From Bacillota bacterium (lineage in GTDB: Bacteria; Bacillota_I; Bacilli_A; RF39; UBA660), in assembly GCA_021771185.1 (NCBI GenBank), contig JAETPN010000003.1:1-64000 (forward strand): a stretch of DNA of 64,000 bases, in the 5' to 3' direction. Made by a program: the position numbers and the translations under genes. Of the stretch, positions 1 to 64,000 are shown one piece after another. Numbering within the stretch: position 1 is the first letter of the stretch; each line of letters opens with the position of its first letter. Below the pieces are notes generated by a model. The model ran no database searches. It saw only the letters and a program-made list of their open reading frames with translations, and was not told the DNA's origin.

Positions 1-1205
<1,205 letters not shown>

Positions 1206-1426
1206 ATCACCATTTGTTTGTTATTTATCCTAATTTAATTGAGATAATTTTAATGTGATATATGCGACAGATTTTCTAACAATAAGTTAGGGCTCTTTTC
1301 ATATATCACTACCACATTATCAAGTTTTCAAAGAACTATTCTTGAGAAATCGAATGATCTCTCAAAACTAAGCAAAATTCACTATTATAGTTAGATACGT
1401 AATTTCGATTTAATCTTTCTCCATAG
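1206..1426 (-). other. 16S-23S internal transcribed spacer, no tRNA
   Basis: About 220 bp lie between the 16S 3' end and the 23S 5' end. I see no tRNA cloverleaf. The spacer holds a local hairpin (GTGATATATG at 1255-1264 with CATATATCAC at 1300-1309). It also holds an arm at 1352-1394 that is nearly complementary to the 16S leader at 3043-3092. Together those two arms would form the long pre-16S stem cleaved by RNase III. Confidence 0.85.
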
Positions 1427-3012
<1,586 letters not shown>

Positions 3013-3042
3013 TAATTTTTTAAAGTTTGTTTTTTGTTTGTC

Positions 3043-3092
3043 CTAACTATAATTTAATGAATTGACTTTTGCTCAGTTTTCAAAGATCATTC
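3043..3092 (-). other. 16S leader arm of the pre-rRNA processing stem
   Basis: This segment, just upstream of the 16S 5' end, is nearly the reverse complement of spacer positions 1352-1394. Shared blocks are CTAACTATAAT, TTTTGCT and AGATCATTC. Such pairing of leader and spacer closes the 16S precursor loop for RNase III in bacteria generally. The pairing is seen in the sequence; the cleavage is inferred. Confidence 0.75.
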
Positions 3093-3128
3093 TTGCTTTC
3101 ATTAATATTAATTGCCGAAAGCACTAAT

Positions 3129-3157
3129 AATATATCAAACACTTTTGTCGAAGTCAA
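3129..3157 (-). promoter_or_regulatory. rRNA promoter P1 (proximal)
   Basis: Minus-strand -35 TTGACT (3152-3157), a 17-bp spacer and -10 TATATT (3129-3134). It lies about 120 bp upstream of the 16S 5' end, in AT-rich sequence, and is the closest of three equally organised promoters. Confidence 0.75.
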
Positions 3158-3255
3158 TACTTTTTTTGAATTTTTTTTAATTTCTTGTATTAGCTTTACA
3201 AATAATGTTTAATAACGTTTTTCATCGAGCCATTTCTTTTGGTTCAACGTTTTTA

Positions 3256-3284
3256 ATTATACACACTAACGAAACAAATTGCAA
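3256..3284 (-). promoter_or_regulatory. rRNA promoter P2
   Basis: Minus-strand -35 TTGCAA (3279-3284), a 17-bp spacer and -10 TATAAT (3256-3261). An A/T-rich tract upstream resembles an UP element. The context just upstream of the -35 (GGGTTGCA) is shared with P3, which suggests a promoter duplication. Confidence 0.78.
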
Positions 3285-3398
3285 CCCTTTTTTTAAAATT
3301 TTTTTAATTTTTTTAATTTTTTTTAAGGTTTTTTCAATTAATTCCATTTTTGCATATTTTGTCGATTTTTTTGTTTCTTTTTTGCACCGACGTTTTCC

Positions 3399-3427
3399 AT
3401 TATAGCGTAAGAAAAAATAAAATGCAA
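3399..3427 (-). promoter_or_regulatory. rRNA promoter P3 (distal)
   Basis: Minus-strand -35 TTGCAT (3422-3427), a 17-bp spacer and a perfect -10 TATAAT (3399-3404). It is preceded by A/T tracts and by the same GGGTTGCA context as P2. The three promoters are spaced 143 and 127 bp apart, typical of a strong, growth-regulated rrn operon. Nothing coding is seen between 3013 and 3529. Confidence 0.75.
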
Positions 3428-3529
3428 CCCTTTTTTTGAAATTTTTTCATTTTATTTCATTTCATAAGAAAAGGATCAATATTTATTGCCTCCTACACTA
3501 TAATATATTCTCCATTGCCAATTATATTA

Positions 3530-4066
3530 CTACTTTTTTTGAACTTTACATTCTTTATAAATTTCATAATACTTTTTATTAAATTCACTATGAAATACCG
3601 GACTACCACTTTTATAAAATTCAATCAAATCACTAAGTCCTTGATTAATAACCTTATCCAATTCGTCAGAGTAATTCATAATTCTCTTATGATACTTATA
3701 CTCTAGCCGATCTAATATCTTATAACTTCCATTTGGAAAAATTCGTAAGTCTAAATCATAATCAATATATTTTATTGTATTCTCCTCAATGATAAATGGT
3801 GTCGCTATATTGCAATAATAATAAATCCCATCTTTTTTCAATTGTGCAATTACATTAAACCAACGGTCTTTAAAAAAATACATAATTGCAGGTTCCTTTG
3901 TTTTCCAAAAACTTCCTTCAGCCTCTGTCACATTTGTTTTTTTATTTCCAAAGACAAGATAATCTTTTTTAATATCTAAAACAACTGCTTCATCCCAAGC
4001 ACGGTGGATTTTTCCGTTATGCTTATAACACTGTATTTGAAGTTTATCGCCAATATGTAATCCCAT
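3530..4066 (-). CDS. DUF402 family nucleoside tri-/diphosphatase-like protein
   Basis: A 178-aa soluble protein whose length and layout match the DUF402 (Ntdp-type) phosphatases of Gram-positive bacteria. Family features visible are the N-terminal barrel start MGLHIGDKLQIQCYKH, the central FFKDRWFNV and YCNIATP segments, and the acidic YIDYDLDLRIFPNG strand. The acidic residues of that strand match the metal-binding positions of the family. An in-frame upstream start exists, but the ATG at 4066 has a Shine-Dalgarno (GGAAGTGAG) in place and gives the normal family length. Characterised relatives hydrolyse nucleoside tri- and diphosphates. The gene stands alone between the rRNA promoters and the protease terminator. 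Confidence 0.8.
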   Translation of the reverse strand: MGLHIGDKLQIQCYKHNGKIHRAWDEAVVLDIKKDYLVFGNKKTNVTEAEGSFWKTKEPAIMYFFKDRWFNVIAQLKKDGIYYYCNIATPFIIEENTIKYIDYDLDLRIFPNGSYKILDRLEYKYHKRIMNYSDELDKVINQGLSDLIEFYKSGSPVFHSEFNKKYYEIYKECKVQKK

Positions 4067-4102
4067 ATGTCTCACTTCCTTAGTTCCATTATATAATAAA
4101 AT

Positions 4103-4132
4103 GAAAGAAAACACCAACATAAGATTGGTGTT
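4103..4132 (-). terminator. Terminator after the S41 protease gene
   Basis: An 8-bp stem (AACACCAA / TTGGTGTT) with a 7-nt loop, followed on the minus strand by a T-rich stretch just past the protease stop. Confidence 0.7.
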
Positions 4133-4135
4133 CTT

Positions 4136-5470
4136 TTATTTTTCCTGTAAATATTCCAAAGCGCGCGCTAATTGGGAATCATTTTCTTCCGATGGATTTT
4201 CCAAATAAGTCTCACTTAGTTCAACTTCGATATCTGGTGATATTCCTTTTCCATGAATCCAATTTCCTTTAGGTGTTAACCATTTTTTTGTCGTAAATTT
4301 ATATTCCCCTTGATTCACATCTTTTAACTCTTGAACAGTTCCCTTACCATAAGTTGTCTTCCCAATCGTAATTGCCTCATACTCTTCCTTTAATGCTGCA
4401 ACTAATAACTCAGAAGCTGAGGCACTACCCTCATTTGTTAAAAGAACAATTGGATATTTTTTTGTCACTTTTCCTTGTGAATAAAATTTTTGTATATCAT
4501 CTTTTTTCTGTGTTTGATAAATAACATGACTTTTATCTAAAAATAAAGCAAGTAAATCTGTTACTGTAGATAAATGACCCCCACTATTTCCACGAACATC
4601 AATAATTAAAGAATCTATTTTATTTTTTTCTAAATCTTCTAATTTTTCTTTAAATTGTTGATATGCAGAAACAGAAAAAATTTCTAAGGAAATATAACCG
4701 ATCTTTTTTTCTCCTTTTTCATAAATTTTAGTGTCGACTGCAGGTATCTCAATATGTTGTCTTTGTACAGTCACGGTTTTCTCCTCTGTACCACGCAAAA
4801 TAGTCAATTGAAATTTATCATCTTTTAATTTTTTAATTTTATTTACTAAGGTTGATGTACTCTCTTTTCGAATATTCTCTTTGTTTAAGGAAAGAATAAT
4901 ATCTCCCTTCTGTAAACCAGCTTTACTAGCCGAACTATTTTCAAATACCGAAGTAATTTCAATTTCTTGATCTTTATTATTAAAAACTTCAATACCAATT
5001 CCTTCATAATTTCCATCTAGACGGACATCAAAACTATTTGATGAACCTTCAATAAACGTCGCATAGGGATCTCCTAAAGCTGCTAACATCCCACGAATCG
5101 CACCATTTATTAGTGTCTCATCTTTAACATCTTCATAATAGTTTTCTTTAATATCCTTAAAAGTATCAATCACTTTATTCATTCCCTTTGGTACATTCAT
5201 TTTGTTTGACTTCAATATCGTTCGTGTTCCAAAGATATAACCCACAAACAAACTGACCATGCAAGTAACAATAACTAAACCTAGCATATCCGTTGTTTTA
5301 AACATTGGGAAAAATTCCTTTTGTTCTCCTTTTTTCTTTTCCTTATATATAGGCTTTTCAACTTTCACTTTTTTTTGATGATCATTATGCTTACTTAAAA
5401 ATGTTTTTCTTTCCTTTTTTTGGGTAGAAATTTTGGTATTTTGATTTTTATTTTCTGATTTTTTCTTCAT
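4136..5470 (-). CDS. S41 family C-terminal processing peptidase, membrane-anchored
   Basis: A 444-aa CtpA/CtpB-type serine protease. A long lysine-rich cytoplasmic head (1-56) precedes one membrane segment at about 62-80. Then come the cap region with GALRGML-like INGAIRGMLAALGDPYATF (about 121-140), a PDZ domain (about 155-235) and the S41 core. The catalytic pair is visible as Ser351 in GSASASE and Lys376 in TYGKG, 25 residues apart as in characterised CtpB. The protease faces outside and cleaves C-terminal tails of exported proteins; sporulating relatives use one to process SpoIVFA. The unusually long basic head is not typical. The target here is unknown. Confidence 0.9.
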   Translation of the reverse strand: MKKKSENKNQNTKISTQKKERKTFLSKHNDHQKKVKVEKPIYKEKKKGEQKEFFPMFKTTDMLGLVIVTCMVSLFVGYIFGTRTILKSNKMNVPKGMNKVIDTFKDIKENYYEDVKDETLINGAIRGMLAALGDPYATFIEGSSNSFDVRLDGNYEGIGIEVFNNKDQEIEITSVFENSSASKAGLQKGDIILSLNKENIRKESTSTLVNKIKKLKDDKFQLTILRGTEEKTVTVQRQHIEIPAVDTKIYEKGEKKIGYISLEIFSVSAYQQFKEKLEDLEKNKIDSLIIDVRGNSGGHLSTVTDLLALFLDKSHVIYQTQKKDDIQKFYSQGKVTKKYPIVLLTNEGSASASELLVAALKEEYEAITIGKTTYGKGTVQELKDVNQGEYKFTTKKWLTPKGNWIHGKGISPDIEVELSETYLENPSEENDSQLARALEYLQEK

Positions 5471-5548
5471 TTCTACACTTCCTTTTCTTTTATTATAGCA
5501 AATTATAAATCAACTTACACATCTTTTCTTCTATTATACGATATTTGC

Positions 5549-5573
5549 AAAAAAAGATTACGCACGTAATCTA
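5549..5573 (-). terminator. Terminator after the 184-aa membrane protein gene
   Basis: The stem AGATTACG/CGTAATCT, followed on the minus strand by seven T residues, overlaps the stop codon of the gene at 5571. Confidence 0.85.
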
Positions 5574-6125
5574 TTTTTCAGCTAATACTTTTAATTGATC
5601 AACAATCGCATCTTTTCCTTCAAAAAATTCTGTAATTTGATCATTTTCTATTTTAAGTAATGTATCCTCTTTGATACGTAAATCACTAATGGAATCAATA
5701 TCAAAATTACTTCCTTCTTCACCTGTTACAAGATAGCGCTTATTAAAAGGGCTTTCTAAATCAGAAGTATAAATCTTCCAAGCATTTTCTTTTGCTTTAT
5801 ATGTAGTTATATATGAATTATACAAATTCGATTGTTCTTCGTTTTGAACAAGGACATAATAATTTTCTGAAGGTTGTGAAAACAACGTTCCTAATATAAT
5901 TTCATCATATTGAATTACTGCAGCTTGGTTGTTAGTATTTGTATTGTCTGTTTTCTTATTATGATCAATCACTGTAGATAATGCATAAAACACACCAAAA
6001 AGAAAGATAATAATAAGAAGAAAGATTCCTAATTTTTTTAACTCATCATTGGTTGACGTTGGACTTTCATAAATCATTTTTTGATTATTTGTTTTTTTCT
6101 TTGTTTGTTTTGTTTTCTTTGCCAT
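5571..6125 (-). CDS. Membrane-anchored protein with thioredoxin-like fold, no CxxC
   Basis: A 184-aa protein with a lysine-rich cytoplasmic start (1-30), one hydrophobic segment at about 32-51 (IFLLIIIFLFGVFYALSTV) and an outer domain of about 120 residues. The outer domain has the strand/helix rhythm of small thioredoxin-fold proteins: YYVLVQNEEQSNLYNSY, then an ISDLRIKEDTLLKIENDQI strand pair. It lacks a redox CxxC. It resembles, in architecture only, the protein at 10948-11454. No function can be assigned. It has its own terminator. Confidence 0.6.
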   Translation of the reverse strand: MAKKTKQTKKKTNNQKMIYESPTSTNDELKKLGIFLLIIIFLFGVFYALSTVIDHNKKTDNTNTNNQAAVIQYDEIILGTLFSQPSENYYVLVQNEEQSNLYNSYITTYKAKENAWKIYTSDLESPFNKRYLVTGEEGSNFDIDSISDLRIKEDTLLKIENDQITEFFEGKDAIVDQLKVLAEK

Positions 6126-6173
6126 AGTATCACCTAGATCATATTATATCATACTTTTCTTCGTTTTGATACC

Positions 6174-7172
6174 CTATTTTCCAACTGGAAGTGCACTAAT
6201 TGAGCGCGCAACTGTAATTAATTCATCTGCTTTCATTGTTTCAGATACTACATAATACTCAATACCATTACTAATCCATGTTACGGAAGAATCAGAAACA
6301 GCAGCTACACTATCTGCGATTAATTCAGGCTCACCATACATTGGGATAGTTTCTAACGTATCAGAGTAACTTGAAGTTTCTTGTACTAACATAAAAGGAT
6401 TATCACCATCAAATGTTAAGATAATTCGCTCTCCATCTTGTTTATCTACTTTATCTTGGCTAGTTAATGTTGTATTCGTTGGAATATACATTGGATAGAT
6501 AATATCCTCTAACTTACCTGTTGGTTTCGTTGTGTTCGTACTTTTGTTTACCATATTCGATTTTAAAGTGAACGTACTTTTCTTAAAAGTTGCTTTTAAA
6601 TCTACTTCATCAAAAATCATTTTAATCATTACATTATTATTTTTATCATATACTAAAACTTGCTTAATATTTAATTTTTTATCAAAAGTCACTTCTTGTT
6701 TTACTAAATCGGGATTACTCGAGTAATTTACTTTACTTGTAAAAATATAGTTTCCATCTTTCGATTTAAATGTATGTTTTTTATCATTTTTGATATCATT
6801 TAAAATTGGCTGCAATAAATAACTTTGAGAATTGTTATATGGCCATTCACTTTGAAATTTAAAACTTTTATTTAAAGATGGTGTTAGGACAAATACACCT
6901 TCGCTATTTCTTAAAATAATTTGTTCATGATTATTTGTTTTATTTTTTAAACTGACTCTAAAATTATTATCTTTAGCATAAGAAGATTCAACATCATAAG
7001 TATATGTATCTTCATTATTTACAATTTCTAAGTTTCCTGTTAAATGATAACCTTTCGTATTCTCTAATTTTTTGGTTAAATCTTTTATAATATCTTTTTC
7101 TGTATATTTTCCACAACCACACATCAATAAACTACCAATCGCTATTAAGCAAAATAAAACTTTCTTTCTCAT
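6174..7172 (-). CDS. Secreted lipoprotein, LolA/sporulation-regulator-like
   Basis: A 332-aa predicted lipoprotein: a basic start (MRKKVLF), a hydrophobic core and a lipobox ending MCGC before GKYTEKDI. The body alternates strands in the manner of LolA/RseB-like and DUF4367-like outer proteins. Examples are GYHLTGNLEIVNNEDTYTYDV and NIKQVLVYDKNNNVMIKMIFDEV, with a C-terminal ITVARSISALPVGK tail. The start at 7172 is chosen because AGAGGTG lies 6-8 nt upstream; an in-frame GTG at 7181 overlaps that site. The fold suggests lipid or peptide binding, but no ligand can be named. Confidence 0.65.
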   Translation of the reverse strand: MRKKVLFCLIAIGSLLMCGCGKYTEKDIIKDLTKKLENTKGYHLTGNLEIVNNEDTYTYDVESSYAKDNNFRVSLKNKTNNHEQIILRNSEGVFVLTPSLNKSFKFQSEWPYNNSQSYLLQPILNDIKNDKKHTFKSKDGNYIFTSKVNYSSNPDLVKQEVTFDKKLNIKQVLVYDKNNNVMIKMIFDEVDLKATFKKSTFTLKSNMVNKSTNTTKPTGKLEDIIYPMYIPTNTTLTSQDKVDKQDGERIILTFDGDNPFMLVQETSSYSDTLETIPMYGEPELIADSVAAVSDSSVTWISNGIEYYVVSETMKADELITVARSISALPVGK

Positions 7173-7256
7173 TTCTTTCACCTCTTATTTTTATTCATTT
7201 AATTATATTTCAATAAATTATTAAATATGAACGAATAAAATAGTTTTTTTCGGTTA

Positions 7257-7277
7257 TTCTAATAACTGATATTAGAA
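7257..7277 (+). promoter_or_regulatory. Inverted repeat touching the ribosome-binding site of the DUF378 gene
   Basis: A perfect 8-bp inverted repeat (TTCTAATA ... TATTAGAA, 5-nt centre) ends in the first bases of the Shine-Dalgarno AAAGGAG (7276-7282). It could be an operator or a weak RNA hairpin limiting translation. Function is inferred only. Confidence 0.45.
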
Positions 7278-7288
7278 AGGAGAACTTT

Positions 7289-7492
7289 ATGGAAACAATT
7301 CAAAAAATTGCACTAGTTTTTACCATTATTGGAGCTTTAAACTGGGGATTTATTGGTTTATTTGATTTAAACCTTGTCACAATGATTTTCGGTGATATGA
7401 CCATGTTAGCTAGAGTAATTTATACGATTATCGGAATTGCCGGATTAATTAATATTGGAATCTTTTTATATCATTTTGAAGATCATAAATAA
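7289..7492 (+). CDS. DUF378 family small membrane protein
   Basis: A 67-aa protein with two membrane helices (about 6-26 and 39-61). It carries the family signature ALNWGFIGLFDLNLVTMIFG, followed by a short polar loop and IYTIIGIAGLINI. The function of this widespread family is unknown; members are inner-membrane proteins of similar length. It is one of few plus-strand genes here, with a good ribosome site (GAAAGGAG) and the bidirectional terminator at 7492-7516. Confidence 0.85.
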   Translation: METIQKIALVFTIIGALNWGFIGLFDLNLVTMIFGDMTMLARVIYTIIGIAGLINIGIFLYHFEDHK

Positions 7493-7516
7493 AAATAACG
7501 ACTATAGTCGTTATTT
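7492..7516. terminator. Bidirectional terminator between the DUF378 gene and cdaR
   Basis: A nearly perfect stem AAATAACGACT/AGTCGTTATTT is flanked by A on the left and T on the right. It can end the plus-strand DUF378 transcript and the minus-strand cdaR transcript. Confidence 0.85.
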
Positions 7517-7517
7517 T

Positions 7518-8873
7518 TTATTTTACAATTTTAATACTTACCTTTTTTGTTTTTGGTGTATATACGACTTTAGGATCTGTTCCTTCTACTTCAACCGGAA
7601 CCTCATGTGTTCCCTCACCGTATCCTTTTAAATCGATATAGGCAGTAATATCTTCTGGAGCAATACTACGAATAACGCTATCAACACCTTTTAAAGTTAC
7701 TGCAACCTTAATATCGTCCTCACTGACTCCTTGAACACTATATCCATCTGGTAAATTACGTGTCTTAATTTTAATATCATTAACAACACGACTTGTTGAT
7801 CTTCCTAGTGTAATATTAACTGTTACATTATTAACATCCATAGATTTAATACCTACTGGTTTCATTAATTCCATTTTATACTTATGATCTGTTTTTAATC
7901 CACTAACATCAATTTCCAGTGGTACATATTTTAATTCAGATAATACTTTTTCATCACCATATACACGGACACGTGTTTCACTTGTTGTAATTGAACTAAT
8001 TGCCTGACCAAAACTTAAATCTCCTTTTGGAATCACTTGAATTGGTAATTCTTTACTTGGCGATGCAATTTCAATATCCGCATTAATTTTTTCTGGTACA
8101 ATTTCAACATCTACCGCTTTTCCATCAACATCAAAAGCTTTTAACGGAATATCTTTTAAGGTAATATTTCCTTCTTCTTGTGTAGTTAATTTTTTAATAT
8201 CAACTAAAGCTTTTACTGTAGCAACCCTAGCAAGTTGATGTTCTGCACCCTTAACAATTACTTTATCATTGTCAATATTTACTTTTTTGATCACTAATTT
8301 TTCATCTAAACTATCTTGATTTAAAATATCTGTAGTTAACGTTTTAGTTTCAGAAACTTTAGGATAAATAATCACCGTAGCTACGCTAGGATTTACCTTG
8401 TATTCAATAGAAGCAAGGGCTTGATTATATTTTATATTTACTTTATGTGTTCCAGGTTTTAAACCACTTAAATCAACAGTAATTTCATGAGATGGTGATT
8501 GCTTTGCAAAGTATAAATCTGCTTTTCGACCAATCAATGTAACATCTACACTATCTGGTAATCCTTCCACTACATAGGCTTCTTCATTATATACAACATT
8601 TACCTTTTGTTCTTTTAAAATTTCAGCAGAATTTTCAGAAAATGAAAGTACCTTTTGATCAACGATAATAAATATAATAATTGACATAAATAAAGATAAG
8701 AATAATAAAGTTGTCGATTTGGATAGTAACATTTCCAACTTACGTCCTGATTGATCAAAGTAATCGCTCAAACGAACAACAACTTTAGTTAATGGAAGTA
8801 CAATCTTTCGATCAATAATCTTCCAGAGGTTATGAAAAAATATAGTGAATTTACTCTTCTTTTGTTTTTTCAT
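7518..8873 (-). CDS. cdaR: CdaR, YbbR-domain regulator of diadenylate cyclase
   Basis: A 451-aa membrane protein with a basic cytoplasmic start, one membrane helix at about 54-72 (TLLFLSLFMSIIIFIIVDQK), and repeated YbbR domains outside. The recurrent pattern is VDVTLIGRKADL, VKVALVDIKKL, RVRVYGDEKVLSEL and IKVAVTLKGVDSVI, giving about four copies. In Firmicutes CdaR binds the cyclase CdaA and adjusts c-di-AMP synthesis. The cdaA gene lies directly upstream and the reading frames overlap by 23 bp, so the two are co-translated. glmM, often third in this operon, is absent; the DUF378 gene and its shared terminator follow instead. Confidence 0.93.
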   Translation of the reverse strand: MKKQKKSKFTIFFHNLWKIIDRKIVLPLTKVVVRLSDYFDQSGRKLEMLLSKSTTLLFLSLFMSIIIFIIVDQKVLSFSENSAEILKEQKVNVVYNEEAYVVEGLPDSVDVTLIGRKADLYFAKQSPSHEITVDLSGLKPGTHKVNIKYNQALASIEYKVNPSVATVIIYPKVSETKTLTTDILNQDSLDEKLVIKKVNIDNDKVIVKGAEHQLARVATVKALVDIKKLTTQEEGNITLKDIPLKAFDVDGKAVDVEIVPEKINADIEIASPSKELPIQVIPKGDLSFGQAISSITTSETRVRVYGDEKVLSELKYVPLEIDVSGLKTDHKYKMELMKPVGIKSMDVNNVTVNITLGRSTSRVVNDIKIKTRNLPDGYSVQGVSEDDIKVAVTLKGVDSVIRSIAPEDITAYIDLKGYGEGTHEVPVEVEGTDPKVVYTPKTKKVSIKIVK

Positions 8874-9675
8874 CTAATTCTTCCTCCTCATCTTCATAAT
8901 ACAATTGTTCTTTTGGACGTAATTCCTCTAATAATAGCATTTTAAATTCATCTAAAGTTAGATTATAATGTAAAATTCCACCAAAGGCAATCGAAATTCT
9001 TCCTGTTTCTTCAGATACAATTAAGGATAAACAATCAGATTGTTCAGAAATACCTAAAGCGGCACGATGACGTGTTCCTAAACGTTTACTGATTTTAACA
9101 CTATCACTGGTTGGAAATACAGCTCCAGCACTTGTAATTTGATCTCCTTGAATAATTACTCCACCATCATGTAAAGGATTATTTGGGAAGAAAATAGAAA
9201 TTAATAGTTCGCTTGAAATATCTGCATATAATTTACGTGATTTTTCAATATACTCACTTAAACTATTATCACGTTCAATGACAATTAATGCTCCAATGCG
9301 AGCACGTTTTAAATACTCAATCGCATTCATGATTTCGAATACCATTTTTTCACGTTCATCGACTGTAAGAACTTTATGACGTCCCAATAATTGACTACGT
9401 CCTAATTGCTCCAATACATTACGTATTTCTGGTTGAAATATAATAATTAAGGCAAGTGGTCCCCACATAATTACATAATCTAACAAATAGGATACTGTAA
9501 CTAAATTACATAGATCTCCAATGATTTTTAAAACCAAAATCACTAAAATTCCCTTAAATAACAGAACCATTTTTACATTTTTTCGAATATGTTTTAAAGC
9601 ATAGTAAATAAGCATCCATACTAATAAAACATCCAATAATTTTTTCGCTAATAACAAGATACTATCAAATGTCAT
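8851..9675 (-). CDS. cdaA: Diadenylate cyclase CdaA
   Basis: A 274-aa membrane enzyme that condenses two ATP into c-di-AMP. Three membrane helices occupy about residues 5-95. The DisA_N (DAC) domain follows, with both signature motifs: PLHDGGVIIQGDQI (DGA-type) and RLGTRHRAALGISE (RHR-type). A Glu/Asp-rich tail (YYEDEEEELDEK) ends the protein. It heads the cdaA-cdaR pair. c-di-AMP in Gram-positive bacteria controls potassium transport and turgor; no c-di-AMP riboswitch is visible nearby. Confidence 0.95.
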   Translation of the reverse strand: MTFDSILLLAKKLLDVLLVWMLIYYALKHIRKNVKMVLLFKGILVILVLKIIGDLCNLVTVSYLLDYVIMWGPLALIIIFQPEIRNVLEQLGRSQLLGRHKVLTVDEREKMVFEIMNAIEYLKRARIGALIVIERDNSLSEYIEKSRKLYADISSELLISIFFPNNPLHDGGVIIQGDQITSAGAVFPTSDSVKISKRLGTRHRAALGISEQSDCLSLIVSEETGRISIAFGGILHYNLTLDEFKMLLLEELRPKEQLYYEDEEEELDEKTKEE

Positions 9676-9751
9676 TCATCTCTTCCTCCTCTATCATTGC
9701 ATTCCTATTATATCATAACTGTGATTTAAAAAAAATAGCTTTCACTATTTT

Positions 9752-10375
9752 TTAAAATTTCCAAATATCTTCTACTGCACTATTTTGTTCTTGGGTATTT
9801 GTTCCCTCTGCATTTACGATTGGTTCATTTATCTCTGTTTTATTGTCCACTACTGGTGTCTCTGGTTGCGATATAGGCTCTACAGGTATCGTTTCAAATA
9901 CAGGAGTTTCTTCCATTTGTCCTTCCATAGATGATGTTTCTACAGGTACCTCTTGCACAGGTTCAGTAGTAAGTTCTGCTGGTGTTTCAAACACGTTCAT
10001 GAACTCATCCATTGGTTTCACAGACTCTTCTACAGGCATTTCTTGAACTGTTGGAGTATCTTCCGTAGGCATTTCTGTGACAGGTACAGACTCTTCTGTT
10101 GAACCCTCTGTAATGATAGGCTCTTCAACAGCTGGAACTGCTTCCACAACTTCTTCCTTCACCTCAGGCGTTTCTTCAACCATTACTGGTTCTTCTACAC
10201 TAGGCGTTTCTAACACAGACTCTACCTTATTTTCTTGCTTTTCCTTTTTTCCTTTTTTCTGTTTTTTTGGCTTTTTCTCGAAATTTTTATGGTCTGCGAT
10301 ATAACCAATTAATGCCATAAATAAAAGTACACCAACGACCATAAAAATAATATAATTGTTAATTACAAAGTCCAT
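9752..10375 (-). CDS. Membrane-anchored Pro/Glu/Val-rich low-complexity protein
   Basis: A 207-aa protein with an N-terminal membrane segment (about 8-27), a strongly basic stretch (KKPKKQKKGKKEKQ) and then a long acidic, disordered tail. The tail is built of irregular VEEP, ETP, VPV and TEMP units, and the protein ends in EDIWKF. The repetitive tail explains the long Ser/Thr-rich frames on the other strand. It is located between cdaA and trmL with its own ribosome site (AGGAGG). No known family is recognised. Such tails often span the wall or tether partners, which is inference. Confidence 0.65.
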   Translation of the reverse strand: MDFVINNYIIFMVVGVLLFMALIGYIADHKNFEKKPKKQKKGKKEKQENKVESVLETPSVEEPVMVEETPEVKEEVVEAVPAVEEPIITEGSTEESVPVTEMPTEDTPTVQEMPVEESVKPMDEFMNVFETPAELTTEPVQEVPVETSSMEGQMEETPVFETIPVEPISQPETPVVDNKTEINEPIVNAEGTNTQEQNSAVEDIWKF

Positions 10376-10444
10376 TATAATCCTCCTTATTCTTTTTCTA
10401 TTATTAGTTTATCATGGATTTATTCATATGACAATCTATTCTAG

Positions 10445-10951
10445 TTAATTTGACAAATAGTCTGCACCTTTAAATGGTTCTTCTCTTAATAAATCATTAT
10501 AGTCTTGTTGACGTAAGGCTTCATATAACACAAGAGCTGCGCAATTCGACAAATTCAAAGCTCTAATTTTATCATTCGTTGGAATACGTAAACAATGGTC
10601 TAAATCATTCTTTAATATTTCTTTAGGAATACCAGTACTTTCTTTTCCAAAGATAAAATAAATTTCCTCAGAAGAATCACTATAATCAAAAGAAGTATGT
10701 GGTTTCTTTCCGTATCTTGTTAAATAATAGTAAGTCCCTGAATTTTTTTGTTTAAATTCATCAAAATTTTTATAAACAGTATAATCACAATGTTCAATAT
10801 AATTCACACCACTTCTACGAACACTTTTTTCATCTAGTGAAAATCCTAATGGTTCAATTAAATGAAGCTTCGTTCCTGTTCCAGCACATGTTCTCATAAT
10901 ATTTCCAGTATTCCCTGGAATTTCTGGCTCATATAATACAAGATGGATCAT
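10445..10951 (-). CDS. trmL: tRNA (cytidine(34)-2'-O)-methyltransferase TrmL
   Basis: A 168-aa SPOUT-class methyltransferase of normal TrmL length. It opens with HLVLYEPEIPGNTGNIMRTC, the family signature, and has the knotted SAM site: FGKESTGIPKEIL, LRIPTNDKIRALNLSNCAAL and LYEALRQQ. The enzyme methylates the wobble ribose of tRNA-Leu species. The start ATG overlaps the stop of the upstream thioredoxin-fold gene by 4 bp, so the two are translationally coupled. Confidence 0.95.
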   Translation of the reverse strand: MIHLVLYEPEIPGNTGNIMRTCAGTGTKLHLIEPLGFSLDEKSVRRSGVNYIEHCDYTVYKNFDEFKQKNSGTYYYLTRYGKKPHTSFDYSDSSEEIYFIFGKESTGIPKEILKNDLDHCLRIPTNDKIRALNLSNCAALVLYEALRQQDYNDLLREEPFKGADYLSN

Positions 10952-11454
10952 TCTACCACCTCGTATTGTGTTAAAAATTGATGAACGTCATTTAATTTTA
11001 TTTCATTTGTGCTGTGATATAATTGTCCAACTTTCTTACCATCTAAAATAATAATAAAGTTAGGTTCTGTGAAAGAACTATCACTAAACCATTTTGTTTC
11101 TATCTTTTTACGATCATCTTCTGTTAATGCTGCTGTATCAACATAAAGTAATTTATTTGTAAGTTCTCTACTTCGCAAATAATTTTCAAACGTATTTTCA
11201 AAACCTGTTAATTTTTCATCTGTGGAATTTGATATATATATAGTTACATCTGGGTTTTCCAATAAATAAGCATCAATTTCATCGGTTTTAATTTCAGTTG
11301 CAGATGTAATATGAATTGTTCCCGTTACTTGTTCTTGTTCACGTATTCTGTACCACTTCACAAAATAAACGAGTAGGACGCAAGTGACGAGTGCCATTAG
11401 TCCAACATATACATAATTTTTTTTTGGTATCTCTCTTGGTTTATTCTTTTTCAT
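10948..11454 (-). CDS. Membrane-anchored thioredoxin-fold protein without CxxC
   Basis: A 168-aa protein with one membrane helix at about 14-32 (YVYVGLMALVTCVLLVYFV) and an outer domain of about 125 residues. The domain reads as a thioredoxin-like fold: IYISNSTDEKLTGFE, LLYVDTAALTEDDRK, then PNFIIILDGKKVGQLYHS. The last is the strand that in thioredoxins carries the cis-proline. The redox cysteines are missing, so a binding rather than a redox role is more likely. It is translationally coupled to trmL. Confidence 0.6.
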   Translation of the reverse strand: MKKNKPREIPKKNYVYVGLMALVTCVLLVYFVKWYRIREQEQVTGTIHITSATEIKTDEIDAYLLENPDVTIYISNSTDEKLTGFENTFENYLRSRELTNKLLYVDTAALTEDDRKKIETKWFSDSSFTEPNFIIILDGKKVGQLYHSTNEIKLNDVHQFLTQYEVVE

Positions 11455-11514
11455 AAAGCCTCCATTCTATTACATTTTAGCATATTTCTAGTTGCTTTTC
11501 AATTTATTGTATGT

Positions 11515-11542
11515 AAAAAAGAGAGATTTAAACCTCCTCTTT
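11515..11542 (-). terminator. Terminator after the ClpB-D1-like AAA gene
   Basis: An imperfect stem (AAAAGAGG ... CTCTCTTTT) overlaps the stop codon, with a T run on the minus strand. Confidence 0.5.
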
Positions 11543-12490
11543 TGGTGTAATATCTTCTACCCGAACCACAGGTAAAACGACACCCTCTTCCATACATAAT
11601 TGTTGAAATGTTACACGGAATTTATCTAATTCTTTGACAATGCTATCTGGATAGATGCGTTTACTTGTTTTAATCGCATTATATACATCCTCTACCGTTA
11701 CAACTTCTTTATTTTGAAATAAGGCTTGAGAGAATGCTTGCGTTAAAACAGAAAAAGCTACATCGGGATACATTGCAGAAAGTCCATACACACGTTTAAA
11801 TTCTGAGGTTGCACTAACGATCGCAGTAATTAACATTTCTGTTACATAATCATTATACTTAAATTTAATCCCTGTTTGTTTTGAAATCTTTGGTAGAGAA
11901 CCCATTAAAATTTTAACTGTAGTTGCTTCATCAGGTTCTAATACATCAATTCGCTCAAAACGTCTTAAAAAGGCACGATCACGAATGATATAGGTATTAT
12001 ATTCAATCGTTGTGGTAGCACCAATGGCTTTAACCTCACCACGATCTAATCCCGCTTTTAACATATTGGCTAAATCCATACTTTCACTTTCTCCACCACC
12101 GATGAGTGTATGAATTTCATCAATAAATACAATCGTTTTTCCCACATGTTTTAACTCTTGAACTAATAAATTCATAATTAGTTCTTCTTTACCATTTACA
12201 ACCATTTTTCCTACTAATGAAGTAGAATTAAACTTTATAATACGATATCCTTTTAAAGCATTTGGAACCATATTATGTTGAATTAAATAAGCAAGGCCTT
12301 CCACAATAGCAGTTTTTCCAATTCCCGGTTTACCGACTAACAACCCTGATTTTTCAGGTGTTAGTAAAACAATGATTAAACGTTTAATTTCTTCTTCACG
12401 TGCAATTGCAGGATTCGTTACATACGCTTTTTTAGTTAAATCTTCCCCATAATTTTCTAATACACTAAAATAATTTTGTGTATGTTCCAT
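11528..12490 (-). CDS. Stand-alone AAA+ ATPase resembling the first ring of ClpB/ClpC
   Basis: A 320-aa protein that matches only the D1 AAA+ module of Hsp100 unfoldases. Visible motifs are Walker A GKPGIGKT (53-60), the pore-loop region VGKMVVNGKEE (about 93-103), Walker B TIVFIDEIHTLIGGG (119-133), sensor 1 IGATT (156-160) and the arginine-finger segment FLRRFERIDV (174-183). The N-domain, coiled-coil M-domain, D2 ring and a ClpP-binding loop are all missing, so it is not a normal ClpA/B/C. It may be a small remodeller or regulator. The thioredoxin-like lipoprotein gene lies 17 bp upstream in the same direction. Confidence 0.8.
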   Translation of the reverse strand: MEHTQNYFSVLENYGEDLTKKAYVTNPAIAREEEIKRLIIVLLTPEKSGLLVGKPGIGKTAIVEGLAYLIQHNMVPNALKGYRIIKFNSTSLVGKMVVNGKEELIMNLLVQELKHVGKTIVFIDEIHTLIGGGESESMDLANMLKAGLDRGEVKAIGATTTIEYNTYIIRDRAFLRRFERIDVLEPDEATTVKILMGSLPKISKQTGIKFKYNDYVTEMLITAIVSATSEFKRVYGLSAMYPDVAFSVLTQAFSQALFQNKEVVTVEDVYNAIKTSKRIYPDSIVKELDKFRVTFQQLCMEEGVVLPVVRVEDITPKEEV

Positions 12491-12507
12491 AATCTCACCC
12501 TATTCTT

Positions 12508-12915
12508 TTATTGTATATAGTTATTCTTCTTTAATCTTTTGATAATTGTATCATAATCTTTAGCACCATTAATTCGATTAAACTGTGCATCCTTTTCTTT
12601 TCCTTTTTCCACAAAAACAGTAGTTGGTGTTCCTGTAAAACTAAATTTATTACTTAATTTAGCGACCTCTTTGCTGTCTAATTTTGATACATCAATATAA
12701 TGTATCGTCACTTTATATCTTTTTACAACGTCCCTCATTGTTGTTTTATAATCAGCACAATGCGTACAATCACTAGAACCAATGACTAACACAAAAGATT
12801 CTTTTTCTTCAATCATTTGATTTAAGGCATCAAAAGATACTTCTTTATAAGGTTCATTTTGCCCACATCCAGATAAGAAAAGACAAGTGATGATTAGTGC
12901 TATTACTTTCTTCAT
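12508..12915 (-). CDS. Thioredoxin-like lipoprotein
   Basis: A 135-aa lipoprotein with signal MKKVIALIITCLFLSGC (lipid-modified Cys17) and one thioredoxin domain. The redox motif is CTHC in VLVIGSSDCTHCADYK, and the cis-proline region is FTGTPTTVFVEKGKE. It probably acts on disulfides of exported proteins at the outer membrane face. It is transcribed with the AAA+ gene. Confidence 0.82.
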   Translation of the reverse strand: MKKVIALIITCLFLSGCGQNEPYKEVSFDALNQMIEEKESFVLVIGSSDCTHCADYKTTMRDVVKRYKVTIHYIDVSKLDSKEVAKLSNKFSFTGTPTTVFVEKGKEKDAQFNRINGAKDYDTIIKRLKKNNYIQ

Positions 12916-12976
12916 AAGCTTACCTCTTTTCTTTAAACATTATATACCATAAGTTCACAAAAAAAAAGAGATTTAC

Positions 12977-13432
12977 TTACATTTGCTCTTTTTTTACGAT
13001 TAATAATTGATCTGGTTCTAATTTCATATCTTCATTTTGCATCATTAATTCTACGAAACTTACGCCTAACTCTGTTGCTACACCCATCGTAGTATCTCCT
13101 TTGTCGGTAATTAGAAAGGAAACAGATTCTTTTGGAACAAAAATTTCTTCTTTTGGATAAATAAAATCATCTTCATTTAACCCATTTAATTTAAGTAAAT
13201 CATCAACCCTAGCATGATATTTTTTAGCGATCGCATACATCGTATCTCCTGGTTTTACCTCATATACTTCAAATACTTGCTCACTTTGATCTGGAACAAT
13301 AATCCTTTGTCCTACACTTAAATTATTCATAGAAAACCCATTAATTTTTCTTAATTCCTCTACAGTAGTTCCTGTCATACGTGCAATACTTTCTAAAGTA
13401 TCTCCTGGTTGTACTTCATAAATTTTATACAT
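12977..13432 (-). CDS. LysM repeat protein
   Basis: A 151-aa protein with two clear LysM repeats. The first spans about 2-46 (YEVQPGDTLESIARMTGTTVEELRKIN) and the second about 55-100 (YEVKPGDTMYAIAKKYHARVDDLLKLNG). A degenerate third follows in the tail (FLITDKGDTTMGVATELGVSFVELMMQN). There is no signal peptide or membrane segment, so export is uncertain; similar small LysM proteins include spore-coat and cortex-associated members. LysM binds N-acetylglucosamine polymers. Confidence 0.8.
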   Translation of the reverse strand: MYKIYEVQPGDTLESIARMTGTTVEELRKINGFSMNNLSVGQRIIVPDQSEQVFEVYEVKPGDTMYAIAKKYHARVDDLLKLNGLNEDDFIYPKEEIFVPKESVSFLITDKGDTTMGVATELGVSFVELMMQNEDMKLEPDQLLIVKKEQM

Positions 13433-13481
13433 AACGTCACCTCACTGTATTATATGTTAAATACCTAAAAGGGAAACAAAA

Positions 13482-13510
13482 ACAAAAAAAGAAACAAGAA
13501 TTTCTTGTTA
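13482..13510 (-). terminator. Terminator after the 423-aa membrane-anchored protein gene
   Basis: The stem AACAAGA/TCTTGTT with a 3-nt loop overlaps the stop codon and is followed on the minus strand by TTTCTTTTTTTG. Confidence 0.75.
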
Positions 13511-14779
13511 CTTTTTATAAACATAATAATTTAAACTTTGATTAAATTCATATTCCGTATTTTGATATACAGTTCGATTTCCAATAGAATCATGATATAC
13601 ATTTACATTGTTTCCGACATAGTAATAAACATAATCATCTACATACGAAAGATGGTCTATCTCTGTAGTTGTAAATAAATATTGTAACGTGTTAGGTGAT
13701 TGTACTGATGCACGATAAGCTTCATATCTACTTCCCACCTGTTTATAATAATACATATATCCTGAAGTATTACCTAATTTATCTACTCGTACATAGCCAT
13801 CTATATTGGTACGTGTTCCCACATTAAAATACTTTTCACTAGTCACAACATCATAAATACTAAGTTCACTTACCATTCCTTGGTCATAGTAAGTAGTTTT
13901 TGTTGTTTCATTTCCAATTTCATAAATGGAACGCCCTTTTAGATTGATTTTATATTGTTTGCGATTCGTTTTATCAATCATATAAACATCATTTCCAACC
14001 ACACCTTGAATATAAGAATTAAATGAAATTGGTTTTTTTAATTCTAATGTATCCACCTCATTATTTTTAATGTTAACGATTTTTATACTATTAAATTCAT
14101 AATCATCATCATAATTAGCTGTCATGTAATAAGGACCAGATAACGCAGTTAAATTACGATGGTAGGCATCTCCTTTAAATATACTTAAGTCATATAAAAT
14201 ACGAGGATTATTATGATTGATCGTATAAATTCCATGATAATTATTGATCGCTAAAAAGTGACCATCAATAACATTCTTTTTATACACTGTTAAAGATCCA
14301 ACTTGATACTTATCGGATAAATCATTGATAAAACGATCCTCATATAATTTATCTTTTTCTAACGTTTTGACAAACGCATCTAATTCTGTATCTCTTCCCT
14401 TTAATTGTTGATAATTTTTTAATACACCCTGATCAAAACATAGGACATCCGTTAACTGTTTATATTTTTTAAATACTGGATATACACAAGTATAATTTCC
14501 TTGATAATATTTTACTTGTTTAATCAACCTAGATGCATAATTAAACTTTTTATATGTTTGTAAAGGAAAGACTTGTTTTCCTATTTGAATTCTTAAAAAG
14601 TAATTTGTTTTCTCTTCCTTCGTATGATTTGTATAAATTTCATGAATTTGTGCGGTTGTTTTCTCATCTATCTTAAGTTCATAATCTGTGGTATATCCTT
14701 TCCCAAAAATACGGAAACCAATTTGAAGTACAAAATAAAAAACAAACATCACTAATAATAATTTAAAAAGTTTTTTCAT
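13508..14779 (-). CDS. Membrane-anchored extracytoplasmic protein, unknown
   Basis: A 423-aa protein with an N-terminal anchor (about 5-23), followed by a Tyr/Asn/Lys-rich beta-strand-dominated domain. Recurrent blade-like segments (DVYMIDKTNRKQYKINLKG, YDVVTSEKYFNVGTR, YMYYYKQVGSRYEAYRA, DYVYYYVGNNVNVYHD) suggest a beta-propeller or similar surface sensor. I recognise no named family. The gene is monocistronic, with a terminator at the stop codon. Confidence 0.6.
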   Translation of the reverse strand: MKKLFKLLLVMFVFYFVLQIGFRIFGKGYTTDYELKIDEKTTAQIHEIYTNHTKEEKTNYFLRIQIGKQVFPLQTYKKFNYASRLIKQVKYYQGNYTCVYPVFKKYKQLTDVLCFDQGVLKNYQQLKGRDTELDAFVKTLEKDKLYEDRFINDLSDKYQVGSLTVYKKNVIDGHFLAINNYHGIYTINHNNPRILYDLSIFKGDAYHRNLTALSGPYYMTANYDDDYEFNSIKIVNIKNNEVDTLELKKPISFNSYIQGVVGNDVYMIDKTNRKQYKINLKGRSIYEIGNETTKTTYYDQGMVSELSIYDVVTSEKYFNVGTRTNIDGYVRVDKLGNTSGYMYYYKQVGSRYEAYRASVQSPNTLQYLFTTTEIDHLSYVDDYVYYYVGNNVNVYHDSIGNRTVYQNTEYEFNQSLNYYVYKK

Positions 14780-14832
14780 AAAACCACCTACTTTTAGTAT
14801 ACCTTTATTATATAAAATAATTTTAGTTTTTT

Positions 14833-14861
14833 CAATAAAAAGAAAAACACTTATGCGTGTT
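14833..14861 (-). terminator. Terminator after the bacterial PH-like gene
   Basis: The stem AACAC/GTGTT includes the last codons (GAACACGCATAA), and TTTCTTTTT follows on the minus strand. Confidence 0.6.
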
Positions 14862-15303
14862 CTTCATCCATACGGTCTTTATACTTTCTTTTTTCTTTAA
14901 TCATGTATTCTGTAATATTGGTTTCAATTTCATCTAAAGCATTTTTATCAATATTCGATAAAATAACCAATTCGTTCACTGTATCAATATGTACCTTTCC
15001 CCATACAATCCCTGCGTGAACCTTTAAATCATTAAACATATCTGGTGTGATGGCTGTATAAAAATAACCAAAAAGTAAGCGTTTTGTTCCAATTAGAATT
15101 CGCTTATTTGTAAGTACGACAGCATTCGTAGTAATAATATCCAAAGGGTTATCATTCTTTTGAGCATAAAATCCATATAAAACATGTTCATCTGGATTTA
15201 AAAATTTCTCAACTATTTTCGCATGACTTTTTAGTCTCCAACCAACCGAAAGAGGATATTTTTTCTTAAATTCAAGTAATTGTTGATATACTGATGTATT
15301 CAT
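14851..15303 (-). CDS. Bacterial PH-like domain protein
   Basis: A 150-aa soluble protein. Helical ends flank a PH-like strand core: EHVLYGFYAQ, AVVLTNKRILIGTKRLLFGYFYTAI and KVHIDTVNELVILSNI. The LTNKRI-type turn is a hallmark of bacterial PH domains. It lies 18 bp downstream of the tandem-thioredoxin gene and is probably co-transcribed. The ligand or partner is unknown. Confidence 0.65.
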   Translation of the reverse strand: MNTSVYQQLLEFKKKYPLSVGWRLKSHAKIVEKFLNPDEHVLYGFYAQKNDNPLDIITTNAVVLTNKRILIGTKRLLFGYFYTAITPDMFNDLKVHAGIVWGKVHIDTVNELVILSNIDKNALDEIETNITEYMIKEKRKYKDRMDEEHA

Positions 15304-15320
15304 CTAAAATCCTCCCTATA

Positions 15321-16130
15321 CTATTTGATAAGTCCCTGTTTACGGAAAACGGATTCAAAGGCGCTTGCTTCATTATATCCATCAATATGATCTACCACTT
15401 CACCATTTTCTATAACCATAGTTAATGGTGTTCCTAAGCTTTCTAACTCTTTTAAATACGTAGTAGAATTAAATAAATTTGAAGAATCTTCTTCAGATAA
15501 ATCGGTCATATTTAAATAGTTTATAACAATACCATATTTTTCAGCTAACTCATCAAGTACTGGTTTTGTTTGTGTACAATATCCACATCCAGTTTGTCCT
15601 AAGACAACAATTGATTTTTCATTCGAAGCTAGTAATTCTTGATAGTTTGTATAATTAATATTCGTTAAATGTGAATATTCACTTTTATATTCTTGATCAC
15701 TTCCGATGACACTGTTTTCCTTTAAAAAATTAAATAAAGGTTCACGGTCTAGATATCCAGATTGTTCCGCAAGAATTTTTCCATCTTTTGCGATTACTAA
15801 ATAAGGAGTCCCAAATTCACTTTCATCAATTCCAAGTTTGTCTAATAATTTAGATAATCCACTCGATGATATATCATCCGTATTAATATACTCATATTTA
15901 AATGAATAATCTTTACTTAAAGCTTCAATCACTGGTGTAAATTGTACACAGTAACTACACGTTGGTCTTCCTAAAAATATTACCTGTGTCGTTTTTTTAT
16001 CTACAAGATTTAAATAACTCTCCAATTTTTGATTAGCTTTTTTACTTTCTGATATTGAAACTCCTACAATTAATCCAATTACAAGAAGTAATCCGATAAA
16101 AAATACTACAATTTTTTTCTTTTCGTTCAT
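15321..16130 (-). CDS. Membrane-anchored protein with two thioredoxin domains
   Basis: A 269-aa protein with an N-terminal anchor (about 7-26) and two consecutive thioredoxin domains. The first has CSYC in IFLGRPTCSYCVQFTP, then a FGTPYLVIAKDGK cis-Pro strand. The second has CGYC in VVLGQTGCGYCTQTKP, then LGTPLTMVIENGE. Both keep CxxC, so two active redox sites face outside. It could be a disulfide relay pair in one chain. It is followed closely by the PH-like gene. Confidence 0.85.
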   Translation of the reverse strand: MNEKKKIVVFFIGLLLVIGLIVGVSISESKKANQKLESYLNLVDKKTTQVIFLGRPTCSYCVQFTPVIEALSKDYSFKYEYINTDDISSSGLSKLLDKLGIDESEFGTPYLVIAKDGKILAEQSGYLDREPLFNFLKENSVIGSDQEYKSEYSHLTNINYTNYQELLASNEKSIVVLGQTGCGYCTQTKPVLDELAEKYGIVINYLNMTDLSEEDSSNLFNSTTYLKELESLGTPLTMVIENGEVVDHIDGYNEASAFESVFRKQGLIK

Positions 16131-16189
16131 GTTCTTACCTCCATTAATATGTTTATTATACGCTATTTCGTAATTATTTTCAATTAAAA

Positions 16190-16221
16190 AAGAAAAAACT
16201 TAGAAACTAATCTTCTAAGTT
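16190..16221 (-). terminator. Terminator after the PF06541-type membrane gene
   Basis: A perfect 9-bp stem AACTTAGAA/TTCTAAGTT, followed on the minus strand by TTTTTCTTTTTT. Confidence 0.85.
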
Positions 16222-16235
16222 TGTAGAATTTTTAC

Positions 16236-16874
16236 TTATTTAAATCTCACAAATGGAATTCCTATTTTCTTATAAAGATAAGAGGCCCTTGGTAAGGAAA
16301 AAATTCGAGCGATAAATAAATTATAAAATTCATCGATTAAAATAATAGAACATAGTGTAAAACTGATACCTAAAAATAATTTTCTATTCATTGTTTTTGC
16401 TAAATGAAAACAAATCGGCACAATCACATACATCAATAATAAACTAGAAAGTCCAAAAAATAATGCACTTCTTAAACAAACAAATCCACCAATATTTCCA
16501 AAACTTAAAATTTCCTGATTATAATCCCAACAACGTAAACCGTCTCCTAAAATATACATACCTAGCCCTGAAAAATACTCTAATATTCCACAAGCAAAAA
16601 AACTAATTAGAAATACTTTCCATTTATTATGTCTCTGTTTATATGTTAAAAAATATACCATTAAAGAACCTGTTGCGTAAATATTAATCCAAGGAAGAAA
16701 GTTACTACCACGCCAAAAAACTTGGGTCATTCCTCCATTAAAATAATAAAATACTACTTCATATAAAAAACCAAATATGCCCGCAATCACAATAATTAAA
16801 CTAAAGATTCCAATCATTGTCATCTTATCAAAATCATGGTCTTTACTCATATAATCTCTATAAATTTCTTTCAT
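16236..16874 (-). CDS. Putative ABC-transporter type IV family membrane protein
   Basis: A 212-aa integral membrane protein with about five helices. It carries the family signature GFLYEVVFYYFNGG, then FLPWINIYATGSLM, and the conserved ACGILEYFSGLGMYILG with CWDYNQEILSFGNIGGFVCLRSALFFG. These match the PF06541 family, whose exact activity is unknown. It is the last gene before the accessory-rich nucleotide block. Confidence 0.8.
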   Translation of the reverse strand: MKEIYRDYMSKDHDFDKMTMIGIFSLIIVIAGIFGFLYEVVFYYFNGGMTQVFWRGSNFLPWINIYATGSLMVYFLTYKQRHNKWKVFLISFFACGILEYFSGLGMYILGDGLRCWDYNQEILSFGNIGGFVCLRSALFFGLSSLLLMYVIVPICFHLAKTMNRKLFLGISFTLCSIILIDEFYNLFIARIFSLPRASYLYKKIGIPFVRFK

Positions 16875-16974
16875 ACATCCAACTCCAATTACTACTTCAT
16901 GTTTTTTATCATATGTTCAATTCTTATTTACTCTCTTAGTCGAATTTTATTCCACATATTATAAAATAATCTTA

Positions 16975-17556
16975 TTATAGATTTTCTTTTATTTCTGGAA
17001 ATAAATCATACAGGTCATAGCCTAATAGGTCATCAAAATATTTCTTTAATTTATAAGTTTCTTTAATATGATATTGTGTATTTTTATATGCCCCTCGACG
17101 AGTCATAATGTCAATTAATCTTTTATCTACCGTCATAACTTTATTAGTACACATTAAATCACATAAGTTTATTATTTTTTCACAAACAGTATATTCATGA
17201 TTTTTGATAAAGTTTGTTCTAAAAGGAATATCTGTAGGAATTCCTCCTGCAGTACATAAAACGTCATTATTTAAATAAGAATGAGTTAAACAAATATTAT
17301 AATATTTTTCATCATAACCTAATTCTTTTAAATAATTATACCCATTCATAACATGACTAGAAAATTCACCTATAGATTTCCCAATATCGTGTATATATCC
17401 CAAAGTTTTGACATAATCTACATCTAAGTTTAATGCATCTGCAATTGTAGCTGCAGTATTACCCACGCAAATTGAATGATCTATCCAATGATCATTTAAA
17501 GCTGTAATTCTTGCTTCCTCTAACATCTTTAAAGCTTCTTTACTTGTTAGTTTCAT
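16975..17556 (-). CDS. HD-domain phosphohydrolase (YqeK-like)
   Basis: A 193-aa HD-superfamily protein. Metal ligands are visible as H in DHWIDHSICVGNTA, HD in LGYIHDIGKSIGEF, H in CLTHSYL and D in KIINLCDLMCTNK. The YqeK branch of this family hydrolyses Ap4A and is often coupled to nadD. Here it lies at the far end of the same NAD-related block instead. The ATG at 17556 is preferred (GGTGGTGAAAAAT upstream), so the gene overlaps the end of the preceding fusion gene by 17 bp and is coupled to it. Substrate is not proven. Confidence 0.75.
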   Translation of the reverse strand: MKLTSKEALKMLEEARITALNDHWIDHSICVGNTAATIADALNLDVDYVKTLGYIHDIGKSIGEFSSHVMNGYNYLKELGYDEKYYNICLTHSYLNNDVLCTAGGIPTDIPFRTNFIKNHEYTVCEKIINLCDLMCTNKVMTVDKRLIDIMTRRGAYKNTQYHIKETYKLKKYFDDLLGYDLYDLFPEIKENL

Positions 17557-18976
17557 ATTTTTCACCACCTAATTTATTAAACAAATCGGAGTATATTTTA
17601 TCGGCATCTAAATAGCTAACCATTGTTATTTCATGTCTACCATTCGTTGCAATATAAGAAGTATCATCATTTATCATAGGGCAACTAATCTTATCCGTTT
17701 TAAACCAATTTCTATTTATTAAATATGCGATTACACTTATATCCCAAATAACTCGTCTTTCTTGTATTCCATGATAACCATCATTATAGAATCTATCGAT
17801 TAAATAATTACATAATTCACTTTTATCTTTTAAGTAATGGTTTAATTCATATACTGAGGTTCTTAAATTAGAAGCAACATTTTTACACGGGATAACAGTT
17901 AATTTAACAGCAGATTCAAATACAATTTTTACAGCTCGAATATCTTGTCTAAAATTATATTCTAAATTATCTTGTTGTAAGAAACTATGTCCACCTAACC
18001 AAATCACTTCTATTTTATCTATGATTTTAGACTCTTTCTTTATTGCAAGTGCTACATTAGTAAGCGCACCAATAGCCATAATATATGTTTTATTATTTTT
18101 TAATGCAACTTCTATTATTTTATTCACCGCATCATTATTTTCTCTATAGTCATTAACCATATAATCTGTTGAACCTTTAAATACTTTATTGTTCGTATCA
18201 AAATCTAACCATTTACAAATTTTAATTATTTCACTATAGCTTTTATCAATCCCATCAATAACCGGGCATTCTTTGTGGGAATATGGTGCGACTGTGATTG
18301 CCTGGATATTAAACATATCTTGTGACTTTAACATATAGGCAAGCGCAAATTGATCGTCACATTCATTGTATGTATCTGTATCTAGTATTACATTTAATTT
18401 TTCTCTTTTATAGTTTGATATCTTATCATATATCTCTTTCCAATTATGAACCCTAGGAATATTTATTTTTCTATTATAAGTGGTATCCATTAGAAATGTT
18501 CTAATTCCTTGCTGAATACAATTAGTACACATGCTTATTGAATCATCTATCATAATATCTATATTGTTATTTAAACATACCTTAGCTTTACTTTGTTTGT
18601 CATAAGCATTTGTAAATATTAATTCATCATAATATATATTAAATTTATTTAACCAATCTTTTGTCATGTTAATTGGATCGGAGTATTCACCATTATCCCT
18701 ACCAGTGATAATATAAATCAAATGTCCCTCTTGTTTTAATTTGTCTATATATTCCTTTGCCCCATCAAGTGCTTTTAAACTTTTGGCGATTCTTTCAATA
18801 TTACTATGATAAAATATTTCTTCCTCTTCTTCTGACCAATCAAACATATTTCTAATATATGTGTCTTTATTTATAACTCCACTATTTCTCAAAGTTTTAT
18901 CATGTTTGATATATTCATTTAATAATACTTCATTAAAATTTGATATTACATTATCTATATCTATTCCTATCTTCAT
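17540..18976 (-). CDS. Fusion of a HAD 5'-nucleotidase and a nucleoside hydrolase
   Basis: A 478-aa two-domain protein. Residues 1 to about 195 are a HAD phosphatase of the NT5C (5'-nucleotidase) type: MKIGIDIDNV (Asp5/Asp7), IYIITGRDNG and IMIDDSISMC. From about 197 on it is an inosine-uridine-type nucleoside hydrolase: LNVILDTDTYNECDDQFALAY, AIGALTNVALAIKK and VIWLGGHSFLQQ. In series, the two would turn a nucleotide into a nucleoside and then into a free base plus ribose. Given the neighbouring PncA-PncB-NadD-NadE operon, NMN to nicotinamide is an attractive substrate path, but purine or pyrimidine nucleotides are equally possible. It is followed in an overlapping frame by the HD gene. Confidence 0.82.
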   Translation of the reverse strand: MKIGIDIDNVISNFNEVLLNEYIKHDKTLRNSGVINKDTYIRNMFDWSEEEEEIFYHSNIERIAKSLKALDGAKEYIDKLKQEGHLIYIITGRDNGEYSDPINMTKDWLNKFNIYYDELIFTNAYDKQSKAKVCLNNNIDIMIDDSISMCTNCIQQGIRTFLMDTTYNRKINIPRVHNWKEIYDKISNYKREKLNVILDTDTYNECDDQFALAYMLKSQDMFNIQAITVAPYSHKECPVIDGIDKSYSEIIKICKWLDFDTNNKVFKGSTDYMVNDYRENNDAVNKIIEVALKNNKTYIMAIGALTNVALAIKKESKIIDKIEVIWLGGHSFLQQDNLEYNFRQDIRAVKIVFESAVKLTVIPCKNVASNLRTSVYELNHYLKDKSELCNYLIDRFYNDGYHGIQERRVIWDISVIAYLINRNWFKTDKISCPMINDDTSYIATNGRHEITMVSYLDADKIYSDLFNKLGGEKYETNK

Positions 18977-19101
18977 AAATACACCTCATATATAACTATT
19001 CAAATTATAACATATATTTAGAATTTTCTAAAAAATACATAAATGAAATAATGGTTATCAAAAGTAACATCTTTCATATTTTAAGCAAACGTTAAAACCA
19101 T

Positions 19102-19989
19102 TTATTTTATTCTTTCTTTAATCATATCATCAGGTTTTAATTCTCCAATTAATAAAGTAGAAGTAGGATGATGATTGTTAAAATTCTTCATTACTTGTTT
19201 CTCATCAAAATTTGCATAACAATACTTACAAAAATGTTTACAAGAATTATATACACCAATATCTACCATTTGAACGCAATTACATTTCTGTCCTTTCCTA
19301 GCTTTCCAATTTGGATATTTTTTACCTGTTAATGTATACGCAAGTTCATGTGATAAACATTCTCCTTTGGTAAAGCCATATTCCACTAAATTTCGATCTT
19401 CGAAACAAGTATGAACTATCATTCCATTTTCTTTCGCTGATTTACTAAAAGACTCTCCAATAATTTTATAATCGTTTTCAGTAAATTCTCTAAAATTTAA
19501 TATGCTCTGATTCTTTCTAACATTTTTATAGTCGTCTATAAATGAAACCAGTATTTTATTCACATATCCATTTAATAACTTACATAGTTTATCAAACGCT
19601 TTTGTATGATATTCTAAAGAATATTTATCACTTAAAAAAATGGGATCATATCTAACAGTTAAATGCTCTATTCCAACAATATCTGATATTTTTTTAATAG
19701 CTTCTATAATTTGACCCTTCGGTGGAACATGAGGTTCAATATCATTTTTATAAGGCGTTAAGGTGACATGAAATAAAATGGGTTTATGTATTTCTTTTAG
19801 CTTATCTATGATTGGTATTGGGTTTTTCGTACAAAATAATATCGCATCTACATGTTCAAATTTTATTCTACTTATCATGTTAGGATTGAAGGGATTTCTA
19901 ACATCAACAAATCCTTCACGATATCTATTCATAAACCAATCCGTATAAAACGCTACAACATCTGTTCTGCCACTTACATTTAATATCAT
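19102..19989 (-). CDS. DUF1848 family protein (predicted Fe-S enzyme)
   Basis: A 295-aa protein that begins with the family signature MILNVSGRTDVVAFYTDWF and continues with VDVRNPFNPNMISR and VDAILFCTKNP. A radical-SAM-like barrel follows (LFHVTLTPYKNDIEP, LTVRYDPIF). The C-terminal cysteine set GQKCNCVQ ... SCKHFCKYCYANF is consistent with an Fe-S cluster. The family has no agreed function. It sits 30 bp downstream of the YjbR-like gene and is probably in the same transcript. Confidence 0.85.
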   Translation of the reverse strand: MILNVSGRTDVVAFYTDWFMNRYREGFVDVRNPFNPNMISRIKFEHVDAILFCTKNPIPIIDKLKEIHKPILFHVTLTPYKNDIEPHVPPKGQIIEAIKKISDIVGIEHLTVRYDPIFLSDKYSLEYHTKAFDKLCKLLNGYVNKILVSFIDDYKNVRKNQSILNFREFTENDYKIIGESFSKSAKENGMIVHTCFEDRNLVEYGFTKGECLSHELAYTLTGKKYPNWKARKGQKCNCVQMVDIGVYNSCKHFCKYCYANFDEKQVMKNFNNHHPTSTLLIGELKPDDMIKERIK

Positions 19990-20019
19990 TCTTTATCCTC
20001 TCTTTTATAGAACTATTTT

Positions 20020-20691
20020 CTATTTATTCTTAGATAAATTATAACTGTTATCAATCAATTCATAAATTTCATTAATATCAACAGACCCATCTAACTTTAT
20101 AGTTATCCAATGTTTTTTATTCATGTGATAACCTGGAAAATATTTTTCGTGATCAACGATCTTTTCTATTCTTTCTGGTTCCAGCAATAAATCAATAATT
20201 TCAATCGTTCCTTCTTCTTTAATTCCTATTTTTGACTTCCCAACAACCAATAATGCTCCATACCATTTATTATTACTTTTGTTTCTCCATATAGCATTAT
20301 TGGAAAATTTCTCCCACAAAAATTCTAATTCATCATTATATTTCTGTCTAACATATTCAATAACAAGATTCGCATATTCACTTTTAAATATATTTTTAGA
20401 ACAACAGGTACTTTTTATTTTTTCAATCACCATATTATATTCTTCTCTAATTTTACCTACAAACTCTCCAGCCATACTTGTGACATAATAAGGCATAAAC
20501 TTTTCATTCGTAGAAAGTTCTACAACATCAGAAGTGACAATATTATTTCTATCTATTTTTATAATTAAAGAAAATTCGTTTTCCATGATGCTCGTTTCAT
20601 ATGTATAATAATCATTTTCATAAACAAATCCTAAGTATAATAATTTTTCAACATCTATTTTTACATTTTTAAATATTATATTATCTTCCAC
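20020..20691 (-). CDS. MmcQ/YjbR-like protein
   Basis: A 223-aa soluble protein whose C-terminal half (about 115-215) has the MmcQ/YjbR pattern: WRNKSNNKWYGALLVV, ILLEPE-like LLLEPERIEKIV, FPGYHMNKKHWITIKLDG and ELIDNSYNL. The N-terminal part (KNVKIDVEKLLYLGFVYEN...) is a separate small domain seen in longer Firmicutes members. The fold resembles CyaY; a DNA-binding role has been suggested for the family but not proven. It lies between the NrtR-like gene and the DUF1848 gene. Confidence 0.75.
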   Translation of the reverse strand: MEDNIIFKNVKIDVEKLLYLGFVYENDYYTYETSIMENEFSLIIKIDRNNIVTSDVVELSTNEKFMPYYVTSMAGEFVGKIREEYNMVIEKIKSTCCSKNIFKSEYANLVIEYVRQKYNDELEFLWEKFSNNAIWRNKSNNKWYGALLVVGKSKIGIKEEGTIEIIDLLLEPERIEKIVDHEKYFPGYHMNKKHWITIKLDGSVDINEIYELIDNSYNLSKNK

Positions 20692-20782
20692 GATATTACC
20701 TCTTCCCTATAAATATTTTAGAAAGGCAACACCCTTTCTTTAGTTTATAACATCATTACATCATGTTTTACAAAAAAACTCA

Positions 20783-21613
20783 TTATTCATCTTTATTGTT
20801 TTTATATTTAAATAATACGGATGGTCTATGCCCTCCACCGGTTTTCATTTTCGTTGTCTTTTCAACTTTATTGGCAATCATTCTTCTAAATGCAGGATCT
20901 AATAATTTTTTACCTAAGATAACCTCATATACTTGTTGTAATTCCCCTAAAGTAAAATATTCAGGCATCATATTAAAGACAATATCTGTATATTCTAATT
21001 TATTTTTAAGTCTTGATATACCACTTGCGATTACTAAAGGATGATCAAAAGCTAATTTATCATTTTCTAAAATATCATATTTATATCGATCCGTTGTCTT
21101 TTCTTGTAAGGCTTTTCCTATTTTAAATTTAATTTGTTCTAAACCATTATCCAGTGTAACGTCTATGGTTTCGTTATCTTCTAAGATCATAACATTAAAC
21201 CAAGACGCATTTTTAGCAATTTTTTCATTAAGTCTATTTTTATCAATTAAAGCCATGTAAGAAGTAGATACAACCCTCATTCTAGGATCTCTACTAGGAC
21301 TTCCAAAGGTATATAATTGTTCTAAATAAATATCGTGTAAGTTTGCTTCGTTAGCTAAAATTCTTTTTGCTGAATCTTCTATATCCTCATCAATTCCTAC
21401 AAATCCGCCAGGTAAACACCATTTATCCTTAAATGGATAGTTATCTCTTTTAACTAATAAAACACTAAAATGTTTTTTATTTAATTTACGATAATTATCT
21501 TGCATTTCATCAGAAACACTAAATATTAAAATGTCAGTAGTCATTGATAACTTTTCATACATACTTGAATCATAATCTTTTAAAAATTCTTCTTCTGATT
21601 TATATTCTTTCAT
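20783..21613 (-). CDS. nrtR: NrtR-type Nudix-winged-helix transcriptional regulator
   Basis: A 276-aa protein with the NrtR layout: a Nudix domain (about 25-165) followed by a winged helix (about 190-265). The Nudix box at 70-92 keeps Glu76 and Arg84, but the REUxEExGU core reads RILANEANL, so hydrolase activity is probably lost, as in NrtR sensors. The C-terminal half carries the diagnostic LKNKLEYTDIVFNMMPEYFT LGELQQVYE segment and GGGHRPSVLFKY. NrtR proteins bind ADP-ribose and repress NAD genes. The gene lies 152 bp beyond the nadD stop in the same direction. The palindromes before pncA are candidate targets. Confidence 0.87.
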   Translation of the reverse strand: MKEYKSEEEFLKDYDSSMYEKLSMTTDILIFSVSDEMQDNYRKLNKKHFSVLLVKRDNYPFKDKWCLPGGFVGIDEDIEDSAKRILANEANLHDIYLEQLYTFGSPSRDPRMRVVSTSYMALIDKNRLNEKIAKNASWFNVMILEDNETIDVTLDNGLEQIKFKIGKALQEKTTDRYKYDILENDKLAFDHPLVIASGISRLKNKLEYTDIVFNMMPEYFTLGELQQVYEVILGKKLLDPAFRRMIANKVEKTTKMKTGGGHRPSVLFKYKNNKDE

Positions 21614-21765
21614 AAATAATCACCATATTCCTCTTTTTAACAATTTGATTATAACTTATTTCTTAACTTTTTTCAATATACTGATTCCTTAACAATTGCG
21701 TATTATGATTAGGAAAATAGGGCGCACTAGAAAAGTATTTTTAATTCAATTGTTCCTCTGTAACA

Positions 21766-22335
21766 TTAACAATATAATTGGTTTCTCTTAATGTACTCTG
21801 CTACATTTATATCTAGGTCATCATTTACTATTTGGTTATTTAAGTCTTTCCTTATATTTGTTGAAGATACATTTTGAGGAAATATTTCAGTTAATATTAT
21901 ACCACTTGTATTTAAGTTATTAACCATTTCATCTAGATTATCATTATTTCTTTTAATAACTAATAACTTATAAGTTTCTAAAATATATTTATAGTTTTTC
22001 CAGGTGGTTATTTCTTTTAAATTATCGGAACCACAGATAAAATATATTTCATCGTTAGGATAAATACTTTTAAAGTAATCTAATGTTTGATAGGTATATG
22101 TTAAAATATTTTTAACTTCATAATCTGATACAAGAAGACTATCATTATTTTGAATCATTATTTCTAACATTTCTAAACGATGTTTTGCGTCAATTAAATC
22201 TTTTTTGTTATATTTATTTCCTGTAGGAACATAGATAACTTTATCTACATAATTTTTTTCTATTAATTCAAGAGCTATAGTTTTATGCATCTTATGAGGT
22301 GGATTAAATGAACCTCCAAATATACCTATCTTCAT
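21766..22335 (-). CDS. nadD: Nicotinate-nucleotide adenylyltransferase NadD
   Basis: A 189-aa nucleotidyltransferase of normal NadD size. It has the first signature GIFGGSFNPPHKMH (the usual GH after PxH reads MH) and the second signature NVSSTNIRKDLN. FICGSDNLKEITTWKN sits between. It converts NaMN plus ATP to NaAD, the fourth step of the Preiss-Handler route encoded by this operon. Only 1 bp separates it from the prs-like gene upstream. Confidence 0.93.
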   Translation of the reverse strand: MKIGIFGGSFNPPHKMHKTIALELIEKNYVDKVIYVPTGNKYNKKDLIDAKHRLEMLEIMIQNNDSLLVSDYEVKNILTYTYQTLDYFKSIYPNDEIYFICGSDNLKEITTWKNYKYILETYKLLVIKRNNDNLDEMVNNLNTSGIILTEIFPQNVSSTNIRKDLNNQIVNDDLDINVAEYIKRNQLYC

Positions 22336-22336
22336 A

Positions 22337-23407
22337 TTATTTCTTCCTATCTATTTTTTTCAATATCTTTTCTTTATCATCAAATATACTTTTTAATGAT
22401 TCTTTTTTATGTAAAGTATTTATTATATTAGCAAGTCTTACAGAACAATCTACTTCTTCATACCATGGTTCATTTTTTATTAAATCAGGTACGTAAGATA
22501 AATTGGTTGAGTAAAGCTTATCAAATAAACCGTTATTATATCCCTCAATAAATTTTTTTGGTCCTTCGGTTAAAAGTGCGAAGGTTGATACAAGATATAC
22601 TCTATTAGCACCATGTTGTTTTAAATAATCTGCTACTTCTAACATAGATGATCCACTTGCGATCATATCGTCTACAACTATAATATCTTTTCCTTTAACA
22701 TCAGAACCTAAATAAACATGTTCAACAATGGGATTTTTACCATTAATAACTTTAGTTAAATCTCTCCTCTTATAGAAAACCCCTACATCACAATGTAATA
22801 TTTCGGCATAATATCTTGCCCTTTCCATGGCTCCCATATCAGGACTTATTACTAGTAAATTATTTATGTCTTCTTTTTCTACAAGTTTATTTAATATATC
22901 GTGAGCAACATAGAAATTTTCAAATGGAAGATTTGGTATAGCATTAGCTACATTTGGATCATGGGCATCAAATGTGACAATATGGTTAACTCCTAATGCT
23001 TCTAATTCTTTTAAAGCAATAGCACAATCTAAAGATTCTTTTCCTTTTCTTTTATGTTGTCTTGACTCATATAAAAGGGGCATAATTAAAGTTATTTTAG
23101 AAGCATATCCACTAATGGCAGATATAACTCTTTTAATATCTTGAAAATGTTCATCTGGTGCCATGTGATGAGTAAATCCATGCATATCATAAGTAATATT
23201 GTAATTTCCTACATCACTTAAAATATAAATATCTTTACCCCTTACAGTACCATTGATTTTTATCTTTCCTTCACCATTTGAAAATCTATCCCTTTTAATT
23301 GGAATAATATATGATTTATCATTTTTATTTAATTCTCTCAAACATGCATTTGTTTTATTCCCAAAATCTTCAATATTATCTAAAACAATTAATTTTAAAT
23401 CTTCCAT
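22337..23407 (-). CDS. Divergent ribose-phosphate pyrophosphokinase (PRPP synthase-like)
   Basis: A 356-aa Prs-family enzyme. The catalytic KRR is present in GVFYKRRDL, the PRPP loop in DIIVVDDMIASGSSMLE, and the metal site as TFDAHDPNVANAIP (DAH where housekeeping Prs has DLH). The ATP-binding FGYARQDRR of standard Prs is replaced by LLYESRQHKRKG, and the C-terminal tail is extended. The obvious role is supplying PRPP to PncB in the same operon. Prs relatives are also used by phages to pyrophosphorylate ADP-ribose, so its substrate should be tested. It lies 15 bp from nadE and 1 bp from nadD. Confidence 0.85.
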   Translation of the reverse strand: MEDLKLIVLDNIEDFGNKTNACLRELNKNDKSYIIPIKRDRFSNGEGKIKINGTVRGKDIYILSDVGNYNITYDMHGFTHHMAPDEHFQDIKRVISAISGYASKITLIMPLLYESRQHKRKGKESLDCAIALKELEALGVNHIVTFDAHDPNVANAIPNLPFENFYVAHDILNKLVEKEDINNLLVISPDMGAMERARYYAEILHCDVGVFYKRRDLTKVINGKNPIVEHVYLGSDVKGKDIIVVDDMIASGSSMLEVADYLKQHGANRVYLVSTFALLTEGPKKFIEGYNNGLFDKLYSTNLSYVPDLIKNEPWYEEVDCSVRLANIINTLHKKESLKSIFDDKEKILKKIDRKK

Positions 23408-23422
23408 TTAACTTCCTACTTT

Positions 23423-24181
23423 CTATTGTTTTCTATAAGTGGGTATATTAAACTTATGTGAATTATTTTGATGTAATTGTTTTACTCTTTTTCTAGCTAT
23501 TTCACTTGTATTTCTTCCTTCGTTTTCAATCACATCAGCTATTTCACTGTATTTAACTCCTAATTTATCTTCATCACTAAGTCCACTTAAGCCATCATCT
23601 GGTGTTTTGTGAACAATATGTGATGGAACTCCTATAGCTTCACCAACAGCAATAACTTGATCCACTGTTAAATCTGTTAATACTTGAATATCGGCAACAT
23701 TATCGCCACCTTTGGTAAAATATCCAACATATACTTCGCATTTATTACTTGTTCCAGGAACAATATATACGCCTTTATTTTTCTTGCTTAAATAGGCAGC
23801 ATAATAATATAACGTTGACATTCTAAGTCTTGGCTTAATATTAATATTGGCATCTTTTAAATCTTCCTGTTCTGGATGATTTAATTCTTTAAACTGGTTA
23901 ACATAATTATCATATACACCAGTTAAATCAAATTCTTTTAGTTCAAAATCAAAATGATTTGAAAGCTCTATAGCATTTTGTTTATCTTCCTCTTTAGAGT
24001 GACATGGCATCCAAATTCCCGTAACATTTTCTTTTCCTAAAGCGGATACGAATAATCCTGCTACAACGGCTGAATCCTTTCCACCACTAATTCCGATTAC
24101 AGCTCCTTTTAAATTACTTTTTGCATAGTAATTTCTTATAAATTCAATAATTTCATTAGCTGTTTTTTTTGCATCAAACAT
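23423..24181 (-). CDS. nadE: NH3-dependent NAD+ synthetase NadE
   Basis: A 252-aa short-form NadE with no glutaminase domain. The ATP pyrophosphatase loop is GISGGKDSAVVAGLF, followed by KPRLRMSTLYYYAAYL and VPGTSNKCEVYVGYFTKGGD, then the lid region SGLSDEDKLGVKYSEIADVI. It amidates NaAD to NAD using ammonia and ATP, the last step of the operon's pathway. Gaps to its neighbours are 17 and 15 bp. Confidence 0.95.
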   Translation of the reverse strand: MFDAKKTANEIIEFIRNYYAKSNLKGAVIGISGGKDSAVVAGLFVSALGKENVTGIWMPCHSKEEDKQNAIELSNHFDFELKEFDLTGVYDNYVNQFKELNHPEQEDLKDANINIKPRLRMSTLYYYAAYLSKKNKGVYIVPGTSNKCEVYVGYFTKGGDNVADIQVLTDLTVDQVIAVGEAIGVPSHIVHKTPDDGLSGLSDEDKLGVKYSEIADVIENEGRNTSEIARKRVKQLHQNNSHKFNIPTYRKQ

Positions 24182-24198
24182 AATAATTTCCTTTCTGT

Positions 24199-24792
24199 TT
24201 AAAGTTCTTTTATTAAACTTATACCTTTTTCTATCGCATAAGCGGAGTTTAATCCTTTGATATAATTATTTTCTATTAACCATTTTAATTCATCAAAATC
24301 AACTAAAATGTATTTAATGAATTCCCCTTCATCCAAATTTTGTTCCTTTATTTTTTTACAGTTGAGTGCTAGAAAATAGTGATTATATGCTGCTGAACAT
24401 CCTTGATCTTGATAAAAACTACCTAGTGATATAAGTTCTTTTGCCTCATATCCTGTTTCTTCTAATAATTCCCTTCTTGCTGCTAAAGAGGGTTGTTCAT
24501 TCTTTTCAATATATCCTGCTGGAAGTCCAATATCTACTGTTTCTTTTGTAAATACCCTTGGTTCTATGGCTAAAATAAATTCTTTATCTTGAGTCACAGC
24601 AAATATGATTGCTGCACTTCCATTGGACCCACCTTTTAATAATTTTTCTCTAGTAATTTTATGACCATTATTCAAATGGCAATAATATGATTCTATGCTT
24701 AAAAATTGACTTTCTTTTTCTAACTTATCAAAATTTACTGTTTTTAATTCTTCTAAATATTGTTTTATTTGTTCTATTTTTTCTTCTCTCAT
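24199..24792 (-). CDS. Nudix hydrolase, ADP-ribose pyrophosphatase type
   Basis: A 197-aa Nudix enzyme with a complete box at 93-115 (Gx5E then RRELLEETGY), all catalytic glutamates present. The upstream GLPAG and downstream SLGSFYQDQGCSAAYNHYFLA fit the ADP-ribose pyrophosphatase branch. It would split ADP-ribose to AMP and ribose-5-phosphate, removing the likely NrtR effector and feeding the Prs step. It starts 1 bp after the pncB stop, so it is tightly coupled. Confidence 0.85.
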   Translation of the reverse strand: MREEKIEQIKQYLEELKTVNFDKLEKESQFLSIESYYCHLNNGHKITREKLLKGGSNGSAAIIFAVTQDKEFILAIEPRVFTKETVDIGLPAGYIEKNEQPSLAARRELLEETGYEAKELISLGSFYQDQGCSAAYNHYFLALNCKKIKEQNLDEGEFIKYILVDFDELKWLIENNYIKGLNSAYAIEKGISLIKEL

Positions 24793-24793
24793 A

Positions 24794-26266
24794 TTACATC
24801 TTTTTTACCAATTTTTTAGCATTCATAATCGTATCATTTTTAAAGTTAACATAGTCTTCTGTACCATCAACATAATATTCATGTGGCATTTTGGTTCTTT
24901 TTACTTCTGGATATAGTTTGCCCATTTGTTCATCACAATATTTTCTTTTATCTGCGATTTCTGGGTCATCATAAACAAGTTCTCCTCTTACGAAGATTGG
25001 TTTTTGAAGTTCAACTAGTTCAAAGTCTTCGATTGTGGTTCTTTTTAAATAATCTGTTACACTTACGATTGTTAATTTATCTCTATTTAATTTTTCATCT
25101 CTTCTAGTCATTACATCAGCAAGTGCAAATCCCGTTTTTTTATCATAAGCACGATATAGTTTTTTATGATCTGGATTAACAATTTTAATTGTGTCATTAC
25201 TTAATTTAATTTTTGGTACCCATACACCATTTTCACATAAAGCTACTTCTTTATAAACACAACCCATTCTTCCTTCTGGTTTAGAAATATTATCACCAAC
25301 ACCTAAACTGTCAAATTTAGCCCCTTGGATGATTAATGATTCAATAGTTTCAGCTGTTAGTCCATTACTTAAACATATTTTAGCCTGTGGAAAACCAGCT
25401 GCATCTAACATTTTTCTAGATTCCTTACTTAAATACGCTAAATCACCTGAGTCAATACGAATTCCAATGTTATTTGTATTCATTCCATTTTCTCTCATAT
25501 ATTCAAATACTTTAATAGCATTTGGTACTCCACTTTTTAATGTGTCTATGGTATCAACAAGTAGAATACAGTTATTAGGATAAACTTTAGCATAACTTAA
25601 GAAAGCATCATATTCGGTTGGATAAGACTCAATCCAGCTGTGGGCTTGTGTTCCCATAGCTTTCATATTTAACATATCAGAGGCCATTATATTACTTGTT
25701 CCCATACAACCAGCCATGATTCCATAAATAGAAGCATCAATTGCGGCTTCACATCCGTCCGCTCTTCTGGCTCCAAATTCCATAATTCCTACATTTTCGG
25801 GTGTTGCTTCAACAATTCTTCTAGCCCCTGTTGCGTGTTCCATCGCTCCATTAACCATCGATAGAATTGCCGTTTCAACGATTTGGGCTTCAATTAGAGG
25901 TGCCTTTACAGTAATGATTGGTTCATTTGGAAATACAGGTGTACCATCTGGTATAGCATAAATATCTCCAGTAAATTTAAAATCTTTTAAATATTCAATA
26001 AATTCTTCAGAATATCCTTTTCTTCTAAAATAATTTAATGCTTGCTCATCAAATTTGAAGTTTTCTATAAAGGGGATTATTTTATCAAGACCTGCCATAA
26101 CCGCATACCCTCCACCATTAGGGATGCGTCTAAAAAACACATCAAATACGGCTTCTTCATTTTGCTTATTATTCATAAAATAACCGTTTGCCATAGTCAT
26201 CTCATATTCATCTGTCATTGTTGTATAATTTCTTGGTAATCTTTCATATCCATTATATATTTTCAT
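24794..26266 (-). CDS. pncB: Nicotinate phosphoribosyltransferase PncB
   Basis: A 490-aa enzyme of the Gram-positive NAPRTase length. Recognisable segments are NYTTMTDEYEMTMANGYF at the start, VFDVFFRRIPNGGGYAVMAGL, EFGARRADG, ACMGTSN-like AGCMGTSNIMAS, MGTQAHSWI and LVDTIDTLKSGVPNAIKV, plus the phosphate-binding IRIDSGDLAYLS. It joins nicotinate and PRPP to NaMN with ATP. The gene lies 11 bp downstream of pncA. Confidence 0.95.
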   Translation of the reverse strand: MKIYNGYERLPRNYTTMTDEYEMTMANGYFMNNKQNEEAVFDVFFRRIPNGGGYAVMAGLDKIIPFIENFKFDEQALNYFRRKGYSEEFIEYLKDFKFTGDIYAIPDGTPVFPNEPIITVKAPLIEAQIVETAILSMVNGAMEHATGARRIVEATPENVGIMEFGARRADGCEAAIDASIYGIMAGCMGTSNIMASDMLNMKAMGTQAHSWIESYPTEYDAFLSYAKVYPNNCILLVDTIDTLKSGVPNAIKVFEYMRENGMNTNNIGIRIDSGDLAYLSKESRKMLDAAGFPQAKICLSNGLTAETIESLIIQGAKFDSLGVGDNISKPEGRMGCVYKEVALCENGVWVPKIKLSNDTIKIVNPDHKKLYRAYDKKTGFALADVMTRRDEKLNRDKLTIVSVTDYLKRTTIEDFELVELQKPIFVRGELVYDDPEIADKRKYCDEQMGKLYPEVKRTKMPHEYYVDGTEDYVNFKNDTIMNAKKLVKKM

Positions 26267-26277
26267 ATTTTTAACTC

Positions 26278-26952
26278 CTATCTTTTAAGACCAAAAGTCT
26301 TTTCTTTTTCTTCTAATTCTTCATAGTTTTCAACAACATTAATTCCAGCTTGGGCCATAACTTTATATGCGATATCTAACCATTCTTCTCTACTGTGTCC
26401 TGGTGCATCAAAGGTATCTATCATATTTTTGATAACAAATAATTTAACTTCTTTATTTATTTGATCTAAATATCTGGCATAAGTTCTTGCGAAATCCATT
26501 ACACATAAGTCTGCACATACACCTACGAATATTACTTCTTTTAATGCCTTTAACTTTTTAATATCTTCTCCAACATTTCCTGTAAGCATACCATTGATAC
26601 AATTTTTGTAATATGTATTCGTATTAACTTTAGTTTGTTCAGGTAATAATTCTGGGATTAATTCAGCTTCTGAAGTCCCCATAACACAATGTTTAGGATA
26701 ACTTTTAAATTCTAGGGCATCTTCTCCATGTCCTTCTAATATAAAATTTATTTGTCCTTTTTCTTTTCTAATTTTTTCAATAAGTCTTAATTGTTCTGGT
26801 ACTAAAGCGTTATATGTTGGGTTTGCCATTGCACCGAAATTAACAAAGCCATTATTCATATCAATAACATGTAAAGCCTTTTCAATTTCTTCTAAGTTTA
26901 TCATTTCCTCTTTAATTCTTTCTTCTTTTCTTTGGTTTTCAACATTTTTCAT
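26278..26952 (-). CDS. pncA: Nicotinamidase PncA (isochorismatase-like)
   Basis: A 224-aa cysteine hydrolase. Catalytic residues are visible as Asp in VIDMNNGFVNFG, Lys in NTYYKNCINGM and Cys in IFVGVCADLCVMDFARTY. It deamidates nicotinamide to nicotinate and is the first gene of the NAD operon. A longer frame begins at 27018, but its extra residues translate the palindromic leader. The ATG at 26952 has GAAGGA 6-8 nt upstream and starts the conserved protein, so I use it. The N-terminal 30 residues are an uncommon charged extension (KNVENQRKEERIKEEMIN). Confidence 0.85.
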   Translation of the reverse strand: MKNVENQRKEERIKEEMINLEEIEKALHVIDMNNGFVNFGAMANPTYNALVPEQLRLIEKIRKEKGQINFILEGHGEDALEFKSYPKHCVMGTSEAELIPELLPEQTKVNTNTYYKNCINGMLTGNVGEDIKKLKALKEVIFVGVCADLCVMDFARTYARYLDQINKEVKLFVIKNMIDTFDAPGHSREEWLDIAYKVMAQAGINVVENYEELEEKEKTFGLKR

Positions 26953-26983
26953 ATTATTTCCTTCTTTCTTTTTTGTTTTTATC

Positions 26984-27002
26984 TTTTTGTTAATAACAAA
27001 AA
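26984..27002. promoter_or_regulatory. Palindrome in the pncA leader, candidate NrtR operator
   Basis: TTTTTGTTAATAACAAAAA is a perfect odd-centred palindrome, 31-50 nt upstream of the chosen pncA start. Its core GTTAATAAC recurs at the promoter (ACTTGTTATTAACA at 27085-27098). Confidence 0.6.
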
Positions 27003-27005
27003 CCA

Positions 27006-27098
27006 AAATTTTAAACAAGTTATTTTGATACTTGTTATTATTATTTTGTTAAAAACATAAGTTAAATTTTAAACAAGTTTGCTCACTTGTTATTAACA
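27006..27098. promoter_or_regulatory. Two 58-bp-spaced inverted-repeat units in the NAD operon leader
   Basis: The block AAATTTTAAACAAGT occurs at 27006-27020 and 27064-27078. Each copy opens an inverted repeat, AACAAGT ... ACTTGTT, at 27014-27036 (9-nt centre) and 27072-27091 (6-nt centre). The distal copy touches the predicted transcription start. This suits repeated repressor sites or a double stem-loop leader RNA. Confidence 0.65.
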
Positions 27099-27126
27099 TT
27101 TTATTAAAAACAATCAGATTTGTCAA
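27098..27126 (-). promoter_or_regulatory. Promoter of the pncA-pncB-nudix-nadE-prs-nadD operon
   Basis: Minus-strand consensus -35 TTGACA (27121-27126), a 17-bp spacer and -10 TAAAAT (27098-27103). The predicted start is near 27090, giving a leader of about 140 nt that contains all the palindromes. A promoter this close to consensus fits control by a repressor. Confidence 0.75.
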
Positions 27127-27156
27127 CACTTTTTTGAAAATTTTTTTAAAAAATTT

Positions 27157-27300
27157 ATCTTAGGGGTTTTTCGACGTTTATTTTTATAAAGTAAAACATT
27201 TGAAACATAACTAAATCGACTGTAATGTTTTGTCACACCAAACATTTTTTCATCACTAATTATCATAAAAAAATATTAACAATTTAATGTTAATACTTTT
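27157..27300. repeat. Direct repeat A (about 144 bp) downstream of the Fic gene
   Basis: It is nearly the same as 28405-28549 in the same orientation. Long identical blocks include ACATTTGAAACATAACTAAA, TTTGTCACACCAAACATTTT and ATCACTAATTATCATAAAAA. It also contains the inverted repeat ATTAACA ... TGTTAAT. The pair brackets the Fic gene. Confidence 0.85.
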
Positions 27301-27326
27301 ATTTACCTAAATACTTATATATAAAT

Positions 27327-28322
27327 CTATTCCTTATAATACGTTTGATTCTTACTTGTTGGATTGTCTGGAAAAGTCATTTTAATAACTCCACTTTCTA
27401 GCGCTGGTGCTAAATAGTTTTCTCTCAATGACTTTCTGGATTTCATTCCTAACAATTCCATTAATTCAATAGCTGTATATGGAACACCACTTTCCATAAC
27501 ATCTAATAATTTCTTAGTATATATATTGATATGAGTTATTTGTGTGTTAACTCCTTCTATCAGTCCATCTAATACTTCATCGATCATTTTTAACATAAAT
27601 TCAATAAATTCAGTTGATTCTCCCTTACTATTACAATTTTGAATTGTTTTATAGTAATCTTCTTGATATTTCTTTATTTCTGATTCGATTGGAACATATT
27701 CAAATAATGCTTCCCAATTTGAAAGTATAACGTTTTGCCATAATCTTGCTGTTCGTCCATTTCCATCACTAAAAGGATGAATAAATACAAATTCATAATG
27801 AAATATGGAAGATAATATTAAAGGATGTATTTCATCTTTATTTAACTTCATCCAATTAAATAGTTGATCCATTAATCCATCTACTTGTTCTGGCGGTGGA
27901 CATATGAAGATACAATTACCATGTTCATCAAAAACACCTTCTCCACCTTTTCTAAAATTGCCGGAGTCTTCAACTGTTAAATAAGTTAATAATCCATGCA
28001 TTTTCTTCAAATCATTTATTGAATAAGGATTAGCATCTTTGATTTTTAAATATGCATTATAAGCATTTTGGACTTCTTGAATTTCATTTTTAGGACCAAT
28101 GACTACTTTACCATCAATAATGTCTTTCACTTGATTAAAAGATAATGAGTTTGCTTCAATAGCTAATGATGAATGAATAGACTTTATTCTATTATTTCTT
28201 CTTAATACTGGCATTCTATCTAAATCTTTATAATTATCTAGCTTCCCTATTTTTTTCATAATAGAAGATATTCTATCTAACATTATGTTTGTAATAGTGA
28301 ATGGCGGCACAAAATTATCCAT
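27327..28322 (-). CDS. Fic family protein (predicted AMPylase or similar)
   Basis: A 331-aa class II-type Fic protein. The active loop is complete: FIHPFSDGNGRTARLWQ (HPFxxGNGRxxR). The self-inhibitory helix is recognisable as SSLAIEANSLSFNQV, with Ala where IEGN usually has Gly. An N-terminal helical segment and a C-terminal winged-helix-like part (AIELMELLGMKSRKSLRENYL) complete the usual architecture. Fic enzymes transfer AMP or other groups to protein hydroxyls and some act as toxins. No separate antitoxin gene is visible, as expected when the inhibitory helix is internal. The gene lies between two 144-bp direct repeats. Confidence 0.9.
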   Translation of the reverse strand: MDNFVPPFTITNIMLDRISSIMKKIGKLDNYKDLDRMPVLRRNNRIKSIHSSLAIEANSLSFNQVKDIIDGKVVIGPKNEIQEVQNAYNAYLKIKDANPYSINDLKKMHGLLTYLTVEDSGNFRKGGEGVFDEHGNCIFICPPPEQVDGLMDQLFNWMKLNKDEIHPLILSSIFHYEFVFIHPFSDGNGRTARLWQNVILSNWEALFEYVPIESEIKKYQEDYYKTIQNCNSKGESTEFIEFMLKMIDEVLDGLIEGVNTQITHINIYTKKLLDVMESGVPYTAIELMELLGMKSRKSLRENYLAPALESGVIKMTFPDNPTSKNQTYYKE

Positions 28323-28404
28323 TTAAATCACCTCGTTTTTATACTATATATTATACTATTTTTGATTTTTATAGTCAATTATCTTAGGTGTTTTCTTGGG
28401 TGTT

Positions 28405-28549
28405 ATCTTAGGTGTTTTTCGATAATCATTTTTATGATAGTGGAACATTTGAAACATAACTAAATCGACTGTAATATTTTGTCACACCAAACATTTTATA
28501 ATCACTAATTATCATAAAAAAATATTAACAATTTAATGTTAATACTTTT
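28405..28549. repeat. Direct repeat B (about 145 bp) upstream of the Fic gene
   Basis: Second copy of repeat A. It starts with ATCTTAGGTGTTTT, which itself is repeated 24 bp earlier (28381), so a small tandem duplication sits at its edge. It has the same inverted repeat near its end. It is placed upstream of the Fic gene on the minus strand and could carry its promoter. Confidence 0.85.
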
Positions 28550-28588
28550 TCGAACTTTAAAATCACTCATTAATCCTTATTTTTCAAA

Positions 28589-28666
28589 CTATTTTCCACA
28601 ACATTGTTTATATTTTTTACCTGATCCACAAGAAGTGCAAACTCCCATATTATCAATATTCTTCAT
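28589..28666 (-). CDS. 25-residue SEC-C zinc-motif micro-ORF or gene remnant
   Basis: A short frame (ATG at 28664-28666) reads MKNIDNMGVCTSCGSGKKYK and then QCCGK before the stop, a complete SEC-C zinc-binding motif (CxC-type spacing CTSC...CC). It matches the SecA tail encoded 3.8 kb away (CPCGSGKKYKQCCGK) in protein, while the DNA differs at many positions. No Shine-Dalgarno is visible, so it may be the last piece of a degraded SEC-C gene. Between it and the RhuM gene (28667-28844) I see only AT-rich sequence and one inverted repeat, GTGGACA/TGTCCAC (28765-28790). Confidence 0.5.
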   Translation of the reverse strand: MKNIDNMGVCTSCGSGKKYKQCCGK

Positions 28667-28844
28667 ATTTATAATATTATTGATATTTCAATGTTTTTCG
28701 GATTAGGTAACATTTATATTATCAATATTTATAGTATTACTTTTATTATAAATATTTCTCTACTGTGGACAAATTGAGGACAATGTCCACATCCGTTCAC
28801 TGCACCAAGTATAGCATATACAAAAAAATACTCAAATGTGCAAT

Positions 28845-29864
28845 TTATTTATTTTCGATTTCTTTTGTTTCTATTAATAATTTATCAAAATCAGAAATAT
28901 AATTCTTATCTTGGATAACTTTATATTTTTCATATTCGCTCTCTGCTTTATCTACAGCTTGCTTATGTGAAATTTTACCTTTACCATTTAATACATCATA
29001 GTGAAATACTTTTAATGCATTTTCAACTTCATTTTTCCAATCATCCATATACATTGTAATGTTTCTTTCAGCATTATTTTCAGCTATATCCAAAAATAAG
29101 TTAACTAGGTTATTAAGATTCTTAATTTCATTTTCATCTAAATAATTTTTAGCAATAATAACATCCGATTTTAATATTTTGCCATCAGGAGACTTTTCCC
29201 ACGTTGTAAGCCCCATGTTTTCTTTTTTAGAATCGACTCTATTATAAACAATTTCAGCAGCAGTTTGACCTGTAATAGCATAGTGAAACTTATTTTGAAT
29301 GGTTTTATAAAATGTTACTGCTGTATCACTATTTTTATCATAATCTATAGAACATTCTGCAAATATGTCCGTAATTTTTTGATAGAACATTCTTTCACTT
29401 GTTCGAATCAATTTAATTCTTTCAAGTAATCTTTTAAAATATTCTTGATCAGACTTTTTAGCTTTCATAAATCTTTCATCATTTAAAGCAAACCCTTGTA
29501 CCATATAATCTTTAATTATTTTATTTGCCCAAGTTCTGAATTTAATTGCTTTTTTAGAATTTACCCTAAATCCAATAGAAATAATCATATCAAGATTATA
29601 ATATTTTGTATTATAAGTTTGTTTACCATCGTTACCCATATGTGCAATTTTTGCACATGTGCTATTTTCATTTAGTTCTTCATCTTTATAAATATTATTA
29701 ATATGCCTAACAATCCCAGTTCTATCTATACTAAATAATGTTGCTAATGCTTCGGTATTTAACCACACATCTTCATTCTCAAGCAGTACTTCAACTTTTA
29801 CGTTGCCATCTGCATCATTATAAAATAAAATGTTTTTTTCATTTCCTATTAATTTTTCACTCAT
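28845..29864 (-). CDS. RhuM family protein
   Basis: A 339-aa protein with the RhuM (virulence-protein-like) layout. The N-terminal part has a winged-helix-like VWLNTEALATLFSIDRTGIVRHINNI and the diagnostic TYNTKYYNLDMIISIGFRVNSKKAIKFRTWA. A helical C-terminal part follows, with GQTAAEIVYNRVDSKKENMGL and a coiled tail. These genes are common on genomic islands and prophages, often near restriction or toxin genes. The biochemical role is unknown. A good ribosome site (GGAGGTGC) precedes the ATG. Confidence 0.88.
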   Translation of the reverse strand: MSEKLIGNEKNILFYNDADGNVKVEVLLENEDVWLNTEALATLFSIDRTGIVRHINNIYKDEELNENSTCAKIAHMGNDGKQTYNTKYYNLDMIISIGFRVNSKKAIKFRTWANKIIKDYMVQGFALNDERFMKAKKSDQEYFKRLLERIKLIRTSERMFYQKITDIFAECSIDYDKNSDTAVTFYKTIQNKFHYAITGQTAAEIVYNRVDSKKENMGLTTWEKSPDGKILKSDVIIAKNYLDENEIKNLNNLVNLFLDIAENNAERNITMYMDDWKNEVENALKVFHYDVLNGKGKISHKQAVDKAESEYEKYKVIQDKNYISDFDKLLIETKEIENK

Positions 29865-29954
29865 TTCTGCACCTCCTTTGATAAATAATTCAATAAGAAT
29901 TAGTTGATTATATTATACTATTTTGAAGCTTATTTCACAATGAATCTACTAAAA

Positions 29955-31186
29955 TTAATCTACAATTTTTATATCAATTTCTTTCTCAATAGATTCACAA
30001 ACTTTTTTTAAATTATCCATACTACTAATTATATAATAATTCTCCGTTGTTTCTATTTTGCTATGTCCCAATACTTTTGAAATATCTTTTAATTCAATCC
30101 CGATTCTTAATGCTTTAGTTGCAAAATTGCCTCTTAAATCATAGAATCTGCAATTTATTCCTAATTCTTTATGAATTATTTTAAATGGATATCTAATCAC
30201 ATCAGTTCCAGAATATGTTCCATTATTTCTTGTAAATACCATTTCAACTTTGTTACGTTTAGAATTATTTTCTATAATCTTATATTCTACTAACTTACCA
30301 TATTTATTTTTTACTTCTTCTAAAATATATCGCTTATACTTTTTTCCATATTCTTTCTTATAATAGTTTTGTATTTTTTTATAATCTGACAATACCGAAT
30401 ATAAAGTATCACAAATATAAACTTCTCTTTGACTATCTACTGCTTTAGTTGTCCCTAGATACCATCTGCCATTTTCTTCTTTATCTTTTGCATAAACAGT
30501 TTTGCTTATTTTAATAATTCTATTATTAAAATCTATATCATCCCAAGTTAATGCAAAAACTTCTCCTGTTCTCATACCTGTATAACAAGCGGTGAGAAAA
30601 GCACATATAAAAACTTTATTATTTTTAAAGCTATTTAGGATTATTTTTATTTCTTCATTAGTATAGATGTGACCTACATCGTTTTTTTAAATTCAAATGA
30701 CAATACTCTAGGGATTTCTAAATCACCTGCCGGATTATTTTTAATAAATCCAAAATAGTATGTAGCATCTCTTAATGAACTTTTAATAACCTTTTGATAG
30801 TTTCTTAATGCTTCTTTTGTGTTGGAAGTTTGGTATAACTTTAATAATGCTTGATTTAAAATATATGGTGTTAGAGTGGATAACTTATAATTTCCTAATT
30901 CTTTTTTTATATTACTAAAAGATTCTTTATATCTTTTAGCAGTAGAATACTTATAATTAATTTAAAAATATTCTTTCATCCAATAATCTAAATAATCTCC
31001 ATACAACATATTACACTCTATAGTAGTTACTCCATTAATAAATTCATCATATGCTTTTTGCCCAGCTATATATGCTTCATTTTTTGTTCTAAATCCAGAT
31101 TTAGTTAACTGTTTTCTTTTTCCATTTCCCTTTCCTGCTTCAAAACAATATTGATATACAACTCCTCTTTTTCTTCTATTGATCAT
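29955..31186 (-). pseudogene. Tyrosine recombinase/integrase, broken
   Basis: An integrase of about 400 codons split into three pieces. The N-terminal AP2-like arm-binding domain (31186-30965) stops at an in-frame TAA after YWMKEYF. The same frame continues with a normal core-binding domain (YSTAKRYKESFSNIKKELG ... NNPAGDLEIPRV). At a run of seven A residues near 30682-30688 the frame shifts into NDVGHIYTNEEIKIILNSF, and then the catalytic domain (MRTGEVFALTWDDIDF, YDLRGNFATKALR, LGHSKIETTENYY). The HxxR box also lost its first His. Two disabling lesions plus a changed catalytic residue indicate an immobilised element. Confidence 0.88.
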
Positions 31187-31223
31187 ATTATCATCTCCCT
31201 TTCGTTTTGATCATTATAATTTT

Positions 31224-31255
31224 ACAAAAAAAGTGCAGTATTTTTTTACTACACT
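31224..31255 (-). terminator. Terminator after the HEPN-like gene
   Basis: The stem AGTGTAGTA/TACTGCACT (one G-T pair) is followed on the minus strand by seven T residues. Confidence 0.75.
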
Positions 31256-31283
31256 ATTATTATTTTTATTAAATTAAAACCAA

Positions 31284-32210
31284 TCACTCTAATCCATATT
31301 TTTCTTTTTGTTCTTTTGTAAACATCAAATTAAACGGATCAAAGAATTGAAAACCATATTCTTTATTAAATACTGCACAAGAAACGATACCCAATTTTAA
31401 TATATTATTTTGTGCTAAAAAATAATCATCAATCATACTTTTTATTTCAAAATCCAATTTTCCTGTTTGATTTCTTTTTTCTTTTACTATATAGGGAGTT
31501 TCCCCTGATTTAACATATTTTTTCATTATTTTGATTGCACCTAAAACTTCACTTGTATTAAAATAAGATATTTCTTTGTTTAACTCTTTTAATACTTTTT
31601 CAATTTTTAATATAAATTGTTTAACATCTATATCATAATTTAAATCTTGAATATCTTGTTTTATGATTGGTTTCCACCCTTTCCAATCTTTAAGTCTTTC
31701 CTTTTGAATATAAAAAACTCTTCTTTTTTCATTCACATTTTGAGTTACTTTAGTAACGGGTAATTTATAATGTACGCAATAATGTCTCAAGTGATATAAA
31801 AATCTGTATTCAAAATATTTATCAAAAACATTAGAACATTTTCCTTTAAATTCTTTTAGTTCACTAGAGTCCTTACCATATATCTGTTTTACCTGTACTT
31901 CATAGTAATCCAAAAAAGTTTTAAACATACTTGCAAAACTTATAAATTTTTTATTAACTTCAACAATTATATTCTTATTTTCAATAGGAGAAGCAAATCT
32001 ATATTTAAAATTCTCTACTTTCAACATATATACCTTTAATTCTTGCAATGAATTATTTAACATTGAATAGTAATCACAAAAAGAATTAAAATCTCCAAGA
32101 ATTTTATTACATTCATCTATTAATGATTGTTCACCATCTTCAAAATGTCTTTCAAATTCTAACTTTTTTTCATTATCGACAATTTTTAAATAATATAAAT
32201 TCCAACACAT
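31284..32210 (-). CDS. Helical protein with HEPN-like RxxxxH motif
   Basis: A 308-aa all-helical, Lys/Glu-rich protein with no membrane segment. The central LYHLRHYCVHYKLPV resembles the RN-x-HxxLPV signature of HEPN-type proteins, with Arg-x4-His spacing. HEPN proteins are frequently RNases in toxin-antitoxin or abortive-infection systems. No family name is recognised otherwise. The start at 32210 has AAGGGAG upstream; a longer frame would run through the preceding terminator. It sits between secA and the broken integrase. Confidence 0.6.
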   Translation of the reverse strand: MCWNLYYLKIVDNEKKLEFERHFEDGEQSLIDECNKILGDFNSFCDYYSMLNNSLQELKVYMLKVENFKYRFASPIENKNIIVEVNKKFISFASMFKTFLDYYEVQVKQIYGKDSSELKEFKGKCSNVFDKYFEYRFLYHLRHYCVHYKLPVTKVTQNVNEKRRVFYIQKERLKDWKGWKPIIKQDIQDLNYDIDVKQFILKIEKVLKELNKEISYFNTSEVLGAIKIMKKYVKSGETPYIVKEKRNQTGKLDFEIKSMIDDYFLAQNNILKLGIVSCAVFNKEYGFQFFDPFNLMFTKEQKEKYGLE

Positions 32211-32228
32211 TATATAATCTCCCTTCAA

Positions 32229-32265
32229 AGAAAAAGATGTCAACAGATTTATTTTTGCTGACATC
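32229..32265 (-). terminator. Terminator downstream of secA
   Basis: A 10-bp stem GATGTCAGCA/TGTTGACATC (one mismatch pair) with an AT loop, then TTTTTCTTT on the minus strand. It lies between the secA stop and the next ribosome site. The 32270-32362 stretch shows nothing else. Confidence 0.8.
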
Positions 32266-32362
32266 CTTTAATTTCAATGGATTTTGCTCACATTTTTATT
32301 TATTGGGTGACAAACAACCATTTTGCTACCTTTTTAAAATTTAACTTTTTCCTTATTTTATG

Positions 32363-34855
32363 TTACTTTCCGCAACATTGCTTATATTTCTTTCCCGAAC
32401 CACAAGGGCAAGGATCATTACGACCAACTTTTACTTTTTTCTTTGGTGTACTTTTCTTTTCTTTGTTCTTATCAGTTACAGCTTTTCCCTTGATTACCTG
32501 TTTTCTTTCGGTATTTTGACGAATTTCTGCTTTAAGTAAGAACATTGTAGTATCCTTATCAATCACATTAAGCATTTGATCAAATAATTCAAATCCTTCT
32601 AGGGTATATGCACGTAAAGGATCTTCTTGAGCATATCCTCTTAAATAAATACCTTCACGTAAATGAGCCATCGTATTAATATGATCCATCCAATGAGTAT
32701 CAATAACACGAAGTGCAACTGCTTTTTCAAAGTCGTTAATCATTTCTTCTGGTAATTCTTTTATTTTATGTTCATATTCTTCAATAACTAATTCGATTAA
32801 ATAATCTACAATTTCTTGTTCATTTTTATTTTCTAAATCATCTAAAGTTACTGGAACACGAACCAAATTTTGATTAACCATTTCCAAAATTTCATTGCGA
32901 TCTTTTCCAGTTAAATATCCTTCTGGAAGAAGATGAGAATGAACAAGTTCATCAATGAAGTTTTTAATTGTTGAAAGAACCGTTTCATGGATAGAAGTAT
33001 TATCTAAAATTTCATTACGACGTTCATAAATAATTTCACGTTGTTGATTAATAACATCATCGTATTGTAATAAACTTTTACGTGTATCAAAGTTATTTCC
33101 TTCTACACGTTTTTGTGCAGATTCAATGGAATTAGATAACATTTTATTACGAATGGATAATTCACCATCAAAACCAACACGTTGAAGAAGTGCTTTTGCT
33201 TTATCGGTACCAAAACGAACCATCAATTCATCTTCAAAAGATACACAGAATTGTGTCATTCCTGGATCTCCTTGACGCCCTGAACGTCCTCTTAACTGGT
33301 TGTCAATACGTCTAGATTCATGTCTCTCTGTTCCAAGGACACATAATCCACCTAAAGCACGTACTTCATCATCAATTTTAATATCTGTTCCACGTCCCGC
33401 CATATTCGTAGCAATGGTTACTGCACCTTTTTTTCCTGCATCAGCAATAATATCCGCTTCACGCGCATTATTTTTGGCATTCAATACTTCATGTGGGATG
33501 CGTTCTTTTTTTAACATTTTACTGATTAACTCACTGGTTTCTACAGCAATTGTACCAACAAGTACAGGTTGACCTTTTTTATGACGTTCTTTAATCTCTT
33601 TTACAATAGCTTTATATTTTCCTTCTTTTGTTGCATAAATTAAATCTCCAAAGTCTTCACGAATCACTGGTTTATTTGTTGGAATTTGAATAACATACAT
33701 ATTATAAATATCACGGAATTCTTCTTCTTCTGTTTTTGCAGTACCAGTCATACCTGAAATCTTATCATAAAGACGGAATAAATTTTGGAAAGTAATTGTC
33801 GCTAATGTTTTCGTTTCTTCATTAATTTTTACGCCTTCTTTTGCTTCAATTGCTTGATGTAAGCCATCCGAAAATTGACGTCCTTCCTGAATACGACCCG
33901 TAAATTGATCTACAATTAAAACCATTCCATCACGAACCACATAGTCAAAATCCAATTTCATACTATAATTAGCTTTTAAAGCTTGATTAATATGATGTAC
34001 CAAGGTTGTATTTTTTAATTCATATAAATTATCTACGCGAAACTCTTTTTCAGCTAATTCACTACCACGATCATCTAAAGAAACACTTTTCGTTTTTTCA
34101 TCATAGATATAACCATCGTTTTCTTTTAAACTTTTAACAAAACGATCAGCTTGTTGATATAAATTGGCAGCCTGCATAAATCCACCAGAAATAATTAATG
34201 GTGTACGAGCCTCATCAATTAATACAGAATCGACTTCATCCACAATTACAAAGTTTAAACCACGTTGAACACGGTCTTCTGCACGAACAACCATATTATC
34301 CCTTAAATAATCAAATCCAATTTCATTATTGGTAGAATACATAATATCACAATTATAGGCCTCTTGTTTTTCTTTAGCACCTAAATCATGATAATTAACA
34401 CCAACAGTTAAACCTAAGAAACGATAAATTTCTCCCATCCACTCTGCATCACGTCCAGCTAAGTATTCATTTACAGTAATAATATGAACCCCAAGTCCTG
34501 TTAACGCATTTAAATAGGCAGGCATCGTTTCTGTTAAAGTTTTACCTTCCCCAGTCTTCATTTCAGCTATGTTTCCATAATGAATTGCAAGTCCACCTAA
34601 AATTTGTACATAATAAGGTTTTTCACCAATCACACGATACGCAGCTTCACGAGCTACTGCAAACGCTTCAACTTTTAAATCTTCTAACGTTTCTCCATTA
34701 CGAAGACGATTTCTAAATTCTTCTGTTTTATTTTTTAATGCCTCATCACTTAATTTTGTCATGTCTTCTTCAAGAAGCATCACTTGATCTGCAATTTTTT
34801 TAAATTTTTCTAATTCTTTATATTCATGATCGAATATCTTTTTTAAAAAATTCAT
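32363..34855 (-). CDS. secA: Preprotein translocase ATPase SecA
   Basis: An 830-aa SecA of normal length. It has the Walker A segment MKTGEGKTLTETMPAY, the DEAD-like DEVDSVLIDEARTPLIISG, the preprotein cross-linking domain, the second NTPase lobe (GRGTDIKIDDEV, QLRGRSGRQGDPG) and the C-terminal SEC-C zinc tail CPCGSGKKYKQCCGK. It drives export through SecYEG. The gene follows hpf as in many Firmicutes; prfB, which often comes next, is replaced by the accessory segment. Confidence 0.98.
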   Translation of the reverse strand: MNFLKKIFDHEYKELEKFKKIADQVMLLEEDMTKLSDEALKNKTEEFRNRLRNGETLEDLKVEAFAVAREAAYRVIGEKPYYVQILGGLAIHYGNIAEMKTGEGKTLTETMPAYLNALTGLGVHIITVNEYLAGRDAEWMGEIYRFLGLTVGVNYHDLGAKEKQEAYNCDIMYSTNNEIGFDYLRDNMVVRAEDRVQRGLNFVIVDEVDSVLIDEARTPLIISGGFMQAANLYQQADRFVKSLKENDGYIYDEKTKSVSLDDRGSELAEKEFRVDNLYELKNTTLVHHINQALKANYSMKLDFDYVVRDGMVLIVDQFTGRIQEGRQFSDGLHQAIEAKEGVKINEETKTLATITFQNLFRLYDKISGMTGTAKTEEEEFRDIYNMYVIQIPTNKPVIREDFGDLIYATKEGKYKAIVKEIKERHKKGQPVLVGTIAVETSELISKMLKKERIPHEVLNAKNNAREADIIADAGKKGAVTIATNMAGRGTDIKIDDEVRALGGLCVLGTERHESRRIDNQLRGRSGRQGDPGMTQFCVSFEDELMVRFGTDKAKALLQRVGFDGELSIRNKMLSNSIESAQKRVEGNNFDTRKSLLQYDDVINQQREIIYERRNEILDNTSIHETVLSTIKNFIDELVHSHLLPEGYLTGKDRNEILEMVNQNLVRVPVTLDDLENKNEQEIVDYLIELVIEEYEHKIKELPEEMINDFEKAVALRVIDTHWMDHINTMAHLREGIYLRGYAQEDPLRAYTLEGFELFDQMLNVIDKDTTMFLLKAEIRQNTERKQVIKGKAVTDKNKEKKSTPKKKVKVGRNDPCPCGSGKKYKQCCGK

Positions 34856-34948
34856 ATTCTGACCTTCTTTCTATACAATCAATATTTTATCAAAAAACAG
34901 ACAAAAACACTAGGAATTTTAAGTGAAAAATAAAAAAAATAACTTAAT

Positions 34949-34985
34949 TTTAAAAAAGGGTTATTCAAAAATAAACCCTTTTTTT
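34949..34985 (-). terminator. Terminator after hpf
   Basis: The stem AAAAAAGGGTT/AACCCTTTTTT with a T tail on the minus strand abuts the hpf stop at 34987. Confidence 0.85.
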
Positions 34986-34986
34986 A

Positions 34987-35520
34987 TTATTCACTTGCTT
35001 CAATCATTCCATAGTTGCCATCTTTTCGTTTGTAAACAACTGAAACATTTCCATCATCAACGTTTTTAAACACAAAGAAATCATGACCAACTAATTCCAT
35101 TTGAAGAATAGCCTCTTCTTCACTCATTGGTTTTACATCAACTGTTTTACGTCTTACAATAATTTCTTCATTTTCTTCTTCTTTATCAATATCAAAGTCC
35201 ATAATAAATTCATAGCGTTCATTATGAGCCTTGTGTTTCATTTTCGTCTTATTCTTGCGAATTTGTCTTTCTAACTTCTCTACAACACCATCAATTGCTG
35301 TATATAGATCTTTGTCACGAGCTTCTGCACGTAAAGTGACCTTAGGTGCTGGAATTGTTACTTCAACAACTTGTGCAACACCACTCACACGAATTAAAAC
35401 ATTCGCATTCATTTCATCTGGATTTTCAAAGTATTTATCTAACCTCCTAATTCTTTTTTCAATGTATGCCCTAATAGCATCTGTAACCTCTAATTTGTTA
35501 CCACGGATATTAAATACCAT
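34987..35520 (-). CDS. hpf: Long-form ribosome hibernation promoting factor
   Basis: A 177-aa long HPF. The N-terminal S30AE domain (LEVTDAIRAYIEKRIRRLDKYF, VEVTIPAPKVTLRAEARDKDLYTAID) is joined by an acidic linker to the dimerising C-terminal domain (VKPMSEEEAILQMELVGHDFFVFKN, VVYKRKDGNYGMIE). It pairs 70S ribosomes into inactive 100S dimers in stationary phase. It lies directly upstream of secA with its own terminator. Confidence 0.95.
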   Translation of the reverse strand: MVFNIRGNKLEVTDAIRAYIEKRIRRLDKYFENPDEMNANVLIRVSGVAQVVEVTIPAPKVTLRAEARDKDLYTAIDGVVEKLERQIRKNKTKMKHKAHNERYEFIMDFDIDKEEENEEIIVRRKTVDVKPMSEEEAILQMELVGHDFFVFKNVDDGNVSVVYKRKDGNYGMIEASE

Positions 35521-35598
35521 ATCATCAATCCTTTCTACTTTTATTATAGCACAAATTCTATTAAAAAAATATGATTAAATGATGAAATTATATGACAA

Positions 35599-35636
35599 AA
35601 AAAGAAAAGAAAAACTGCTTATACTAAAGCAGTTTT
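35599..35636 (-). terminator. Terminator after the cold-shock gene
   Basis: A perfect 8-bp stem AAAACTGC/GCAGTTTT spans the last codons, with TTCTTTTCTTTTTTT following on the minus strand. Confidence 0.85.
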
Positions 35637-35831
35637 AACTTCTACAACATTTTTGGCTTGAAGACCTTTATCCGTTCTTACTAACTCAAACTCTACTTCT
35701 TGACCTTCGACTAATGTCTTATATCCCTCAGTTAAAATCGCAGAATAGTGAACAAAAATATCCTCACCGTCTTTGTATTCAATAAATCCAAATCCTTTTT
35801 CATTATTGAACCATTTGACTTTTCCTCGCAT
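35619..35831 (-). CDS. Cold-shock protein (CspA family)
   Basis: A 70-aa single cold-shock domain. RNP1 is [11 protein letters not shown]2 is DIFVHYSAI, and the start [16 protein letters not shown] is canonical. It binds single-stranded RNA/DNA and melts mRNA structure, with expression often rising in the cold. Ribosome site AAGGGAG; a promoter is visible just upstream. Confidence 0.96.
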
Positions 35832-35863
35832 GGTTACATCTCCCTTCTACTCCTTACAACTAT

Positions 35864-35893
35864 ATTGTACCTCGTTAGGACTATGTAATTCAA
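35864..35893 (-). promoter_or_regulatory. Promoter of the cold-shock gene
   Basis: Minus-strand -35 TTGAAT (35888-35893), an 18-bp spacer and -10 TACAAT (35864-35869), giving a short leader of about 25 nt. No long cold-shock leader RNA is apparent if this start is used. Confidence 0.5.
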
Positions 35894-36091
35894 TAAAATA
35901 AAGTCGTCAAAATTCGACAGATTTTGCTATAACTCTATAAATACACATCATCCACATACTACACCGCCTAACGTCGGTAATTTACATTTTACCTTATAAT
36001 TAGCTTAAAATAGTATAAAACCGTTTCAAAGTAACTTTTCATAATTTAAAAATAAAATTTAATTTCAATATTTTAATATTTTAATTCTTAT

Positions 36092-36121
36092 AGACACATT
36101 TTGAACTTTTTAAGACATTTT
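36092..36121 (+). promoter_or_regulatory. Candidate AgrA (LytTR) direct repeats upstream of agrB
   Basis: AGACACATT (36092-36100) and AGACATTTT (36113-36121) are direct repeats with a 21-bp period, the geometry of AgrA sites in staphylococci. A possible -10, TAAAAT (36147-36152), follows with a poor -35, as expected of an activated promoter. The rest of 35894-36179 shows only AT-rich sequence. Confidence 0.4.
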
Positions 36122-36179
36122 TAATAACGTGTAATTCAAAATCATTTAAAATGTGATCAGTTAGAAAGTAGTTGGTTCT

Positions 36180-36788
36180 ATGAAACAATATGTAGTAAAT
36201 CATTGTTATAACTTTGTTATATCAAATAACCCAAATGTTGATCGTCTTACACAAGACAAATTAAAATACGGATTAGAATCAATCTATATACTAGTAACCA
36301 AAATTATTTTTGTATTTATTGTGGCAGGATTACTCAATGTTTTCACAGAGGTCGTAATCTTCCTATGTTTATATAATTTAATTAGAATGCCATCCTTTGG
36401 ACTTCATGCAACAAAAAGCTGGATATGTTTAGTATCATCCACTTTAATCTTCATTCTAATTCCACTCTTCTGTAAAAATTATATCCTCCCAATAAATATA
36501 AAAACTATTTTAGGAGTTATTACCACACTTCTAATTTATAAAAATGCTCCTGCAGACACTTATAAAAGACCTATCATAAATAAAAAAAGGAGACAAACAT
36601 ATAAATATATATCTACAAGTGTAGCAATCTTATTATCTATTGCTTCTATTATGATTACAGATACATTCTTAAGTAATTCATGTATTCTAGCACTTGTTGT
36701 ACAATGTTTTATGATTTCTCCATTAACATACAAAACATTTAATTTACCATATAATAATTATTTAAAATATCAAACAAAAGAAATTTAA
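36180..36788 (+). CDS. agrB: AgrB-type membrane peptidase for autoinducer maturation
   Basis: A 202-aa polytopic membrane protein of AgrB size. The catalytic pair is in place: His76 and Cys83 in FGLHATKSWICLVSS, exactly seven apart as in staphylococcal AgrB. The conserved KNAPADTYKRPIINKKRR loop follows, with about five or six helices in all. AgrB cuts the AgrD precursor and closes the thiolactone ring. Its ribosome site is weak (AGAAAG), in contrast to that of agrD, so less AgrB than AgrD is expected. It is one of few plus-strand genes here. Confidence 0.93.
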   Translation: MKQYVVNHCYNFVISNNPNVDRLTQDKLKYGLESIYILVTKIIFVFIVAGLLNVFTEVVIFLCLYNLIRMPSFGLHATKSWICLVSSTLIFILIPLFCKNYILPINIKTILGVITTLLIYKNAPADTYKRPIINKKRRQTYKYISTSVAILLSIASIMITDTFLSNSCILALVVQCFMISPLTYKTFNLPYNNYLKYQTKEI

Positions 36789-36803
36789 ATCTGCGCAGAT
36801 TTA
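36786..36803 (+). other. 18-bp perfect palindrome between agrB and agrD
   Basis: TAAATCTGCGCAGATTTA begins at the agrB stop codon. It would form a compact RNA hairpin separating the two coding regions. It has no T tail, so it is more likely a processing or stability element, or an operator, than a terminator. Confidence 0.6.
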
Positions 36804-36828
36804 GATAAAATACGTAAGGAGGTAAAGT

Positions 36829-36951
36829 ATGAAAAACTTATTAGCATCTGCTCTTTCATTCTTTGGTGTATGTATGGCAGATATGGGATCTAGTGCTTGT
36901 GTTGCTGTTATTCTTGATGAACCAGAAATGCCAGAAAGTTTAATTAAATAA
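36829..36951 (+). CDS. agrD: AgrD, cyclic autoinducer peptide precursor
   Basis: A 40-codon gene with a strong ribosome site (AAGGAGGT, 36816-36823). The product has the AgrD plan: an amphipathic N-terminal helix (MKNLLASALSFFGVCMADMG), a core SSACVAVIL with ring cysteine Cys24, and an acidic, proline-containing tail DEPEMPESLIK. The tail matches the DEPEVP-type tail of staphylococcal AgrD. In known systems five residues from Cys form the ring. Here the distance from Cys24 to the DEPE motif is one residue longer, so the ring may be CVAVI or a six-residue CVAVIL. A second cysteine (Cys15) lies in the leader. Confidence 0.9.
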   Translation: MKNLLASALSFFGVCMADMGSSACVAVILDEPEMPESLIK

Positions 36952-36959
36952 TTAATTAA

Positions 36960-36988
36960 AAAAAATGTAGACTAAAATCTACATTTTT
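36960..36988. terminator. Bidirectional terminator between agrD and agrC
   Basis: The stem AAAAATGTAGA/TCTACATTTTT with loop CTAAAA serves both convergent transcripts; the agrC stop codon lies inside the right arm. Confidence 0.88.
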
Positions 36989-38301
36989 ATTTTTATCACT
37001 TGTGTCATAATATCCATATAAATTGATGTTTCACTAGTTATTTCCTTATTTTGCATTAATATTTCCTTCACTAACGCTAATCCATATCCATGATTGTCTC
37101 CCTTAGAACTATATCCCATAGTTCCAAGTTTATCTACATCTAATTCTCCTTGAAAATTATTGGCAACTAAAATACAAAAGTTTCCTTCTTCAATATAAAT
37201 CTCAACATCCATTTCTTTAGTTTCTAGATCTTTAACTGCCTGTATAGCATTATCTAAATACACACCAACGATTTTTCCATATTGGCGTACTAATTCAGAA
37301 CTCATTTTAGAAAAATTCTTACTATTTATATTTCTACCTACTCGAAGATCATAAGAAATTCCTAAATTATCACACGAAACTAATTTATGATAAATTAACC
37401 CACGTAAACCACCAGAAGGGATTGGTAAGGTTTTTTGATATAAATTATCATTTCCACGTAAATCTCTTTCAATTTTCTCATAATCCTGAATCATAGCGTG
37501 AAGTTGTTCCTTAGCCTTTTTATTTCGTGGACTTATTAACCCATCTAATACTATCAAATCATTTTTGTTTTCATGAGTATCTCTTCGACTTTTGTCTATG
37601 ATCGTTTCATATTCTACAGACTTGTCTAAAAGATTATCATATTCTGCTTTTATGTTTACATTTTCATTTTGTTCTGCAAATATCTTAAATGATATAATCG
37701 TATAAACAATTATTGAAAAACAATTTAATGCTACCATATATGCTATATTAATTTTATAATAACATGTATACATAATTAAATTCGTTACAGCTATTAAAAT
37801 TATTAATATAATAAGACTTTGTATCGGCTTATGACTATTCATTTTACTTAATAATTTCTTTTTTAAAAAGTCTATTACATACTTATTTAACACTAACACC
37901 ATTATCACAGACATTATAATATTAATAATAAACGTCCCTTCAAAGGTACTTAAAATAACTGTAATATTATTTGATGGAATTAACAATAGCATAAATAACA
38001 AAACAAATTCACTAATAATTAAAGCAAAATGAGTTATAAATGTAATAATGATAGAAGAATACAAACTTCTTCTAAATAAGAAATAATTTGTAATAGTATA
38101 TACAATATATGCAAACAATATTTTGATATACGTAGATACATATAAATAATTAATCGAAATAACAAAAACGGATAATAATATAATTAGAATATTTTTAATT
38201 GTTAAAATTTTCACCCGCTCTTCATTAAAAATTTGCCATAAATATAATTGAGATAATAAAATTATAGCTGAACCAAAGAAAACACTCATAAATTCTGACA
38301 T
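36979..38301 (-). CDS. agrC: AgrC-type sensor histidine kinase
   Basis: A 440-aa kinase. Residues 1 to about 205 hold six or so membrane helices, the peptide-sensing module. Then come a dimerisation segment with phospho-His in RRDTHENKNDLIVLDGL, and a GHKL-type ATPase with VGVYLDNAIQAVKDLE (N box) and SSKGDNHGYGLALVKEIL (G box). This is the HPK10 architecture of peptide sensors. Its start coincides with the agrA stop (shared base 38301), so the two are coupled, in the order agrA then agrC. Confidence 0.9.
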   Translation of the reverse strand: MSEFMSVFFGSAIILLSQLYLWQIFNEERVKILTIKNILIILLSVFVISINYLYVSTYIKILFAYIVYTITNYFLFRRSLYSSIIITFITHFALIISEFVLLFMLLLIPSNNITVILSTFEGTFIINIIMSVIMVLVLNKYVIDFLKKKLLSKMNSHKPIQSLIILIILIAVTNLIMYTCYYKINIAYMVALNCFSIIVYTIISFKIFAEQNENVNIKAEYDNLLDKSVEYETIIDKSRRDTHENKNDLIVLDGLISPRNKKAKEQLHAMIQDYEKIERDLRGNDNLYQKTLPIPSGGLRGLIYHKLVSCDNLGISYDLRVGRNINSKNFSKMSSELVRQYGKIVGVYLDNAIQAVKDLETKEMDVEIYIEEGNFCILVANNFQGELDVDKLGTMGYSSKGDNHGYGLALVKEILMQNKEITSETSIYMDIMTQVIKIKM

Positions 38302-39005
38302 TACTCAGCAACTCCTTTCAAATACTTACTTGATAATAGATCACATACTTCACCATTATCAAATGTAATTTTTTTACGTCTTTTATCAATAGAAATAATT
38401 CTTTGTTTATTTACAATACATGATCGATAGGAATAAACAAAGTCCGGGCCTAATAAACTTGCCATTTCTACTAATGGCTTAGATAACTTAAACTCTGAAA
38501 AGTCAGTTTTAATAACTATTTTTCGTTCCACACCATCACGTGTAATATATAAAATATCCTTTTCTGGTAAGGTAAATACAGTCCCATGATGTTCAAAACG
38601 AAGAATTTTGTTTTTTCCCATAACCTTTACAGCTTTATTAATTGATGACGTTAGACGTTTTGGATAATCATCTAATTTATTAATGAAAGTTAAAAACATA
38701 ATTTCATCATGTAATAAAACTGAACCTAATTCATCATGGGATGTTAAAAATATAATCACACTATTAACATCTTTTACTCTAATCTTTCTCGCGATATCGA
38801 TTCCTGATGCACGTTTTGTTTCAATATCTAAAATATATATTTTATTAGACATACGCGCATTCATAATTTTGTAAAAACTATTGTCATATTCTGAAAATGA
38901 ATAAATCTCGTAGGCATAATCATTTTTCATCATTGTCATACTAATAATTTTCTTCACATTGTTTAAAATCTCTGCATTATCATCACAAAGAATAAAATTA
39001 ATCAC
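38301..39005 (-). CDS. agrA: AgrA-type LytTR response regulator
   Basis: A 234-aa response regulator. The receiver domain (1 to about 125) has acidic pocket FILCDDNAEIL, phospho-acceptor region IYILDIETKRASGIDIA and VIIFLTSHDE. The LytTR DNA-binding domain (about 135-234) has ILYITRDGVERKIVI and YSYRSCIVNKQRIISIDKRRKKITFDNG. The GTG at 39005 is preferred because AAAGGA is then correctly spaced; another GTG lies two codons upstream. It should activate agrBD once phosphorylated by AgrC. Confidence 0.92.
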   Translation of the reverse strand: MINFILCDDNAEILNNVKKIISMTMMKNDYAYEIYSFSEYDNSFYKIMNARMSNKIYILDIETKRASGIDIARKIRVKDVNSVIIFLTSHDELGSVLLHDEIMFLTFINKLDDYPKRLTSSINKAVKVMGKNKILRFEHHGTVFTLPEKDILYITRDGVERKIVIKTDFSEFKLSKPLVEMASLLGPDFVYSYRSCIVNKQRIISIDKRRKKITFDNGEVCDLLSSKYLKGVAE

Positions 39006-39047
39006 TTTCACACTTCCTTTACTACGAATTACTCTTTAGTTAATTAA

Positions 39048-39076
39048 ATGTTATCACGCTAAAACAAGAAAATCAA
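39048..39076 (-). promoter_or_regulatory. Promoter of agrA-agrC
   Basis: Minus-strand -35 TTGATT (39071-39076), a 17-bp spacer and -10 TAACAT (39048-39053), about 40 bp upstream of the start codon. It is separate from agrBD, so the sensor pair and signal genes form two transcripts. Confidence 0.5.
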
Positions 39077-39131
39077 TATATTTGTTTCCAAATTTTAACA
39101 TTTTTTAACTAATAGCATATTATAACCCGTT

Positions 39132-39156
39132 AAAAAACGACTCATTAAAGTCGTTT
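39132..39156 (-). terminator. Terminator after the DUF2752 gene
   Basis: The stem AAACGACT/AGTCGTTT with loop TTAATG-type centre and T tail on the minus strand overlaps the stop codon. Confidence 0.85.
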
Positions 39157-39522
39157 ACCATTTAATATTAAGTTAAACAACCAAACAACAAAGAAAAGAA
39201 CAAAAATAAAACCGGCATATTTTTGAACAAGTTGATCTATTCTATTTATATACGTTGCTTGATTTTTTGCAATATCTAATGCAAGAAATGGAATAGAGAT
39301 CAAACACATTATAATCAATGGAAAAGCCATCAAATTATAACGAAATGACGCTAAAAAATTTCCATGAAATATTGCCAAAACTGCTCTTGTCATACCACAT
39401 CCCATACAAGGAATATGTAACAGTTTTTTAAATGGACATTGATAATTAAAATCCAATACATATAAGATAACGAATAAACAAACTGGGAATAAGAACCACA
39501 ATATATTTTTAAGTCGATTCAT
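39145..39522 (-). CDS. DUF2752 family membrane protein
   Basis: A 125-aa protein with three membrane helices. It has the family signature CPFKKLLHIPCMGCGMTRAVLA, containing the CxxCG cysteine pair, followed by HGNFLASFRYNLMAFP. The function of this family is unknown. Its start touches the stop of the TM2-domain gene (shared base 39522), so the pair is coupled. Confidence 0.88.
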   Translation of the reverse strand: MNRLKNILWFLFPVCLFVILYVLDFNYQCPFKKLLHIPCMGCGMTRAVLAIFHGNFLASFRYNLMAFPLIIMCLISIPFLALDIAKNQATYINRIDQLVQKYAGFIFVLFFVVWLFNLILNGKRL

Positions 39523-39851
39523 TATATTAATGGATTTCCAGCTGCATCTTCTTTAATAGCATCTGTAAGAATTAAAATTCCTTCGATTAATCCCCAAATT
39601 CCACTTATAAAACTAAGTAATCCACAGGTTAGTACAGTTAGTAATAATTGTGCTGTAGCTTTTCCTGTATATCCTAAATAAAAATTGTGAATACCTAAGG
39701 CACCTAAAAATATTCCTAATAGTCCAGCGGCTATTTTTGATTTTTCACCAGACACTGCAGAATTTGAATTCTTGTTATTAAGGACTTTTCCACAATTTAG
39801 ACAAACATCTTGATCCTTTTCAATTTCTTTTCCACAATATTTACAATACAT
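39522..39851 (-). CDS. Zinc-ribbon and TM2-domain membrane protein
   Basis: A 109-aa protein: an N-terminal zinc ribbon (MYCKYCGKEIEKDQDVCLNCGK, two CxxC pairs), a linker and a TM2 domain with two helices (SKIAAGLLGIFLGALGIHNFYLGYTG and GLLSFISGIWGLIEGILILT). TM2-DUF2752 pairs are common in Firmicutes; their role is unknown. Confidence 0.9.
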   Translation of the reverse strand: MYCKYCGKEIEKDQDVCLNCGKVLNNKNSNSAVSGEKSKIAAGLLGIFLGALGIHNFYLGYTGKATAQLLLTVLTCGLLSFISGIWGLIEGILILTDAIKEDAAGNPLI

Positions 39852-39925
39852 AACAACATCTCCTCACTATTCAACATTATAACGATTATTTATGCGAATT
39901 GCAATCATTTTGGGTGAAAAAGGAA

Positions 39926-40618
39926 CTATTGATATTCCTCTTTCTTTCCCTGATACCAATCCTTTACATCCTTCTTCCACTCCGAAACCTTTTTCTTTGT
40001 TTTTTCTTTCACTTTATCTTTGGTTTCAATCATATTCGTATATGTATCCTCACCTAATACTTCTTTGACCTTATCTTTCCCTTGTTCAAATAAGTTTTTA
40101 AAAGAATCATAACCTATATTCCACTTTTCTTTCAGATAATCTTTATAATCAGGATAACGTTCTTTTATTTTGTCATCAATATGTTCCATAATTTCCATCA
40201 CTTTTTGCTTCGCTGGATCAGTTAAATCACTAAAATAGTAGCCCCCAATTGGTTCATTGTTACTAAAAAATTCCACAGTCGTTACAAGTGATGAGAAAAC
40301 GACATCTTTTGTCTGTTCTTTTACTTTATTAAAATTTTCTTTCGTAAATAATTGATCTAATTTTTGATCTATCGTATCAAAATATTCAATTACTTGATCC
40401 TCTGTTTGAAAGTTTTCCACAGGTTTATCTGGAATAATTTGGATATCTGTGGATAACGTTTCATCGGTTGGTTGAATTTCCACAACAGGATTGTCTTTGC
40501 CATCTTTTGTTTTCGTTACATCTTTTTGTTTTCCACAACCCGTTGATGTCATCACTAAAGTCAGGGGTAGCGCAATTTGCAAAACCTTTTTTGTTATTTG
40601 TAAACGGTTTTTCTTCAT
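39926..40618 (-). CDS. Secreted lipoprotein, helical, unknown
   Basis: A 230-aa protein with a basic start, a hydrophobic core and lipobox TSTGC (Cys28). A Pro/Asp/Thr linker and a highly charged helical domain (TKDKVKEKTKKKVSEWKKDVKDWYQGKKEEYQ-like tail) follow. I recognise no family. It is downstream of the calcium pump gene by 50 bp and may share its transcript. Confidence 0.65.
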   Translation of the reverse strand: MKKNRLQITKKVLQIALPLTLVMTSTGCGKQKDVTKTKDGKDNPVVEIQPTDETLSTDIQIIPDKPVENFQTEDQVIEYFDTIDQKLDQLFTKENFNKVKEQTKDVVFSSLVTTVEFFSNNEPIGGYYFSDLTDPAKQKVMEIMEHIDDKIKERYPDYKDYLKEKWNIGYDSFKNLFEQGKDKVKEVLGEDTYTNMIETKDKVKEKTKKKVSEWKKDVKDWYQGKKEEYQ

Positions 40619-40668
40619 AAGATCACTTCCTATGGGTTATTCTAATCCAAGTTTTTATTTTTGTCAAA

Positions 40669-43296
40669 CTAGACACCACCAATTGTACCTTTCGCACGTA
40701 AATAAATTTTGCGTAACCAATCTACAGGAATAACTGTAGAAGCAATCAGTAGCATAATAATAAATTCTTTTAAAGTAAGTCCAGCAGTCCTAAATAAACT
40801 CCCCCCGTAGTAAATCAGAATTAATTGAACAACAACAATAAGTAGGATAATAAATACAAAGACCATATTTTCCTTAAGATGAGCAAAAAGATTCAAACGA
40901 TGCGTACGAGCATTAAAACAGTTAAAAATTCCAATAAAGATAAAGAGAGCAAAGAAGGCAGTCATTAAGTATTTATAATGAGCATCTGGACGAAATAGTG
41001 TTCGAATCCATGGACTTTTTAAAAAGAAAATACATAACAGCGAAGAATATAAACCTGTAAATATAATTTCATCTTTCATATAAGTATTCATGATTTGTTC
41101 ATTTTTCTTTTTTGGTTTCTCGCTCATATATTCTGGAAGTGGTGGCTCAAAGGCGAATGCTAAACCAGCAAATGTATCCATAACCATATTAATCCATAAC
41201 ATTTGAATTACTGTTACTGGGGTATCTACACCAATAAAAGGACCAATTACAGATAAAGATACTGCACAAACATTTACGGTTAATTGAAAAATGATGAATT
41301 TTCGAATACTTTTGAAAATAGTTCGTCCAAAAAGAATCGATTTTGCAATAGAATTAAAGTTATCATCTAAAATGATAATATCACTTGCTTCTTTAGAAAC
41401 TTCAGTACCACTTCCCATAGAAAACCCAACATCGGCTTTCTTTAATGCAGGAGCATCATTGACTCCGTCTCCAGTCATTCCAACGACAAGTCCCAATTCT
41501 TGACTAATACGTACTAAACGACTTTTATCTTGTGGAAGTGATCTAGCTACAACTTTTAAATGAGGTAAAATACGTTTTAGTTCATAATCAGATTTTTGGT
41601 TTAATTCATCACTGGTTAAAACAAGATCTTCATTAGACTTAATTAACCCTACTTCTTTCGCAATCGATACTGCAGTTGCTTTATTATCCCCAGTAATCAT
41701 CACGGTTTGAATATGAGCATTCGTCACTTCCTGAATTCCTTGTTTTGCTTCTGGACGAATTTCATCTTTAATAAAGACGAGTCCTAAAAAGGTTAAATTT
41801 TTTGTAATATTTTCTTGTTCACTCGTTGCAAGTAAAATAACACGAATTCCTCTAGAAGTCATATCATCTAACATTTTTCGAATACGAAGTTTTGTATCAA
41901 ACTTCTTTTTATTTCCCCAACCATCATACATAAAGTGGCAAGCATCTAAAAGTTTTTCAGGAGCTCCTTTAATTAAATAAACGGGTTTTTTATCCTGAAT
42001 TAGGGTCATCGCATACTTCTTTTTACTATCAAAAGGAACTTTTTTTATGACACGTACTTGTTTCACCTTCTCATCCTTGATGAATGAAAGTAAACTTCGA
42101 TCTGTAATGTTTCCCCCAACAACCCTATTCTTTTCATCTAATAAACTTTCATTATTATAAAATAACGACATTTGAATCATTTGATGTAATGTAGGAACTG
42201 TTTGTAATTGTTTCATTGTTTCATAAGACTTTAAGTCCCCGGTTGTAAGACCAATAACTTCTAATTTCCCTTTGGTAAGTGTTCCTGTTTTGTCTGTGAA
42301 TAAAATATTTAAACTACCAGCCGTTTCAATTCCCACTAATTTTCTTACCAAAACATTACTTTTTAACATACGTTTCATATTCGATGATAATACTAATGTG
42401 ATCATCATCGGTAACCCCTCTGGTACACTAACTACAATAATTGTAACAGCAAGTGTTAGGGCATAAAGCAAATATCCTGAGATTAATGGAAAATTATGTA
42501 ACATCGCCATAATTCTAGTCATGTCAAAGCCATTTTCAATAACTACTGTAGAAAATAAATAGGAAATAGCGACTAATACAGCACCAAAGTATCCAAAATA
42601 ACTGATAAATCGAGCTAAATTTCGTAATCTTAATTTTAAAGGACTTTCTGGTTGCTTTTCCTGAAGCTCATGAGCCAATTTTCCATAAAAGGTTTGATCC
42701 CCTACTTTCGTTACTCTCATGATTGCTGTGCCAGAATAAACGACCGTTCCTCGGTATAAAATATTATTTTCTTTTTCTTTAGAACCTATGTTTAAAGCTT
42801 CTTTATAAGCTTCTTTCGTTTCTCCATTTAGTGAGGATTCATCTACACTAAGTGTTCCCTTTACTAATACACCATCTGCGGGAACTTTATCCCCAGATTC
42901 TAATAAAACAATATCACCTGTAACGACTTCATCGATATTGATTTCTACTACTTTACCATTTCGTCGTACACGACATTTTATCTTCGATGATTCTTCTTGT
43001 AATTTTGCAAAAGCTTGTTCACTGCCATATTCTGACAAGGTGGAAATAATCGAAGCTAAAAGGATTGCTATCACAATTCCTACCGTTTCAAACCAATCAA
43101 AATCTTTCATTAAAAAGACCAATTTAATACCTAAAGCAATTAATAAGATTCGAATAATTGGATCGCCAAACGATTCAATCAACAATTTAAAGAAGGTATC
43201 TTGTTTATTTACAGTAATTTGATTACTACCATATTTCTCACGATTTTTTTGCACTTCCTCTTGATCTAATCCTAGTGTTATATCTACTCTGTTCAT
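40669..43296 (-). CDS. Calcium-translocating P-type ATPase (type IIB-like)
   Basis: An 875-aa P2-type ATPase. It has the actuator loop SLNGETKE (155-162), the phosphorylation site FTDKTGTLTKGK with Asp335, nucleotide-binding FIKDEIRPEAKQG and MITGDNKATA, and the hinge VGMTGDGVNDAPALKKADVG. Calcium site II is VPEGLP (291-296) in TM4, and TM6 has NMVMDTFAGLAFAFE (the NxxxD site). Ten membrane helices fit the profile. It exports Ca2+ in exchange for protons. The ribosome site is AGGAGGAG. Confidence 0.93.
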   Translation of the reverse strand: MNRVDITLGLDQEEVQKNREKYGSNQITVNKQDTFFKLLIESFGDPIIRILLIALGIKLVFLMKDFDWFETVGIVIAILLASIISTLSEYGSEQAFAKLQEESSKIKCRVRRNGKVVEINIDEVVTGDIVLLESGDKVPADGVLVKGTLSVDESSLNGETKEAYKEALNIGSKEKENNILYRGTVVYSGTAIMRVTKVGDQTFYGKLAHELQEKQPESPLKLRLRNLARFISYFGYFGAVLVAISYLFSTVVIENGFDMTRIMAMLHNFPLISGYLLYALTLAVTIIVVSVPEGLPMMITLVLSSNMKRMLKSNVLVRKLVGIETAGSLNILFTDKTGTLTKGKLEVIGLTTGDLKSYETMKQLQTVPTLHQMIQMSLFYNNESLLDEKNRVVGGNITDRSLLSFIKDEKVKQVRVIKKVPFDSKKKYAMTLIQDKKPVYLIKGAPEKLLDACHFMYDGWGNKKKFDTKLRIRKMLDDMTSRGIRVILLATSEQENITKNLTFLGLVFIKDEIRPEAKQGIQEVTNAHIQTVMITGDNKATAVSIAKEVGLIKSNEDLVLTSDELNQKSDYELKRILPHLKVVARSLPQDKSRLVRISQELGLVVGMTGDGVNDAPALKKADVGFSMGSGTEVSKEASDIIILDDNFNSIAKSILFGRTIFKSIRKFIIFQLTVNVCAVSLSVIGPFIGVDTPVTVIQMLWINMVMDTFAGLAFAFEPPLPEYMSEKPKKKNEQIMNTYMKDEIIFTGLYSSLLCIFFLKSPWIRTLFRPDAHYKYLMTAFFALFIFIGIFNCFNARTHRLNLFAHLKENMVFVFIILLIVVVQLILIYYGGSLFRTAGLTLKEFIIMLLIASTVIPVDWLRKIYLRAKGTIGGV

Positions 43297-43434
43297 ATTC
43301 TCCTCCTCTAGTTCACTATATTAAGGACTCTTACAGAGTAGAAGAAATTTAGTAGTCTATGATTTGACATTTTTCTTACCTTACAATTTAATTAAAATAG
43401 GTAATATTATCAGGAGATAATGTTAAAAATGTAA

Positions 43435-43459
43435 AGAAAAAAGACACAACTTGTGTCTT
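43435..43459 (-). terminator. Terminator after the small paralogous pair
   Basis: A perfect 9-bp stem AAGACACAA/TTGTGTCTT with TTTTCTTT on the minus strand overlaps the stop of the gene at 43458. Confidence 0.88.
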
Positions 43460-43691
43460 AGTTTGATTGATAAAGCATCGATTCTAAAATATACATCGCT
43501 TGTTCCTTATTTGAAGTAGATTTAAATTTCATTTGGCCTTCTTCTGTTATCATAGAACCAATTTTTAATTCAAAAGGACTTTCCTCCGTTAGAAGCATTG
43601 CATAATGGTTTTTACCAATATCTAATGTCTTAACGATGACATATTCTTTTCCATCTTCTAAAACCCACACTTCTCCATCTTGATATTTCAT
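43458..43691 (-). CDS. Small protein B of a paralogous pair, unknown
   Basis: A 77-aa acidic protein: MKYQDGEVWVLEDGKEYVIV, then ILDIGKNHYAMLL-like and FELKIGSMITEEGQMKFKST strands, and a short helix. It shares the LEDGKEY(L/V)IV opening and overall strand order with the gene directly upstream, so the two are tandem duplicates. The pattern resembles the DUF1292-type small beta proteins but I do not assert that family. Last gene of a three-gene unit. Confidence 0.6.
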   Translation of the reverse strand: MKYQDGEVWVLEDGKEYVIVKTLDIGKNHYAMLLTEESPFELKIGSMITEEGQMKFKSTSNKEQAMYILESMLYQSN

Positions 43692-43692
43692 G

Positions 43693-43932
43693 TTATCCCT
43701 CTTTAATTCCTATTTTTTCTTTTATATGTTCTACAAAATGATCATATACAACTGTTAAAGTTTCTTTATCTTCTATAAAATAAAGTACTTGATCTTTTTC
43801 TACCGCTATTTTAATGGACAATGGTTTTGTCATGGAACATAAATAATAATAATCGACTTGTTCTAATTGAATTTTATCTACAATCAAATATTCTTTTCCA
43901 TCTTCTAAAGTAACAATTGTATTTTCTTCCAT
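43693..43932 (-). CDS. Small protein A of a paralogous pair, unknown
   Basis: A 79-aa protein: MEENTIVTLEDGKEYLIVDK, IQLEQVDYYYLCSMTKPLSIKI and VLYFIEDKETLTVVYDHF, ending in a helix. Paralogue of the following gene. Its start overlaps the stop of the 563-aa gene by one base, so it is coupled to that gene. Confidence 0.6.
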   Translation of the reverse strand: MEENTIVTLEDGKEYLIVDKIQLEQVDYYYLCSMTKPLSIKIAVEKDQVLYFIEDKETLTVVYDHFVEHIKEKIGIKEG

Positions 43933-45623
43933 TATTTCACCTTAGTTTCCCCTTCTACGTATGCATTTTCATCATATGCAAAACTATGAAATGGATCATA
44001 TTCAATCCAACGATGACGCCCGTCTTCCGTATAAATTTCGCAACCAAAACTCAATTTATGTTTTTCATTTAATTGGTGCATTTGCATTAATTCCTCAATC
44101 GTTTCTCCTGGTGAAGCACTGTAATAAGGTCTCATATTTGTCTCATCAAATACTTTAATAGCATTAACACGCACCTCTAACTCTGGAGCATTGTCAAAGG
44201 GAATTCGAACCATAGAACCAACAGTTAAACTATAATTTCCACGTTTAAAATAACGATTTCTAAATTTTTGAAGGGCAGCGTTTTCACGAGAAATTACAGC
44301 CGCAAAAATATTTTTAGAAACTTTAGTATCCGTATTTTTTCTTTGTTTTATAATTTTTTTGCCTTCACTTAATTGAATATGTTGATCTGGATCTTTTTTT
44401 ATCATTGATGAATATTGATAAACATTTTGGAAAAATTCCTGGCGTTCTTTAATCAATTGTTGACAAGCTCGAATCGTTTCTTCCCGATTCCCATTCATTG
44501 GAATTTTCTTTTGTTGTGCAGGAATAATTTGTTCCTTTAATACACGATAAAGTCCTTGTCCATTCTTAAATTGAAGTGGTTTTTTATTTTCTTTCATTAC
44601 TTCTAACAATTCATTCGTTTGATGATCTGTAAAAGACATATTTTTACATAAAGTGCGAAAATGTGTAGTGATTGTTTCTTCTTTATTATTAGATGCCACT
44701 TTCTCTTTTGAGTTCTTTTGATGATCAATTAACTTATTCATATCATTTTCAAATTGTTTACGCACTTCTTCTTGATTTGACGAATTCAAATTTATCATAT
44801 TCTGTTCTACAAGATTTTGCCAAAGCGTATCCATATCTTTTGAACTATTTTTTCCATCGATAAGATTTTCAGCTAATTTAGTATCTATTTTATAATCTTT
44901 GATAAACATAGAAAATCCATGGTCTTTTTCCAAATACTTATCAAAATCAATATAAGGAACAGAACTAAATTTTAATAAAGCATGCGTTTTTGCATAACGA
45001 AGGGTCCTTGGTGCTAAGGCATAGTTACTAAAAGTTAAACGAATGGAATCTAATTCATTTTCCACGACTTCCTTAACCATGTCTATATTTCCAGCATTTT
45101 CATTTTTAGATTGAAGAAAATTACCAATATAACCTAATACTTCATTTCTTAAATCCTCTGTAATCTCCCCATGTTTTAAATAATAGTCTTTTATCTTCGC
45201 AATTTCCTTTGGTGCAACATTTCTCTTTTCTAAATAATCACCCAAAGAATCTGCTTGCATCGTTAAAACGGTCTCTAGTTTTTCCTTATGATAATTGATT
45301 TGATCTTCAATACGGGATACAGCTTCTAACACTGCAGAGCGTGATATAAATTCCACCTCAGATAGTTGAATATCTTCTTTTTCTTTCGTATCCTTTGTTT
45401 GTGTAACAGCCATTTTCGCAAGCATCATGACTTCTTTTTGTAAAGCATGTAATGCTTCTTCTGGATACACACGATAAACTTCCTCCATAGATAGAATCTC
45501 TTCTTGCTTTTGAGTAATAGCCTCTAAAACAGTATTTACATTTAACTTTTCATCACTAACATACCCATCTTCATCAACATCAAGTAATTGATCCATTGCT
45601 TCTATTTCATCTCTTAAATTCAT
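43932..45623 (-). CDS. Large soluble protein, unknown
   Basis: A 563-aa mostly helical protein without membrane segments. The N-terminal 350 residues are Glu/Lys-rich coiled-coil-like helices. The C-terminal part (about 440-560) is a compact beta-rich domain: FRNRYFKRGNYSLTVGSMVR, PELEVRVNAIKVF, RPYYSASPGETIEELM and GCEIYTEDGRHRWIEYDPFHSF. I recognise no family. It is followed by two small paralogues in coupled frames and preceded 10 bp upstream by a transposase-like HTH gene. Confidence 0.55.
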   Translation of the reverse strand: MNLRDEIEAMDQLLDVDEDGYVSDEKLNVNTVLEAITQKQEEILSMEEVYRVYPEEALHALQKEVMMLAKMAVTQTKDTKEKEDIQLSEVEFISRSAVLEAVSRIEDQINYHKEKLETVLTMQADSLGDYLEKRNVAPKEIAKIKDYYLKHGEITEDLRNEVLGYIGNFLQSKNENAGNIDMVKEVVENELDSIRLTFSNYALAPRTLRYAKTHALLKFSSVPYIDFDKYLEKDHGFSMFIKDYKIDTKLAENLIDGKNSSKDMDTLWQNLVEQNMINLNSSNQEEVRKQFENDMNKLIDHQKNSKEKVASNNKEETITTHFRTLCKNMSFTDHQTNELLEVMKENKKPLQFKNGQGLYRVLKEQIIPAQQKKIPMNGNREETIRACQQLIKERQEFFQNVYQYSSMIKKDPDQHIQLSEGKKIIKQRKNTDTKVSKNIFAAVISRENAALQKFRNRYFKRGNYSLTVGSMVRIPFDNAPELEVRVNAIKVFDETNMRPYYSASPGETIEELMQMHQLNEKHKLSFGCEIYTEDGRHRWIEYDPFHSFAYDENAYVEGETKVK

Positions 45624-45632
45624 AAAATCCTC

Positions 45633-45962
45633 CTATAACAAATCATTTTTCTTTAACAAATTATATAAACAAGAATAACTTCGACGATTATAAAATTTAC
45701 AAAATTTTCTTAAACTAACATGTGAATTTTTATATAACTGTATAATTTTTTGAGACTCTTCTCTTGTTAGTGCATTTTTAGGACGGCGATGCTTATTTCC
45801 ATGTTCTAATTGAATTGTCCCATTCAACATTTGTCTTTTTAATTTTGAAATGTATTTCACATGATACCCTGTAAGTTCAGCAATTTCTTGATAGCTAAGA
45901 AAGGTCTCATTATTTAATTTTTTTTGAATTAAACCAACTGCATACTCCTTATCATGTTTCAT
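45633..45962 (-). CDS. Small HTH protein resembling a transposase N-terminus
   Basis: A 109-aa basic protein with two HTH-like segments: LSYQEIAELTGYHVKYISKLKRQM and SLRKFCKFYNRRSYSCLYNLL. The intervening HGNKHRRPKNALTREESQKIIQLY resembles the linker between the two helix-turn-helix domains of ISNCY/IS481-type transposases. No DDE domain follows, so it looks like a domesticated DNA-binding piece or regulator of the downstream trio. The ATG at 45962 is preferred because AAGGTG lies upstream. Confidence 0.6.
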   Translation of the reverse strand: MKHDKEYAVGLIQKKLNNETFLSYQEIAELTGYHVKYISKLKRQMLNGTIQLEHGNKHRRPKNALTREESQKIIQLYKNSHVSLRKFCKFYNRRSYSCLYNLLKKNDLL

Positions 45963-46009
45963 ATCAATCACCTTTTATTATTATAATATGGAACGCATTT
46001 TTTTGCAAT

Positions 46010-46032
46010 AAAAAAAGAGTAATTATCTCTTT
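46010..46032 (-). terminator. Terminator after the 134-aa exported protein gene
   Basis: A short AAAGAG/CTCTTT stem with a TTTTTT tail on the minus strand, downstream of the stop at 46046. Confidence 0.65.
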
Positions 46033-46045
46033 AAAATATTACTTT

Positions 46046-46450
46046 TTATTCTTGAAATAAATAATAACCATTTTCTAATTTCAATGTAACTGTTTTTTCA
46101 TGCCAACGATTTTTAACAACAATTTTAGTTTGATCCTCTTTCGCATTTAATTTTACATAAAATACTTGATCTCCGGTGGTTTTAATTTTCTTTTTTGATA
46201 ATTTATTTTTATTCAAGGAAATTTGTCCATGTGTGGTTGTAATAGTATATTCTTTTAATGTATGAACATGAATAGGAAACGTTTCTTTTGCAGTATAAGA
46301 ACGTTTATCTGTAACAAGATGAATCTTATGGCGTTCTTTTAACGTCTGCCCCACATTTTTTTGTTCTGGAAAATCACCAAGGATTAACCCTAAAACTACA
46401 ATAATCACAGCTAAACTACCTACAGCAAGTTGTATGCGTTTTTCTTTCAT
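46046..46450 (-). CDS. Membrane-anchored small extracytoplasmic protein
   Basis: A 134-aa protein with an N-terminal anchor (about 8-25, LAVGSLAVIIVVLGLILG) and a Lys/Thr-rich strand domain (ETFPIHVHTLKEYTITTTHGQ, KTTGDQVFYVKLNAKEDQTK, TLKLENGYYLFQE) that reads as an immunoglobulin-like sandwich. No named family. It has its own terminator. Confidence 0.55.
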   Translation of the reverse strand: MKEKRIQLAVGSLAVIIVVLGLILGDFPEQKNVGQTLKERHKIHLVTDKRSYTAKETFPIHVHTLKEYTITTTHGQISLNKNKLSKKKIKTTGDQVFYVKLNAKEDQTKIVVKNRWHEKTVTLKLENGYYLFQE

Positions 46451-46482
46451 TTTATCACCATGCCCATTATACCTTAAAAAAC

Positions 46483-46516
46483 AAAAAAAGTTAAGAGTTT
46501 TATGCTTCTCTTAACT
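46483..46516 (-). terminator. Terminator after the glucosaminidase-like gene
   Basis: An 8-bp stem GTTAAGAG/CTCTTAAC with TTTTTTT on the minus strand, covering the last codons. Confidence 0.85.
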
Positions 46517-47201
46517 TATTCATGTAATTACGAACTTGTGCTGCCCAGGTTGTACTAGCAGCATATTTAGAATTCATGGCCTCTGGTGTGGTTAACCCAT
46601 AAGCATAATAATTGTTATATAAATTATTCATATAACTATCAATCCCCTCTTCAAGAGTGGCAAATGCTTTATAAGAACCTCCTCCACATCCTGGGGACCC
46701 TTTCATTCCACCTACGTTATTACATTCTCTAACTAAGGAACTACAATTCCAAGTACATCCAGTTTCATGAAGGACAATTCCTACCGCTAAATATGGGTCA
46801 ATTCCAAGTTCTACAGCTTTTGATGCGAATTGATATCCGTATCCTGATAATGTAGAATTTAAGGAACGATCTAATTTTGCCGCTAATTCACTTAGGGTCA
46901 TTCCTTCATAAACAATTGGATCTACAGGTACACTTACTTCCTCTATCGCAGGTTGTTTATCCTGTGGTTCTTCTATTTTCTGTTCTTGTTGTTCTTTCTC
47001 TGATGGTTTTTCTTCTTCTAATTCCAATATTTCAGGTTTCGAAGCCTTTTCTGTGTCGTTATACACAATCAATGTTTCTGTTTTTGTATTATTCTTTAAT
47101 ACAACTTGATTTGAATGTGTTGTATTACATGTTATAAAGACAAAAACAAACGTTAATATCAAGTAAATTGCCTGTGCAATTACTCGCCGATGGTTCTTCA
47201 C
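46500..47201 (-). CDS. Exported glucosaminidase/lysozyme-like wall hydrolase
   Basis: A 233-aa protein with a signal anchor (about 7-24), a Glu/Pro-rich linker (LELEEEKPSEKEQQEQK...) and a C-terminal lysozyme-fold domain (about 95-233). Signature segments are PYLAVGIVLHETGCTWNCSS (likely catalytic Glu in HETG), NNVGGMKGSPGCGGGSY and FATLEEGIDSYMNNLYNNYY, as in GH73/glucosaminidase-type enzymes. It should cut glycan strands of peptidoglycan. The linker suggests a wall-spanning tether. Confidence 0.75.
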   Translation of the reverse strand: MKNHRRVIAQAIYLILTFVFVFITCNTTHSNQVVLKNNTKTETLIVYNDTEKASKPEILELEEEKPSEKEQQEQKIEEPQDKQPAIEEVSVPVDPIVYEGMTLSELAAKLDRSLNSTLSGYGYQFASKAVELGIDPYLAVGIVLHETGCTWNCSSLVRECNNVGGMKGSPGCGGGSYKAFATLEEGIDSYMNNLYNNYYAYGLTTPEAMNSKYAASTTWAAQVRNYMNKLREA

Positions 47202-47287
47202 TTTTATTCACCTCAACATCGTTTTTTTCATAGCGACAAGACCTATTTTAGCACATATCAAATTTTTCGTCAAATTGACTATTTTCA

Positions 47288-48502
47288 TTAATTCTGTGGA
47301 ATTTGTAGTACTTGACCAATAACTAAACTATTACTTGTTAAATTATTAAGGCTCTTAATCGCATCTACCGTTGTATTATAAGTTTGTGCAATTTTATATA
47401 AACTATCCCCATTCTTTACCGTATAAGTTATATTTTGTGTATTCCCAGTAGATGGAAGTTTTAAGACTTGACCAATACGAAGATTATTACTAGTTAAACC
47501 ATTGATACGTTTTAATTCATCCACCGTTGTATTAAAACGTCGTGCGATACTCCATAAAGAATCACCACTTCTTACGGTATAGGTATTCGTTGGTTCTTCT
47601 GGTTCTGTTGGTCCTGATCCCCCTGGAATTCTTAGGACCTGACCAATAGATAAATTATCACTCGTTAAGTTATTTAACCTCTTTAATTCATCGACAGTGG
47701 TATTAAAGCGTTGTGCTATACTCCATAAAGAATCACCTGGCTGTACAGTATATGAAACCACTTCATCCGATGTTGGTCCTGGAATCAATAAAATTTGCCC
47801 TACTGTAAGATTATCTGAGGTTAAACCATTTAATCTTTTAATTTCATCTACGGTTGTATTAAAACGTTGTGCGATTTTATATAAACTGTCCCCACTTCTT
47901 ACCACATAAGTAACGGTTCCAACAGGTGGAATGGAACCCCCCATTTCTGTAGCAATAACCGCATCTACTACGGCTTCTACAAAACGACGATAATTTGTTT
48001 TAATACGATTTAAATCAGCTGCGTTATTAATAAATCCATATTCGATAATTACTGGTTGTGTTGTTCCTGTATTTCTATGAATAAAATAATAATCTTTCGA
48101 AGTATCACTTGGTAATCGACGTTGATATACTGAACGAGTTTTTTGCCCAGCTTCACCTAGTGCATTTAAAATATTCGTTGCGAGGGTATCATCATTTCTT
48201 AAAGCGTAAATTACTTCTGCACCTTCCGCGGTCCCTGTTGTATTTGAATTAATATGATTAGAAATGACAATAACACTAGGTTTATCACCAAAAGCATTTA
48301 AAATTCGATTTACACGAGTCGTTGGGTCTACCGTTTCATCAGTTGTTCTTGTCATCGCAACGGGAACCCCCAATTCTTTAAATCGCTCATACATATATTG
48401 TGATATCTGTAATGTTAAATCTTTTTCTTTGGTAGTACCACTAACTGCCCCTGGATCATCACCACCATGTCCAGCATCTATAACGACTTGAAAATCATAC
48501 AT
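47288..48502 (-). CDS. N-acetylmuramoyl-L-alanine amidase with four LysM repeats
   Basis: A 404-aa enzyme. The N-terminal Amidase_3 domain (1 to about 180) has zinc ligands in VIDAGHGGDDPGA, VISNHINSN and PVIIEYGFINN. Four LysM modules follow, each with SGDSLYKIAQRFNTTVDEIKRLNG-like sequence ending in IGQVLxIP, joined by Pro/Glu linkers. It cleaves the MurNAc-L-Ala bond and binds GlcNAc. No signal peptide is visible, so it may act in the mother cell on spore peptidoglycan, as with some LysM amidases. That is inference. Confidence 0.92.
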   Translation of the reverse strand: MYDFQVVIDAGHGGDDPGAVSGTTKEKDLTLQISQYMYERFKELGVPVAMTRTTDETVDPTTRVNRILNAFGDKPSVIVISNHINSNTTGTAEGAEVIYALRNDDTLATNILNALGEAGQKTRSVYQRRLPSDTSKDYYFIHRNTGTTQPVIIEYGFINNAADLNRIKTNYRRFVEAVVDAVIATEMGGSIPPVGTVTYVVRSGDSLYKIAQRFNTTVDEIKRLNGLTSDNLTVGQILLIPGPTSDEVVSYTVQPGDSLWSIAQRFNTTVDELKRLNNLTSDNLSIGQVLRIPGGSGPTEPEEPTNTYTVRSGDSLWSIARRFNTTVDELKRINGLTSNNLRIGQVLKLPSTGNTQNITYTVKNGDSLYKIAQTYNTTVDAIKSLNNLTSNSLVIGQVLQIPQN

Positions 48503-48530
48503 GTTTATTCCTCCCCTAACGTATTCTATG

Positions 48531-48559
48531 AAAAAACTAGAAATTCGTTATTTCTAGTT
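48531..48559 (-). terminator. Terminator after the deacetylase gene
   Basis: A 9-10 bp stem AACTAGAAAT/ATTTCTAGTT with a TTTT tail on the minus strand, between the deacetylase stop and the amidase start. Confidence 0.8.
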
Positions 48560-48591
48560 CAGTATATTCATAAATATAAAATTTATTTATT

Positions 48592-49659
48592 TCAATCTAT
48601 ATTTTTTACTAAATCGAAAGTATAACCTTCTTTTTTCATCGTTTTAATGAAATCATCAAGAGCTAAATAATTTCCTTTGCTGGTTGGATGAAGTAAATAA
48701 ATGGCTCCTGCATGTGCTCGCTCGATCATAGATTCTAAGGCTTGTTCTTTTGTAAGTCGATCATCCCAGTCTTGATAAGCTGCACTCCAAAAATAACTAC
48801 GATATCCTAAATCTTTAATAATACTTAAACTTCGTAAACTATATTCGCCACGGGGCTCTCTATAAATATGATCCATGGGTTTTCCAACAATTTTCTCAAA
48901 AGTTTCTTCTGTGGAAATTAATTCGTTTAAATATTTTTGAAAAGATCCTTGTGTTGCGAGTGTAGGCATTGATGGATGACTAGAAGTATGGTTTCCAATA
49001 GAATGCCCTGTTTCTACCATTTGTTTCATCAATTCTGGATTACTTTCGATATATTTCCTACAAAGGAAGAATGTGCCCAAAACTTTATTTTGATCCAAAA
49101 CCTCTACAATTTCTTTTAAATAAGTTTCATTACTTCCCTCATCGAAAGTTAAATATAAAACTTTTTCATCTGGTCCCATCGCATAAGCATTATATTTTTT
49201 TAATTCCTCATTCGTCATATCAATTTGTGGTCGTGCACCGTCCTTTTTATTATTTGTTCCCCATCCCTGAACGGTATTATCCAAGGCATCATAACTAGCT
49301 TTATATTTGGCACTACTACTTAATTTAATATTTACAAAACGTTTGGATTCCATGGTATTCCCTTTTGAATTTGTTACTTTATAACTAATCTCATAGGTTC
49401 CTGGGGTATTTACATCAATATTTTTTTCAACACGAACTTTTTTGGTTAAACTTCCATCCTTATCATCATGAGCGACATATCCGGGTTCTTTATAATTATC
49501 CCCTAATTTTAAATAGACAATTTTTTTCCCCTTAAGTTCTAACGTTGGATAATTATTAATAGCCTTTGAATTTGATAAATAAAAATGATTATACGCAAAA
49601 AAAACACACAATAAGATAACAATTCCTAATAAAATAATATCAATTCTTCTCTTTTTCAT
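48592..49659 (-). CDS. PdaA-like polysaccharide deacetylase
   Basis: A 355-aa membrane-anchored enzyme: anchor (about 6-23), a bacterial Ig-like domain (about 45-115, YLKLGDNYKEPGYVAHDDKDGS) and a NodB deacetylase domain. Catalytic segments are VLYLTFDEGSNETY (TFDEG form), GHSIGNHTSSHPSMP (HxxxH metal ligands) and IYREPRGEYSLRSL. The PRGEYS form is characteristic of PdaA, which makes muramic-delta-lactam in the spore cortex. An in-frame TTG lies 4 codons upstream of the chosen ATG, which has GGAGTGG at good spacing. Confidence 0.87.
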   Translation of the reverse strand: MKKRRIDIILLGIVILLCVFFAYNHFYLSNSKAINNYPTLELKGKKIVYLKLGDNYKEPGYVAHDDKDGSLTKKVRVEKNIDVNTPGTYEISYKVTNSKGNTMESKRFVNIKLSSSAKYKASYDALDNTVQGWGTNNKKDGARPQIDMTNEELKKYNAYAMGPDEKVLYLTFDEGSNETYLKEIVEVLDQNKVLGTFFLCRKYIESNPELMKQMVETGHSIGNHTSSHPSMPTLATQGSFQKYLNELISTEETFEKIVGKPMDHIYREPRGEYSLRSLSIIKDLGYRSYFWSAAYQDWDDRLTKEQALESMIERAHAGAIYLLHPTSKGNYLALDDFIKTMKKEGYTFDLVKNID

Positions 49660-49700
49660 ATTCCACTCCAATCAATAAAATATATGAAAAAGAAAGAAAA

Positions 49701-49750
49701 AAAAGACAATTTTCAATCAATTATTTAAAACCATTGAAAATCATCTTTTT
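49701..49750 (-). terminator. Terminator after the double-DUF262 gene
   Basis: The arms GATTTTCAAT and ATTGAAAATTGTC form a long imperfect stem, with TTTTTTTTC after it on the minus strand. Confidence 0.7.
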
Positions 49751-49753
49751 ATT

Positions 49754-52090
49754 TTAAACCATATGAACGATTTCTTTATGAACAGACTCTACAACATTTG
49801 AATCATAAATATCAATTTTTTCTCTCGCCAAAATCAGCGCATTTTCTTGTTTTTTCATATCTCCTACTGTTTTATGAAGTGTATCATAAAAATCAAGCAA
49901 AATCTTTTCTATTTCACGCGCATGAATTCTCATATCATCTAGTGAAATATGTTCTAATAACTGTGCTAAACAGAAAAGATTTTTAAGTGAAATTTTAGAG
50001 TATCCTTGAATTAAAAATAGATCTCTAATATCCTTTCCAATATATTCAAGCCATAATTCCATTTTAATTAAAAATTGGTTTGTTTCCTCAATGGCATTTA
50101 AATAAGGACTGCGGTACACTGCAATTTTTTCTTCATTTTTATTGTAACAAGTATATTTTATCTTATTAAAGTTTTTAAGCCAATGCGTAATTTTTGATAA
50201 CGATAGACTTACTTTAAATGTATACTTCTTTTGTTCTTTTAATTGATAAAAAAGATATGAAAGAGCTGTTATTCGTTGTTCATTTTCTAAGAACACATTA
50301 TTGTTTCCTAACATAGATTCATGTCCATATTGTGTTACTTGTTCTATTTTATTTAATAACTTTTGATCCGCTATGGCATTCCAATAAAAGAAATTATGCT
50401 TTAAAGGATTAATATTACTGTTTAGTCTTACAAAATGATCCCTAGCTTCTTTTTCATCATTTTCAATAATATTAACGACATATAAAGGACTATCCATAAT
50501 TTTTTTGCATTTTTCTTTATCTAATAATTTATGGTTTTTTGTTAATTCATACGTTGTTCCATTGAGTTCATAATGAATGTCTAATCCGGTTAGGGCATAC
50601 CCCTCTTTTTCTGAACTACAAAGATTTCCTTGTTCGTCCTTATACTGTCTATTAACATACGATAACACAGACAACAAACGTTGTTGGCCATCCACGACCT
50701 CAGATACTAATTCCCCATTAACTTTCTTTTGAAAGATTAAAATAGGTGGAATTTGAATATCCACTAATATACTTTCAATAATACGTGCAGAGGCTTCATA
50801 ATTTAGAGCCTCTAATCGTTGATAACTTGGGCGCACATTATACTTAAATGTTTCTAATTGATCTAACATATCTGCCACAGTAATTTCAATAGGTAGTCGA
50901 CGATAATGGACCTGTTGAACATCAATCTTATGTTGGTGTTCTTTATTTTTCTTATTTAGTTGTCTTAGTTCAAATTCTTTAGTCAAATCTTGTGCATAAT
51001 ACTTTTTAAAATATTTTGCCATCTCCAAATATCGTTCTATTTTGGTCTTCTTTTCTACTTTATTTTGATTTAGAAGTTCCTGGTATTCATTTTCCATGTT
51101 ACCAAAATACTCTAAAATAGATTTTAAATCAATTTTAGAAATAGGGTAATCTCCATACTTACGAACAACAGAAATAGCCCAGTAAAGTAAATGAATAAAA
51201 TCTTTTCGGTGAAGACAGGGGTAGTTCTTCCATTCACTTAAAGTAAAAATAGTACTAAGTAAAGTGACACAAACATTAAATTGATTGAACATCTCCTCTT
51301 TTTCTTCATTGCTTTTTGAACATAGTTGATCTTCATAAAAAATATTCATTCGATGTGTTTTATCACTGCATAAACAATAAGATCGAATATTAGAATAAGT
51401 TGCTGAAATTAAAAAACGAATATCAACTAACATACAATCAATTTCATTACGAACTTTATTAGGATTTCCAATATAAAGTTTTTTTAATTGAGTACGATAA
51501 CTTTCATCTTCTTCTAATTTCCTGCGAAAACGTTCCGTTAAATACTCTCCTTCAAATTGAGCTTTCTGTAATTCCTCAATCGCTAAACGAATTCCAGAAT
51601 TATAACGAACATAAAGTTGCTTTTGAATTGCAAGTTCTTCTTCCTCACTAATTTGTTTAAACGGATCTTGTCTATTCTCATACTTATAGACAATATAAGT
51701 CATAAAAATATTGTGCAAGAAATAATTTTGTTCTGATTCCTTTAAATCTTTAAATCTCTTTCCTGCCAACCATGTTAATTTTGCTAAACCAGTTCCAGAT
51801 AAAACAAGTTCATTGTTAACAAATTTCTTGATCGCTAAATAACGATTAATTCCATCACAGATAAAATAATCTCCACGACTTTCGAATAAAATCAATGGAT
51901 GAACTTCACATCCTAAAATTAAACTTTCGATAAAATAACTACTTTTTTTACGATTCCAAATAGATCCACTATTAAAATTACGAATAAAAATATGTTCATC
52001 ATTTAACAATCTTTTAATTTGACGATTATATTTTCTTTCACTCTTTAAATTGTTGACAATTAACGGACGAACATCTAATTCCTTTGTCAT
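49754..52090 (-). CDS. Protein with two DUF262 (GmrSD_N-like) domains
   Basis: A 778-aa protein. The first DUF262-like domain spans about 12-150 (SGSIWNRKKSSYFIESLIL, HPLILFESRGDYFICDGINR): the DGQQR nucleotide-loop motif is degenerate, DGINR. A long helical linker follows. The second DUF262 domain begins near 405 (VRPSYQRLEALNYEASARII, PPILIFQKK) and has an intact VVDGQQRLLSVLSY. The helical C-terminus lacks the HNH nuclease of GmrSD-type enzymes. DUF262 proteins use NTP hydrolysis and act against modified phage DNA. It is preceded by a small HTH gene and lies beside a STAND nuclease. The start at 52090 has GAGGGGAAA upstream. Confidence 0.82.
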   Translation of the reverse strand: MTKELDVRPLIVNNLKSERKYNRQIKRLLNDEHIFIRNFNSGSIWNRKKSSYFIESLILGCEVHPLILFESRGDYFICDGINRYLAIKKFVNNELVLSGTGLAKLTWLAGKRFKDLKESEQNYFLHNIFMTYIVYKYENRQDPFKQISEEEELAIQKQLYVRYNSGIRLAIEELQKAQFEGEYLTERFRRKLEEDESYRTQLKKLYIGNPNKVRNEIDCMLVDIRFLISATYSNIRSYCLCSDKTHRMNIFYEDQLCSKSNEEKEEMFNQFNVCVTLLSTIFTLSEWKNYPCLHRKDFIHLLYWAISVVRKYGDYPISKIDLKSILEYFGNMENEYQELLNQNKVEKKTKIERYLEMAKYFKKYYAQDLTKEFELRQLNKKNKEHQHKIDVQQVHYRRLPIEITVADMLDQLETFKYNVRPSYQRLEALNYEASARIIESILVDIQIPPILIFQKKVNGELVSEVVDGQQRLLSVLSYVNRQYKDEQGNLCSSEKEGYALTGLDIHYELNGTTYELTKNHKLLDKEKCKKIMDSPLYVVNIIENDEKEARDHFVRLNSNINPLKHNFFYWNAIADQKLLNKIEQVTQYGHESMLGNNNVFLENEQRITALSYLFYQLKEQKKYTFKVSLSLSKITHWLKNFNKIKYTCYNKNEEKIAVYRSPYLNAIEETNQFLIKMELWLEYIGKDIRDLFLIQGYSKISLKNLFCLAQLLEHISLDDMRIHAREIEKILLDFYDTLHKTVGDMKKQENALILAREKIDIYDSNVVESVHKEIVHMV

Positions 52091-52169
52091 ATACTTTCCC
52101 CTCTCAGATTTATCAATTATATAGGATATCATAAAAAAGGGACAGTGATAGACACTATTGTATATTTTT

Positions 52170-52400
52170 TTAAATTTGGTGTTTTCCTGGGATAAGGTGT
52201 TCTTTCGCCTCTATTAACTGATAATATCCATAACGACCTGGTTTACTATCAATATTAAAACCATGATCTCTAGCTAAAGCTCTATATCTTTTAATCGTTC
52301 GTTCACTTACCTCTAACTTCTGCGCTAACTCTTGAACGGTATGTTTTCTATAATCTCCAAGTTCATCTAAGAAGGATAAAAACAAATGTAATCTAAACAC
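52170..52400 (-). CDS. Small HTH transcription factor
   Basis: A 76-aa protein with one winged helix: HTVQELAQKLEVSERTIKRYRALARDHGFNIDSKPGRYGYYQL. This matches the DNA-binding head of DeoR/WYL-type regulators but without any sensor domain. It probably regulates the DUF262 gene that follows 79 bp downstream, as short HTH proteins do in defence loci. This is inference. Confidence 0.75.
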   Translation of the reverse strand: MFRLHLFLSFLDELGDYRKHTVQELAQKLEVSERTIKRYRALARDHGFNIDSKPGRYGYYQLIEAKEHLIPGKHQI

Positions 52401-52435
52401 TACAACACTCCTACTCTATTGTTATCATAGCACAC

Positions 52436-52466
52436 AAAAAGACACTTGCATAATGCAAATGTCTTT
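52436..52466 (-). terminator. Terminator between the 88-aa gene and the HTH gene
   Basis: A 14-bp stem with one mismatch, AAAGACATTTGCAT/ATGCAAGTGTCTTT, with a TTTGTG tail. It divides the block into two transcripts. Confidence 0.85.
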
Positions 52467-52496
52467 GATCGCTTCCAAACAGTAAAATCTTGTCAA

Positions 52497-52763
52497 TTAT
52501 TTAGAAGTAAAATGATAATAATTAAATTCTGCAATTTGATCTGCCACGGTAGATAAATCATCTACTTCATCATAACTAGATGCTAAAACGTCTTCAATTG
52601 CAAATAATAAACTTTTCATATCTAAATAATTTTCAATTTGAATATTATAACGATTTAATACTTCCGTTTGATAATCTGAAAGATATAAATCATGTCCTCG
52701 AAGTTTATGTTCATTTTTCTCAAAGTCATAATTTATAATGTCATTTAAAGATTGATCATTCAT
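52497..52763 (-). CDS. 88-aa acidic protein coupled to the STAND nuclease, unknown
   Basis: An acidic helical protein, MNDQSLNDIINYDFEKNEHK, then LRGHDLYLSDYQTEVLNRYN and a helical VLASSYDEVDDLSTVADQIAEF tail. Its ATG overlaps the stop of the 1084-aa gene (ATGAATGA), so translation is coupled. A GTG four codons upstream is the alternative start. No family is recognised. Position and size would suit an accessory or regulator of the STAND protein. Confidence 0.6.
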   Translation of the reverse strand: MNDQSLNDIINYDFEKNEHKLRGHDLYLSDYQTEVLNRYNIQIENYLDMKSLLFAIEDVLASSYDEVDDLSTVADQIAEFNYYHFTSK

Positions 52764-55700
52764 GAATATTCCCACTTTCTATCGTCGTATGATCTAAAAT
52801 AAATTGCTTCATCTGGTGGTATAGATCATTTAATTCATCGACAATTCCGTTTTCTATTAATAATTTTTGAAATTTTTTCCTCTTTAAATAGTCATTTAGA
52901 ACAAACGGTTCTTGTTTTTCAACAAATTGATCTAGAAAGCGATGAAGTGAATCCTCTTCATCCCTATAATCAAAATAGCTTGCCATATCTATATCAAAAT
53001 ATCGATCCATTAAATCATATAGAAACGTATTATAATAACTACCATTACATGATCCATCCCAATGATACGTGTACTCTAACTTAAATGGAAGAAGCATCGA
53101 AGTTGCAATAGTAATCTCATCTTTTGTCTTCACCATGTGTAAAAACTTTTGAAATTGTTTTACAACTACATTCATCCACTCTGTTGGAAATAAAGATTCC
53201 ACCATTGGATATAAATTAGATATTGTTTCCATATAATACCTAACTTTAATCCAATGCTTAACATTTGATTCAAATAAATCAATCAGTCGTTCAAAAGAAC
53301 AAAAACTAGATAATCTTTGATAAAATTGTAAACATAAAAAATATTGTATATATGGATGAATAAAATGATACCAATTTCCACGGCGCTCAAAAAAGGAAGA
53401 ACGCAATAAATTGACATCGTATTCGGTATTTAAAAAATGTATACATTCTTCTTCTGTAAACAATACCTTTTCTTGACCTAAAAGAATCATCGCTAGAGCT
53501 TGTATTTTTTCTAAATCGAATAGGGATAGTTTACACGTTTTTCTCAAATATTCAACAAAATTATTGTAAAAGGTAACTTCTTTGTTAGATAACGGATTTG
53601 ATGTAAAGTATTGTTCTAATAAATCAAAACTATTTTTATACCATAAAAGATTTCGATATGAGAATTCGTTGTTATAAAGCTGATTCATTCGTTTCTTTGC
53701 GGAAACATCTGAAATGGCTTTTAATTTATGTTGTAAATCGTTATAAGAAATTGCTGGATTTTCACCCACAAGTTCTATCACTTGGTTCTCAATTTGTTGT
53801 TTTTCCTGTTCGGTTAAAGATTTCTCTTTTACAGGCTCTACATTATTCAAATAATCTGTTGTAGTATCAAATTCTGGATTTTGTTCTGTTTCGTCTTGCA
53901 ATTGATCAATTTTCTTTAAAACTCTTTTAGAACATGTAATATGAATACGTTCTTCAATCGTATAAAGGTCTTCTTCAATTGAACTAAACCCATCGATATC
54001 TCCAAGTTCTTGGCATACAAAAGCATCATTTAAAGCCACTTCTTCGAGATAAGAGCGAATTAATGTCTTATTTTTATCTACAAATTCATGAAATTTTTCT
54101 GGAAAAATATTATCCCATTCTAAAAAGGAAAAAAACATTTCTAAAGTATAACTTCCAATTAAATAAAAATGAATAAAATCCGCCGCATATTTTTCTAAAG
54201 AATAACTCTTTTCTACTTCTTTCACTAAGTCTGAAAAATACATAAAATTATCATCATAATCTGATAAAACGGTATCTAACGATGCATGAATATTATCGAT
54301 ATAATTTAAAATATAATTACTAAGAACTGAATGATTACTAATATTTAGATTTTTCGCACATCTTGTTAATATAGAAATTTTAAAGTCTTCCTGATAAAAG
54401 GGAATTTCTTCAACTATATGAAGCAATTTTAATTCAAGTTCCTTATAATAACGATTTTCTATTCGATCCGGATTTTCCTTATTAATACTTTGAAAGATAA
54501 GGCAACACTGATCAATATTGTTCGTATAATTTAAAAGATATGGTAAATATTTCAAATAGTTTTTACCCAAATAATCTAAAAGAAAATCTCTATACGATGG
54601 GTTTTTTAATTGAACAAATAAAGATCCATCCTGATTTGTTATCACTAAAAAAGTGTCTTCTAAAATTTGTAAATTTTCTTTAAAAGAATAATTCATATTC
54701 TTTTGTTCTAATATTTCATACATTTGATTTTGTAACGTGGATAATAAAACTTGTTTTTCCTCTAACGCACAAAGAAGTAATAATAAAACATTTTCAAAAG
54801 ATAGTTTTTCTAAAACTTCTTCCCAATAAGTATAAGGAGAATCTAAATATGAAATAAAGTTCGCATAAAATTTTCTTCCACTTTGTTGATCATCCTTTTT
54901 ATAATCTAATAAATAGGTAGAAATCAAACGTGGTGTATAATTTTGATGTGAAACCAGTGATTCCCAATTATTTAACACATAGTTTAATTGTTCAAATGAT
55001 AGCGATGAATGACGGAGATGTTGATACAGAATATCGAATTTATCTTTTTTACCTAATTCTGTCAATTCAAATCGAAATTTACGAGAAATGTAGTCTTTTT
55101 CAGTTTTGGGATTTTTATGAAGTCCTTCATTCAAAATATACTCTCTTGTCGTAATCACAAGCCATTTATTCTTTACTGTTTTAATATGATTAATAAAATT
55201 CATTAATTTGCGTTCTTCTTCTGGTGTTACTTGAAAATTAAATTGAATTTCGCCCCAAAAATCATCAAAAAAGTATACCTGACTTTGATCTTCATCATAG
55301 ATGTCATAAAGTTCTGAAACACTGTTTACTTTAACAAACTGTGCATTTGGATGACAATTTAATACATTCATACAAAGCATTCGTCCAAGCATCGTTTTCC
55401 CAACACCTGGTTCACCAGAAATAATAATCACTTGGTTTTTATTTAATTGTTCTTGAGCTATAAAAAATACATTGGTAGGAACATAAGAAGGTTGCTTCTT
55501 TATAATTTGAGAAAGTTCAAATTCTGTTTGTGTATAAATGTTTTTATGAACAACTTTATCAAGTGAATGCATCAAAACACCCATATTAGGAACGATTAAA
55601 TTTAAATAAGAAACTTCTATTCTATGATATTCGTCTCGTGACAGTAATCGATTGAGGTCTTCCTTATCTAGGATATCTTGTTCTGTTAAGTATCCCTCAA

Positions 55701-56010
55701 ATAAATGTACTAATTCCTTTTTATTTTTATCCGTACACGTCGTTGCGGTTACTAAAATATAACGTTCTGGATTTATTTTGCGTACTTTAGGAAGTTCTTC
55801 CTTTAATGCAGATTTTAACTGTGAAAATGAGTCCTTATAATTCTTTACTTGACCCATGATTTTATAATCGGGATCATGGAAATCAATTCCACCATCTTTT
55901 CCCCTAGGAGTAATACGTAAAGAAATACCTTCTTTTATTTCAACAACATCCCCTGCAAAATGAGCAAAATCTTCTGGTGATAACAATTGATGAAAATCAT
56001 AATTACGCAT
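52756..56010 (-). CDS. REase-nSTAND NTPase, probable anti-phage defence protein
   Basis: A 1084-aa multidomain protein. Residues 1 to about 150 form a Mrr-like PD-(D/E)xK nuclease: DGGID with Asp43, then Gln54-x-Lys56 in MGQVKN. A STAND-class P-loop NTPase follows: Walker A GEPGVGKT (199-206), Walker B VYFFDDFWGE (245-254) and sensor WLVITTRE (283-290). This pattern matches the nSTAND3 group. About 700 residues of helical, repeat-like sequence form the C-terminal sensor. Avs-type defence proteins use the same order: effector, NTPase, sensor for a phage protein. The ribosome site is weak (AGGTTGTGA). Confidence 0.85.
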   Translation of the reverse strand: MRNYDFHQLLSPEDFAHFAGDVVEIKEGISLRITPRGKDGGIDFHDPDYKIMGQVKNYKDSFSQLKSALKEELPKVRKINPERYILVTATTCTDKNKKELVHLFEGYLTEQDILDKEDLNRLLSRDEYHRIEVSYLNLIVPNMGVLMHSLDKVVHKNIYTQTEFELSQIIKKQPSYVPTNVFFIAQEQLNKNQVIIISGEPGVGKTMLGRMLCMNVLNCHPNAQFVKVNSVSELYDIYDEDQSQVYFFDDFWGEIQFNFQVTPEEERKLMNFINHIKTVKNKWLVITTREYILNEGLHKNPKTEKDYISRKFRFELTELGKKDKFDILYQHLRHSSLSFEQLNYVLNNWESLVSHQNYTPRLISTYLLDYKKDDQQSGRKFYANFISYLDSPYTYWEEVLEKLSFENVLLLLLCALEEKQVLLSTLQNQMYEILEQKNMNYSFKENLQILEDTFLVITNQDGSLFVQLKNPSYRDFLLDYLGKNYLKYLPYLLNYTNNIDQCCLIFQSINKENPDRIENRYYKELELKLLHIVEEIPFYQEDFKISILTRCAKNLNISNHSVLSNYILNYIDNIHASLDTVLSDYDDNFMYFSDLVKEVEKSYSLEKYAADFIHFYLIGSYTLEMFFSFLEWDNIFPEKFHEFVDKNKTLIRSYLEEVALNDAFVCQELGDIDGFSSIEEDLYTIEERIHITCSKRVLKKIDQLQDETEQNPEFDTTTDYLNNVEPVKEKSLTEQEKQQIENQVIELVGENPAISYNDLQHKLKAISDVSAKKRMNQLYNNEFSYRNLLWYKNSFDLLEQYFTSNPLSNKEVTFYNNFVEYLRKTCKLSLFDLEKIQALAMILLGQEKVLFTEEECIHFLNTEYDVNLLRSSFFERRGNWYHFIHPYIQYFLCLQFYQRLSSFCSFERLIDLFESNVKHWIKVRYYMETISNLYPMVESLFPTEWMNVVVKQFQKFLHMVKTKDEITIATSMLLPFKLEYTYHWDGSCNGSYYNTFLYDLMDRYFDIDMASYFDYRDEEDSLHRFLDQFVEKQEPFVLNDYLKRKKFQKLLIENGIVDELNDLYHQMKQFILDHTTIESGNIHE

Positions 56011-56235
56011 ATTATCACAACCTATCTGCTAAACTTTTAAACGACTTTATTTTATCATGGTTTTTATGAAATGGAAAGTTTTTCCATCGAAAAGTATTGC
56101 ATACTTTTCATTTCTTTGTCTACATTATATTTTCTTTTTATAAAAATAAATAAAGAGGTTATCCTAAGTAACATCGTTTTCCTATTAAAATTATACCATG
56201 ATCCCTATATTTTAACAATTGGCTAACAGATGAGA

Positions 56236-56275
56236 AAAATAAAAAGCAAATCATATAAAGCATGATCTACTTTTT
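56236..56275 (-). terminator. Possible terminator after the XRE membrane regulator gene
   Basis: Imperfect stem AAGTAGATCAT/ATGATTTGCTT with a TTTTTATTTTT tail on the minus strand. The rest of 56011-56289 shows no gene. Confidence 0.45.
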
Positions 56276-56289
56276 AAAGCGTAATTTTG

Positions 56290-57000
56290 TTATTTACAAT
56301 AGGTGTCTATATTATCTCTATTATATTTTTGATTTTTAATTACCTTGTATTGTTCATTATCTTCATTAACATGGCATCTAACAATATCATAAAATGGTGT
56401 ATCATAATATACAATTTTATCACCAGTAACTTTTACTAATGAAAATCTTGGCGCTTGATGAATATTTACAACTCCAATATAATCAATGATGAATAATATA
56501 ATAAAGGATAATATAATATATCCAACATTAATCACAATTTTCTTATACCATTTTATTCCACCAGTAAATATGTTGAGTCCAACTACAGAGAGGATAATTC
56601 CAAAAGTAGCATAGTGACTTCCCCAACTACTTTCACTAGGGAATATTGTCATAGCAATAAAAGAAATTAATATTCCAAAACTAATCAAAAGAAAAGATAA
56701 TAACTTTTTTTGCTTTTCCATTTTTTTATTTGTATCATTTATTGCATTTACTATATTTTCTTCTAATTTCACTTGATATTCATTTACACTCACTTTTTCT
56801 CCACTCATTAAATCATTAATGGTTATACCAAAAATATTACATAGTGGTTTAAATAACGATAAGTCTGGCATATTCTTTCCATTTTCCCAATTTGATATTG
56901 CTCGATCTGTTACACCCAATTGTTCTGCTAACTCCTGTTGAGTTAATTTTGTTTCTTTTCTACATTTTGATATAAATTTTCCTATTTTTTCTTGATTCAT
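56290..57000 (-). CDS. XRE-family regulator with membrane domain
   Basis: A 236-aa protein. The N-terminal HTH_3 (KIGKFISKCRKETKLTQQELAEQLGVTDRAISNWENG) is followed by a short coil and three or four hydrophobic segments (LLSFLLISFGILISFIAMTIF, YATFGIILSVVGLNIF, NVGYIILSFIILFIIDYIGV). A polar C-terminus ends the chain. Membrane-attached XRE regulators sense envelope or ligand signals; target genes are unknown. An alternative start lies four codons upstream (57012); neither has a strong ribosome site. Confidence 0.8.
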   Translation of the reverse strand: MNQEKIGKFISKCRKETKLTQQELAEQLGVTDRAISNWENGKNMPDLSLFKPLCNIFGITINDLMSGEKVSVNEYQVKLEENIVNAINDTNKKMEKQKKLLSFLLISFGILISFIAMTIFPSESSWGSHYATFGIILSVVGLNIFTGGIKWYKKIVINVGYIILSFIILFIIDYIGVVNIHQAPRFSLVKVTGDKIVYYDTPFYDIVRCHVNEDNEQYKVIKNQKYNRDNIDTYCK

Positions 57001-57097
57001 AATAGTTCTCATTTCACATTAAAATAATACAATGTAAAGGCTTTTTTTTACATGAAACATTACTTGAGTTCTACAAATTATAATGTAATAAATATAA

Positions 57098-57634
57098 CTA
57101 TTGCTTTAACGATAATGTAACAGTTACATTTCCTTTACCTAATAGTCTTTTTAATTCTTCTTGCGTAACATTATCTATTCTGCCCAATTTTGTAAAATTC
57201 CAACTATTAGTATCATAATATATAGTTATTTTATTGCCTTGATATAAAATAATATCACCATAAGAAGTTGTAATTTGCTCATCATTAGTAGGCAAATCAA
57301 ATTCCAAACTTCCGACTTTCTCAAAATTAGCATAGTCTTCCATATTTATTGTAATATCATTCTGATTTAATTTTTCTATTAATGCCTTTGCTGATGAATT
57401 ATTTTCTAGATTTACGGTTAACACTTTACCATTTATTTTTATAAACATTTCTTTATTCTCCTTATTATTTTTTTCAGCACTTCCTGTGTCAGCTGAAGTA
57501 TTAGTAGTATCCTCTATGTTGGATTTAAAATCTTCTCTATCAGCAACACATTTATAGACTGTGTAGTATACTATTCCAACAATGAATGCCAATAAAACTG
57601 AAATTACGATACTTATGATTATCTCTTTCTTCAC
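57098..57634 (-). CDS. Membrane-anchored cyclophilin-like fold protein
   Basis: A 178-aa protein with a signal anchor (about 5-28), a Ser/Thr/Asn linker and a small domain (about 60-178). The domain has MFIKINGKVLTVNLENNSSAKALIEKL, then YGDIILYQGNKITIYYDTNSW and FTKLGRIDNVTQEELKRLLG, a match to the cyclophilin-like family seen in bacteria. It starts with GTG behind AAAAGGAT. Function unknown; it may bind proline-containing or small ligands. Confidence 0.72.
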   Translation of the reverse strand: MKKEIIISIVISVLLAFIVGIVYYTVYKCVADREDFKSNIEDTTNTSADTGSAEKNNKENKEMFIKINGKVLTVNLENNSSAKALIEKLNQNDITINMEDYANFEKVGSLEFDLPTNDEQITTSYGDIILYQGNKITIYYDTNSWNFTKLGRIDNVTQEELKRLLGKGNVTVTLSLKQ

Positions 57635-57730
57635 AAATTAATATCCTTTTCAAATTACTATTTTTCTAGCAATTCTATTATATCAAAAAAAGAACATCTT
57701 TGATAGACGCCCTGTTCATTAAATTGTAAC

Positions 57731-58261
57731 TTATCTCTTTGAATATATACTTGTTATGATTCCGTTTTCTTCGTTGATTTCTTCTAATTTCAATTTTATA
57801 TTTGCATTACTTTCTTGAAATAATCGAATTCCCTGTCCTAGGATAATAGGTATTGTAGTAATATGATATTCATCAATGATATCCTGTCTTACTAATTGAT
57901 TTACAATTTGAGCTCCACCGCAAATCCAAATATCTTTTTCATTTTTATTTTTTAATTCTTTTACAAACGAAGTAAGATCTTCATTTACAAATATAATATC
58001 TTCTGTATCCTTAATATTTTTTTCAGTAAAAACGTAACTTTGTAAATCTTTATATACCCATTCGTTAGGAGATAATTCTTCTGTTATTTTCTTATATGTG
58101 TTATATCCAAGTATTACTGTATCTATATTTTTTATAAAATCTTCATAACCATAATCACTTTCATAATTTTCATCTTGTCCCTTGATCCAATCTACATTAC
58201 CTACTTTATCTGCAATAAAACCGTCTACACTAGTACAAATATATAAAATAACCTTTCTCAT
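57731..58261 (-). CDS. RibD C-terminal/DHFR-like reductase
   Basis: A 176-aa protein of the dihydrofolate reductase-like family. It has MRKVILYICTSVDGFIADKV, then TVILGYNTYKKI (NADPH motif), DIWICGGAQIVNQLVRQDIIDEYHI and PIILGQGIRLF. The length and GGA motif fit the stand-alone YwjB-like members, whose substrates are mostly unknown. Chosen ATG has GGGAGAAG upstream; a TTG lies five codons before it. Confidence 0.88.
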   Translation of the reverse strand: MRKVILYICTSVDGFIADKVGNVDWIKGQDENYESDYGYEDFIKNIDTVILGYNTYKKITEELSPNEWVYKDLQSYVFTEKNIKDTEDIIFVNEDLTSFVKELKNKNEKDIWICGGAQIVNQLVRQDIIDEYHITTIPIILGQGIRLFQESNANIKLKLEEINEENGIITSIYSKR

Positions 58262-58289
58262 ATTCTTCTCCCTCAAATTATAATTTATA

Positions 58290-58541
58290 TTACTTTTTAT
58301 GATCTAAATATTCATGTGCTAGGATATCTTTTAACACCAACATGGCATCCAATTCAGTGTAATTATACTCTGCTTGTAACTCATCAAATAACTTTCTTAT
58401 TTCTTTGGAATATTTAGGTATATTGACCTCTTTTTGATATGTTTTTAAGATTGGATACTTTATACTCCATGCTTTCGTCCAATCTGTTTTAGCTTGATTT
58501 TCTTCATTTGTATTTTTAATAATCTCTTCAATATTTTTCAT
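58290..58541 (-). CDS. Small helical protein, unknown
   Basis: An 83-aa protein: MKNIEEIIKNTNEENQAKTD, WTKAWSIKYPILKTYQKEV and LDAMLVLKDILAHEYLDHKK. No membrane segment and no recognised family. The ATG at 58541 has AAGAGGTG upstream. It lies between the reductase gene and a small membrane protein gene. Confidence 0.55.
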   Translation of the reverse strand: MKNIEEIIKNTNEENQAKTDWTKAWSIKYPILKTYQKEVNIPKYSKEIRKLFDELQAEYNYTELDAMLVLKDILAHEYLDHKK

Positions 58542-58572
58542 ACTACACCTCTTTTTCAAATAGTAATTTGAA

Positions 58573-58842
58573 TTACTTATTAAGATAATATTTACCTTTT
58601 GAAAATGATAATGTTTTATCCTTTACCATCATCAATAAATATGGATTACTTGAAATCCTTTTTGGTAAATCATTAATCTTGATTCCATTCTCATAATTAG
58701 TCGCATTATTATCTTCAAAGTATTTAATAATATCTTCCTTAGATGAAGATGTATCATTTTTATACTTATTATTCGTTCTAACCATATATATGATTCCCGC
58801 TAAACATATTATTGGTAAAATAATTTTTAATATATTATACAT
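58573..58842 (-). CDS. Small single-pass membrane protein, unknown
   Basis: An 89-aa protein with one N-terminal hydrophobic helix (about 4-21, ILKIILPIICLAGIIYMV) and a polar domain (DIIKYFEDNNATNYENGIKI, ISSNPYLLMMVKDKTLSFSK). The ribosome site is GGTGGTGA. No family recognised. Confidence 0.55.
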   Translation of the reverse strand: MYNILKIILPIICLAGIIYMVRTNNKYKNDTSSSKEDIIKYFEDNNATNYENGIKINDLPKRISSNPYLLMMVKDKTLSFSKGKYYLNK

Positions 58843-58862
58843 TTATATCACCACCTAAATGG

Positions 58863-58895
58863 TAAGAACTATTTTGTATAAAAATAGTTCTTACT
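58863..58895. other. 14-bp perfect inverted repeat between two small genes
   Basis: GTAAGAACTATTTT and AAAATAGTTCTTAC form a perfect stem with a 5-nt loop that includes the stop of the upstream 130-aa gene. There is no T tail on the minus strand. It sits just before the ribosome site of the next gene and may control its expression. Confidence 0.6.
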
Positions 58896-59261
58896 TTCTA
58901 AATATTTTGTATTTCCTTTAATCCAAGGACACCCAACCACAAACCTATTTATTTGAAACTTTAATGTATTTCCCTTTGTTTTGATTGTCATTTTACCAAT
59001 AATTAGGAAATGACTGACTTTGAAATCTTCGATATCATCCCAAGAAATAAAGGCATAATTACTACCATCTATTAAATATAAAGTTATTCCTTTTTCATCA
59101 AAGTAAAAAAAATAAAATTCTGTTTTATCAAACTTAATATAAGTTTTTAATGGTGTTGGAATAACTGCTTTTGGCATTGGAATATTTGTTCCGTAAATAA
59201 TATTTTCAGTTTTTTCAATATTATATTTTTGTATAACCTCTTCTAATTGTTTAGTAATCAT
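58869..59261 (-). CDS. PH-like domain protein
   Basis: A 130-aa protein: a helical start and a strand series typical of bacterial PH-like proteins (KTYIKFDKTEFYFFYFDEKG, ITLYLIDGSNYAFISWDDIEDFKVSHF, IGKMTIKTKGNTLKFQIN). No membrane segment. The ribosome site is GAGGAGG. It has no clear relation to its neighbours. Confidence 0.6.
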   Translation of the reverse strand: MITKQLEEVIQKYNIEKTENIIYGTNIPMPKAVIPTPLKTYIKFDKTEFYFFYFDEKGITLYLIDGSNYAFISWDDIEDFKVSHFLIIGKMTIKTKGNTLKFQINRFVVGCPWIKGNTKYLESKNYFYTK

Positions 59262-59439
59262 TTTATATTCCTCCTCACAAATAATCCAAAATTTTAAATC
59301 CAGTTTCTTTTATTGTGTTTATATTATCATGTTTTTTATATTTAACAAAACGTATCTAATCATTTTCACACAAAAAGTAAGTTTATGTTTCAGATATAAT
59401 AAGTATTTTATATATTTATCATATTATATTTTTATCAAA

Positions 59440-59478
59440 AAGAAAAGACTATTAACAAATTTACTTTGCTAACAGTCT
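59440..59478 (-). terminator. Terminator after the collagen-like gene
   Basis: A 14-bp imperfect stem AGACTGTTAGCAAA/TTTGTTAATAGTCT with TTTCTTTTT following on the minus strand. Confidence 0.85.
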
Positions 59479-59487
59479 AAAATTTTT

Positions 59488-60420
59488 CTATTTGTTTAAT
59501 ATTTCAGCTTTGCATAAAGACACAAATGCTGGATTACTATTATTATTTCCGACCAAAACAACCATTCCAAATTCACTTCTAACTACAGTTCCTTGTGCAA
59601 CAGTCTGTCCTCCTGCATTAATGTCAACACCTGTTGTTCCTACTGGTAAATATAAGCGACTTGCCTCTTCACAGTTTGTATCACAACCATCTGGTAATGG
59701 TGTAGGTGCTGGTAAATATGTAATTGCATTATTATAAGTACTACTTGTAATAGTAATAGACGCAATTCGACAGATAGATACTGCTTCCTCTGGTACTCCC
59801 TGATTATTCACTAATTGAAATAATCCAGAATCAGGATTATTGTTAGGCCCTGGTAATAAGGATCCTGGTCTTCCACTAACATTATTTCCACTTTCCATCG
59901 CAATTACTAAGTTATCATTTGGATAAAGTGTAATAATTTGTTGAATAATATTTCTCATCTGGTCAACACATAAACAAGACGTTGACTCTTGCACTGGTCC
60001 CGTTGCTCCCGTTGGCCCTGTTGCTCCCGTTGGACCTGTTGCTCCCGTTGGCCCTGTTGGCCCCGTTGCTCCTGTTGCTCCCGTTGGCCCTGTTGGCCCC
60101 GTTGCTCCTGTTGGTCCCGTTGCTCCTGTTGGTCCCGTTGCTCCTGTTGCTCCTGTTGGTCCTGTTGGTCCTGTTGGCCCCGTTGGACCTGTTGCTCCCG
60201 TTGGCCCTGTTGGCCCCGTTGCTCCTGTTGGTCCCGTTGCTCCTGTTGCTCCTGTTGGTCCTGTTGGTCCCGTTGCTCCTGTTGGCCCTGTTGGTCCTGT
60301 TGCACCACCAGATGGTCCTGTTGGCCCTGTTGGACCAGTGATACCTACACAACAAAAACAATTTGGTCGATGTTTTTCACATTCTTCAATTTTCTTTTTT
60401 GCTCTTTCATAATTATTCAT
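59488..60420 (-). CDS. Collagen-like (GPT/GAT repeat) surface protein, BclA-like
   Basis: A 310-aa protein. A short charged head with CFCC (21-24) precedes a collagen-like region at about 26-142, built of G-P-T and G-A-T triplets. A globular C-terminal domain (about 150-310) follows, with [38 protein letters not shown] and [17 protein letters not shown]. The triplet plan and a C-terminal trimerising domain match BclA-type filament proteins of spore exosporium. No classic signal peptide is visible, in line with spore-surface loading. The repeat region creates long false frames on both strands. Confidence 0.9.
59995..60340. repeat. GPT/GAT-coding 9-bp-based repeat tract
   Basis: A tandem tract of nine-base units (GGTCCTGTT, GGCCCCGTT, GCTCCTGTT on the plus strand) encoding the collagen triplets. 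It is far richer in G+C than the surrounding DNA and is prone to length change by slippage in whole units. Confidence 0.9.
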
Positions 60421-60625
60421 ATTATTTTCCTTTCTAAAATATCATATGAATAACTATAATAAACAGTAATTATAAATATCATTGATTCTGTTTAAATAAA
60501 GTGGATATTTCAAGCAAATAAAAACTATACTACATGTATATCAAAAATACACTTAGGTCTGTTAAATAACTTATTAACAATTGTCACTTTTATATAATTA
60601 ATATAATAATTTCTTTATAATAAAT

Positions 60626-60653
60626 TAAAAAAATGATATTACTATCATTTTTT
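60626..60653 (-). terminator. Terminator after the 68-aa gene
   Basis: An 11-bp stem AAAAAATGATA/TATCATTTTTT overlapping the stop codon, with T residues continuing on the minus strand. Confidence 0.8.
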
Positions 60654-60858
60654 ATCTAAAACTATTTCCTAAATCTTGTGATTGCTGTTCCTTTTCCCTG
60701 ATCTGCGCTAGTTCATATGCAGCATTTTGTCTTTCTTGTTCAGATATTACTGGACTAGAAATCATAAGAAGTAAATTATTTTTATGAACTTCCTTTTCTA
60801 ATTTTTCAAGTCTTTTCATTATTTCAAAAATTTGTGCATCCATATTTTCATTTGGCAT
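60652..60858 (-). CDS. Small coiled-coil protein, unknown
   Basis: A 68-aa hydrophilic helical protein: MDAQIFEIMKRLEKLEKEVHK reads as a coiled coil, and ISEQERQNAAYELAQIREKE forms a second helix. Strong ribosome site AGGAGG. Upstream of the collagen-like gene in the same direction but 230 bp away, so probably independent. No known family. Confidence 0.65.
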   Translation of the reverse strand: MPNENMDAQIFEIMKRLEKLEKEVHKNNLLLMISSPVISEQERQNAAYELAQIREKEQQSQDLGNSFR

Positions 60859-61104
60859 ATGTATAACCTCCTATCTAATATAATAATATATTATAAATAT
60901 TAAAAACGCAATGAAAAATTTTACTTCCTGTAAATAAAGTGTATAAAGCAAGAAAATACCCTTATGATAGAATATAAAATGATAACATTAAAAATGTTTA
61001 TTATTATTCAAAATTAGATATCATGATGTCATTAGGAAAGAAAAGGGCATTTTAGTTTTTCACCCAAATTATAAAATCACATATCTTAAAGTGAGGTGAA
61101 ACGT

Positions 61105-62094
61105 ATGAAAAATGTGTTAATTATCTTTGGAGGAAACTCTAGTGAACACGATGTATCTTGTAAATCAGCTAAAAGTATCGCAGAAAATATTGATCAATCT
61201 TTATTTTCTTATGAAATGGTTGGGATTACCAGAGACAATCAATGGTATCAATACCAGGATGATTTAAAATACTTAGAAAAAGGAACATGGTTAGAAGGAA
61301 AAAAAATTGAAATTATTCATCCTATTAACTTTCTAAAACAATTTGATGTCGTATTTCCTATCATTCATGGAACAAATGGAGAAGATGGAAAATTACAGGG
61401 AATGATGGAATTATTTAACATTCCCTTTGTAGGATGCAAAACATTATCAAGTGCAATAGGAATGGATAAGGAAATATCAAAAATAATGTTTGACTCTATA
61501 AACATCTCACAAGTACCTTATCTTGTTATTGATGAAGATTTTGAAATCAATGAAATTATACAAAAAATAGAGTTTCCTATGATTATAAAACCCGCAAATG
61601 GAGGATCCTCTATTGGTATTAGTAAAGCAGAAACTAAAGAAGAATTAGAACAGGCCATTTTAGAAGCAAAAAAATATGATCATAAAATTATTATTGAAAA
61701 ATTTATTCATTGTAGAGAATTAGAATGTGCTGTGTTAGAAAAAGATCAACAATTAATTTGCTCTAGTCCTGGAGAAGTGATTGCATCAAATGAATTTTAT
61801 GATTATGATGCAAAATATATAAATCAAAAATCCATCACAAAAATTCCAACAGATTTACCAATAGAAATTGTAGATAAAATAAAAGAAAACGCTAAAATAG
61901 TTTTTAAGCGTCTTCAATGTCGTGGATATGCAAGAGTAGATTTTTTCTATGATTCAAAAGAACAAAAGATATATATTAATGAAATTAATACTATTCCAGG
62001 ATTTACTTCAATTAGCATGTATCCAACATTAATAGAAAATGAACATATTAGTTACCAGGAACTTATTACGATTTTAATAGAAAATGCTTTATAA
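61105..62094 (+). CDS. ddl: D-alanine--D-alanine ligase
   Basis: A 329-aa ATP-grasp ligase. Visible segments are IIFGGNSSEHDVSCKSA, VVFPIIHGTNGEDGKLQGMM, FPMIIKPANGGSSIGIS and INEINTIPGFTSISMYPTL. The active loop NEFYDYDAKYINQKS has the tyrosine-containing sequence of D-Ala-D-Ala rather than D-Ala-D-Lac ligases. It provides the dipeptide end of peptidoglycan precursors. The ATG at 61105 has GAGGTG upstream; the in-frame GTG at 61096 overlaps that site. It is one of few plus-strand genes here. Confidence 0.94.
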   Translation: MKNVLIIFGGNSSEHDVSCKSAKSIAENIDQSLFSYEMVGITRDNQWYQYQDDLKYLEKGTWLEGKKIEIIHPINFLKQFDVVFPIIHGTNGEDGKLQGMMELFNIPFVGCKTLSSAIGMDKEISKIMFDSINISQVPYLVIDEDFEINEIIQKIEFPMIIKPANGGSSIGISKAETKEELEQAILEAKKYDHKIIIEKFIHCRELECAVLEKDQQLICSSPGEVIASNEFYDYDAKYINQKSITKIPTDLPIEIVDKIKENAKIVFKRLQCRGYARVDFFYDSKEQKIYINEINTIPGFTSISMYPTLIENEHISYQELITILIENAL

Positions 62095-62097
62095 AAA

Positions 62098-62126
62098 AAC
62101 AAATAATCCTTTGGGATTATTTGTTT
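62098..62126 (+). terminator. Terminator after ddl
   Basis: A perfect 12-bp stem AACAAATAATCC/GGATTATTTGTT with a TTTTAAT tail on the plus strand. Confidence 0.88.
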
Positions 62127-62169
62127 TAATCATATATTATAACCTAAAAAGATTAAAATACTTAATAAA

Positions 62170-62246
62170 TGGGGCGAGATAAGGGATTCGAACCCTTGCA
62201 TAACGGAACCACAATCCGCCGTGTTAACCCCTTCACCAATCTCGCC
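62170..62246 (-). tRNA. tRNA-His (anticodon GTG)
   Basis: The minus strand folds as a full cloverleaf. The acceptor is GCGAGAT/ATCTCGC with an encoded extra G(-1) facing C73, as tRNA-His requires. The D arm is GTG/CAC. The anticodon stem GCGGA carries loop TTGTGGT with anticodon GTG, and the T arm contains GGTTCGAAT. CCA is encoded. It follows the 505-aa gene and its terminator. Confidence 0.95.
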
Positions 62247-62268
62247 ATAAGACACTACATATTTTATC

Positions 62269-62298
62269 AAAAAAAAAGTACTTTGACAAGTACTTTTT
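62269..62298 (-). terminator. Terminator after the 505-aa membrane protein gene
   Basis: The stem AAAGTACTT/AAGTACTTT with loop GTCA and a run of T residues on the minus strand, between the gene and the tRNA. Confidence 0.85.
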
Positions 62299-62308
62299 CT
62301 CTACTTTA

Positions 62309-63826
62309 CTAAAATAGTGAACCTAATGTATTTACAAAATTCATTAATTTTTCATTTTTAGATAGATTTGTCATAATTGCTGTCATATCTTGTTCTGTTA
62401 ATTGATCAAGAGTAGTTGTATTTTTAATTTCTGGAATTTCAAGATCTTTTCCAATTTCAGTAATTCCTGTTACATTAGCATTCAATGTTAATGCTTTTGT
62501 GATATCTGAAGTATCCATAAACATTTCAAATTGCATATTCTCCTGATATTTTTTATTTTTTGTTATTTCTTTAGAATCGATAGTTAACGTTCCATATAAT
62601 TTTGTATCAGAAGAATCTTCTGTTAGTGTATAAACATAAGTATTCTTATCTTCTTTGGTTTTATTATGAATTGTCATCTTTAGAGTATCAGCTGTCATTG
62701 TGATTAACGTTTGATCAGAATGTTCCTTTTCAACCGTTAAAGTTAATATTTCTTCTTGATCATCAGTAAGTACCAATGTAGATATTTTCCCTTTTGTATA
62801 ACGAATCGTATCTTCGCTATCATCTGTTTTCATTATTAATTCATAAGCAAGTGCATCATTCATCATACCTTTTGTATAAATAGAAAGTGTTAAAACCTCT
62901 TCGCCTTGAGTCGATGAATTTTTAACATCTTTTAAAATTTCTTCCATCTGATCTCTTACGTCCGTTTTACTCATCCCGATTAACGATGCATACTTTTCTA
63001 TGAATTTTTTATTTTCTTTTAAATCTTTGATCATTTTTTGCATTAATGTACTTGCGGTTTTGTTATTTAATTGGTAAGTTGTTTTGGTTGCTTTTACTTT
63101 TTTTCCATCAACTTCAATAGTTTCTTTTGTTTGTTTAAAATCCTTTTTATCTAAATTCTTTAAGAAACTATCCTTCATAGCTCCCATCACATAATCAAAA
63201 TCTTCAACCTGTAGGTGTTGACGATTAAATAATTGATCATAATCTTCATCTAATGGGAGTTCAATAAATTTATTGAATAAATTTTTTAATTCCATATACA
63301 TTTTCTTTTTTGTACCATATACATTGACATGTACTAGAGAATCTTTTTCTGAATTTAACAAAATTTCTGTAGCTAATTCTTTATTTTTATGGTCTATTCC
63401 CGCATTTAAAGTCATATTTAACTTACTAAGTTCATTAAATAATTCATTCATGGATGGGTCTTGTAGTTGTTCTGATGCTTTTATATCAAAAGAGATTTTA
63501 CTGCTTGTTGTAATCACATCCTGTGATGCATAGTTTCCCATTCCAATTGTCATTTTTGATAGCTTATTACTAATAGCTTGATATTCATTATTTACAGCAT
63601 TCAAAAAGATATTTTTTGGATTATTCCAAATAAAGTAATAAGCAAAAACAATCACCATGCATACAACAAAAATAATTCCAGCAATCGTCATTGTTGTAGC
63701 ATGATTTTTATTTTTCGTTTTTTTGTGGTTATTTTCATGATCCACTTTTTCGTTCATTTCATCAGGTAATACTTCTACTGTTGATTCATCCTGATTTTGG
63801 ATTTCATTTTGTTTTTGTTCATCCAT
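62309..63826 (-). CDS. Single-pass membrane protein with large outer domain, unknown
   Basis: A 505-aa protein with a charged cytoplasmic start, one helix at about 47-67 (MTIAGIIFVVCMVIVFAYYF) and an outer region of about 430 residues. The outer part is rich in Lys/Thr/Asp and has beta-strand-like repeats (VHVNVYGTKKKMYMELK, VKATKTTYQLNNKTAS, TLVLTDDQEEILTLTVE, DSSDTKLYGTLTIDSKE). It has the feel of LppX/LolA-like lipid-binding sandwiches, but no family is claimed. The ribosome site is AGGATGTGA. Confidence 0.65.
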   Translation of the reverse strand: MDEQKQNEIQNQDESTVEVLPDEMNEKVDHENNHKKTKNKNHATTMTIAGIIFVVCMVIVFAYYFIWNNPKNIFLNAVNNEYQAISNKLSKMTIGMGNYASQDVITTSSKISFDIKASEQLQDPSMNELFNELSKLNMTLNAGIDHKNKELATEILLNSEKDSLVHVNVYGTKKKMYMELKNLFNKFIELPLDEDYDQLFNRQHLQVEDFDYVMGAMKDSFLKNLDKKDFKQTKETIEVDGKKVKATKTTYQLNNKTASTLMQKMIKDLKENKKFIEKYASLIGMSKTDVRDQMEEILKDVKNSSTQGEEVLTLSIYTKGMMNDALAYELIMKTDDSEDTIRYTKGKISTLVLTDDQEEILTLTVEKEHSDQTLITMTADTLKMTIHNKTKEDKNTYVYTLTEDSSDTKLYGTLTIDSKEITKNKKYQENMQFEMFMDTSDITKALTLNANVTGITEIGKDLEIPEIKNTTTLDQLTEQDMTAIMTNLSKNEKLMNFVNTLGSLF

Positions 63827-63943
63827 ATTTTCACATCCTATCTAATTTCATTATATCATACTTATGACAAATTTAGACTATATTTGGTTATTTACCCATA
63901 CAACCATTTTATAAAATCATAAAATACAGCAAAGGGGGAAACA

Positions 63944-64000
63944 ATGATGAATGACTACAATGACTTCCGTAATTATTATAAACCTACACCTAATTATAAT
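63944..64000 (+). CDS. Start of a plus-strand gene, cut by the window end
   Basis: The frame ATGATGAATGACTACAATGA (translated MMNDYNDFRNYYKPTPNYN) follows a strong ribosome site AAAGGGGG at 63931-63938. Only 19 codons are present. The composition is Asn/Tyr-rich; the product cannot be named. Confidence 0.6.
   Translation, partial: MMNDYNDFRNYYKPTPNYN

Follow-up and report, generated by a model that had tools for sequence, protein, structure and literature searches.

Does the group of agr-like genes carried by a 64,000-nucleotide stretch of DNA (the window) form a working peptide signalling loop, and if it does, what does the loop control? The stretch comes from a MAG of 1.24 Mb, to which Candidatus Pelethosoma is the closest of the named relatives. 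Candidatus Faecisoma and Candidatus Coprosoma, assigned by their describers to GTDB order RF39, family CAG-822 (PMC8035907), are family members that lie farther from it, and we place the MAG in or near that order and family, among uncultured, small-genome gut Bacilli. An earlier note on this DNA had described a complete agr-type locus at 36092–39076 and had taken its loop and autoinducer to be probably undescribed for the lineage. All four genes, agrB, agrD, agrC and agrA, were found at the places given and each matches its family; the outer bounds had to be moved, to 36088 at the start, where the promoter repeats begin, and to 39011 at the end, where agrA starts. A search of the open-access literature likewise returned no agr paper on this lineage, and no report of the convergent form of agr or of agr in RF39. 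As set out below, the locus is probably a functional agr-type thiolactone autoinduction loop with csp, the gene of a cold-shock protein, as its output, kept by vertical descent in a family near RF39/CAG-822.

AgrB and the predicted signal peptide

The first gene of the locus, agrB (36180–36788, plus strand), encodes a membrane Cys peptidase of 202 aa that matches PF04647 with 111 bits (cut-off 23, E=5.8e-32). The residues H76 and C83, whose spacing of seven had already been pointed out, are invariant in an alignment of family AgrBs (100/100). It is followed by agrD (36829–36951, plus strand), preceded by the ribosome site AAGGAGG (36816–36822, plus strand), which encodes 40 aa ending in the C-terminal tail DEPEMPESLIK. 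The product scored 28.9 bits against the NCBIfam model TIGR04223 (cut-off 19, E=8.9e-7), which upholds its identification as an AgrD with this tail, and stayed under the cut-off of the staphylococcal-only PF05931 (17.2 vs 22.7 bits). The note had also held that such an AgrD is too short for many gene callers; since its score lies above the NCBIfam cut-off, current annotation pipelines that use this model should detect it.

The position of the tail is nearly fixed. Counted from the Cys, which is included, six residues precede the [DE]E tail in 89 of 93 distinct AgrDs (spacing C-x5-DE), seven in the other 4, and five in none of the 93. From this fixed spacing a thiolactone ring of six residues is predicted, CVAVIL in the window, within a predicted AIP core (S)SACVAVIL; this ring size assumes that AgrB cuts before the DE tail, as the staphylococcal type does. 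The earlier note had named SSACVAVIL as the source of the thiolactone peptide and had missed the likely six-residue ring. Across the family the hydrophobic ring varies between the near-invariant flanks [GS]S-x-A-C and DEPxxP-x-S-L-I-K, in which A at −7, G-S at −4/−3, D-E, P and S-L-I-K hardly change, and the window's genus has five different rings and one tail in five species. This combination of a variable putative ring with constant flanks matches the look of a diversifying signal. One locus, represented by both L013 and L057, has two agrD genes downstream of one agrB, with the rings CIVLWI and CMLLWL.

A few family genomes hold a protein of 410–424 aa (L216:1981–3219, L217:2168–3424, L218:2499–3773 and L219:1713–2948; split ORFs in L220 and L221) that consists of an N-terminal membrane part, an AgrB-like domain (PF04647, 27–35 bits) and a C-terminal HTH-like part. 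The His-Cys spacing is kept, with FGKxFHMKxAxxC in 3/4. In L218 the gene has agrC on one side and agrA on the other, and in other genomes it is located upstream of csp. Structure prediction for this AgrB-HTH fusion was of low confidence except for the C-terminal helical part. It is possibly an AgrB-derived membrane regulator.

Sensor, regulator and convergent layout

The opposite strand encodes the sensor and the regulator. The product of agrC (36979–38301, minus strand, 440 aa) combines a sensor of six transmembrane segments, seen as six hydrophobic stretches within residues 4–204 of the hydropathy profile, with an HPK10-type kinase that matches HATPase_c_5 (39.2 bits, cut-off 22). H243, N351, G405 and G407 are invariant among 84 family AgrCs, and the sensor half is more divergent than the kinase half (mean identity 21% vs 39%). 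The agrA gene (38301–39011, minus strand, GTG start at 39011) encodes 236 aa with a receiver domain (D62) and a LytTR domain; the latter (PF04397) scored 37.9 bits (cut-off 22.6), and Response_reg fell slightly below its cut-off (27.0 vs 30.2). D62 and K112 are invariant among 56 family AgrAs. Together, the two domain matches and the invariant H243 and D62 confirm the proposed pairing of an HPK10-type AgrC with a LytTR AgrA. The agrA stop and the agrC start overlap by one base (TAATG). Two agrC copies lie next to one agrA in L038, L053, L058, L092 and L104; those of L038 score identically and may have arisen by duplication in the assembly. In the window, the genes of a DUF2752 protein and of a TM2/zinc-ribbon membrane protein (39145–39851) closely precede agrA on its own strand, a position kept in at least two relatives of the same genus (L032 and L034).

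The split, convergent arrangement of agrBD on the plus strand and agrA-agrC on the minus strand, which had been presented as a feature of this locus, was found as described and proved to be the rule of the family. AgrC lies on the strand opposite AgrB in 85/85 distinct family loci in which it is visible, which makes the arrangement a fixed family trait, and AgrA does so in 50/50; other families of the same class have the usual co-directional order B-D-C, or D-B. The two units share a terminator, also proposed earlier: a hairpin at 36961–36988, between agrD and agrC, acts on both strands as judged by T-tracts on either side (−10.0 and −10.8 kcal/mol, z −4.8 and −3.8), and one of its arms overlaps the end of agrC. 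The stop-to-stop gap between agrD and agrC is usually 9–130 bp (83 family loci).

Two opposed repeat pairs between csp and agrB

The account given in the earlier note, sound for the agr genes, had passed over both the neighbour csp and the paired AgrA-type sites that separate it from agrB. Family-wide, the csp-agrB intergenic region contains two LytTR-type pairs of direct repeats facing in opposite directions, each with a spacing of 21 bp. In the window, the pair facing agrB (36088–36117, plus strand) reads TTATAGACA-N12-TTTAAGACA and scored 12.8 bits as a predicted AgrA site, with a −10-like TAAAAT (36147–36152, plus strand) at an offset of 59. The LytTR-type pair facing csp (36022–36051, minus strand; TTTTAAATT-N12-TTTGAAACG, 21-bp spacing) is weak, with 8.0 bits on a scale where shuffled sequences have a median of about 5 bits and a 95% level of 10 bits, and stands out solely through its register with a −10-like TAAAAT of the distal csp promoter (35986–35991, minus strand) at an offset of 60.

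The repeats were recovered without any motif model. Autocorrelation of the csp-facing part singled out a spacing of 21 (z 15.4), which was also the top spacing of the agrB-facing part (z 5.2); these z-scores are inflated by the relatedness of the family loci, and the fairer control, other spacings in the same sequences, gave no comparable signal in the csp-facing part. A control stretch gave no direct repeats at spacing 21 by the same measure. PWMs trained separately on each strand converged on the half-site TTT[CT]A[AG][AG]CA in opposite orientations. The −10-like hexamer played no part in this training. Measured from where the pair begins, its offset was 59–60 in about 78% of the pairs that face csp and in 48% of those that face agrB, compared with a background of about 2–2.5%. 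Among the csp-facing pairs of the family (n=74) the offset was 59 in 46% and 60 in 32%. This puts the centre of the pair at about −57 from the expected transcription start. The agrB promoter thus carries putative autoregulatory direct repeats of the AgrA type.

From these elements we propose the following circuit. AgrB would cut AgrD before the DE tail and close the six-residue Cys-thiolactone CVAVIL, bearing a short N-terminal tail of the SSA type; the cyclic peptide would leave the cell and be sensed by AgrC, which would phosphorylate AgrA. AgrA would bind the 21-bp-spaced direct repeats between csp and agrB and activate two divergent promoters without a good −35, that of agrBD, giving autoinduction, and that of csp. 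The csp promoter, the better conserved one family-wide, would provide a cold-shock RNA chaperone as the conserved output in the position of RNAIII; a physiological role of csp and an effect of raised Csp are presumed in this scheme.

A locus of this make-up could also serve something other than population sensing, if the peptide acted on other species or if AgrC sensed the peptide of a neighbour or some other cue. Several relatives have a second AgrC or a second AgrD gene there, which would suit eavesdropping or several signals, and the ring is very hydrophobic. We regard this as improbable, because a locus with a single copy each of D, C and A, together with autoregulatory sites, has the standard self-sensing design, and because the sensor domain and the ring vary while the kinase and the tail are kept. 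Still far less probable is that the locus is a remnant which, in a genome that has been reduced, is decaying or no longer expressed. The MAG is small, and AgrB was seen in 96/140 good family genomes (about 69%) and not in about 31%, but reading frames are intact, the catalytic residues are invariant, and ribosome sites, terminator and promoter geometry are all kept.

csp as the candidate output

The csp gene (35619–35831, minus strand) encodes a cold-shock protein of 70 aa (PF00313, 97 bits), has a terminator hairpin of its own after it (35611–35636, −11.0 kcal/mol, z −4.3) and accounts for the only CSD-domain match in the window genome. In nearly all family loci whose flanks are long enough to show it, csp is the divergent neighbour of agrB, within a block of secA-hpf-csp on the left, then agrB-agrD and agrC-agrA. 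Several family genomes without a full agrB (L172/L222, L220, L223, L224 and L225) still have a gene for an AgrA-like LytTR protein beside csp, on the same strand in L220 and L223–L225 and divergent in L172/L222. From this gene order, csp looks like the constant partner of the AgrA-like LytTR regulator.

We then asked where composite sites, that is, a repeat pair with its −10, fall. Over 755 kb of family loci, the same loci on which the PWM was trained, 80 composite sites were found, as compared with 7 in the reversed control. Their targets were csp (53), agrB (15), agrA (7) and others (5), and 3 of the 5 others face a second csp copy. A strict composite pattern gave 18 sites in 145 whole genomes (5 in the control), 10 of them at csp and 3 at agrB. 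The 64-kb window had 4 composite hits, including the agrB-facing and csp-facing pairs, and its control 2. Composite sites at csp promoters occurred in 52/79 loci and in 0/8 agrB-less relatives, a count that excludes L172, an agrB-less contig with agrA next to csp, in which a strong repeat pair lacks a −10 at the proper distance.

Further targets were also sought. A scan with the exact consensus was too strict; allowing one mismatch gave 32 hits versus 10 in the control, the readable ones mainly at csp, the rest at agrA within a single clade or at scattered places. Regulation of agrA by AgrA was rejected as a general trait, being confined to the Faecisoma clade, with about 7 genomes, and absent from the window. 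The same holds for comK as a general target, with a site in 2/30 family genomes and none in the window genome; the gene itself is present in 109/117 family genomes. In those two, L256 (upstream of 1501) and L261, a strong composite AgrA-type site precedes comK, which encodes the master regulator of competence.

The main competing explanation accepts a working agr loop and lets both repeat pairs serve agrBD alone, csp being a syntenic bystander with a nearer promoter of its own. Most species, including most long-leader relatives, do have a conserved proximal sigma-A-like csp promoter besides the distal one, the csp-facing pair of the window is weak, and secA-hpf-csp is a conserved housekeeping block that also occurs without agr. 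Against this, the far pair is oriented towards csp, with a −10 of its own at an equal offset of 59–60; family-wide it is the stronger and better conserved of the two pairs; in a clade with a short intergenic region it lies immediately before csp; such sites face second csp copies as well; and the site is lost in agrB-less relatives. We therefore consider the bystander role unlikely, though less so than the two alternatives above, and retain a loop with csp output, in which AgrA, given the proximal promoter, would raise csp expression above a basal level and would not start it from nothing. The conservation of the promoter sites points to this neighbour as the main output of the locus.

A TGTCGAAxTTTG-type element immediately precedes the proximal csp promoter in the window (about 35920–35935) and in the csp leaders of many relatives, and similar TTCGACA strings occur upstream of some comK genes; it is possibly the site of another regulator. 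An RNA leader or thermosensor of csp was considered and dropped, as the only Rfam cspA match reached 20 bits (cut-off 78) and lay inside the csp gene.

For the family as a whole, we lean slightly towards the view that csp holds the slot of RNAIII, the quorum signal driving an RNA-binding protein as the conserved and nearly sole direct output besides the agr genes, and with the same site placed before comK as well in a few genera. Should csp indeed be the output, quorum control would act by way of an RNA-chaperone protein, a part that a regulatory RNA plays in Staphylococcus. For this large gut family, which is uncultured, the analysis predicts a signal (some 90 different peptides with six-residue rings), a receptor, a binding site and an output, and each of these predicted pieces can be synthesised and tested in a laboratory host.

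Comparison with known systems

With the agr system of S. aureus the locus shares the four protein families and an AgrD with a Cys ring and a DE-x-x-x-P tail. The AgrA repeats of S. aureus have their centres at about −60 relative to P2 and P3 (PMC4227749); here too there is one AgrA-type repeat pair for each divergent promoter, centred near −57. Unlike the co-directional agrBDCA operon, agrA-agrC lies here on the opposite strand and in reversed order, the predicted ring has six residues and not five, PF05931 is not matched above its cut-off, and csp occupies the divergent promoter where RNAIII sits; no Rfam match to RNAIII was found in window positions 35500–39200, even at E<=1. The locus is thus a member of the broad agr kind and differs from staphylococcal agr in the narrow sense in operon order, ring size and RNAIII.

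C. acetobutylicum also has agrBD and agrCA as separate operons (PMC10301443, PMC12312760) and a known six-residue ring (PMC12312760), and its agrBD/agrCA system with a LanM-like effector (PMC10301443) resembles the present one in its separate units and predicted six-residue ring (CVLVTL); here, in contrast, the units converge, the conserved neighbour is csp and no LanM-like gene was seen. Listeria agrBDCA and Lactiplantibacillus lamBDCA likewise bring the four parts together in Bacilli without RNAIII, but as co-directional operons with five-residue rings (PMC12312760). Finally, the promoter region resembles LytTR-regulated divergent promoters in having 21-bp-spaced direct repeats upstream of a promoter with a weak −35, while its half-site, TTT[CT]A[AG][AG]CA, is specific to this family.
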